IMG/VR virus record: IMGVR_UViG_3300022074_000331
Coordinates: 1 to 26,165 of that record
Direction: 5' to 3' (one strand)
Origin: a virus
Length of the DNA: 26,165 nt
Shown: positions 1 to 26,165 of the stretch, piece by piece
Layout of the letters: every line of letters starts with the position of its first letter
Position numbering within the stretch: the first letter of the stretch is position 1
Notes under the pieces: model-generated
The model's input: the letters and a program-made list of their open reading frames with translations, nothing else
Told to the model about the DNA's origin: nothing
Database searches by the model: none
Program-made: the position numbers and the translations under genes

Positions 1-5
1 GCATA

Positions 6-398
6 ATGGCTAGTATATTAAGAGTAAACACATTAACAGATGCAAGTAGTAATAACTCTACTGCTATGAGTACCATCAATCAGGGTACAGTGAAGGCTTG
101 GGTGCTATTAACTGGAACAGGAACACATACCACTAGAGATAGTTTCAATCATTCAAGTTTGACTGATGGTGGAGTAGGTCGTTATCAAAATAATATTTCT
201 TCTGCTATGGGCAATGATGATTATGTAGTTCACGCAACTGGTGACATTGGAACTGTTGGTGGTTTTGCAGTTGCTTGTACTAATGATTCTAGTATTGCTA
301 GAACAACTACATTGGCAGCAATGAGAATAGGCACTACAGGGGGTGCATCATCAGACACAAGTATTGCAGCAATGAGTTTTATTGGAGACCTAGCATGA
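6..398 (+). CDS. Tail fibre-associated protein (small, repetitive Thr/Ser/Gly-rich)
   Basis: A 130-residue protein that starts with MASILRVNTLTDASSNNSTA, an opening I recognise from small tail-fibre-region proteins of marine phages. The rest is rich in Thr, Ser, Gly and Asn with short beta-prone segments, as expected for an exposed beta structure on the virion. There is no signal peptide and no membrane segment. Its stop overlaps the start of the next gene by four bases (ATGA), so the two are probably translationally coupled and work together. The window begins five bases before the start codon, so no ribosome binding site can be judged and a longer N-terminus cannot be fully excluded. A host-recognition or fibre accessory role is inference from context. 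Confidence 0.7.
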   Translation: MASILRVNTLTDASSNNSTAMSTINQGTVKAWVLLTGTGTHTTRDSFNHSSLTDGGVGRYQNNISSAMGNDDYVVHATGDIGTVGGFAVACTNDSSIARTTTLAAMRIGTTGGASSDTSIAAMSFIGDLA

Positions 399-1474
399 CC
401 AAAGCAGCAGAATTAGCAAAGATGGGTGAAGTCCTAACCAATAGTCAGATTGGTGGGCGAAGGAATATTGTAATTGGAGGTTGTATGAGAGTTGCTCAGA
501 GAGGTACAAGTTTTACTCTTGGAAATGCTTCTGCAAAATATCCAGTAGACAGATTTTTTGTGCAAGACGTAAACAGTAGTTCAGGAGAAGCTACAGTATC
601 TCAATCAACTACAGCACCTACAGACTTTAAAAATTCTTTAAAGATTGATGTAACGACAGCAGATACATCTTTAGCATCAGGAGATCAATACAAAATAGAG
701 CATCGTATAGAAGGTCAAGATATCGCACACTTAAATTTTGGAACTTCTGCAGCAAAAACAGTTACATTATCATTTTACATTCGTTCAAACAAAACAGGTA
801 ATACTTCTGTAGCACTTTTAAACAACGGTAATGATAGAGCTTATGTTGCAACTTTTACTATAGACTCAGCAAATACTTGGGAAAGAAAAGAGATAACGAT
901 TCAAGGTGACCAAAGTGGAACATGGCTTGATACTAATGGTATTGGTCTAAGATTACGTTGGGGTTCATTTGGTTCTACATTTCAAACTTCATCAGTAAAT
1001 CAATGGGTAGGCAGTCAAGTTATGTCTACCGATAGCAGTCCTATAAACTTTTTTGACAGTACAGATAATGAATTATATTTAACTGGAGTCCAACTAGAAG
1101 TAGGCTCACAAGCCACACCATTTGAGCATAGGTCATTTGGGGAAGAATTAGCTTTGTGTCAGAGGTATTTCTCACATAGTGGTGACCCTGTAAATAATGG
1201 ATTTGTTCATCATAACTATCTTACCACTCATGCGTTTGCAAATTTTTCTTTTCCTGTTGTAATGAGAACATCACCAACAGTCACAATGGTGTCTAGTGGA
1301 AGATATTATTATAGTGCTGGAGGAAATCACACAATTAGTTCTTTTAATTCTCAAAATATAAGCAACCATAATTTTCAACATTATATATCAGGATCTGGAT
1401 GGGCAGCGGGTGATGCGGGTCATGTTGACACTAATTCGGGTGTAAGATTTTATGAAGCAGATGCAGAATTATAG
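395..1474 (+). CDS. Tail fibre / receptor-binding protein
   Basis: A 359-residue protein containing the stretch GGCMRVAQRGTSF near residue 28, followed by a beta-rich domain with YPVDRFFVQDV, the segment TVTLSFYIRSNKTG, ITIQGDQSGTW and LTGVQLEVGSQATPFEHRSF. This order (viral tag, jelly-roll domain, then a GVQLEVGs-TPFE-R-F-EELALCQRY motif) is typical of tail fibre or spike proteins in marine phages and is thought to bind surface carbohydrate. The C-terminal 100 residues after LCQRYFS are variable in such proteins and probably determine receptor specificity. It overlaps the upstream gene by four bases. The product would sit at the tail tip. The general class is fairly certain; the receptor is unknown. 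Confidence 0.85.
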   Translation: MTKAAELAKMGEVLTNSQIGGRRNIVIGGCMRVAQRGTSFTLGNASAKYPVDRFFVQDVNSSSGEATVSQSTTAPTDFKNSLKIDVTTADTSLASGDQYKIEHRIEGQDIAHLNFGTSAAKTVTLSFYIRSNKTGNTSVALLNNGNDRAYVATFTIDSANTWERKEITIQGDQSGTWLDTNGIGLRLRWGSFGSTFQTSSVNQWVGSQVMSTDSSPINFFDSTDNELYLTGVQLEVGSQATPFEHRSFGEELALCQRYFSHSGDPVNNGFVHHNYLTTHAFANFSFPVVMRTSPTVTMVSSGRYYYSAGGNHTISSFNSQNISNHNFQHYISGSGWAAGDAGHVDTNSGVRFYEADAEL

Positions 1475-1482
1475 GAGATGAT

Positions 1483-1668
1483 ATGAATATTACATCAGCA
1501 CAATATATGAATGCAACGAATCTACATGATGAAACAACATATCGAGATAATATTAAAGCAACAATAGATGGCATAGAAATGTTTGTTCCTATTAACCCTG
1601 ACAATAGACACTACCAAGCAATCCAAGAATGGGTAGCTGAAGGCAACACAATAGAGGAAGCTGATTAA
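1483..1668 (+). CDS. Small conserved protein downstream of tail fibre
   Basis: A 61-residue protein ending in NRHYQAIQEWVAEGNTIEEAD. Short proteins with this 'Y-x-AIQ-x-W-V-A-x-GN-x-I-x-x-A' ending are common directly after tail fibre genes in marine phages. A clear ribosome binding site (GGAG) lies seven bases before the ATG, and the gene follows the fibre stop by only eight bases, so it is in the same operon. The protein is acidic and soluble with no membrane segment. A role as fibre chaperone or attachment factor is plausible from its position but not shown by the sequence. Confidence 0.7.
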   Translation: MNITSAQYMNATNLHDETTYRDNIKATIDGIEMFVPINPDNRHYQAIQEWVAEGNTIEEAD

Positions 1669-1718
1669 TAGTCAGTAAAAAAATTTTAACTAATGCCAGA
1701 CACAGACATAGAATTTTA

Positions 1719-1727
1719 TGGTATAAT
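1719..1727 (+). promoter_or_regulatory. Extended -10 promoter before the lysis gene train
   Basis: TGGTATAAT at 1719-1727 is a perfect extended -10 element (TG-N-TATAAT), 25 bases before the start codon of the membrane protein at 1752. No good -35 hexamer is seen 17 bases upstream, which is usual for extended -10 promoters. It lies in the only clear non-coding gap of the left region, between the tail fibre operon and the lysis genes. Confidence 0.5.
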
Positions 1728-1751
1728 AAGACAAAAAACAAGAAGGTAAAA

Positions 1752-1985
1752 ATGGAAATAGATGGAATGTTATTTTGGAACATCATACTGAGTCTGGTGA
1801 TCGTTCCGTTTATTTATATATTTAAAGCTACTTGTAGTGAGTTAAAACGTGTCCAGATATTGTTAAATCAGACACGAGAAACTTACGCAACCAAAGAAGA
1901 TCTAAGAGATCAGTCTAATAGAATTTTTGAAACACTCCACAGACTAGAGGACAAGTTAGATAACTTGATATCGAAGCATGGCTAA
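1752..1985 (+). CDS. Membrane-anchored coiled-coil protein (possible lysis accessory)
   Basis: A 77-residue protein with a very short N-terminus, one transmembrane segment (about residues 7-25, FWNIILSLVIVPFIYIF), then a charged helical tail with heptad-like Leu/Ile spacing (LKRVQILLNQTRETY to RIFETLHRLEDKLDNLI). This topology places the coiled coil on one side of the inner membrane, as in single-pass spanin or holin-accessory proteins. AAGG lies just upstream of the start. It overlaps the start of the next gene by eight bases. The location between fibre and amidase genes supports a lysis role, but the sequence alone does not identify which one. Confidence 0.65.
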   Translation: MEIDGMLFWNIILSLVIVPFIYIFKATCSELKRVQILLNQTRETYATKEDLRDQSNRIFETLHRLEDKLDNLISKHG

Positions 1986-2271
1986 GAAAAAGAAAAAAGG
2001 ATCTATGAAAGGTTACACCATTAAAGGTGGACATAAACGATCAACAAAGTCTGGAGCGGGGATGACTAAAAAAGGTGTTGCAAAATACCGTAGAGAAAAT
2101 CCTGGGTCTAAATTACAGACAGCAGTAACCGAGAAGAACCCTAAAGGTAAAAGAGCAGCAAGAAGAAAGTCCTTTTGTGCAAGGTCAGCAGGACAAATGA
2201 AGAAATTCCCAAAGGCAGCTAAAGATCCCAACAGTCGTTTAAGACAAGCAAGAAGAAGATGGAGATGTTAA
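1978..2271 (+). CDS. Small basic protein, DUF6321-like
   Basis: A 97-residue, strongly basic protein: MAKKKKKG at the N-terminus, then GMTKKGVAKYRRENPGSK, LQTAVTEKNPKGKRAARRKSFCARSAGQMKK and a C-terminal LRQARRRWRC. The 'G-V-A-K-Y-R-R-E-N-PGS-L-TAVT' and 'RRKSFCARS-G' blocks match a family frequent in marine phage structural regions that I believe is Pfam DUF6321 (name from memory). Its function is not established; the charge suggests contact with DNA in the capsid or during packaging. Its ATG overlaps the preceding gene's end, and the amidase start follows directly after its stop. Confidence 0.8.
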   Translation: MAKKKKKGSMKGYTIKGGHKRSTKSGAGMTKKGVAKYRRENPGSKLQTAVTEKNPKGKRAARRKSFCARSAGQMKKFPKAAKDPNSRLRQARRRWRC

Positions 2272-2733
2272 ATGAAGATGAGAACTTCAACCACACATAT
2301 TGTCATACATTGTGCTGACACCTATGCAGATATGGATATAGGTGCTGATGACATTAGAAAATGGCACGTTGATGAAAGAGGATGGTCAGACATTGGCTAT
2401 CACAAAGTCATCAGACGTGATGGAACCGTGGAAGACGGCAGAGACATTAACGTGTCTGGTGCACATGCAGCAGGTTTTAACAGCGTCAGTGTCGGTGTCT
2501 GTCTAGTAGGCGGTCGTGGCAAAGATAATAAAGCTGAAAATAATTTTACTGAGGCACAAATGGCTTCTCTCAAAGAAGTTGTTGAAGACCTTATGGCTAA
2601 ATATGAATGGGCACAGCCTATGGGTCATAGAGATTTACCGAATGTAACAAAAGAATGTCCATCATTTGATGTCCTTGAGTGGTGGCATGGGGCAGAAGAT
2701 AACTCAACCAACTTTGTTAAATCGGAGACTTAA
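2272..2733 (+). CDS. N-acetylmuramoyl-L-alanine amidase endolysin (T7 lysozyme type)
   Basis: A 153-residue Amidase_2/PGRP-fold zinc amidase that cleaves the bond between N-acetylmuramic acid and L-alanine in peptidoglycan. The zinc ligands are visible as His13 (HIVIHCADT), His119 (MGHRDLPN) and Cys129 (TKECPSFDV); Tyr43 (IGYHKVIRRDG) and Lys127 correspond to the catalytic Tyr46 and Lys128 of T7 lysozyme. The length matches the T7 enzyme (151 residues). There is no signal peptide, so export to the cell wall must depend on a holin, and a holin candidate lies at 4161-4556. The second ATG at 2278 is an alternative start, but the first one abuts the upstream stop codon and is kept. The T7 family member also inhibits RNA polymerase; nothing here shows whether this one does. 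Confidence 0.93.
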   Translation: MKMRTSTTHIVIHCADTYADMDIGADDIRKWHVDERGWSDIGYHKVIRRDGTVEDGRDINVSGAHAAGFNSVSVGVCLVGGRGKDNKAENNFTEAQMASLKEVVEDLMAKYEWAQPMGHRDLPNVTKECPSFDVLEWWHGAEDNSTNFVKSET

Positions 2734-2735
2734 AT

Positions 2736-2795
2736 ATGATGAAAATGAAAGGCAAGAAAAAGATTAAGAAGCCTATAAAGAAAAAAGGCTACTAA
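2736..2795 (+). CDS. Micro-ORF, 19-residue Lys-rich peptide
   Basis: ATG at 2736 follows the amidase stop by two bases and is preceded by GGAG at a normal distance. It would encode a 19-residue peptide made mostly of Lys, Gly, Ile and Pro, ending in KKKGY and TAA at 2795. The composition is the same as the other tiny basic proteins in this region, which supports it, but it is very short and could be a leader or a chance ORF. Confidence 0.4.
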   Translation: MMKMKGKKKIKKPIKKKGY

Positions 2796-2797
2796 TC

Positions 2798-2920
2798 ATG
2801 GCTATGTTTTGGCTTACATTAGCCAAAGTATTTTGCAAAATAGGCAACACATTTTGGCATATGCATGTCGATTGTATCAGAAAGAGACAATCGGAGGATA
2901 GGCGAAGATGGACCCAGTAA
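2798..2920 (+). CDS. Small Trp/Cys-rich hypothetical protein
   Basis: A 40-residue ORF starting two bases after the preceding micro-ORF (AAGG in front) and ending 13 bases inside the next gene. It has a hydrophobic aromatic first half (MAMFWLTLAKVFCKIGNTFW) and a basic end (CIRKRQSEDRRRW). It fills the gap to 2908 with the packing typical of this operon. The first half could be a short membrane-associated helix. Function unknown. Confidence 0.45.
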   Translation: MAMFWLTLAKVFCKIGNTFWHMHVDCIRKRQSEDRRRWTQ

Positions 2921-3669
2921 CTATTTCTGTAGCTCTTTCCGCAGCGAACACTGCATTTAATGCAATTAAGCGTGGGTTCTCAATCGGAAGAGATATAGAA
3001 CAAATGTCTGGAGATGTAGGGCGGTGGATGTCTGCTGTGTCTGATGTAGACAATGCAGCGAAATTGGCTAAGAACCCTCCCCTGTTCGGCAAGCTATTCA
3101 AAGCAGGATCAGTAGAAGAAGCCGCTCTGCAAGCCTATGCAGCCAAGAAAAAATTAGAAGCACAAAGACAAGAACTAAAAACTTTTTTGAATTTTACTTA
3201 TGGACCACAAGCCTATGCAGATTTGTTGTCTATGGAAGCAGACATAAGAAAGCAAAGACAGCAGACTATTTATAAACAGCAACAGATGAGAAGACAAATA
3301 GCCGAAGGTATTGGTTGGGTTGTAATTGTACTTCTCTTGGGTGGATTCACACTTTTAATAGCAAGTGTTTGGATTAAGAGAGCAAAGGCTGATGATTATA
3401 AATATGTGCCGAAACCTTACACAAAGCAACAATTATTAAATAAAGGTGAGATTGCAAAAATACAGTACACAACTTGTAGATTAAAGAAGAGAGTTACATC
3501 GAAATTTACCAACAAAAAAGGATGTATTTATCAAGGCGGTAACAAAACATTTACCCTAATGATCGAGAGTTGGTGCCCTAGGAAATATCGTTGTGTGTAT
3601 GACCCACACAGCAAAGAGCCCGATATCGATGATGTACTGGAAAGTTTAAGGAGTATTGGTGGAAAGTAA
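2908..3669 (+). CDS. Single-pass membrane protein with Cys-containing C-terminal domain
   Basis: A 253-residue protein in three parts: an Ala-rich helical N-terminal region (about 1-132, with long charged helices such as YAAKKKLEAQRQELK), one transmembrane segment (about 135-156, IGWVVIVLLLGGFTLLIASV), and a C-terminal domain of about 90 residues with four cysteines (190, 206, 223, 229) that could form two disulfides outside the cytoplasm. GGAGG lies 14 bases before the start. I know similar proteins from marine phages only as hypothetical. The position between endolysin and holin suggests a role in the cell envelope at lysis. Its stop overlaps the start of the next gene (TAATG). Confidence 0.75.
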   Translation: MDPVTISVALSAANTAFNAIKRGFSIGRDIEQMSGDVGRWMSAVSDVDNAAKLAKNPPLFGKLFKAGSVEEAALQAYAAKKKLEAQRQELKTFLNFTYGPQAYADLLSMEADIRKQRQQTIYKQQQMRRQIAEGIGWVVIVLLLGGFTLLIASVWIKRAKADDYKYVPKPYTKQQLLNKGEIAKIQYTTCRLKKRVTSKFTNKKGCIYQGGNKTFTLMIESWCPRKYRCVYDPHSKEPDIDDVLESLRSIGGK

Positions 3670-3878
3670 TGTTTAAATGTCTCGTTATAGCATGTCTGAT
3701 AAGTAACCCAAGTTACTGTCAGGTATTGGAGAACACAGAGTATCCAGTTGTATATGAGACTTATGATGAATGTAAAGACAGAGCAATGGAGATAGCATCA
3801 CAGATTCCAATATTTCTAAGAGGATACAGAGCAACCAAGTGGAAATGTAAAGAAGTTCAGGAAGGAAAATTTTTATGA
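3669..3878 (+). CDS. Small exported protein with signal peptide
   Basis: A 69-residue protein that begins with a typical signal peptide: MFKCLVIACLISNPSYCQV, with a basic residue, a hydrophobic core and a small-residue cleavage region. The Cys-17 context (PSYC-Q) is not a clear lipobox. The mature part has two further cysteines (DECKDRA, KWKCKEV) that could form one disulfide. The start overlaps the upstream stop, so translation is coupled to the preceding membrane protein, and the two may act together in the periplasm. Function unknown; a spanin-like partner is one possibility. Confidence 0.65.
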   Translation: MFKCLVIACLISNPSYCQVLENTEYPVVYETYDECKDRAMEIASQIPIFLRGYRATKWKCKEVQEGKFL

Positions 3879-4033
3879 AAAAGAAAACTTTAACAGAAAG
3901 ACAAAAGCAGACTTTGAAAAGACATTCAGTACATCACACTGCCAGACACATGTCTGAGATGAGGAAGTTAATGCTGCAAGGTAAAACCTTCACAGCAGCA
4001 CACAAGATCGCAATGAAGAAAGTAGGTAAATAA
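3875..4033 (+). CDS. Small basic His/Lys-rich conserved protein
   Basis: A 52-residue protein, MKKKTLTERQKQTLKRHSV, then HHTARHMSEMRKLMLQGKTFTAAH and KIAMKKVGK. The pattern 'LT-RQK-TLK-HS-HHT--HM--M--LM--G-TF--AH--AMKK-GK' is one I recognise as a recurrent small protein of marine phages, always of unknown function. The sequence looks like two amphipathic helices with one basic face, which would suit nucleic acid binding. It overlaps the previous gene by four bases (ATGA) and the next one by one (TAATG). It is easily missed by gene finders because of its size. Confidence 0.7.
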   Translation: MKKKTLTERQKQTLKRHSVHHTARHMSEMRKLMLQGKTFTAAHKIAMKKVGK

Positions 4034-4176
4034 TGGATAGTACAATTTTAGATGCATGGAATGAACTAAGTTATTTCGAGGGCACGTTATTCACTGTCTG
4101 GTTGTTTATTCTTTATTACGGAAAAGTCTGGATAGACACGAAGTTTAAAAAGGAGTGCACATGTTCCAAGCGTTAA
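4033..4176 (+). CDS. Small single-pass membrane protein
   Basis: A 47-residue ORF whose ATG overlaps the preceding stop (TAATG). It has an acidic N-terminus (MDSTILDAWNELSYFEG), one transmembrane segment (about residues 20-35, TLFTVWLFILYYGKVW) and a short basic tail. It overlaps the start of the holin gene by 16 bases and carries that gene's ribosome binding site (AAGGAG) in its own coding sequence. Placement next to a holin suggests an antiholin or holin partner; this is inference. Confidence 0.55.
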   Translation: MDSTILDAWNELSYFEGTLFTVWLFILYYGKVWIDTKFKKECTCSKR

Positions 4177-4556
4177 TAGGACCTATTGCAAATCTAGCAG
4201 GTGCTTGGTTTGAGAATAAAGTTGAAAAGACAAAGGCAGATGGTGCGGCTAAAGTTGCAGAGGCTCGTGCTCGTGCAACTGTTGCAGAGAAAGTTGCATC
4301 AGGTCAGGTTGAATGGGAAGGCAAGATGGCGGATGCTACAGTGGATTCTTGGAAAGACGAGTTCGCCTTAGTAGTTCTATTGGCTCCTGCAATTCTAGTA
4401 TTTATTCCAGGTATGAGAGAGTATGTGAAAGAAGGATTTCAAATACTAGCCACTCTACCTGATTGGTATCAATACCTTTTATATATAGCTATCTCCGCAT
4501 CGTTCGGAATCAAAGGTGTTGGTCAAGCAGCAAAAATGTTGAAAGGAAAAAAATAA
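4161..4556 (+). CDS. Holin, GTA_holin_3TM-like
   Basis: A 131-residue protein with an Ala-rich charged helical first half (ENKVEKTKADGAAKVAEARARATVAEKVASG), then two hydrophobic segments (about 71-86, FALVVLLAPAILVFIP, and about 105-121, YQYLLYIAISASFGIKG) and a basic end (KMLKGKK). The '-DWYQYLL---I--SFGI-G' block near the C-terminus is characteristic of the holin family described for gene-transfer-agent release (Pfam GTA_holin_3TM, name from memory). It would make inner membrane holes that let the amidase reach the wall. The ATG at 4161 with AAGGAG seven bases upstream is preferred to the in-frame GTG at 4155. Confidence 0.8.
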   Translation: MFQALIGPIANLAGAWFENKVEKTKADGAAKVAEARARATVAEKVASGQVEWEGKMADATVDSWKDEFALVVLLAPAILVFIPGMREYVKEGFQILATLPDWYQYLLYIAISASFGIKGVGQAAKMLKGKK

Positions 4557-4702
4557 TGGCAAAGAAACCTGTACCAAAAAACAAGGCTTTATATTCAAGA
4601 GTAAAGTCTGAAGCAAAGAAAAAATTCAAGGTCTATCCTTCAGCGTATGCAAATGCTTGGCTTGTGCGTACATATAAGAAACGTGGTGGGACATACGCAT
4701 AA
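4556..4702 (+). CDS. Small basic conserved protein (DUF5872-like)
   Basis: A 48-residue protein, MAKKPVPKNKALYSRVKSEA, followed by KKKFKVYPSAYANAWLVRTY and KKRGGTYA. The block 'LY-RVK-EAKKKF-VYPSAYANAWLV--YKKRGG-Y' is highly conserved in marine phages and some giant viruses; I associate it with Pfam DUF5872, from memory. The start is chosen at 4556 because it overlaps the holin stop (TAATG) with AAAGGA in front; an upstream in-frame ATG would lie deep inside the holin gene. The function is unknown. Confidence 0.75.
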   Translation: MAKKPVPKNKALYSRVKSEAKKKFKVYPSAYANAWLVRTYKKRGGTYA

Positions 4703-4932
4703 TGGCTTATTCTGGTGGATTAAGAAAATGGTTTAAGGAAGATTGGCGAGATGTCAAGACAGGCAAGAAGTGTGGTCGTTCTGGTAAGGAAAAAAAGAAG
4801 AGACCCTACCCTGCTTGCCGACCAAAGGCAGTAGCTAGTCGAATTAGTAAAAAGGAAGCCAGTAAAAAGACAGGTCCTAAAAGAGTACAGTGGTCAGTTA
4901 CTGCTTCTGGTAGAAAAAGGAAAAAGAAATAA
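4702..4932 (+). CDS. Small basic Lys/Arg-rich protein with CGR and YPACRP motifs
   Basis: A 76-residue basic protein: GGLRKWFKEDWRDVKTGKKCGRSGKEKKKRPYPACRPKA, then Lys/Ser-rich to a GRKRKKK end. The 'KWFKE-W-D---GKKCGRS---KK-YP-CRP' block, with two conserved cysteines, recurs in marine phages and nucleocytoplasmic large DNA viruses as a short protein or as a domain fused to the type encoded just upstream (4556-4702). That pairing supports a shared role. The ATG overlaps the previous stop by one base. Function unknown; nucleic acid binding is suggested only by charge. Confidence 0.72.
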   Translation: MAYSGGLRKWFKEDWRDVKTGKKCGRSGKEKKKRPYPACRPKAVASRISKKEASKKTGPKRVQWSVTASGRKRKKK

Positions 4933-5033
4933 TGAAAAAACTATCTTCAAAACAAAAGAAAATCGCAAGAGTTGCACCTCCAAGAAATAAAATTACAGGT
5001 GCTGATTTTAAGAAACTAAAAAGAAAGAAATAG
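4932..5033 (+). CDS. 33-residue basic micro-protein
   Basis: ATG overlaps the previous stop (TAATG) and the ORF ends at TAG 5033, two bases before the next start. It encodes 33 residues: MKKLSSKQKKIARVAPPRNK followed by ITGADFKKLKRKK. It continues the run of overlapping basic genes and has the same Lys bias. The 'S-KQKKIA--APP-NKITGADF--L-' pattern is one I have met in small marine phage proteins. Function unknown. Confidence 0.6.
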   Translation: MKKLSSKQKKIARVAPPRNKITGADFKKLKRKK

Positions 5034-5035
5034 CT

Positions 5036-5665
5036 ATGGCAAACTTTGGACAAATCTCAACCTTTATGAAGGCTATTGGTAATTCTTATCTACCAAAGGG
5101 TATGCAAACAGAACAGTATACCAATGAGGATTTTAACGATGAAACTAAAACCGCATTACTAAAGTTCTTACAAGCTAACTATGGCGATAAAGAAGCAGGC
5201 ACTTACCCTGTATCTTATGATGATTTAAATAATTATTTTAAGACTCAAAGTGTTTTGAATGATGGTGGTTTGTTCTCTGATGCAGGTGCAATCAAAACTA
5301 CACTTGGTGCTTTTAATGTAAATAAAAGACCAGACGGATCTTTCCAAATAACAGATACTTATGATTTCAATAAGACAGATGAATATGGAAACCCATTGAA
5401 CAAAACACCTACCTTTGGAGATGTTATGTCTAGACTATCTCCAAGTAATATTATGGACAAAGGTTTTGGTAAAAGTCTTTATGGAGCGGCTAGAATGTTT
5501 GGGGGTATGAGAATACCAGAGGGTTCATCCAATGCTATTCCTATTAATATTAATTTTCCTGCACCACCACCTGTTCCTGTGATGAGACCAAATGTTGAGG
5601 AACAACAAGTCGCAGAAGTTGCCCCTCAATTTGGATTTGGATCTTTAAGAAAGCCTTCGCTTTAA
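5036..5665 (+). CDS. Hypothetical late protein
   Basis: A 209-residue protein that I do not recognise by function. It has an acidic, soluble N-terminal region (residues 1-150, with repeated Asn/Asp/Gly), a hydrophobic proline-containing stretch (about 165-183, SNAIPININFPAPPPVPVMRP), and a basic end (GSLRKPSL). There is no signal peptide and no transmembrane helix. It is the last rightward gene of the late region, and it meets the leftward gene at 5645-5827 tail to tail with 21 bases of overlap. The ribosome binding site is weak (AAAGAAAG). A virion-associated role is possible from position. Confidence 0.65.
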   Translation: MANFGQISTFMKAIGNSYLPKGMQTEQYTNEDFNDETKTALLKFLQANYGDKEAGTYPVSYDDLNNYFKTQSVLNDGGLFSDAGAIKTTLGAFNVNKRPDGSFQITDTYDFNKTDEYGNPLNKTPTFGDVMSRLSPSNIMDKGFGKSLYGAARMFGGMRIPEGSSNAIPININFPAPPPVPVMRPNVEEQQVAEVAPQFGFGSLRKPSL

Positions 5666-5827
5666 GTGAATTATATAAGCTAACATACAGACAAAGATCA
5701 ACGGTTCAATGATGACGAATATCCAGATGTTTATTTCATTATAAGTCATGCCTAATGGCTTGGCTAACTCAACGAGTAGCCAAACACACCAATCAAAAGT
5801 TGTATCCATTATTTCCATATAAGTCAT
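5645..5827 (-). CDS. Small membrane protein
   Basis: A 60-residue protein: MTYMEIMDTTFDWCVWLLVE, then LAKPLGMTYNEINIWIFVII and EPLIFVCMLAYIIHLKRRLS. It has one or two membrane segments. The block 'W-V-LL--LAKPLGMTYNEINIWIFVII-PL' is familiar from small unknown proteins of marine bacteria and their viruses. GGGAGAAG stands upstream of the ATG. It is the last gene of the leftward block, downstream of attP. If the phage integrates at 6007-6044, this gene would be separated from the integrase and would lie at the other prophage end. Confidence 0.65.
   Translation of the reverse strand: MTYMEIMDTTFDWCVWLLVELAKPLGMTYNEINIWIFVIIEPLIFVCMLAYIIHLKRRLS
5650..5663. terminator. Hairpin at the junction of convergent genes
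   Basis: AAAGC-CTTC-GCTTT forms a 5-bp stem with a tetraloop inside the 21-bp overlap of the two convergent genes, flanked by A- and T-rich bases on both sides (AAG before, AAG after). Position and symmetry suggest a weak bidirectional terminator, but the stem is short and there is no long U-run, so this is uncertain. Confidence 0.25.
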
Positions 5828-5868
5828 TTTAGTTCTTCTCCCTTGTTGTAAATTGATTGTGAAAAAGT

Positions 5869-5892
5869 TGTGTCAAGATTTGTGTCAAGATT
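5869..5892. repeat. Tandem 12-bp repeat beside attP (possible integrase arm sites)
   Basis: TGTGTCAAGATT occurs twice without a gap (5869-5880 and 5881-5892), about 115 bases from the tRNA-like core, followed by an AT-only tract (5895-5935). On the other side of the core ATACATAT occurs twice (6052-6059 and 6070-6077). Short direct repeats flanking a core are the layout of arm-type integrase or excisionase sites and IHF-type bend regions. Function is inferred from position only. Confidence 0.4.
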
Positions 5893-5961
5893 GGTATATA
5901 AAATATATAATATATATAAAATATATAAAATTATCGCCCAAAAAAATAATTGAGAAATAAC

Positions 5962-5990
5962 TTGCCATCCTCTAAAACCTAGGCTACACA
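5962..5990 (+). promoter_or_regulatory. Promoter-like sequence in front of the tRNA fragment
   Basis: TTGCCA (5962-5967), 17 bases, then TACACA (5985-5990), 16 bases before the first tRNA-like base. The -35 matches consensus at five of six positions; the -10 matches at three. It is placed as a tRNA promoter would be, which fits an attP that supplies the 5' part of the host tRNA after integration. Confidence 0.35.
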
Positions 5991-6006
5991 ACAGATATAT
6001 GGTTTT

Positions 6007-6044
6007 GCGAGCGTGGCGGAATGGTAGACGCACTGGACTTAAAA
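6007..6044 (+). other. attP: attP core: 5' half of a tRNA-Leu(UAA) gene
   Basis: The sequence reads as the 5' half of a tRNA: acceptor strand GCGAGCG, TG, D arm with paired GCG/CGC around GAATGGTAGA, then A, anticodon stem CTGGA and loop CTTAAAA with anticodon TAA (6040-6042). After base 6044 the expected stem partner TCCAG is replaced by phage sequence (ACCACC), so this is only a partial tRNA and not a working gene. It lies 33 bases beyond the integrase stop codon. A tRNA fragment directly next to a tyrosine integrase gene is the standard form of attP, with the host tRNA-Leu as attB. Phage genes on both sides mean the sequence is not an integrated prophage end. Confidence 0.8.
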
Positions 6045-6076
6045 ACCACCGATACATATAAGAAAACTCATACATA

Positions 6077-7201
6077 TCAATTACTTACACTGAAAACACC
6101 ACTGTGTGTGGCGACTTTTGTGGCAACTTTTCTTTTTGCCTCGTGTAAATCCTCTGTAAATAGATGAGCATACTTCTCTGTGATGGTTACATTTGAGTGT
6201 CCCAACAACTTAGATAAAGTATAAATAGGCATACCTTTTCGTATCTCATCTGTGGCATAAGTGTGTCTTAAATCATGCCAACTAAAGTCTTTAATGTTAC
6301 TATTTTTCAGACATGTTTCCCAAGACGAACGGTTAGAGTTTACCCTATGTCCTGTGTCTGGATTATAAAATAGATGACCACTAAAGCTGGCAGGTTTTTT
6401 CAATAATATTTCTACTATCTCTAGTGCTTCATCACATAAAGGCACTACCCTGACCTTACCATTCTTTGTCACAGTATCTCTTAAAACAAACTGAGGTCCG
6501 TAGTTAGTACGTTCAAAGTCTGTTCGTAATAAAGAGAACTGCTCGTTCCATCTCATCCCTGTAAGTAAAGAAATTTTAATTTGATAATACAGATCTGGGT
6601 TCTTACTATTCTTTGCAGTATCTAGTAAACATTTCTTCTCATAATCATCAAGACTTCTTATCCTATCTTTACTTTCTTGTAGTGACTTTTTATCAAAAGA
6701 TCTGACTATGTTATGCCCATCCCATGTACTATTCTTTATTATATATTCGTACATTTTACCAAGCATACTCAGATCTCTTATGATAGTGGGATCATTACAT
6801 GGTTTGATATCTTTAGTACCTTCTCTTCGACATTCTACATAAGCTGCAATGTCCTGTCTGGTTATGTCTTTCAGCATCCTACCTTGAAAGTATGGGGTTA
6901 CCATCTTAATACTTTGAAGATATCTTTTAGCGGAACTTTCTTTGATGGCTCTTCTCTGAAATACAAGTTCACCATTAGAGGTATACTTTAACCCACAGTA
7001 ATTATTTAGAAACTTTAACATTGCCTCAGAAAAAGGAATGTCAGACTGTGTAGTAGCGAGTTCAGCTATCTTTTGTCGTTGTGCTAGAACTGACTGCTTA
7101 TCAGCTTGCCGTTTAGAACTTGCATTAATTCTTGGTCTGTATCTTTTACCCTTGATTGTAAAGTCAGCAAACCATTGTCCGTTTCGGTAGAAACTTCCCA
7201 T
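6077..7201 (-). CDS. int: Tyrosine recombinase integrase
   Basis: A 374-residue phage integrase. The catalytic residues are visible: Arg217 (LLTGMRWNEQ), Lys246 (TVTKNGKVRVVPL), His309 and Arg312 (SWHDLRHTYA), His335 (LLGHSNVT) and Tyr344 (EKYAHL). The N-terminus (MGSFYRNGQWFADFTIKGKR) resembles an arm-binding domain, followed by a SAM-like core-binding domain (about 52-160). The start at 7201 is preferred to the ATG at 7225 because GAGAGGAG lies seven to eight bases before it. It would recombine attP at 6007-6044 with a host tRNA-Leu(UAA) gene. The 5' end overlaps the excisionase gene by 118 bases in another frame, so both are probably expressed from one leftward transcript. Confidence 0.95.
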   Translation of the reverse strand: MGSFYRNGQWFADFTIKGKRYRPRINASSKRQADKQSVLAQRQKIAELATTQSDIPFSEAMLKFLNNYCGLKYTSNGELVFQRRAIKESSAKRYLQSIKMVTPYFQGRMLKDITRQDIAAYVECRREGTKDIKPCNDPTIIRDLSMLGKMYEYIIKNSTWDGHNIVRSFDKKSLQESKDRIRSLDDYEKKCLLDTAKNSKNPDLYYQIKISLLTGMRWNEQFSLLRTDFERTNYGPQFVLRDTVTKNGKVRVVPLCDEALEIVEILLKKPASFSGHLFYNPDTGHRVNSNRSSWETCLKNSNIKDFSWHDLRHTYATDEIRKGMPIYTLSKLLGHSNVTITEKYAHLFTEDLHEAKRKVATKVATHSGVFSVSN

Positions 7202-7377
7202 TCTTGTTCTCCTCTCTTTATCCATTGGTTAAGTTTGTCAGTCTTAAATCGCCAAGATTTATTAAAGCGGTAAACGCAACCATCGAATTTCCCCTCTCGA
7301 ATCCACAAGTAAACCGTAGGTATTGCTAGGTTTAATTTGGAGGCTACATTTCTAACTGTATAAAAACTTGACGACAT
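7084..7377 (-). CDS. xis: Excisionase-like MerR-type HTH protein
   Basis: A 97-residue protein. Residues 5-58 form a winged-helix of the excisionase/AlpA kind: FYTVRNVASKLNLAIPTVYL, WIREGKFDGCVYRFNKSWRF and KTDKLNQWI. Such proteins bend attachment-site DNA and steer integrase towards excision, or repress the early promoter. The C-terminal 40 residues overlap the integrase gene in another frame and look less conserved. It is the first gene of the leftward integration transcript and faces the small regulator at 7438. The ATG follows a TATAAT-containing sequence with little space, so the mRNA may have a very short leader. Confidence 0.8.
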   Translation of the reverse strand: MSSSFYTVRNVASKLNLAIPTVYLWIREGKFDGCVYRFNKSWRFKTDKLNQWIKRGEQEWEVSTETDNGLLTLQSRVKDTDQELMQVLNGKLISSQF

Positions 7378-7437
7378 GATTATAATCTCTTATATGTAAA
7401 AAAAGCAACATTTAAATATAATGAGGGAGATAAAAGA
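7378..7437. promoter_or_regulatory. Divergent promoter region between excisionase and small regulator
   Basis: This 60-base AT-rich gap separates two divergent genes. TATAAT is present leftward immediately before the excisionase ATG, and rightward at 7417-7422, followed by GAGGGAGA and the TTG start at 7438. No strong -35 elements are seen. The layout, two divergent DNA-binding genes sharing a short control region next to an integrase, is that of a lysogeny switch. Confidence 0.4.
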
Positions 7438-7671
7438 TTGGCAGAGGAGAATGAACAAGTATATGGAGTAGATATATACTTACATAAAATTAGAGGTTGG
7501 GTTACATCTAGAGGCTTTACACCACATGGATTGGCTAAAGCAGCTAGTTTTGGACCAGGAACCTTTGCAGATATGTACACACCTAAATGGAACCCACGAG
7601 TATCCACCTTACGGGAACTCGAGGACTTCATGTTAAGATATGATATAAGGATGAGCAGAGGTAAAAAGTAA
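7438..7671 (+). CDS. Small HTH-like regulator with TTG start
   Basis: A 77-residue protein starting at TTG with GAGGGAGA nine bases upstream; no usable in-frame ATG exists before the central region. A helix-turn-helix of Cro/XRE type is likely at about 29-62 (GFTPHGLAKAASFGPGTFAD, then a helix ending in RELEDFML). It is the only rightward gene between attP and 15696 and lies back to back with the excisionase gene, ending one base before the convergent gene at 7673. This position suggests a Cro- or CI-like control protein for integration and early expression. It is too small to carry the dimerisation and cleavage domains of a CI repressor. Confidence 0.65.
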   Translation: MAEENEQVYGVDIYLHKIRGWVTSRGFTPHGLAKAASFGPGTFADMYTPKWNPRVSTLRELEDFMLRYDIRMSRGKK

Positions 7672-7672
7672 A

Positions 7673-7972
7673 TCATCTGCTCTCTAATCTATCTATCAGT
7701 CTTGTTAAATACCACTGAGCCTTTTTAAGATCTTCAGTACCACCCTTATGTCTCCATCTATGGACATACTTCTTAATGTTTCCCTCTACATAAAAAGCAA
7801 ATCCTTCTTTGCCTAAACTATCTTCTAGATAATCTATGCATTCAATCTCCCCCTCTTTATAGTGAGGGGGATGATTTACCATTTCAGTTTTAACTTCGGC
7901 TTCCTTTGCTCTTCTTCTCATGTAGTCATGATGACTCTCAAAAGGAAACTCTAGTTGCTCTTCATCAGACAC
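7673..7972 (-). CDS. DUF3310-like protein (phage nucleotide-metabolism accessory)
   Basis: About 99 residues. The C-terminal 65 residues carry the DUF3310 pattern: VNHPPHYKEGEIECIDYLED, FYVEGNIKKYVHRWRHKGGT and EDLKKAQWYLTRLIDRL. Proteins with this domain are frequent beside phage DNA-synthesis genes; a link to nucleotide kinases has been proposed but is not proven. The start is uncertain: GTG at 7972 has a strong GGAGG eight bases upstream, ATG at 7990 and ATG at 8032 are alternatives. The start overlaps the end of the RNR gene, so translation is coupled to it. Confidence 0.8.
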   Translation of the reverse strand: MSDEEQLEFPFESHHDYMRRRAKEAEVKTEMVNHPPHYKEGEIECIDYLEDSLGKEGFAFYVEGNIKKYVHRWRHKGGTEDLKKAQWYLTRLIDRLESR

Positions 7973-9659
7973 CGCATGAACCTCCATGTCCTGTGATGTC
8001 GCATATGTCGTGTGTTTCAAGTGACTCTTCAAATTCCTCTCCTAAGTTTTTACGAGCTTCTTTATATGGAACAGAAATAAGAGGTTGACCTCCTCTACTT
8101 CCGTCAGGGTAACAGGTGAAACCTCTCAGACGATGAGCATACTTCGCTAATGTCTGGGCAAAAGGTTTGACTGTGTCTTCATTATTTAACTCAGATCCCC
8201 AAGCAGGTAAGTTGATGGTACTAGATATGGACATATCAACGTAGTCTTGCACATCTGCTTGAAACTCCATTCTTCTCTCATACGCACTAGACAGATCAAG
8301 AGCACTCTCTATTGTGTCTGGGTCTGTGCCATAACGATCAATCACTTCTTGGGCTGCACTATCAACGACCATCTGATACATCCATTTCTTTCCGTCTTTG
8401 AGATATCTTCTCTTATATGCAACGGCAAATAATGGCTCTACACCTGTAGTTGTAGAAGCCAAGATTCCAATTGAACCTGTTGGTGCAATCGCTCTTACCT
8501 TTACAGGTCTACTAATACCTAGAGCATCTGCACTTTGTTTAGCTACTTTATCTGATACTGACTTGTAGATGTATAACCAACGATGCATCTCGTCTGTTAC
8601 TTTATATGGTTGCTTTCTTTGTAGTAACCATTCATGCATACCCATAAGACCTAGTCCAAGTCTTCTATTCTTTTCACGGACTTTGTAAACTCTGTCATAA
8701 GGCAGTTCTGCTTTCACTGTACCACAGACTAAAAACTTTGTAGCCAGTTCAGTGCACTGAGCAAAGTCTTTAATGTCTTCTATTCTAGACATGTTAAGTG
8801 AACCAAGATTACAGACATCACTATCGTCTTCTGATGTCACTTCAGTACATGCGTTCCTGAGTGTTTCGTTTTCATTCTCAAAAAAGTTAAATGAAAATCC
8901 AGGTTCTGCTGAAGATAAAGCCTGTTTAGTATTCTTATACCAAAGCTCTGGTAGTTCGCCTGTCTTCCAATAGTCTTCTATAAATTTAGTATCCCAATTG
9001 AGTGAGATGTTTGTCATGTCTAGTGGACAGGCAAAATTAAAGTCTGCTTCTTTTAAGTCTGCCATTGTCTTGTCTGTTCCTGCGACAGGCATACTCTTCC
9101 AATCTTTAGCATGTAAGAATGCTTCAGCATCTGCATGTTGCCAATTCAATGAGGCATAAATAGCAGAACGTCTGCTACCACCTTGCATAACTTGTCTACC
9201 TATTTCATTAACGGCTAACATAAGACTGATAGGACCACTAGCTTCCCCACCTGTTCTTGATAACAAAGAACCTTTGGCACGAAACTTAGAATAATCTATA
9301 CCAATACCACCACCACTTGAGAGACAGGACATTGCTCTATTTGCTAGGTTACCCCACTCTTCTCTTGTGTCTTCTTCGCCTCTTAGTAAATAACAGTTGT
9401 TAAAGAACTTAGCTTTTCTTCCTGCATAATATAAGTATCTACCCCCAGGGATAAATCTCATTGTACTGATCATAAATTTTAATTGATTAATGTCAGACTG
9501 TGGTAACAAACCACCACATACATCTTCTACTAATGTGTTAGACAATTCATCCCATGTCTCAGCACCCTCATGTTTATACTTTAAATTAAATATACTCTCA
9601 GCAAAACTGTTACGAAAAATATTCTGGTTATCGGTATACATCTTCTTCATTTCATTCAT
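7965..9659 (-). CDS. nrdJ: Class II (adenosylcobalamin-dependent) ribonucleotide reductase
   Basis: A 564-residue single-chain ribonucleotide reductase that converts ribonucleotides into deoxyribonucleotides for phage DNA synthesis. Visible residues: Cys89 (KFFNNCYLLRG) and Cys283 (DVCNLGSLNMSR) as the redox pair, Cys271 and Glu273 in NACTE as the radical Cys and its acid partner (N-x-C-x-E), the 'SSGGGIGIDYSKFRAKGS' and 'APTGSIGILASTTTGVEP' blocks, and a C-terminal Cys pair (553 and 562). No small subunit gene (NrdB) or glycyl-radical motif is present in the window, which agrees with class II. The start at 9659 is preferred because AGGA lies eight bases upstream and it begins just after the PolA stop; longer versions would run into PolA. 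The Cys of the thiyl motif sits in NACTE where NPCGE is more usual. Confidence 0.92.
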   Translation of the reverse strand: MNEMKKMYTDNQNIFRNSFAESIFNLKYKHEGAETWDELSNTLVEDVCGGLLPQSDINQLKFMISTMRFIPGGRYLYYAGRKAKFFNNCYLLRGEEDTREEWGNLANRAMSCLSSGGGIGIDYSKFRAKGSLLSRTGGEASGPISLMLAVNEIGRQVMQGGSRRSAIYASLNWQHADAEAFLHAKDWKSMPVAGTDKTMADLKEADFNFACPLDMTNISLNWDTKFIEDYWKTGELPELWYKNTKQALSSAEPGFSFNFFENENETLRNACTEVTSEDDSDVCNLGSLNMSRIEDIKDFAQCTELATKFLVCGTVKAELPYDRVYKVREKNRRLGLGLMGMHEWLLQRKQPYKVTDEMHRWLYIYKSVSDKVAKQSADALGISRPVKVRAIAPTGSIGILASTTTGVEPLFAVAYKRRYLKDGKKWMYQMVVDSAAQEVIDRYGTDPDTIESALDLSSAYERRMEFQADVQDYVDMSISSTINLPAWGSELNNEDTVKPFAQTLAKYAHRLRGFTCYPDGSRGGQPLISVPYKEARKNLGEEFEESLETHDICDITGHGGSCGV

Positions 9660-9672
9660 AATTATTCCTATC

Positions 9673-11814
9673 TTATTTTGCCTCGCCCCAAGTCTTGCCA
9701 ATACCGCCTTCAACAAGTCCTGTTTGAGGTATGTTTTCAAACAATTTAGTAGCCGACCAGATCATGGTCTTGATCATTATGTCTTTCGCTTGGGTGGCAA
9801 ACTCGTCTGGAACTTCTGCTATTAGTTCATCGTGTACAACGTGTACTAATTTTGCAGGTATATTGCCCCAGATTTTGGGAAACCTACTCAAACACAACAA
9901 CATTATTTCTGCGGCTCCGCCTTGACATGGGGTATTAATTGACTTCGTGAACAATTGATTTGATCTTAAAGGAGCATAAACCCTACCCTGTGGTGTCCAT
10001 AAATAACCTGTGTTGTCTGATAGTTTTCTTGTTTGTGTGATCCACTCCTTTAGTCCAACATAAAGATCCAGAACCTCGTGCTGAATCCTACTCGCTTCAT
10101 GTAACGTGGTTGGGTGCCCATTAGTTGTCAGCACTTGTGACAATCCTCTAGGTCCCTGACCAAATAAAAGTCCAAAAATACAAGCCTTTGCCGCTTGTCT
10201 CATCCACTTACCAGACCCTGTTTTAAAGTGATCATCATTGCAATCAGCGGGATAGTCCCCTTTGAAACAATGTCTTGCGGTTAGTGTGTGGATGTCTAGA
10301 CCGTCTTCAATGGCTCCCAACAGAACTTTATCGTTTGACAAAGCAGCGGGAACACGAACTTCTATTTGACCATAATCACAGACCACCAGACTATGGCGGT
10401 CTTTACTTTTAAATAGATGTCTGAATTCTTCAGTTGCATTTATAGTTTGTAATGCAGGTTCTGTGACACTAAACCTGCCTGTCTCTGTGCCACCAATTCT
10501 AAAGTTTGCATGAATCCTTTCAGACATTGGATTTATAAACCTGTTAAAGTCTGTACCCAATGTTGAATTGTTTTTCTTAGCATCTGCCCACTCAGCAATC
10601 GCAAGTAGTGGCGGATGATACTCAGTTGGTAGTTGAGATATATTCTCTAGTAAATCAATCTTACCACATTTAAGTTGACCTGTATCTGTCTTGACCCAAT
10701 TGTCAGTTGTATAAGGTGGGTATTTATTAAGATGAAACCTAATCCAATTTGCAACTTGTATTGTTGAGGCGGGATTATCTACAACAGGGGCACCTTCACT
10801 CGAATGATTTTTAAACATCTCAAGTGCTTTCTGTCTGCCGTCTGTGTCTTTATTATTTAAATCTTCTGCTAAATCCTCATGAGCATTTCTATCAAAGCCA
10901 ATACCATTAACCATAACTTCATTCACGGCTCTGATACTTGACCTTAGTAAATCATATATCCATTCACATTGTTCTCTTGGAATCCTTTTACTTTCTTTTA
11001 TTAACTTCATCTGCTCAAAATGAAGATCCCAAGTAGCAACAACATCTCCTGCCGCATATCTTATTTGTTCATCATCTAATGGATCTTTAGACCAATCAGA
11101 TGCTTGTTGTGTCTTACTTGGTTCTTTACCTAAAACATCTGCACATCTATATGCTAAACCTTTTCTTATTTGTGTAAGACTAACTAATGCTTGTGCCTGT
11201 AACAAAGTACAATGAGGATGCCTTGCGGGTGTGATCCCGTGTTGTGTTAACATCTTCACATCAAATTGTGCATTGTGTGCTAACCATATGACTTTGTCAG
11301 AATTTAAAACTTTGTCTCCAAGTTCTTGTAAGACAGGCATAGACACATGCCATCTATCTATGACGTGGACTTCTTCCCCACTGTAGATTTGGAGCAATCT
11401 AACTTGACCTGTATATACGTTGAGTCCCGCTCTTTTGACGTGCTTGGCTTGAGCATTGAGGTCAGACCTACACTCCGCCATATCTTGTTGGGTTTCCTTG
11501 CGAACTTTCTTTTGATCTTCTGTACATTTAGAGAGGATCGGAAACGAGTGAAATTTCTCAGAGACATCTACAAACTCCTTTTGTTTATCCTCATATATTT
11601 TAATAAGGCTTTGATCAGCAGTTGTTTCAACGTCAACTGAAAGCAGAAGTGGGTTGTCCCAACTATGATTTAAATCAATTAACTTCGCATAATACTTAGT
11701 GAGTTTTTTTACACCTGTATCATCAGTAATAAAATTCAGTTTCACTCCAGACATAAAATCATGGAATGGGGTAGGAGTTTGACCCCCACCCAATACCGAT
11801 TTCATATCATCCAC
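9673..11814 (-). CDS. polA: Family A DNA polymerase with 3'-5' exonuclease
   Basis: A 713-residue replicative polymerase. Exonuclease motifs: Asp61/Glu63 (SVDVETTA), Asp185 (AHNAQFDVK), and Tyr253/Asp257 (YAAGDVVATWD). Polymerase motif A at 480-484 (DYGQIE), motif B Arg539-Lys543-Phe547 (RQAAKACIFGLLFGQG) and motif C at 661-663 (VHDE). There is no N-terminal 5' nuclease domain. Phe547 corresponds to E. coli position 762, the residue linked to polymerase speed and fidelity. An insert of about 65 charged residues splits the first exonuclease motif from the next strand (VRLLQIYSG, near 138). It lies in one leftward operon: its start overlaps the stop of 11814-12485, and the RNR follows 13 bases after its stop. 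Confidence 0.95.
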   Translation of the reverse strand: MDDMKSVLGGGQTPTPFHDFMSGVKLNFITDDTGVKKLTKYYAKLIDLNHSWDNPLLLSVDVETTADQSLIKIYEDKQKEFVDVSEKFHSFPILSKCTEDQKKVRKETQQDMAECRSDLNAQAKHVKRAGLNVYTGQVRLLQIYSGEEVHVIDRWHVSMPVLQELGDKVLNSDKVIWLAHNAQFDVKMLTQHGITPARHPHCTLLQAQALVSLTQIRKGLAYRCADVLGKEPSKTQQASDWSKDPLDDEQIRYAAGDVVATWDLHFEQMKLIKESKRIPREQCEWIYDLLRSSIRAVNEVMVNGIGFDRNAHEDLAEDLNNKDTDGRQKALEMFKNHSSEGAPVVDNPASTIQVANWIRFHLNKYPPYTTDNWVKTDTGQLKCGKIDLLENISQLPTEYHPPLLAIAEWADAKKNNSTLGTDFNRFINPMSERIHANFRIGGTETGRFSVTEPALQTINATEEFRHLFKSKDRHSLVVCDYGQIEVRVPAALSNDKVLLGAIEDGLDIHTLTARHCFKGDYPADCNDDHFKTGSGKWMRQAAKACIFGLLFGQGPRGLSQVLTTNGHPTTLHEASRIQHEVLDLYVGLKEWITQTRKLSDNTGYLWTPQGRVYAPLRSNQLFTKSINTPCQGGAAEIMLLCLSRFPKIWGNIPAKLVHVVHDELIAEVPDEFATQAKDIMIKTMIWSATKLFENIPQTGLVEGGIGKTWGEAK

Positions 11815-12485
11815 TATTCTAAAGGTATGTCTTTAGTTGGAGTTGGTTGTGTCTCTGGTTCTTGTCTAGAACCTTGAACAGGAACCGTGTCCGCCTGATC
11901 CATCCATCTTGATACAGATAGTTTTGGGATATAAACTTTACCGTACTGACTATGTTTATAACTGTCAGAATGGAAAAGAACTATTGGCACTTGATTGTCA
12001 TGTTGTCCTGTCTTCTTTTGTTGGACAACCTCTCTAACCATTTCCCCTACTGCTTTCATGGCACCTTTTGAAGAGCCTGTGAATTGTGCAAGGATATGAT
12101 TTTCCGTGCCGAGAGTTGGTTGTATCTGCATTTCAAATCTTACATTGTAAGACCATCCATCATTCTGTTGTGTGTACGGACCGTGATCGGGTAGATCTTC
12201 TTTAGAGGTCTTTTGATCTCCAAGATTACTCCACTTCTCATCAACTAGTTGTCCGTCTTTCCAACAAACCCAACCGTTTTGAACCATAGCTAAATTAACT
12301 AAGGCTTCAAACTTATTTTCTGGAAAAGTATCTTCGGCTTTTCCAATGACCCATTCGCCCTTTTTGAATTTGATATATTGGATACCTCCAACATTGAGTT
12401 CGTCTGCTACCTCAGACAATTGGTTTACAATGTTATCAATATTTGATACATCAAAGGTAGGGGTTTGGACTGTAATTTCATTCAT
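11814..12485 (-). CDS. Conserved replication-module protein (possible ssDNA-binding)
   Basis: A 223-residue soluble protein with a helical N-terminus, a core with ALVNLAMVQNGWVCWKDGQL, LPDHGPYTQQNDGWSYNVRF, and FTGSSKGAMKAVGEMVREVV, and a long Pro/Gln/Glu-rich tail ending DIPLE. I know the 'GWV-WKDG' and 'LPDHGP' blocks from proteins beside phage DNA polymerases, where they have no settled function. The acidic, flexible C-terminus and the placement between polymerase and recombination nuclease would suit a single-stranded DNA-binding or annealing protein; this is inference. The start has AGGA eight bases upstream, and the leader carries the shared TTGACAGA element. Confidence 0.6.
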   Translation of the reverse strand: MNEITVQTPTFDVSNIDNIVNQLSEVADELNVGGIQYIKFKKGEWVIGKAEDTFPENKFEALVNLAMVQNGWVCWKDGQLVDEKWSNLGDQKTSKEDLPDHGPYTQQNDGWSYNVRFEMQIQPTLGTENHILAQFTGSSKGAMKAVGEMVREVVQQKKTGQHDNQVPIVLFHSDSYKHSQYGKVYIPKLSVSRWMDQADTVPVQGSRQEPETQPTPTKDIPLE

Positions 12486-12529
12486 ATGAATGTTCCTTTC
12501 GTTTGTTTGTGTGTTTCTCAGTCTGTCAA
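12486..12529 (-). promoter_or_regulatory. Shared leader element before the replication-module gene
   Basis: Read leftward, the whole 44-base gap is TTGACAGA-CTGAGAA, then ACACACAAACAAAC and GAAAGGAA before the ATG. It begins directly at the upstream stop codon (TAG). Very similar sequences lie before the genes starting at 15696 and 24870, and shorter versions before 22751, 19690 and 18967. No -10 box follows at the correct distance, so TTGACA is probably not a -35 here. It is either an operator or an mRNA leader element. Confidence 0.55.
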
Positions 12530-13606
12530 CTAAGTACGGTAAGTAATCGAAAGACGTGGTGAATAATCTCCTTGAGTTTGGAAATCACGATGGTCCAACC
12601 CCGCCTCTTTGAATTTACTTATATCGTACCTCATTGGTGCCTTTTGTGAGTACATAGACACCGATCCCCAATCAGCAGAAATCTTTTTACTATCTGCCTC
12701 TTTAAGAATTTCTTTAATATCCTGTTCTAATTGTTTTACTTCTCTAGTCTTTGCCTTGGCTTCATTGTTAAGTTTGTGTCTGGCTAAAACTTTCTCGTGT
12801 AATCTTTCTGTAATTGCTGCCGAAAAATTTGATCCCTCGGCACTAGGAATACTAGACACCTCTTTGTCTAGACATAATAATTTAAATGGACAGTAGTCAC
12901 ATTCTTTACCACCTTCTATTTTTCCTTCTGGCTCTGGTAAATTTTCAAGATTATATTTTGTGAATACAGATGTGGCTCTACCTCTTAAACCAAGAGCAAC
13001 CATCTCATCGAATGGGATAACCCATGATTTAATTTGATTTACAAAACTTGCATTTATATATGTGATCACTGCATGTGTTGGAAAATAGTCTGTAGTACGT
13101 CTTACTAGATCCATACCTTGTTGCACTTGCATTCTATGTTGAAACTTAGGTTCTCTTAAATGTTCAAAGGCTCTTGGATCAATTGACTTTAATTCATTGT
13201 ATAAACACTTAGTGTATTTCTTTGTTCCATCTTCTTGCTCTATTTCAAAAACTTCTTTAGCTACAAACAGTCCATCGGGTGTTGCACTTTGATAAGTTGT
13301 TATATCAACTAATGTCTGTTGTCCCTCATCAGTTGCCCATATTAATTCAACGTCACTACCTTTCAGACTTTGTTGCATGGATGGTACTGCCCAATCCTCA
13401 ACCATATTACCACGTTCGGCGGCTCCTAAATCTTGTACAAAGTTACTGTCCTCGGGAGCATTATGTTTATCAAATACAATCGCTCTGATACAACCACCTA
13501 TTGCAGATGCACCGACAGTCTTCTTTCTGTCATGCCCACCCCAGGTTTTAGCATCAGAGTTCTTGCTGATATTATTAAGTATTAAGTTGTTAGTATTTAA
13601 GATCAT
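12530..13606 (-). CDS. PD-(D/E)XK nuclease, Cas4/RecB-like with cluster cysteines
   Basis: A 358-residue protein. The nuclease core is visible as Glu70 (GNMVEDW), Asp111 (SATPDGLF), Glu138-x-Lys140 (YNELKS) and Gln160 (RMQVQQ). One cysteine near the N-terminus (Cys39, SAIGGCIRA) and three near 236-245 (KECDYCPFKLLCLD) match the arrangement of a 4Fe-4S cluster in Cas4 and AddB-type nucleases. The C-terminal 100 residues are a long charged helix (around 270-305) and a short beta region. It probably processes DNA ends in phage recombination or replication. It is transcribed with the downstream DNA polymerase genes, 45 bases apart. Confidence 0.85.
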   Translation of the reverse strand: MILNTNNLILNNISKNSDAKTWGGHDRKKTVGASAIGGCIRAIVFDKHNAPEDSNFVQDLGAAERGNMVEDWAVPSMQQSLKGSDVELIWATDEGQQTLVDITTYQSATPDGLFVAKEVFEIEQEDGTKKYTKCLYNELKSIDPRAFEHLREPKFQHRMQVQQGMDLVRRTTDYFPTHAVITYINASFVNQIKSWVIPFDEMVALGLRGRATSVFTKYNLENLPEPEGKIEGGKECDYCPFKLLCLDKEVSSIPSAEGSNFSAAITERLHEKVLARHKLNNEAKAKTREVKQLEQDIKEILKEADSKKISADWGSVSMYSQKAPMRYDISKFKEAGLDHRDFQTQGDYSPRLSITYRT

Positions 13607-13772
13607 TGGGTTTTCCTATAATTTATTCCGTATATGCTCATGAGCAGAAAAGATCCAAGAATTTTGACTTGCAAAAAATGAGTTATAAAAAAACAAGCAT
13701 TATAGGCATCTAAGACCGTAGACCCAACGCACGGCTCTCGAAAGGAGCGGATCTTTTCAACTGATAAATTCA
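13607..13772 (-). other. 166-base intergenic region with long-range inverted repeat
   Basis: No credible ORF. GAAAAGATCC (13647-13656) and GGATCTTTTC (13749-13758) form a perfect 10-bp inverted repeat enclosing 92 bases; inside, leftward reading gives GCTC/GAGC, CCGT/ACGG and CTTG/CAAG short stems. TGCTCATGAGCA (13635-13646) is a perfect palindrome. A leftward TATAAT with TTGGGT 17 bases upstream (about 13698-13726) could be a promoter for the nuclease gene. A structured RNA or regulatory region is possible. Confidence 0.35.
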
Positions 13773-14066
13773 TTAACTAGCCTTTGCTCTTTTGAAAATA
13801 GAGATGTTGCGACTATCTTTTGGAAAAGGCATAGGTATTAACTCGCCATTGATCCAAAATAAAAGATCGCCTTGTTTTAATTTTTGAACTTGTAACAAAG
13901 GTATGGTTTTTGTATCGAAGACCCATGCCAACAAATCATTCTCACAATTCTCATCATCAACGTCATAACCTTTGACAACTAATGTTTGAGTTTCTGACAT
14001 GTTATTTATTTGCATACTGTCGAAGATCATTACTTCGGGTTCATATTGTATTAAGAGCCTACCCAT
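13773..14066 (-). CDS. Hypothetical protein
   Basis: A 97-residue protein I do not recognise. It is mainly beta-prone (MGRLLIQYEPEVMIFDSMQ, TQTLVVKGYDVDDENCEND, LLFWINGELIPMPFP) with a basic tail. AAGGAG lies seven bases before the ATG, a strong ribosome binding site. Its start overlaps the end of the SNF2-type helicase gene by eight bases, so it is coupled to the helicase. The product may be a small partner of the helicase, but nothing specific supports this. Confidence 0.6.
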   Translation of the reverse strand: MGRLLIQYEPEVMIFDSMQINNMSETQTLVVKGYDVDDENCENDLLAWVFDTKTIPLLQVQKLKQGDLLFWINGELIPMPFPKDSRNISIFKRAKAS

Positions 14067-15696
14067 TTGCGATCTCCTTTTTTAGTTCCTCAAAAACATT
14101 GAGGTCATTATTGAAATCGCCATCAACTACGGCATTGCTCATGCCCATTTTCTTTTCAAGCAAACTGAAAAGTTTGTTATCAAAAGTATTCTCAGCAACA
14201 AGATAATTAATAGAACAGGATTTAGTCTGTCCATTTCTATGCACCCTGTCTTCAGCCTGTAACATTTCCATTGGAGAGAATGATGTCTCAACCATTAGAA
14301 CATTGTTTGCTTTTTGTAGGTTTAAGCCTGTAGATCCAACACCTAACGTAAGTATAAGTATTCTCTTGTCAGACTTTGGATTTTGAAAACGAGATATATA
14401 AGCATCCCTATCCTGTTTAGTGGTAGAGCCTGTAAGTAAATCAACTTGCTTATGTAAATTATTGTTATCAACACATGTCAACATATAGAAAATATGTTCA
14501 GCTACATTTACATGATAGGTAAATACAACTAACTTCTCATCGTTGGATGCTAGAAAATCTTTTATCCAATCAATTGCAGACTCTGTTTTGAGGACACCAA
14601 GATCAGTAAAAGCCTCTTGAAAACTATCATAGTCATCCATACTAAAAGAAACTTTACAAGGGATGACTGTTCTCATTTTAGGGGGCAGATCTAAACAGTC
14701 ATCCTTTGTAACTCGATGCATGTGACGAGATAACTTGGAATGTAGTTCAACTTTTCTAGATAAACCATCAGCTACATATCCAAACTTACCCATATGCCCA
14801 TTGCAATATGTCTTGGTAAACTGATACCAATTATCAAATTCACTTGGTGCTACTATCTTTAATGGTGGGAATAAATCTACGGGTCTATTTATTATAGGTG
14901 TGCCCGATAAACCTAGGAAGTAATCCGTAGTTTTAGCCAATTGTAAAATCGCTTTAGTCCGCTTTGCCTTGGGGTTCTTAATGTAATGGCATTCGTCACA
15001 AATAATGAACTCTGATTTCCAAGTGGCTTTAGTTTCCGACTTTTTGTAAGCCTCGGCTCTCGCATATGAAACGAGTAATATCTCTCTTCCGACATCTCCA
15101 ACTCCTGTAATGTTAGGGTATATATAAAGGGTATAGTTTGGTAGTAATCTTTTGATCTCTCGTTCCCATTGCATCATTACACTAGCGGGTGTGAAGATCA
15201 CAACTCTGTTAGCTTGTATTGAATTGATAGCAAGGATCGAAGATATAGTTTTACCTGTACCCATCTCATGACCTAAGATTGATCTGCCATTGTTATCTAT
15301 CCAATGACATACGGCATCTATCTGATGGTCATATGGCTGAACACCAAACTTATCTAGACTTTCAGACCAATCATTGGTCGCTCTCTTTTTAAGTTCACTG
15401 TTACGTTGCTTATAATACATGGAACACTTAGCCATGTGGTCAAGCATCATCTGATTAACATTCATTTTATGACCTAGCTTGATGAGGTCTTTATGTAATA
15501 CATTAGTGATATGAGTGTAGACAGTTAGACATTGTTCATTACTCATACGTTCCATCTTTACTACCCACTTTTTTTCTTGCAGCAGGAAATTACAAAATGG
15601 AATTTTGCTAAAATGATTGGTTATATTTGGATCTTTGGAACCAGATATATGCAGTCGCATATTTGGTTCTAGTGAAAGCTGAATGTTCGTTTGCAT
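14059..15696 (-). CDS. SNF2-family DEAD/H-box ATPase (helicase-like)
   Basis: A 545-residue two-lobed superfamily 2 ATPase. Motifs: Q-like region VQPYDHQIDAV (about 119), Walker A GTGKT at 146-150, DECH at 234-237, SGTP at 264-267, then the second lobe with VVFTYHVNVAEHI, the LLTGSTTKQDR segment, LGVGSTGLNLQKANNVLMVE and QAEDRVHRNGQ. The last block is diagnostic of the SNF2/SMARCAL1-like group, which translocates on or remodels DNA and often anneals or reverses forks, as opposed to processive unwinding. The N-terminal 110 residues are a separate small domain. GGGAG lies six bases before the ATG. It heads the leftward replication operon and has its own promoter region (15743-15774). Confidence 0.9.
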   Translation of the reverse strand: MQTNIQLSLEPNMRLHISGSKDPNITNHFSKIPFCNFLLQEKKWVVKMERMSNEQCLTVYTHITNVLHKDLIKLGHKMNVNQMMLDHMAKCSMYYKQRNSELKKRATNDWSESLDKFGVQPYDHQIDAVCHWIDNNGRSILGHEMGTGKTISSILAINSIQANRVVIFTPASVMMQWEREIKRLLPNYTLYIYPNITGVGDVGREILLVSYARAEAYKKSETKATWKSEFIICDECHYIKNPKAKRTKAILQLAKTTDYFLGLSGTPIINRPVDLFPPLKIVAPSEFDNWYQFTKTYCNGHMGKFGYVADGLSRKVELHSKLSRHMHRVTKDDCLDLPPKMRTVIPCKVSFSMDDYDSFQEAFTDLGVLKTESAIDWIKDFLASNDEKLVVFTYHVNVAEHIFYMLTCVDNNNLHKQVDLLTGSTTKQDRDAYISRFQNPKSDKRILILTLGVGSTGLNLQKANNVLMVETSFSPMEMLQAEDRVHRNGQTKSCSINYLVAENTFDNKLFSLLEKKMGMSNAVVDGDFNNDLNVFEELKKEIANG

Positions 15697-15742
15697 AATT
15701 GCTCCCTTGTTTGCTTGTGTGTTTCTTAATCTGTCAATACCA

Positions 15743-15774
15743 ATTATATAATAGCATTATGTGTCTGATGTCAA
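15743..15774 (-). promoter_or_regulatory. Leftward promoter for the replication operon, followed by the shared leader
   Basis: Leftward, TTGACA (15774-15769) is followed after 17-18 bases by TTATAT/TATATA in the run TTATATAAT. Transcription would start within a few bases of the TTGACAGA leader element (15737-15713, continuing as TTAAGAAACACACAAGC), which would then be the 5' end of the mRNA. The helicase gene starts 41 bases further on. Confidence 0.55.
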
Positions 15775-15793
15775 CACCATAATAAAAATAAAA

Positions 15794-15820
15794 ATCCCCA
15801 GTAAATATTTTACTGAGGAT
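15794..15820 (-). terminator. Hairpin with T-rich leftward tail, built from iteron half-sites
   Basis: CAGTAAA-TAT-TTTACTG (15799-15815) extended by ATCC/GGAT across one C/A mismatch. Leftward it is followed by TTTTTATTTTTATTAT, as in an intrinsic terminator. It lies just upstream of the leftward promoter and so could insulate it. The arms equal half-sites of the TTTACTGTCAGTAAA repeats at 19830-19947, so it may instead be a protein-binding site. Confidence 0.45.
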
Positions 15821-15906
15821 CTTTAGACTGACAGGAGTGCCAAGGGAGGAGGAGAGACACTCTATATCTTTTCTCTCATAAACAAAAATTTTTTACTATG
15901 GCATAG

Positions 15907-15961
15907 TTGACAAGTTTAAATAAAAATATTATTGGTCAGACGACAGACAATAATATATTAT
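15907..15961 (+). promoter_or_regulatory. Possible rightward promoter for primase-helicase genes
   Basis: TTGACA at 15907-15912 is a perfect -35 but only TATTGG follows at 17 bases. A second set, TTGGTC (15932-15937) and TATTAT (15956-15961) with 18 bases between, is weak but better placed, 26 bases before the ATG. The gap 15697-15987 holds these, the leftward promoter and the hairpin at 15794-15820; I see no ORF in it. Confidence 0.3.
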
Positions 15962-15987
15962 AGACATACGTCTAAGAGAGGAACCTC

Positions 15988-16872
15988 ATGAACAACGAGC
16001 TAATAGTTGAGTTCTTGAAAACTATTTACAAAAATAAAACATCTGGAGTCCTAAGTTTTGAGACACAGGAAAAAGGTAGAGAGATGTTTAGATCCGACAG
16101 TCTCACTCAGCTACTAGAATGGATCTATAAGATGGAACAAGATAAAAGAGGTGCACATCTAAGACAGGCAAGTATGGATGGTGATAGTAAAAAATGCACC
16201 AGAGCAGACGTTGTCGCTATTAATCACTTATGGATAGACATAGACACAGGTGTTATTCCAAAGATATTAATTGATGATAAAGATTTAAGACCAACCTTTT
16301 GTATTAATTCTGGCAGAGGCATCCACTTATATTGGAGACTAGCCAAGCCTGTAGATAATCTCATTGGCATTTCTCAATGTGAAAAGATTATGAGAAAACT
16401 TGCAGACATACTTGGTGCTGATCCCGCCCCTACTCACTCAGCTTCAACACTTAGAATTCCAGGGACAATAAATTTTAAATATGACCCACCTGTACAGACA
16501 GAAAAAGTGAAAGCAATTTGGTGTGACACATCTAAGAATTACGAACTGGCAGACTTTGAAAAGTTTATTGAGAAGAACATAGATCCATACGAACAATTGA
16601 TAGATAACATTACCGAGGGTATGGGCATATCAAAGTCTGCATCTGATTGGCAAAGAATAATTGATAACTTGTCGGTGAAAGGCTCAGACAATGAGTTTGG
16701 TGGCAGACACAACTGTGTCACAAAATTAGCGGGTTATTGGACAAGACAGTCTGTAAACCCAGAAGTACAACTTAGAACATTAGTCCAATATGGTTGCACC
16801 TTGAATGAATGGGAATGCAGAAACATTATTAATTGGGCATGGGAGAAACACGAAAATGACATTAGCACCTAA
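15988..16872 (+). CDS. AEP-type DNA primase (RepB/PriCT-like)
   Basis: A 294-residue archaeo-eukaryotic-type primase. The metal-binding hhhDhD motif is LWIDID (Asp84, Asp86); the second motif is SGRGIH (Ser108 to His113); the third is the Arg in STLRIPGTINFKY (Arg156). The region after 200 (IDNLSVKGSDNEFGGRHNCV, then a Cys/Trp-rich helix ENRNIINWAW-like end) resembles the helical PriCT domain that links primase to helicase. It would make primers for phage replication. The 3' end overlaps the SF3 helicase gene by 17 bases; in many phages and plasmids both activities are one polypeptide. GAGAGGAA precedes the ATG. Confidence 0.85.
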   Translation: MNNELIVEFLKTIYKNKTSGVLSFETQEKGREMFRSDSLTQLLEWIYKMEQDKRGAHLRQASMDGDSKKCTRADVVAINHLWIDIDTGVIPKILIDDKDLRPTFCINSGRGIHLYWRLAKPVDNLIGISQCEKIMRKLADILGADPAPTHSASTLRIPGTINFKYDPPVQTEKVKAIWCDTSKNYELADFEKFIEKNIDPYEQLIDNITEGMGISKSASDWQRIIDNLSVKGSDNEFGGRHNCVTKLAGYWTRQSVNPEVQLRTLVQYGCTLNEWECRNIINWAWEKHENDIST

Positions 16873-18367
16873 TCCCGCTGACCCAACTACACATATATTA
16901 CAACAGGTACAAACTGCACAGGCTCGGGGTACTCGACCGAACATACGAGACATTCTCGGACATTGTATTGATGCATTGATTATTAGGTTCAGACAGAATG
17001 GGTCTGACATTTTGCACAATAACGATATGTTTTTTCGTTACGCAGCGAAGGAAGGCATCTGGAAAGTAGCAGACATTGTAGACATAAAGACTGACATAGA
17101 CGAATGGTTTCGCTCTGCAATCAATCTGGTACCAACAAAACAATTTAGGTCCGAAGTTCTGGAAGGCTTGATGATGAGAGTTCACATGGCTGAAGTACCG
17201 TGGGGTAATGTCAGAAACATTATCATATGTAAGAACTTGATAGCTTACGACTTGGATAAAGGTCAGACTGTGACGGTCAAGAAAGAATGGTATCTCAGAG
17301 AAGAGAACTTATTGAATGTTGATTGGGTTAGTGGCGGAGCATGTCCTGTCTGGGACACGGCAATGCAAAAACTATTTTCACACTTCACTGATCCAGTAGA
17401 AAGATCTGAAGTTATCCAATTAGTAGAAGAATGGATGGGTACTACATTATACAGACATAATAGACCTCGTGCATTATCCAAGTGTCTATTCCTATATGGA
17501 GAAAGACGAACTGGTAAATCAACAATACTTGATGTACCACGTCAGATCTTTGGAGAAAAATTAGCAACTGCAATAGACCTACAAGAACTAAGTGGGTTTG
17601 GTGCAGAGGCTCTAATGAATAAAGCGGTATGGCTTTCTGATGAGATTAAGGTAGGAACAGTCATGAATGATAGTGTTATTAAACGTGTCATTACAAACGA
17701 ACCGCTTTCCATAAAGATTAAATTTGAAAAACCTTTTGAGGGCAGACTTAATTTAACAGTCGGTCTTGCGGGAAACTCTTTACCTAAGATTGATGATACC
17801 TCTGATGCAGTATATGACAGGATGATATTTGTCCCGATGGATACTGTGATTGGAGCATCAGCAGAAAATCAAAAGTTAAAAGATGAGCTAGAGAAGGAGC
17901 TTCCTGCGATCTTGAGTAAGATGGTAGACAGACTTGCAGACATAAGGAAACGTGGGCAGTATCAGATTCCATCGTGTCTGATTTCCAAGCAGGAAGAAAT
18001 AAAACTAGAACAAGATCCCCTCCGTGGATTTCTTGATGAAGCAATTACTTCAGCTAATAATTTATGTGCCATAAAAAATGGAGACATTGTGTCTGCATAT
18101 CGTGGTTACTTATTAAAACAATTCGGAAGTGATCAGGCTAAGAACTCAAAAATTTCAGCAGTCTGGTTATCAAGACGAATCTCAGAGGCTTTTCCAAACT
18201 CAACTGTGGGCAGAGTTGATCAGGGAACAGTCCGAGCAAGGTTTGGTTTACACTTTTCAGACAAGGGAAAAGCATGGTTGTCTGCGGGGTGGGGTCTGGA
18301 GGACACCTTTTATAAACCTGACCAGAAAAGACTTAAAGAAGCAAACATAAATACAGGAGTTAAATAG
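16856..18367 (+). CDS. Superfamily 3 helicase (D5/P4-type)
   Basis: A 503-residue replicative helicase of the phage P4 alpha/poxvirus D5 kind. Walker A is GERRTGKST (215-223), Walker B AVWLSDE (257-263), motif C is Asn307 in VGLAGNSLPKIDD, and the arginine finger is Arg322 in VYDRMIF. The N-terminal 170 residues are a D5_N-like domain, and the last 120 include a winged-helix region (WLSRRISEAFPNSTVGRVDQ). The start at 16856 is preferred because GGGAGA lies ten bases before it; a further in-frame ATG at 16805 lies well inside the primase gene. It works as a ring on single-stranded DNA with the primase encoded upstream, usually loaded at an origin by an initiator. Confidence 0.9.
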   Translation: MTLAPNPADPTTHILQQVQTAQARGTRPNIRDILGHCIDALIIRFRQNGSDILHNNDMFFRYAAKEGIWKVADIVDIKTDIDEWFRSAINLVPTKQFRSEVLEGLMMRVHMAEVPWGNVRNIIICKNLIAYDLDKGQTVTVKKEWYLREENLLNVDWVSGGACPVWDTAMQKLFSHFTDPVERSEVIQLVEEWMGTTLYRHNRPRALSKCLFLYGERRTGKSTILDVPRQIFGEKLATAIDLQELSGFGAEALMNKAVWLSDEIKVGTVMNDSVIKRVITNEPLSIKIKFEKPFEGRLNLTVGLAGNSLPKIDDTSDAVYDRMIFVPMDTVIGASAENQKLKDELEKELPAILSKMVDRLADIRKRGQYQIPSCLISKQEEIKLEQDPLRGFLDEAITSANNLCAIKNGDIVSAYRGYLLKQFGSDQAKNSKISAVWLSRRISEAFPNSTVGRVDQGTVRARFGLHFSDKGKAWLSAGWGLEDTFYKPDQKRLKEANINTGVK

Positions 18368-18547
18368 ATGCCCCGCCCTAATACAATTGGAGAACCAACA
18401 ACAATCTACAATGCATTATTAAAGAAGACACAATTAGAAAAATTACAATTCATTGCACATCAAGAACGTAAAAAGGGTAAGACACATATATCCGCCGCAA
18501 GTATAATTAGGGATGCCATTGACAAGTGGTTACAAGAGAATGTCTGA
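18368..18547 (+). CDS. Small ribbon-helix-helix-like protein
   Basis: A 59-residue basic protein: MPRPNTIGEPTTIYNALLKK, then TQLEKLQFIAHQERKKGKTH and ISAASIIRDAIDKWLQENV. The order short strand (TTIYNALL), helix, Gly-Lys turn, and helix beginning with S-A-A-S-I-I-R-x-A-I-x-x-W-L is that of an Arc/CopG-type DNA-binding fold, which binds operators as a dimer. The gene begins directly after the helicase stop (TAG ATG) and overlaps the next gene. It could control the primase-helicase operon or plasmid-like copy number. It was found only by reading the gap after the helicase. Confidence 0.6.
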   Translation: MPRPNTIGEPTTIYNALLKKTQLEKLQFIAHQERKKGKTHISAASIIRDAIDKWLQENV

Positions 18548-18809
18548 TCCCGAATACCTAATCGCAAATGGATTCAATGATGCAATCATAGGTATTGGTT
18601 GGCGAATAAATCTAGATGACGTTGTCTGTTATGATTACGACAAGTGTGTAGAGATCCTTATGAAAAATGAAAACATGGAATGGGAAGAAGCAATTGAATG
18701 GATGGACTACAATGTTTGTGGCTCATGGATGGGAGACAAAACCCCTATTTTTATAAGGTGTGATCCCACATTAGATGGAACCATCAAAAAAGAAAAATGT
18801 GAAAATTAA
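18540..18809 (+). CDS. Conserved small phage protein of unknown function
   Basis: An 89-residue acidic protein with YLIANGFNDAIIGIGWRINL, VVCYDYDKCVEILMKNENME, and WEEAIEWMDYNVCGSWMGDK-TPIFI. The pattern 'NGF-DA-IG-G-------V-YDYDKC--ILM---M--EEA-E---YNV-G-W-G--TPIF' occurs in many unrelated phages, always without known function. Here it ends the rightward primase operon. The ATG at 18540 overlaps the upstream stop codon (ATGTCTGA); an earlier in-frame ATG is less likely. Confidence 0.7.
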   Translation: MSDPEYLIANGFNDAIIGIGWRINLDDVVCYDYDKCVEILMKNENMEWEEAIEWMDYNVCGSWMGDKTPIFIRCDPTLDGTIKKEKCEN

Positions 18810-18967
18810 TCTTTTTGATAAGGCTCCACCACCTCGGGTGCATCATCCATACACTCACAAGGTATTGGTTTCCATAACTCGCCTTTGAAAACAAAACCGA
18901 GTCCATCGCAAGTCTCACATTGAATGTCGGTAAACTTTGGATGTTTGTGTGTTTGTATATCTGCCAT
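18806..18967 (-). CDS. Small zinc-binding protein (DnaJ-type CxxCxGxG)
   Basis: A 53-residue protein with CETCDGLGFVF and PCEC, half of a DnaJ-type zinc-binding repeat (CxxCxGxG plus a CxC), enough to bind one zinc ion. ATG at 18967 is chosen because AGGGAG lies six bases before it; an in-frame ATG upstream has no such site. The ribosome binding site itself is buried in the hairpin at 18975-19018. It ends tail to tail with the rightward gene, overlapping by four bases. Function unknown; small zinc proteins of this kind are common in phage early regions. Confidence 0.6.
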   Translation of the reverse strand: MADIQTHKHPKFTDIQCETCDGLGFVFKGELWKPIPCECMDDAPEVVEPYQKD

Positions 18968-18974
18968 AAAAAAA

Positions 18975-19018
18975 CTCCCTGTATTTTTCAATCTGTCTAA
19001 GATCTATAATACAGGGAG
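18975..19018 (-). terminator. Terminator-like hairpin that includes a ribosome binding site
   Basis: CTCCCTGTATT (18975-18985) and AATACAGGGAG (19008-19018) are perfect 11-bp inverted repeats with a 22-base loop. Leftward the stem ends in AGGGAG followed by TTTTTT and then ATG of the 18967 gene. It therefore looks like an intrinsic terminator for the gene at 19103-19690, and at the same time contains the ribosome binding site of the next gene. The loop holds a TTAGACAGATT variant of the shared leader element. Confidence 0.6.
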
Positions 19019-19054
19019 CGACATGGAATACTATGGTGTCTAATTACTCATATT

Positions 19055-19074
19055 TTTGTGATGTAATTCACAAA
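19055..19074. repeat. Short hairpin downstream of the winged-helix gene
   Basis: TTTGTGA-TGTAAT-TCACAAA: perfect 7-bp arms around 6 bases, in the 135-base gap between the two leftward genes. No U-run follows on either strand, so a binding site or RNA-stabilising hairpin is as likely as a terminator. Confidence 0.3.
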
Positions 19075-19102
19075 GACATGAGGAATCACACCACATAAAT
19101 TA

Positions 19103-19690
19103 TTAAGTTTCTTTATGATTAGCATGTGATATATCGCCACTCATCAAGACTTCAAAATTCCTCAAGGCTTGGAAACATCTGCCTGTAGTATTTTTTGAAA
19201 AGGATTTTATATACTTGAGATAATCCGCACATGATTCATATAACTTTTCGTTGCCCATAAAAGTAGTTGTACTGCTTGATCTTTCAACTGTTAACCAACC
19301 CTCGGCTTCACATTCTTTGACAGTCTGACTTATTGTTTTCCTGTCAGCATTCATTTCAGTTGATAATTGGCTGATAGTATATGGAATATTAACCATATAT
19401 GCATAACAAATAAATTTGGCAAATGCATTTCTGAATGGTGTTGAATTAAAGTATCTTTGAATAGGTGTATTCATACGAGACGTTCTTGTTTTATACATCT
19501 CCATCTCAGTCAAAAGAATAGCAAGATTATATTCTCTTTCTAAATGCTCTCTTAAAGAATCTGCTACACCTTTTTGGTCATCAATTTTTTTAACCTTATC
19601 GATGCCTTGGAATTCAAAATCTTTATAGTTTGGATACCTTTGTTTATTGTTAAAATGTAAAACTTTCTTATTATTATTATTATTATTCAT
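19103..19690 (-). CDS. Winged-helix DNA-binding protein (candidate replication initiator or regulator)
   Basis: A 195-residue protein. The N-terminus is a poly-Asn run encoded by six AAT/AAC-type codons, then a basic stretch. A predicted helical region covers 45-85, and a winged helix covers about 87-147: FAKFICYAYMVNIPYTISQL, TEMNADRKTISQTVKECEAE and GWLTVERSSS, with TISQTVKECEAE as the likely recognition helix. The C-terminal 45 residues are helical and basic. AAGGAG lies before the ATG, and a near-consensus promoter stands at 19722-19750. The gene adjoins the TTACTGTCA repeat array, as initiator genes adjoin iterons in plasmids and phages. No Rep family domain is recognised, so a MarR-like regulator is an equal alternative. 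Confidence 0.65.
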   Translation of the reverse strand: MNNNNNNKKVLHFNNKQRYPNYKDFEFQGIDKVKKIDDQKGVADSLREHLEREYNLAILLTEMEMYKTRTSRMNTPIQRYFNSTPFRNAFAKFICYAYMVNIPYTISQLSTEMNADRKTISQTVKECEAEGWLTVERSSSTTTFMGNEKLYESCADYLKYIKSFSKNTTGRCFQALRNFEVLMSGDISHANHKET

Positions 19691-19721
19691 TGAGTCTCTC
19701 CTTATCTGTCAATATTACAAG

Positions 19722-19750
19722 ATTATAATCTCCTTTCAATCAATTGACAA
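19722..19750 (-). promoter_or_regulatory. Near-consensus leftward promoter of the winged-helix gene
   Basis: Leftward TTGTCA (19750-19745), exactly 17 bases, then TATAAT (19727-19722). Transcription should start about 19715, at the edge of the TTGACAGATA leader element (19712-19703) that precedes AAGGAG and the ATG at 19690. This is the best sigma-70-like promoter in the window. Confidence 0.7.
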
Positions 19751-19790
19751 TACTTATTTCTGCATATTTTAAATTAATTAACAAGTTATT

Positions 19791-20104
19791 TAATGACAGT
19801 AAGATAATTTTACTGTCATTATTTTTGATTTTACTGTCAGTAAATCAGACTTTGGGGTGGTTTGGTTGAGGTTTTTTCACTTGGAATACTAGATTAATGA
19901 CAGTAAACGGGTTTTTACTGTCATTAATTTGTTTTACTGTCAGTAAAAGCGGGAGAGATAAGTGTCTGTTTTAACGGGATAATTTGGATTTTACTGACAG
20001 TAATGACAGTAAAGTACAGTAAATATATAAACAGGTAGTAATATATAAATATAATTATTAGTTATTAGTTACAGTTTTACTGTACTTTACTGTCATTACT
20101 GTCA
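19791..20104. repeat. Array of TTACTGTCA/TGACAGTAA sites (candidate iterons or operators)
   Basis: The 9-mer TTACTGTCA or its complement occurs ten times exactly: 19794, 19810, 19831, 19898, 19915, 19934, 19995, 20004, 20087 and 20096 (start positions). Some copies are paired into inverted repeats: 12-bp arms at 19791-19802/19810-19821, 15-bp arms at 19893-19907/19914-19928. TTTACTGTCAGTAAA occurs twice (19830-19844 and 19933-19947). Variant TACAGTAAA sites lie at 20015 and 20076 (inverted), and TTACTGACA at about 20267. The 19691-20296 gap has no ORF worth calling. Confidence 0.85.
19995..20104. repeat. Perfect 29-bp inverted repeat around a 52-base AT-rich spacer (candidate origin)
   Basis: Left arm 19995-20023, right arm 20076-20104, each carrying two whole TGACAGTAA sites and one TACAGTAAA variant, exact reverse complements over 29 bases. 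The spacer (20024-20075) is almost only A and T with a single CAGG and ACAG. The structure could extrude as a cruciform or give a very stable RNA hairpin; AT-rich DNA between initiator sites is typical of a DNA-unwinding element. Confidence 0.75.
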
Positions 20105-20296
20105 TGGATTTACAAAGTCTGAAAGTTTGATGTGTATCCATTTGTACCTGCACGGGTGTATTTGTGTAGGAATATAAGTAGTAGACACAGACACAGTAAC
20201 AGACTATGTTGGTGTCTATAGTAATTAATAAAAACTTTTTATGCTGGTTCGCTGCGACACAAATTTTACTGACAACACTTGGAATAGTAGACATAA

Positions 20297-20758
20297 ATGG
20301 GAACACTAGTTGGTGTAGATATAGGAACTCTTTGTGGGGTTGCTTGGAAAAAAGATTCAGTCATTAGACATATTCAATTTGATACATCTAAAGCTAGAAT
20401 TAGTGGGGGCGGGATGAGACCTCTAATGCTAAGAAGACATTTAATAGAATTATTTAGTGAGATTGAACCTATTGAGGAACTAGGTTTTGAATTAGTCCAA
20501 AGACATAGTGGTACATATGCGGGTCAAATATATGGGGAATTGAGAGGTGTCTTGATGTGTGTCTGTGAAGAGATGTCTATACCTTATAGATCTATTGGTG
20601 TCACAACTATCAAGAAACATCTTACAGGAAATGGCATAGCTTCAAAAGATGTAGTCAGACAGGCAATCGTTGAGAAGTATCCCAAGCTAGACCCTCAGAC
20701 AGAAGACGAGGCTGATGCAATTAGTATTTTACAATGTGTTATAGATGGAGTTTTTTAA
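20297..20758 (+). CDS. RuvC-like Holliday junction resolvase
   Basis: A 153-residue RNase H-fold endonuclease that resolves branched DNA during replication and packaging. The acidic residues are Asp8 (LVGVDIGTLCGVAW), Glu65 (GFELVQRHSG) and the pair Glu138/Asp140 (EDEADAISI). The 'RHSGTYAGQIYGELRGVL' and 'GVTTIKKHLTGNGIASKDVV' blocks are typical of the phage branch of this family. The start codon lacks a good ribosome binding site. Rightward transcription begins somewhere in the repeat region to the left, so expression may depend on whatever binds there; a TTACTGACA variant lies 22 bases before the start. Confidence 0.85.
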   Translation: MGTLVGVDIGTLCGVAWKKDSVIRHIQFDTSKARISGGGMRPLMLRRHLIELFSEIEPIEELGFELVQRHSGTYAGQIYGELRGVLMCVCEEMSIPYRSIGVTTIKKHLTGNGIASKDVVRQAIVEKYPKLDPQTEDEADAISILQCVIDGVF

Positions 20759-20979
20759 TGGGAAAAATAATCCGACCGAGTTTTAAAAGACAAAAGAAAT
20801 ATCATCTAGCTTGTAATGAATGTAACTCTATTAATTGGAGTATTCATTTAGACCCTGAGATAGGTCAAGCAATTGTGGAACGATCTCCTAATTTTGATGA
20901 TCTTGATTTTGAATGTACTGCGGTGGAATGTTTGGAGTGTGGACACACTATCCAAATGAGAGGAATGCCCCATAATTAG
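20758..20979 (+). CDS. Small zinc ribbon protein
   Basis: A 73-residue protein with two knuckles, CNECNSINW (near residue 19) and CLECGHTIQM (near residue 60), 36 residues apart, forming a four-cysteine zinc ribbon. The first 18 residues are basic (MGKIIRPSFKRQKKYHLAC). ATG at 20758 overlaps the resolvase stop (TAATG) with GGAG in front. Such ribbons occur in transcription and single-strand DNA-binding accessory proteins of phages. The function is not identifiable. It is the last rightward gene before a strong hairpin. Confidence 0.7.
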   Translation: MGKIIRPSFKRQKKYHLACNECNSINWSIHLDPEIGQAIVERSPNFDDLDFECTAVECLECGHTIQMRGMPHN

Positions 20980-20989
20980 GGGGTACAAT

Positions 20990-21022
20990 CATACAGACGA
21001 GTATCTTTAACCCGTCTGTATG
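20990..21022. terminator. Terminator hairpin between convergent genes
   Basis: CATACAGACG (20990-20999) and CGTCTGTATG (21013-21022) give a perfect 10-bp stem with a 13-base loop. It is followed rightward after 18 bases by a T-run (21040-21046), and leftward the gene ending at 21045 precedes it. It lies between the ends of two convergent genes, as a bidirectional terminator would. Confidence 0.6.
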
Positions 21023-21044
21023 GCTCTTAAAAAGGCTTGTTTTT

Positions 21045-21569
21045 TTAGCAAGTCTCAATTTGTTCGATGTTTTCGTCATAAACCTCTTCTAAATGTTCAC
21101 AAACATCTTTCCAAGATTTCTGCTTTTCGTGGTCTCTTTCTGCCCAAACACCATCTAGATTTTCATTGTCACATGCGAGGATAAAATTACTGTCCTCTTC
21201 TAGAGTGCCATAGCATAAAGTTGTGCCACCATTTTTTCTTTTGTAAGTATAGTCTATTTGTGTAGTAAATTTTTTAGTCACTTTCTCAGTCTCCCAATAT
21301 TGTTCAATGTCTCCATCAGACGTGATGTCTCTTGGACATTCAAACTGTTGATATAAAAGACGAGCATCTTTATGGATGCCCCTCTCTTTGATGTCTTGCT
21401 GACGTGGACTTAACTCTCCGTCTTCAGCAATACATTCGGGCGAAAGAGCAATAGCTATTTCTTCCCATTGCTCCCTTGCTCTTTCTTTAGTAATTGGATA
21501 AGAACCATTTAAATAGTTCCATCGTGGGTCTTGTTTTTCTCCATTGAAATTTATAAAAACTTTACTCAT
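21045..21569 (-). CDS. Hypothetical acidic protein
   Basis: A 174-residue soluble, acidic protein that I do not recognise. It has a Trp-rich composition and charged helices (MSKVFINFNGEKQDPRWNYL, ARLLYQQFECPRDITSDGDI, TKKFTTQIDYTYKRKNGGTT, KSWKDVCEHLEEVYDENIEQ). No membrane segment, signal or known motif. It is the last gene of the leftward early block, directly before the hairpin at 20990. It starts three bases after the previous stop. Codon use resembles its neighbours. Confidence 0.65.
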   Translation of the reverse strand: MSKVFINFNGEKQDPRWNYLNGSYPITKERAREQWEEIAIALSPECIAEDGELSPRQQDIKERGIHKDARLLYQQFECPRDITSDGDIEQYWETEKVTKKFTTQIDYTYKRKNGGTTLCYGTLEEDSNFILACDNENLDGVWAERDHEKQKSWKDVCEHLEEVYDENIEQIETC

Positions 21570-21572
21570 TGT

Positions 21573-21833
21573 CTAATCCTCATCAACATAAACAGTATCT
21601 AATTGACAATCCCCAAAGAACCATTGATCTAATTCCCCAAGAAATTTTTTAGATTTAGATGTGTGAAATACACTTCCGTTTGTAGGCTTTGTATTATTAA
21701 AGTCATCTTGAATTTCTTTCATTAACAGTTTAGCTTTTTCTTCAGCCTCTTCTTGAGAACTAGCCTCAATAGAAAAATTATTATCAAACCAAATGTTAAC
21801 GTCAAACTTGACTGTGTAATCTTTTTTACTCAT
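21573..21833 (-). CDS. Small hypothetical protein, DpnD/PcfM-like pattern
   Basis: An 86-residue acidic protein: MSKKDYTVKFDVNIWFDNNF, SIEASSQEEAEEKAKLLMKE. The pattern 'V-V------F-IEA-S-EEAEEKA--L' (two strands followed by an Ala/Glu helix) is common in small phage and plasmid proteins annotated as DpnD/PcfM-like or unknown. The start at 21833 (GGAGAG in front) overlaps the preceding stop as TAATG. No catalytic residues can be named. Confidence 0.6.
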   Translation of the reverse strand: MSKKDYTVKFDVNIWFDNNFSIEASSQEEAEEKAKLLMKEIQDDFNNTKPTNGSVFHTSKSKKFLGELDQWFFGDCQLDTVYVDED

Positions 21834-22048
21834 TACACTCTCCATCCAAGTACTAAGAAATCTATGTCTTCAAGGTTGGCTTTATCAAAGACTTGATCAG
21901 GCACATAGTCAGCAAGTGCGTGATGTGATTTACCACCAAACCAAGCACCACCAACGGCACTAGTTTCCATAGGTTGCCATCCTTTTTTCTTAATTAACTT
22001 TTCAAAGTCAGCTACAATTTTCTCTTCTGCTTTTGTATACTTACTCAT
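21833..22048 (-). CDS. Small hypothetical protein
   Basis: A 71-residue protein, MSKYTKAEEKIVADFEKLIK, then a Gly-rich middle (VGGAWFGGKSHHALADYVP) and an acidic hydrophobic end (LEDIDFLVLGWRV). ATG at 22048 has GAGGAGG six bases upstream; the ATG at 22054 sits directly against the ribosome binding site and is less likely. It overlaps both neighbours. Function unknown. Confidence 0.55.
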   Translation of the reverse strand: MSKYTKAEEKIVADFEKLIKKKGWQPMETSAVGGAWFGGKSHHALADYVPDQVFDKANLEDIDFLVLGWRV

Positions 22049-22232
22049 CTTCATCCTCCTCTTTATTTTTGTAGAATATTACGATTTGATCTATCTCTTC
22101 TCCTTTTGATATATCGCCCTTTCTTTCAGCGATAATATTCTCAAGGTCTTGAGTGTCTGCATACTTCCAATTTGTATGCCCTAAGATTTCTTCACATGCC
22201 TCATCTATGGCATCACTATGAAATCTACTCAT
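22041..22232 (-). CDS. Small acidic hypothetical protein
   Basis: A 63-residue acidic protein (MSRFHSDAIDEACEEILGHT to FYKNKEEDEDE). ATG at 22232 overlaps the preceding stop as TAATG with GGGAGA in front; the longer version starting at 22274 would overlap the previous gene further. The acidic DEDE-type tail could imitate DNA, a property seen in several anti-restriction and inhibitor proteins, but this is speculation. Function unknown. Confidence 0.5.
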   Translation of the reverse strand: MSRFHSDAIDEACEEILGHTNWKYADTQDLENIIAERKGDISKGEEIDQIVIFYKNKEEDEDE

Positions 22233-22456
22233 TATATTTTCTCCCTTACAGGTTTGACATCCATCTTGTTCCAAATGGATCGGTTGATTTTAAATTTGAT
22301 ATTATGGAATGGGACAAATACTCTGACCCATTTATGTCCGACTACTGCAAAGACATATCTAAGACCACTAAGTGGCAGTCTCATTTCACTCAAGTAGACA
22401 TGAAATAATTTTGCATTAGACCAAGACTTTTCTTTTGGTTTCTGTTTAAGCAACAT
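22232..22456 (-). CDS. Small basic hypothetical protein
   Basis: A 74-residue basic, aromatic protein: MLLKQKPKEKSWSNAKLFHV, SEMRLPLSGLRYVFAVVGHK, WVRVFVPFHNIKFKINRSIW. It is beta-prone with basic ends. ATG at 22456 lies inside the end of the previous gene (11-base overlap), and AAGGGG stands seven bases upstream. The stop forms TAATG with the next start. The overlap chain on both sides supports it as a real gene. Its function is unknown. Confidence 0.5.
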   Translation of the reverse strand: MLLKQKPKEKSWSNAKLFHVYLSEMRLPLSGLRYVFAVVGHKWVRVFVPFHNIKFKINRSIWNKMDVKPVREKI

Positions 22457-22751
22457 AGTCCGCCCCTTTCTCAGATCCAGGGAAGTAACCAAGTGGCATG
22501 ACATCATGCATTTGAGTTACATAAAGATCTTGCTGATCAAGAAACCTAAACGAAGTCCAATAGACATTAGCTTTAATGTTCTCTGAATTTTTAAAAATAT
22601 GAACATCAAAATACTTACCGTCATATTCAAAGAACTCCCATGTGTCTTGGAATTCTGTAGACTTGTTTATGGTATCTTGAACGAATGTCTTTATGTAATT
22701 TCTGAATTGTGGATGAGCATTATAATACTGTTCCATTTTACATTTAGGCAT
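22446..22751 (-). CDS. Hypothetical protein
   Basis: A 101-residue protein I do not recognise, rich in aromatic residues (MPKCKMEQYYNAHPQFRNYI, DTWEFFEYDGKYFDVHIFKN, NVYWTSFRFLDQQDLYVTQM). AAGGAG lies five bases before the ATG, and the TTGACAGACTAA leader element stands 22 bases upstream, so this gene probably begins a transcript or a regulated segment that runs to 21045. Function unknown. Confidence 0.6.
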   Translation of the reverse strand: MPKCKMEQYYNAHPQFRNYIKTFVQDTINKSTEFQDTWEFFEYDGKYFDVHIFKNSENIKANVYWTSFRFLDQQDLYVTQMHDVMPLGYFPGSEKGADYVA

Positions 22752-22854
22752 TGTTTCTCCTTTAGTCTGTCAACTAATAAATCGAGGAACTGCCTCGTCA
22801 GTATGTCTCAGTCACAAGACACAGACACCCAAGTAAACTTGGATGTTTCAACAT
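22752..22854 (-). promoter_or_regulatory. Leader with shared element and hairpins
   Basis: The gap contains, leftward, CCAAGT-TT-ACTTGG (22842-22829), then TGTCT/AGACA arms, CGAGG-CAGTT-CCTCG (about 22799-22785) followed by ATTTATT, and then TTGACAGACTAAA (22773-22761) and AAGGAG before the ATG at 22751. The CGAGG hairpin could terminate the upstream transcript; the last element is the shared leader. Confidence 0.45.
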
Positions 22855-23013
22855 TTACGATTTATTATTTTTCTCAAGATGGTGAACGATAAATTCAACA
22901 CGTTCATAGGCAGACATGTGGGTTTCTACACCATCCACATATGTGTCTGCCTTATATTCATAGTAATCTAGCTGATGCTTGAGATCATAGGCAACTTGAA
23001 GAATTTCTTCCAT
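22855..23013 (-). CDS. Small acidic helical protein (52 residues)
   Basis: ATG at 23013 overlaps the preceding stop (TAATG) with GGGAG upstream; the ORF ends at TAA 22857-22855. It encodes 52 residues, MEEILQVAYDLKHQLDYYEY, KADTYVDGVETHMSAYERVE and FIVHHLEKNNKS, two amphipathic helices. It is too short for usual gene callers but is well packed in the operon. Function unknown. Confidence 0.55.
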   Translation of the reverse strand: MEEILQVAYDLKHQLDYYEYKADTYVDGVETHMSAYERVEFIVHHLEKNNKS

Positions 23014-23246
23014 TAGCTATTCTCCCATTTCTCTATTTGATTAAGTAAACTTTCAGCACATTCATGTCTGCCCTCACAAATACCATCAGTACCATCAGTA
23101 AGAATTTCTTTACCATCAATGATAGGTTGCTGATGATTAACCTCAGATACCAACCATGATTTAATTTTATTAATGAAGGCATCTTTCTGATCTATTGCAG
23201 ACATAAGATTGTTTCGCTCTGTCTCAAGTGCTTTTATTCTATCCAT
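23013..23246 (-). CDS. Small coiled-coil hypothetical protein
   Basis: A 77-residue protein with an N-terminal coiled coil (MDRIKALETERNNLMSAIDQ, heptad Leu/Ile/Met spacing), a middle with polar loops (DGKEILTDGTDGICEGRHEC, two cysteines) and a C-terminal helix. GGGAGAAG stands before the ATG. It overlaps both neighbours by eight and one bases. Function unknown. Confidence 0.6.
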   Translation of the reverse strand: MDRIKALETERNNLMSAIDQKDAFINKIKSWLVSEVNHQQPIIDGKEILTDGTDGICEGRHECAESLLNQIEKWENS

Positions 23247-23652
23247 AAATCTTCTCCCTGTTCTCTGCCTGTGCAGTTAAGTTAAGAATAATAATGTTTT
23301 GATTTGTTTTAGGATCATGCTCATAAGTTAAAGCAATGATATCTCCTACCTTGGATTTCTTCTTGATAGATTGGATACTAAATCTTTTATCCCCTCTAGC
23401 TTTAGTCTTGTAGAAGTTGATCTTAGTTGGAGTATCAGATCCATTGAACCTAAAGACTGCTGACAAAGTCTGCTTGTCTCCATTCTTCATGGTCTTGTAG
23501 TTGATACCATATAAAGATGCGAACCTCTCGAATACACCACCATCGATATTGTTTTTATCCCACATGGTATAAGTTAGTTTTAAGTGTGGGAATTGTGGAT
23601 CAAGAGACTGAACCACATTAGTTTCTATTTCTGAATAGTTTTGCTTATTCAT
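23239..23652 (-). CDS. Stand-alone EcoRII-N/B3-like pseudobarrel protein (tentative)
   Basis: A 137-residue protein. Its C-terminal half reads TKINFYKTKARGDKRFSIQS, then IKKKSKVGDIIALTYEHD and IIILNLTAQ. The pattern 'T-I-FYK---RGD-RF-I--L----K-GDI--L' resembles the DNA-binding pseudobarrel (EcoRII N-terminal/B3-like) domain found in restriction enzymes and plant factors. No nuclease motif follows, so it would be the DNA-binding part alone. The start at 23652 has AAGGAAAG in front; the longer version starts inside the preceding gene. A role in sensing or masking modified sites would be possible. The domain call is a by-eye resemblance and may be wrong. Confidence 0.5.
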   Translation of the reverse strand: MNKQNYSEIETNVVQSLDPQFPHLKLTYTMWDKNNIDGGVFERFASLYGINYKTMKNGDKQTLSAVFRFNGSDTPTKINFYKTKARGDKRFSIQSIKKKSKVGDIIALTYEHDPKTNQNIIILNLTAQAENREKIYG

Positions 23653-24094
23653 TTTCTTTCCTTTCATAAAGTAAATATGATTTTAAGTTTTGTAGAATTG
23701 TATCGATCGCAGATATACTGCGAACACTTGGAATTCTAGACGGTAAATCCTCTTCCAAACTGACAGGTGTACCTGTTGATATGGATAAGGCTCTGATCCT
23801 CATTGAGACTTTTAATCTAAGATAGTCTGAAATACCTTTAGGTATATTTGTTCTACCGTTTAACCAATTTCTTACAACTTGGTCATTGACCTTGAACAAT
23901 CCACAGAGTTCTTTACTGGACATATCCAAAGCTAAAAGACAGACACGCAATTGATCAGACGTAATTGTTGTCTGTGTCTGTCTAATATCTTCAATTGGAA
24001 ATGCTTTGGTGTTACCTGCGTGAGTGGATTTTTTAGAAAATCTTTTCCTTAAAAGTTCATCGGGAACAGATGGAATTTTATTTTCTGTTTCCAT
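23645..24094 (-). CDS. HTH transcriptional regulator, XRE-like
   Basis: A 149-residue protein. Residues 55-107 form an XRE-type helix-turn-helix: SDQLRVCLLALDMSSKELCG, LFKVNDQVVRNWLNGRTNIP and KGISDYLRLKV. The N-terminal 50 residues are polar and basic, and the C-terminal 40 helical. ATG at 24094 has GGTGGAG in front and lies inside the end of the previous gene. Its position in the leftward early operon suggests control of early phage or host genes. It lacks a recognisable protease (LexA-like) domain. Confidence 0.7.
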   Translation of the reverse strand: METENKIPSVPDELLRKRFSKKSTHAGNTKAFPIEDIRQTQTTITSDQLRVCLLALDMSSKELCGLFKVNDQVVRNWLNGRTNIPKGISDYLRLKVSMRIRALSISTGTPVSLEEDLPSRIPSVRSISAIDTILQNLKSYLLYERKENE

Positions 24095-24302
24095 TGCTCC
24101 ACCTCTTAAAGGCAATCTCATTCTCAATGATAATGATAGGCAAGAAACATCCTACTAATATAAAGATAGATGCAATTGCCCACATTAACCAATCGCTTGG
24201 AGTTGATAATGCTATGTTGGTTTCAACCAGATCCAGAATTAAAAATCCAAATAAGAAATAAATTGCAGACATAATAATTAAAAATATTTTTGTCTTAGGC
24301 AT
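24078..24302 (-). CDS. Small two-helix membrane protein
   Basis: A 74-residue protein with two hydrophobic segments (about 5-24, KIFLIIMSAIYFLFGFLILD, and 39-60, LMWAIASIFILVGCFLPIII) and a basic C-terminus (FKRWSNGNRK). GGAGGTG lies six bases before the ATG. The hairpin-like topology suits superinfection-exclusion or holin-like proteins, but there is no further evidence. It overlaps the genes on both sides. Confidence 0.65.
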   Translation of the reverse strand: MPKTKIFLIIMSAIYFLFGFLILDLVETNIALSTPSDWLMWAIASIFILVGCFLPIIIIENEIAFKRWSNGNRK

Positions 24303-24870
24303 TTACACCTCCACTATTAAATTTAGTTGAAAGTGTATCTAAGTTTTGACTTATGATGGTTTTGGCATTGGCAAACTTATTAGTTACCTCTTGCCCTAGC
24401 TTTTCTTTAGCCATCCATCTTGGAAACTCAAAACAAATATCTTCACGACCTTTAAGATTATAAACCTTACGATTAATGATTTGAGATTTAGCAACCCAAA
24501 CATCAATTTCATTAGCAAACTTAACAAAGATAGCTTTCTCACTTTCTTTTATGAACTTGCCATAGATAAAAATGTCATCAGCTTTATGACTTTGTAAGAG
24601 ATTATTATTATCCAACATCGTGATTTCTTTGTTAGATAATGATCTTAAATGTTTAAGATTTTTCTTTTCAATCCAAAGAGGATTTAAATTTTCAAAAAGA
24701 AAATTCTCTCCATCTTTATCATAATCAACATGAAAACATTTTATAACGTCATCTTTATAAGCAGTCTTACCTCTCCAAACTGCAAAGACAAGGTTGCCTT
24801 TGTTTATTCTTTGTAATCTGCCTGTAGTGACCTCATACAAATTGAGTTCAGTTTTATTAGTATCATCCAT
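24295..24870 (-). CDS. Conserved phage protein with 'EVWxxKSQI-W-A-EKLG' domain
   Basis: A 191-residue protein. The C-terminal half carries SEKAIFVKFANEIDVWVAKSQI and CFEFPRWMAKEKLG, a pattern ('KA--V-F-NE--VW--KSQI ... P-WLA-EK-L') that recurs in short phage and bacterial proteins of unknown function. The N-terminal 90 residues are a separate beta-prone domain (LVFAVWRGKTAYKDDVIKCF). GAAAGGGG precedes the ATG and the TTGACAGACTAAACACACAA leader stands 38 bases upstream. Function unknown. Confidence 0.65.
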   Translation of the reverse strand: MDDTNKTELNLYEVTTGRLQRINKGNLVFAVWRGKTAYKDDVIKCFHVDYDKDGENFLFENLNPLWIEKKNLKHLRSLSNKEITMLDNNNLLQSHKADDIFIYGKFIKESEKAIFVKFANEIDVWVAKSQIINRKVYNLKGREDICFEFPRWMAKEKLGQEVTNKFANAKTIISQNLDTLSTKFNSGGVNA

Positions 24871-25016
24871 GATGATCCCCTTTCTTGTTTGTGTGTTTAG
24901 TCTGTCAACTAAGTGATATTAATTAGCTACCACGACATAAAAAAATATGTTTCGACCATGCTAAAGGTCTTATCAAGTGGCTTACAGGGGCAATCCTAAG
25001 ACTGCCCCCTAAGTAT
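24871..25016 (-). promoter_or_regulatory. Intergenic region with shared leader and GC-rich hairpin
   Basis: GGGGCA (24987-24992) and TGCCCC (25003-25008) give a stable 6-bp stem just after the CobT-like stop, without a leftward U-run. Then ACATA/TATGT around A-runs (about 24935-24951), and the full leader element TTGACAGACTAAACACACAA (24908-24889) before the next start. The first hairpin may end or process the CobT-like mRNA. Confidence 0.45.
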
Positions 25017-26165
25017 TTATTTTAGAATTTTGTTAAGTTCCTTAAGACCATTTGTGATCATGGTTTTAGCTGAACTTTCTACAATGTAGTGATCAAAGCA
25101 TCCATCAAAAGATTTGATGAACTGATCTTCCGCTCTTTTCCAACTTGGATCAACATCACTATAAAGTTTGTAATGTGTTAAGACCATGCCAATAACCTCA
25201 ATGCCCCACTTTGAAACAATCTCTTTAGCTTGTCTGCATTTTTCCACAGAGTTAGGAGTTCCATCAGTCACTATGATCATGACCTTTCGATCTTCTGATC
25301 TCTTAGCTAACCTTAGACCCTCACTCATCATGGCATCATGGGTGGGAGTACCACCATCAGACTTACCATGTTGGTATGCCACAAAGTGTTTAGATTTCAT
25401 CCAATGCTGATCATGATCTTTTAGGATGTAATAATCTTTATCATAACTACTTTTACCTGTGGCACAAAATAGAGGTGAATTTGAAAAGTTAGCACTAGGA
25501 AAACAACCCACAGAATATTTAACTTGAACTTTATGTAAGGCATTACCTAGAACTAAAGCTAAATTGATACTCTCTTGAGAATTGTTAATTAGATGCCTAC
25601 CAATTTTGCGAGATTTCATCGATGATGATGTATCAATCAATAAAGATACCGCAGTTTTAGTACCCGCTTGTTTCCAAGGCTGATGAAATATATTAGGTGT
25701 ATTAGTACATAATTTACCTAATTTTCTAGCATCAAGTTTGCCCCTGTCTCTATTTCTTTTAGAGCCATAACGATCGGGATTTTTTAGAATTCTAGCCAAA
25801 GTTTGAGAACAGTCAGACACATTTAATTTAGATACAATGTTACTAACTTTCTTAGCTTTAGTTTGAACCTTTTGATCTAGGTCTTCATCAGAACTATCAA
25901 CCATTTGCTCAGTCTCATAGCTTTTAGCCTTTAGAGGTTTATCATCAAGATCAACCTTTTTATTAGGATCATTATCAACATCATCCCTTAAAAAATCTTC
26001 TTTATTCTTAAATTCTTGATTACTCAAATCTATAGACATAGAACTTTCTGCATCATCTGATCCCTGTCTATCCATATCAACAGTATTTTGAGATGGTTTA
26101 GAATTTTCAGAACTATCAGCATCATCAGAACTATCAGCATCATCAGAACTATCAGCATCATCAGA
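25017..26165 (-). CDS. cobT-like: CobT-like VWA-domain protein, N-terminus beyond window
   Basis: An open frame continues past the window end, so this is a partial gene with at least 382 residues. The end nearest the window border is an acidic, Ser/Asp-rich linker, followed by a charged region and then the C-terminal VWA domain: GKLDARKLGKLC, TAVSLLIDTSSSM (MIDAS DxSxS), the SDGGTPTHDAM loop (MIDAS Thr) and VMIIVTDGTPNS (MIDAS Asp). The 'G-LDARKL' block and acidic linker before a VWA are those of CobT, the cobaltochelatase subunit, whose phage relatives usually pair with a CobS-like AAA+ ATPase. The partner would lie beyond the window. It may act as a chaperone or remodelling factor and not in B12 synthesis. 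Confidence 0.8.
   Translation of the reverse strand, partial: SDDADSSDDADSSDDADSSENSKPSQNTVDMDRQGSDDAESSMSIDLSNQEFKNKEDFLRDDVDNDPNKKVDLDDKPLKAKSYETEQMVDSSDEDLDQKVQTKAKKVSNIVSKLNVSDCSQTLARILKNPDRYGSKRNRDRGKLDARKLGKLCTNTPNIFHQPWKQAGTKTAVSLLIDTSSSMKSRKIGRHLINNSQESINLALVLGNALHKVQVKYSVGCFPSANFSNSPLFCATGKSSYDKDYYILKDHDQHWMKSKHFVAYQHGKSDGGTPTHDAMMSEGLRLAKRSEDRKVMIIVTDGTPNSVEKCRQAKEIVSKWGIEVIGMVLTHYKLYSDVDPSWKRAEDQFIKSFDGCFDHYIVESSAKTMITNGLKELNKILK
26112..26165 (-). repeat. In-frame 18-bp tandem repeat in the acidic linker
   Basis: ACTATCAGCATCATCAGA occurs three times without mismatch (26112-26129, 26130-26147, 26148-26165) and reaches the window edge, so more copies may follow. Leftward it encodes SDDADS repeats. 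It lies within the CobT-like reading frame, so copy number changes would lengthen or shorten the linker without a frameshift. Confidence 0.8.

Follow-up and report, generated by a model that had tools for sequence, protein, structure and literature searches.

The DNA analysed here, referred to as the window, is the whole of positions 1 to 26,165 of the linear virus record IMGVR_UViG_3300022074_000331. Its minus strand carries, in order, a sigma-70 promoter, a gene for a winged-helix protein, a hairpin and a gene for a cysteine protein of 53 aa, beyond which lie convergent plus-strand genes including those for primase (Table 1). The small protein possesses a DnaJ-type CxxCxGxG half-motif, a CxC and a conserved W, and is probably zinc-binding. 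No fitting family was identified for it in Pfam or PHROG, and its cysteines are kept even in a distant sister group, where the ortholog shares 35% identity. The phages with the hairpin are uncultured and probably marine. The window also encodes a B12-dependent ribonucleotide reductase (7965-9740, minus strand) with 67-70% identity to those of the Roseobacter phages CRP-3 and CRP-212, a likeness which hints at related hosts. Between the winged-helix gene and a RuvC-like gene (19790-20105) there are clustered TTTACTGTCAGTAAA and TAATGACAGTAA palindromes with repeats, iteron-like in arrangement, and repeats of the GATGACGATGA type are present at the matching place in the sister group (L046:500-860).

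Table 1. Features at and around the hairpin locus, with the copies of the leader motif in the window.
Feature	Position	Strand	Remarks
Sigma-70 promoter of winged-helix gene, TTGTCA-17-TATAAT	19722..19750	-	p < 0.001
Leader motif copy TTGACAGA	19712-19705	-	After winged-helix promoter
Winged-helix/MarR-like protein gene	19103..19690	-	Upstream of hairpin
Conserved block TGAGTAATTAGACACCATAGTATTCCATGTCG	19019..19050	-	5' of stem; 84-91% identity to relatives
Stem 5' arm CTCCCTGTATT	19008..19018	-	Pairs with and covers Shine-Dalgarno sequence
Candidate -10 TATTAT	19006..19011	-	TATAAT in L004/L005; 5-6 nt before leader motif
Loop, 22 nt, ATAGATCTTAGACAGATTGAAA	18986..19007	-	Small inner helix and leader motif variant inside
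Leader motif variant in loop, TTAGACAGATTGAA	19000-18987	-
Stem 3' arm AATACAGGGAG	18975..18985	-	Shine-Dalgarno sequence (A)GGGAG at 18980-18975
TTTTTTT	18968..18974	-	Directly after stem; terminator U tract and Shine-Dalgarno-to-ATG spacer
ATG of small gene	18967-18965	-	Directly after seven T
Small cysteine-protein gene, 53 aa	18806..18967	-	CxxCxGxG ... CxC
Convergent gene phrog_13182	18540..18809	+	Function unassigned; 3' end overlaps small-gene end
Leader motif TTGACAGAYTrAA in window	12529-12520, 15737-15728, 19712-19705, 22773-22764, 24908-24899	-	Upstream of several minus-strand genes

The presence of a hairpin between the two genes is confirmed. Its stem has 11 perfect pairs and possibly a further G-U pair, and the RNA folds at -21.1 kcal/mol against a shuffle mean of -6.9 (z -6.5), with none of 200 shuffles as good. 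When six shuffled windows were scanned for stems of at least 8 pairs before T-rich tails, just one hairpin with a stem of at least 11 pairs and at least 5 G-C was returned. Exact occurrences of the 11-mer arm in the window are limited to its two places in the hairpin, and a search of the whole window against Rfam at gathering thresholds gave no match. An earlier note on this DNA had described an 11-bp stem ending in a Shine-Dalgarno sequence, followed by a run of T and then ATG. That layout was borne out, except that the run consists of seven T and not six.

Relatives were reached via the small protein, the DNA pattern and the winged-helix protein. The same note had proposed conservation in relatives as a check, and eight other viral contigs were found to carry the hairpin at the matching place with the matching gene arrangement. 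The resulting nine contigs hold six distinct versions of the hairpin, and in all of them the Shine-Dalgarno sequence lies inside the 3' arm, with seven T and ATG after it; three of the nine (L015, L016 and L027) have one A inserted between the stem and the seven T. The non-coding hairpin segment of approximately 85 nt shows 83-96% identity between the window and its relatives, compared with 56-59% for the winged-helix gene and 70-79% for the small gene. A non-coding segment so much more conserved than the genes on either side is under selection, and this contrast is the strongest argument for it. Variation in the stem amounts to a single compensatory change, from G-C to A-U, and a single G-U, while seven of the 11 pairs are invariant. 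The compensatory change affects a single pair among closely related contigs, and the stem columns are too nearly invariant for shuffling to inform on covariation. Five further candidate carriers (L007, L008, L013, L014 and L017) were rejected as chance matches without the element.

Within the viral collection, the conserved block and the hairpin occur together only at this locus of this phage group. Thirty other viral-contig loci matching the block were dismissed as chance, none of them having the stem arms plus the leader motif, and no sequenced bacterial genome was found to contain the leader. The hairpin does not account for the conservation of the 32-nt block upstream of it, which may belong to the upstream portion of a promoter or serve as a regulator site. 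Two other readings of the block, an sRNA and a second -10 (TATAGT/CATAGT), were discarded, as the resulting RNA would always contain the hairpin.

Intrinsic terminators have a stable stem directly before a U-rich tract, and this is what is found here, with a G-C-rich stem base adjoining seven U. The terminator d-score (d'Aubenton Carafa formula) lies between +9 and +20 in four of the six hairpin versions, and is negative where the extra A precedes the T tract (computed for L016 and L027). It is thus likely, on these predicted properties, that RNA polymerase terminates at the U7 of the hairpin. Unlike ordinary intrinsic terminators, the hairpin has a 22-nt loop with an inner helix, and the terminated end would adjoin an ATG and include its Shine-Dalgarno sequence. 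The U7 and the d-score would suit a plain terminator of the winged-helix gene that shields the convergent primase genes from antisense RNA, the burial of the Shine-Dalgarno sequence being a by-product and the small gene living on leaky read-through, and no minus-strand terminator was detected in the stretch separating the small gene from the primase genes. This reading is nevertheless considered unlikely, as the Shine-Dalgarno sequence lies in the stem in every version, even where the A weakens the terminator, the relatives keep the small protein, beginning precisely where the U tract ends, and conservation reaches 32 nt upstream of the stem. Elsewhere in the window, a 17-bp terminator-like hairpin (15825-15789, minus strand) lies directly 5' of the helicase promoter TTGACA-18-TATATA, a position that suits the stopping of antisense RNA from the primase region.

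Of the 35 gene starts in the window, none is as deeply buried as that of the small gene: opening its initiation region takes 21.7 kcal/mol, against 13.7 for the next, and one of 300 random sites reaches 19.1. Folding predictions for the nine sequences give 14-18 kcal/mol for opening the Shine-Dalgarno sequence in read-through RNA, and with a read-through leader of 150 nt its unpaired probability is 0.0 in all nine; the AUG is also buried in the read-through RNA of most relatives. For an RNA starting at GACAGATT in the loop, the cost of opening falls to only 1.5-8 kcal/mol. The distance from the winged-helix stop codon to the stem is 83 nt in the window and about 32 nt in the relatives, and at such distances a terminating ribosome is not expected to melt the stem. 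As modelled, read-through RNA is quite likely to be translationally silenced. The positive terminator score together with the buried Shine-Dalgarno sequence means that both termination and hiding of the start are to be expected for RNA arriving from upstream.

The earlier note had interpreted the hairpin as an attenuator-like switch, in which opening and closing of the stem would control transcription and translation jointly. A reversible attenuator of this type would have a protein or ligand at the loop sequence TTAGACAGATT, or at the leader, opening or stabilising the hairpin. Hiding of the Shine-Dalgarno sequence by a leader hairpin is indeed shared with attenuators and riboswitches that have a sequestor hairpin, for example the translational T-boxes of Actinobacteria (PMC1262725). 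In addition, the loop holds a variant of a motif common to several phage leaders, and the strong conservation of the 32-nt block upstream goes beyond what the hairpin explains. However, no aptamer, leader peptide or anti-sequestor was found, and no competing fold was identified in the 150 nt of upstream leader in any of the nine sequences. Folding with alternative structures, which the note had suggested, left the Shine-Dalgarno sequence closed in all versions. Neither two mutually exclusive folds nor a match to a known RNA family was obtained, and the motif in the loop is also found in leaders that have no hairpin. With no alternative fold or ligand, the reversible switch is unsupported and this explanation is improbable, marginally more so than the plain terminator. 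What stands of the earlier proposal is a single conserved hairpin that is terminator-like and sequesters the Shine-Dalgarno sequence, without the reversible opening and closing. The loop sequence TTAGACAGATT, which it named as a possible binding site, is indeed a variant of a shared leader motif; since that motif also occurs in hairpin-free leaders, it is not a ligand site reserved for the hairpin.

Phages such as T7 have processing hairpins between genes. By analogy, RNase III or another nuclease might cut the stem to give a product with a free Shine-Dalgarno sequence that is then translated, and the extended hairpin with its inner helix would be compatible with this. A stem of 11-12 pairs is, however, short for RNase III and the adjoining U7 is typical of terminators, which makes processing the least probable of the explanations considered.

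The leader motif is real and recurrent. Across eight records, 42 of 44 copies of TTGACAGAYT share one strand and most precede a start codon, and the longer form TTGACAGAYTrAA often precedes ACACACAAACAAAC and a Shine-Dalgarno sequence. The loose pattern TTAGACAGATT, on the other hand, has 17 matches in the window against 16 expected, which is chance level. Two leaders, those of the helicase and winged-helix genes, have a convincing sigma-70 promoter whose predicted RNA start falls at the motif. No sigma-70-like promoter was found in four of the seven leader groups, all of which have the motif; the motif alone does not therefore mark a transcription start, and its interpretation as a plain sigma-70 start marker was rejected.

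Every version of the hairpin has TATWAT, within the upper stem and loop, at a fixed place before T(T/A)GACAGATTGAA (for the -10 alone, p 0.01-0.08). No match to a -35 box was detected upstream of this candidate -10, and the bipartite p is 0.19-0.50. With only a -10 in the hairpin, and with four motif groups without a promoter, a start inside the loop is plausible, and the chance that the productive transcript does begin there is put at a little below even. A T7-like promoter reading of CACTATAG was rejected, as this sequence is present in only some versions (CACCATAG takes its place in the window), the spacing is not the same and a polymerase was not detected. A search for phage single-subunit RNA polymerase (PF00940) gave no match in the eight records, which are possibly fragments, and the control search was equally silent.

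A hairpin in long upstream transcripts that sequesters the Shine-Dalgarno sequence is known for T4 gene e (lysozyme), soc, 49 and I-TevI, and for Aeh1 mobE (PMC3014915, PMC2988022). For T4 e and I-TevI, it has been shown that a promoter whose late transcripts lack the 5' arm frees the Shine-Dalgarno sequence (PMC3014915, PMC2988022). Like T4 gene e, the locus described here has a hairpin that, by predicted folding, hides the Shine-Dalgarno sequence in upstream-initiated RNA, together with the AUG in most relatives. It differs from T4 gene e in having U7 after the stem, so that the hairpin is also terminator-like, and in that the candidate inner promoter is not a T4 late promoter and is without a clear -35; the phages themselves are not T4-like by the genes seen.

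Given the -10-like hexamer and the leader motif TTGACAGAYT in the loop, an arrangement of the T4 gene e type is the best reading. The hairpin most likely acts both as a terminator and as a lock on translation, with an internal start as its probable bypass, and the conserved non-coding element as a whole is best explained as an insulator and lock with such a bypass (probability approximately 0.55). RNA from the winged-helix promoter would fold the hairpin and polymerase would stop in U7 just before the ATG of the small gene, while any RNA reading through would keep the Shine-Dalgarno sequence of that gene buried. The small protein would then be made only from RNA without the 5' arm, which would most likely begin inside the loop near TATWAT-N5/6-T(T/A)GACAGATTGAA, and the conserved block AATTARACACYATAGTATTCCATGTCG would either form the upstream portion of the loop promoter or be a regulator site. 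Transcripts with a start in the loop would need no switch to escape the hairpin. If this is true, the start-hiding device of T4, with a promoter inside the hairpin, is also used by unrelated uncultured phages, where it has merged with a terminator. The TTGACAGAYT leader motif and the upstream block may define regulation in this phage group.

The distant sister group with the matching gene order comprises L046, a marine MAG contig, and L087-L090. In these, the two genes overlap, the small gene beginning 31 nt before the winged-helix frame ends; there is no hairpin, and a terminator follows the small gene. Other winged-helix relatives have no small gene after the winged-helix gene. The overlapping, hairpin-free gene pair of the sister group suggests that presence of the hairpin is linked to a shift, in one direction or the other, between coupled and separate expression. 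A more specific and tentative proposal is that the element of approximately 85 nt unites a terminator, a translational lock and an activator-dependent phage promoter in the loop, with the ATAGTATTCCATGTCG block as a site for a phage regulator, and that its origin lies in the splitting of an ancestral overlapping gene pair, kept in the sister group, into two separately timed units. The sister group offers a natural comparison for the way in which a phage comes to express two adjacent genes separately.

A further motif, TAGTATTCCAAGTG, is present four to six times per record, nearly always on one strand and in coding and intergenic DNA alike. Its copies in the window lie at 12841-12854, 19878-19891, 20276-20289 and 23725-23738 (minus strand), with a copy with two mismatches at 19020-19033, and a variant of it forms part of the conserved block that precedes the hairpin.

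What the first reader, a model, noticed from the sequence alone, without database searches (positions are those of the whole stretch)
19791..20104. Dense array of TTACTGTCA sites in a 600-bp gene-free gap: candidate phage origin or master operator
Ten exact copies of a 9-mer, in both orientations and in paired inverted forms of 12 and 15 bp, within 311 bases is far above chance. The array lies between divergent genes for a winged-helix protein and a RuvC-like resolvase, close to the primase-helicase operon. Arrays like this are iterons of replication origins or multi-site operators. I do not know this repeat from any described phage.
Basis: partly seen in the sequence, partly recalled or inferred. 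Interest (0 to 1): 0.78.

Follow-up and report, generated by a model that had tools for sequence, protein, structure and literature searches.

The report
Phage replication origin with iteron array
The dense repeat array in an uncultured phage is real and conserved, and it most likely marks the place where the phage starts copying its DNA, using the origin layout known from bacterial satellite islands, here enlarged and moved away from its helicase gene.

Summary
Ten exact TTACTGTCA copies lie in 19794-20104 and one elsewhere (3713). About 0.4 are expected in the whole window, and no random sequence put two within 311 bp. Nine IMG/VR relatives keep 7-10 copies at the same spacings; a tenth is cut off by its contig end.

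The core is a perfect 29-bp inverted repeat (19995-20023 / 20076-20104), three tandem units per arm, around a 12%-GC segment. Two related inverted/palindromic modules lie to its left.

This is the anatomy of the origins of phage-inducible islands and of the deposited rep_origin of Lactobacillus phage A2. The window's helicase (16805-18367) is P4-family (TIGR01613, above cutoff). Among 15 distant homologues in named phages and satellites, seven have a mixed-orientation short-repeat array just 3' of the helicase gene that beats every other window of the same locus. Each has its own word and, where mapped, an AT-rich gap between the sets.

Best reading: a replication origin opened by the phage's own helicase. 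The winged-helix protein is unlikely to be the essential binder: it is 41-43% identical between relatives with identical sites, and absent from relative L011's fragment. New variant of a known kind. Binding and replication are untested.

The parts
19790..20122 (.). Whole conserved non-coding element: putative replication origin with iteron array
   Evidence: Invariant columns among 8 clade members: 91% in exact units, 63% in the rest of 19790-20122, 18% and 32% in the flanks (on alignment)
19995..20023 (.). Left arm of core: three tandem units (TTACTGTCA at 19995, 20004; TTACTGTAC at 20014; all on -), 29-bp inverted repeat arm
   Evidence: pairs perfectly with 20076-20104
20024..20075 (.). AT-rich spacer between the iteron sets, candidate unwinding element
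   Evidence: Most AT-rich 50 bp of the gap is 20018-20067, 12% GC against 37% for the record
20076..20104 (.). Right arm of core: three tandem units on + (TTACTGTAC 20077, TTACTGTCA 20087 and 20096)
19790..19845 (.). Outer module 1: unit on -, unit on +, then palindromic TTACTGTCAGTAA
19894..19948 (.). Outer module 2: diverged duplicate of module 1, about 104 bp on
19989..20003 (.). Palindromic unit TTTTACTGACAGTAA joined to the left core arm
19845..19854 (+). TCAGACTTTG, conserved second motif, inverted partner at 20113-20122
   Evidence: partner lost in L011
20113..20122 (-). Inverted partner of TCAGACTTTG at the right edge of the element
16805..18367 (+). P4-family helicase, proposed initiator that binds the iterons
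   Evidence: TIGR01613 127.5 bits, cutoff 108.7; 92-95% identical in clade; only PDB match 7ola, E 5.6e-10; hhalign prob. 99.7 to helicases with adjacent arrays, through residue 465
15988..16872 (+). Primase subunit, overlaps the helicase gene
   Evidence: PHROG 10514 DNA primase, E 6e-12; weak RepB_primase
18368..18547 (+). 59-aa small protein directly after the helicase; ribbon-helix-helix-like by eye, possible accessory binder
   Evidence: 90-97% identical; no family or PDB match; low-confidence model
19103..19690 (-).
   Evidence: Weak MarR-type matches; absent from the L011 fragment
19722..19750 (-). Sigma-70-like promoter of the winged-helix gene, TTGTCA-17-TATAAT, 44 bp from the nearest unit
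   Evidence: 11 of 12 consensus positions
20297..20758 (+). RuvC-like resolvase
   Evidence: PHROG 159, E 5e-17

Best explanation
The array is the phage's origin of replication. The P4-family helicase encoded at 16805-18367, working with the primase encoded just before it, binds the 9-bp units, probably through its C-terminal part. It assembles as two oppositely oriented oligomers on the inverted iteron sets at 19995-20023 and 20076-20104, melts the AT-rich segment between them, loads itself, and starts bidirectional copying by the phage's own PolA-type polymerase. The two extra modules on the left (19790-19948) add binding sites that could help loading or limit firing. Shown here: array, anatomy, conservation, helicase family, and the repeated association of such arrays with homologous helicases. 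Inferred: binding, melting, loading, and the role of the extra modules.
For: (1) Anatomy: inverted tandem iteron sets flank the most AT-rich segment of the gap. (2) Conservation: units and spacing are kept in 9 relatives; a tenth is cut off by its contig end. Exact units are 91% invariant against 18-32% in flanks. (3) The helicase is above the TIGR01613 cutoff, and its only PDB match is the primase 7ola. (4) Distant homologues: in L063, L066, L067, L071, L072, L074 and L076 the 450 bp just after the helicase gene hold a mixed-orientation 9-mer array that beats every other window of that locus (34-103 control windows each). L068 ties with one window. The same holds for the window's gap (12 sites against at most 5 in 109 control windows). 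L066 is the weak one: 2 of 40 shuffles of that sequence reached its count. (5) In the seven mapped positives (L063, L067, L068, L071, L072, L074, L076) the most AT-rich 50 bp lies between or overlaps the edge of the inner sets. (6) Phage A2's array lies inside a deposited rep_origin. (7) Related helicases have related units: R24.1 GTGACGGAT and CR28 GTGATGGAT/GTGACGGAT; distant ones have unrelated units. [quoted passage not shown] SaPI Rep recognises iterons by its C-terminal domain, and the C-terminal domain of the related Cch2 binds its repeats (PMC7581432).
Against: The array is 1.43 kb from the helicase gene here (0.64 kb in L011), not directly after it. Several homologues (L064, L069, L070, L075, L077 and the IMG/VR contig L040) show no adjacent array at all, and L065 and L073 are equivocal, so such a helicase does not always come with one. 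The helicase model is too poor (pLDDT 36) to show a DNA-binding C-terminal domain, and the hhalign match stops at residue 465 of 520. No binding or replication data exist. The record is a fragment, so an initiator or ori elsewhere cannot be excluded.
Confidence: 0.77

Rival explanations
1. Multi-site operator: the winged-helix protein (19103-19690) or the XRE-like protein (23645-24127) binds the array and controls the divergent winged-helix and resolvase genes.
For: The array lies between divergent genes; a strong promoter-like site of the winged-helix gene is 44 bp away. The recognition-helix region ADRKTIS is conserved among winged-helix homologues. The 23645-24127 protein has weak repressor-family matches.
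Against: No unit overlaps the predicted promoter. There are no unit clusters at other promoters. The winged-helix gene is absent from the L011 fragment, which keeps 9 units. An operator does not need inverted tandem sets around a 12%-GC core, and would not explain arrays after homologous helicases in unrelated phages.
Confidence: 0.11
2. Origin or copy-control site whose main binder is not the helicase but the 59-aa protein encoded directly after it, ribbon-helix-helix-like by eye; such dimers can bind arrays of short direct and inverted repeats about one helical turn apart.
For: It is among the most conserved small proteins of the clade, 90-97%, in one operon with the helicase. Tandem unit spacing of 9-10 bp fits.
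Against: No profile or PDB match. The structure model gives two helices at low confidence, without the expected strand. I did not look for this protein beside the other arrays.
Confidence: 0.07
3. Partition centromere (parS-like array) for a plasmid-like prophage state.
For: Arrays of short repeats in both orientations also occur at centromeres bound by ribbon-helix-helix proteins (established knowledge).
Against: No ParA-type ATPase turned up among the window proteins scanned (not every ORF was scanned). A tyrosine integrase suggests chromosomal lysogeny. The AT-rich core is unexplained.
Confidence: 0.03
4. Transcription terminators: the inverted pairs at 19791-19821 and 19890-19931 form hairpins followed by T runs.
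For: Two terminator-like hits, 0.4 expected.
Against: Only 3 G-C pairs per stem; does not explain tandem same-strand units, the 29-bp inverted repeat or unit-level conservation.
Confidence: 0.02

Closest known systems
Origins of phage-inducible chromosomal islands (SaPI/PICI pri-rep-ori)
   Same: Two sets of short iterons flanking an AT-rich segment, and a self-loading helicase; SaPI5 Rep carries the same Primase_Cterm domain (PMC6092414, PMC7581432).
   Different: Not directly 3' of the helicase gene (1.43 kb away); two extra modules on one side only; carried by a phage with its own structural genes, PolA and ribonucleotide reductase; separate primase and helicase genes.
Lactobacillus phage A2 rep_origin (AJ251789.2, 32208-32717) and the matching arrays of phages R24.1 and CR28
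   Same: Homologous helicase; mixed-orientation iterons flanking an AT-rich gap; A2's stretch is a deposited origin.
   Different: Different iteron word (ACGGGAGGA, GTGACGGAT); array begins within about 10 bp of the helicase stop; fused primase-helicase; fewer units.
Array downstream of the helicase in Dinoroseobacter phage vB_DshS-R4C (L068)
   Same: Phage of a marine alphaproteobacterium; split primase and helicase; tandem AGGGAGGTA-type units flanking a low-GC gap.
   Different: GC-rich, fewer units, partly in a coding-dense region; ties with one other window of its locus.
Phage P4 ori/crr with alpha protein
   Same: P4-family helicase as initiator, repeats at ori (PMC6092414, and general knowledge).
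   Different: Not compared in sequence here; a second required site (crr) has not been sought.
Iteron plasmids (RepA, pi, TrfA type)
   Same: Clustered short repeats plus AT-rich DNA.
   Different: Inverted sets rather than head-to-tail; no DnaA boxes in the gap; no such Rep found among the proteins scanned.

Membership tests
[quoted passage not shown]
   29-bp inverted repeat arms around a 12%-GC core
PICI/SaPI-type origin | Located immediately 3' of the helicase/rep gene | tested here: not met
   1.43 kb downstream, with three small genes and the winged-helix gene between; 0.64 kb in L011
PICI/SaPI-type origin | Initiator is a helicase of the Primase_Cterm/D5 family (the SaPI5 branch; other SaPIs use a different helicase) | tested here: met
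   TIGR01613 127.5 bits, cutoff 108.7; 7ola E 5.6e-10
PICI/SaPI-type origin | Helicase C-terminal domain binds the iterons | not testable with these tools
   Needs a binding assay; model pLDDT 36
PICI/SaPI-type origin | Rep-ori segment drives autonomous replication | not testable with these tools
   Needs a plasmid assay
P4-family helicase (TIGR01613) | Score above the curated cutoff | tested here: met
DnaA/RepA-type iteron plasmid origin | DnaA boxes next to iterons, Rep_3/RepA-type initiator | tested here: not met
   No DnaA box in 19690-20300; no Rep_3 or RepA match among the window proteins scanned
Winged-helix multi-site operator | Array conserved only together with the regulator | tested here: not met
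   L011 keeps 9 units; no winged-helix gene in its 32-kb fragment
Winged-helix multi-site operator | Units overlap the regulated promoter | tested here: not met
   Nearest unit starts 44 bp upstream of the predicted -35 box
parABS-type centromere | ParA-type ATPase encoded nearby | tested here: inconclusive
   None among the proteins scanned, but not every ORF was scanned and the record is a fragment

The most novel reading that the evidence does not exclude
The PICI-type origin (iteron sets in inverted orientation around a melting core, read by a P4-family helicase) is not special to satellites, as has been stated, but is a general origin type of phages with this helicase. In this uncultured lineage it has grown an extra one-sided set of palindromic modules and moved away from the initiator gene, giving a built-in control element whose loading can be tuned separately from the core.
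Probability: 0.35. Interest if true: 0.6.

Novelty: new variant of a known kind. Interest (0 to 1): 0.47.

Why it matters
Replication origins of most environmental phages are unknown. This one can be read from sequence, and the rule used here (scan near the P4-family helicase gene for a mixed-orientation 8-9-mer array with an AT-rich middle) picked candidate origins in seven or eight of 15 distant homologues, including a deposited one. [quoted passage not shown] That makes it testable whether satellites took their replicon from phages or the reverse, and whether satellite and phage helicases cross-recognise origins.

Tried and rejected
Array as winged-helix operator: rejected as main reading. 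GC-skew switch as origin evidence: uninformative, skew follows coding strand. tRNA, structured RNA: none. Prophage copy in bacterial genomes: TTTACTGTNNTTTACTGTCA gave 20 hits in 84,980 species genomes, none with more than three 9-mers in the fetched stretch, taken as chance or unrelated. Array outside the clade: pattern scans of IMG/VR gave L041/L042 (chance, inside coding genes) and L087, L088, L090 (short same-strand repeats in other contexts). Intermediate relatives: L084/L085 share only one small protein (L085 also a distant polymerase) and no helicase of this family, so gradual co-change of iteron and helicase could not be followed inside the lineage. Helicase structure: pLDDT 36, unusable. 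59-aa protein as ribbon-helix-helix: not confirmed. No isolated phage is close to the window in DNA. I found no open paper describing the A2 origin experiment, so A2's status rests on the deposited feature.

Full report
OBSERVATION. The window (an IMG/VR record of 26,165 bp, a fragment) holds ten exact TTACTGTCA copies in 19794-20104 and one more at 3713. In Markov-1 sequences of the same composition the 9-mer occurs 0.36 times on average and never twice within 311 bp; the highest count of any 9-mer within 311 bp was 4, against 10 here. The array fills a 606-bp gap between divergent genes.

ANATOMY. The core is a perfect 29-bp inverted repeat, 19995-20023 and 20076-20104, with three tandem units per arm at 9-10 bp spacing (the innermost is TTACTGTAC). 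As single-stranded DNA it folds far better than shuffles (z -9.5). Between the arms lie 52 bp of AT-rich DNA; the most AT-rich 50 bp of the gap is 20018-20067 at 12% GC. To the left are two related modules, 19790-19845 and 19894-19948, each with a minus unit, a plus unit and the palindrome TTACTGTCAGTAA, plus a palindromic unit fused to the left arm. A second motif, TCAGACTTTG, stands in inverted orientation at 19845 and 20113.

CONSERVATION. Ten IMG/VR contigs encode a resolvase 91-96% identical. Nine carry the full array in the same place with 7-10 exact units at nearly the same spacings; the tenth, L015, is cut by its contig end. In an alignment of eight members, 91% of exact-unit columns and all TTACTGTAC columns are invariant, against 63% for the rest of 19790-20122 and 18% and 32% in the flanks. 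Outside the array the records have at most one exact unit each, so the 9-mer serves one locus, not a regulon.

WHICH PROTEIN. The gene order around the array is kept. The helicase is 92-95% identical across the clade, the 59-aa protein after it 90-97%, the winged-helix protein only 41-43% between the window and the others. In L011 the winged-helix gene is missing next to the array and undetectable in the 32-kb fragment, yet nine units remain. So it is unlikely to be the essential binder, although its recognition-helix region is conserved where present and a role in regulation is not excluded. The helicase passes the cutoff of TIGR01613 'phage/plasmid primase, P4 family'; its one PDB match is 7ola, E 5.6e-10, which I recall as the SaPI5 primase-helicase (the tool calls it only 'DNA primase').

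COMPARATIVE TEST. The helicase has distant homologues (about 20-28% identity) in 584 phage and satellite records. I fetched 14 of these hits plus one primase hit (L077) and asked whether the 450 bp after the homologous gene hold a short word in both orientations more often than other windows of the same locus. In L063 (PI-Sepi-HH2), L066 (P9), L067 (A2), L071 (Javan70), L072 (phiJH1301-3), L074 (CR28) and L076 (R24.1) the focal stretch beats every other window (34-103 each); L068 (Dinoroseobacter R4C) ties with one; L064, L069, L070, L075 and L077 have nothing; L065 and L073 are equivocal. An exact-8-mer scan gives nearly the same list, with L065 added and P9 weak. Shuffles of the focal stretch agree except that 2 of 40 reach the P9 count. 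The window's own gap scores 12 against at most 5 in 109 control windows. In the mapped positives the AT trough lies between or at the edge of the inner sets. A2's array lies within a deposited rep_origin. Helicases 52-68% identical to that of A2 have recognisably similar words (R24.1 GTGACGGAT, CR28 GTGATGGAT/GTGACGGAT), distant ones unrelated words. This is what is expected if each helicase reads its own iterons.

MECHANISM. From PMC6092414: PICI origins lie 3' of rep, always with two iteron sets flanking an AT-rich region. [quoted passage not shown] Carrying this over: the phage helicase binds the two inverted sets as opposed oligomers, melts the AT-rich core and loads itself. Binding, melting and loading are inference. 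The left modules could aid loading or restrain firing; this is a guess.

MEMBERSHIP AND NOVELTY. It works like a PICI/A2-type origin. It fails one stated feature of PICI origins, position directly after the helicase gene, and has an extra one-sided array, so I file it as a new variant, not a plain member. The record is not a PICI. [quoted passage not shown]

LIMITS. All evidence is sequence comparison. The record is a fragment; the helicase structure could not be modelled; no intermediate relatives were found to follow iteron and helicase changing together; the comparison set was a hand-picked 15 records, not a full survey of the 584.

Noticed in passing
window 19879-19893, 20277-20291, 23726-23740; 12842-12856 with one mismatch: ACTTGGAATNNTAGA occurs exactly three times, once inside the array and once just before the resolvase start codon (conserved there in all relatives aligned); function unknown, possibly a promoter or binding site.
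   Followed up: partly
window 19845-19854 and 20113-20122: TCAGACTTTG / CAAAGTCTGA inverted pair brackets most of the array; the right copy is degraded in L011.
   Followed up: partly
window 19853-19872: G-rich stretch on one strand only (GGGGTGGTTTGGTTGAGG), kept in similar form in all relatives aligned, between the two left modules; could be a strand-specific structure.
   Followed up: no
window 20180-20219: TAGACACAGACA...TGTTGGTGTCTA, a conserved inverted repeat between array and resolvase gene; partly lost in L009 and L010.
   Followed up: no
window 7965-9740 and 25017-26075: B12-dependent ribonucleotide reductase (TIGR02504, E 3e-64) and a CobT-like VWA protein in the same phage; the latter is about half the length of most of its homologues in relatives (657-693 aa).
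   Followed up: no
L011:14720-14978 and L012:17410-17503: Same-strand 8-mer repeats (AGATCCAT, TGTCTGAA) inside the CobT-like gene: rapidly varying coding repeats.
   Followed up: no
L087:2647-2705 and L090:9321-9358: Tandem same-strand TTACTGTCA-like units about 10 bp apart next to a small HTH-like gene, with terminase or portal-type genes nearby, in unrelated phage records: the same word in a different context.
   Followed up: partly
L068:13270-13436: Dinoroseobacter phage vB_DshS-R4C has a candidate origin array (AGGGAGGTA) after its primase/helicase gene; the record shows no annotation for it.
   Followed up: partly
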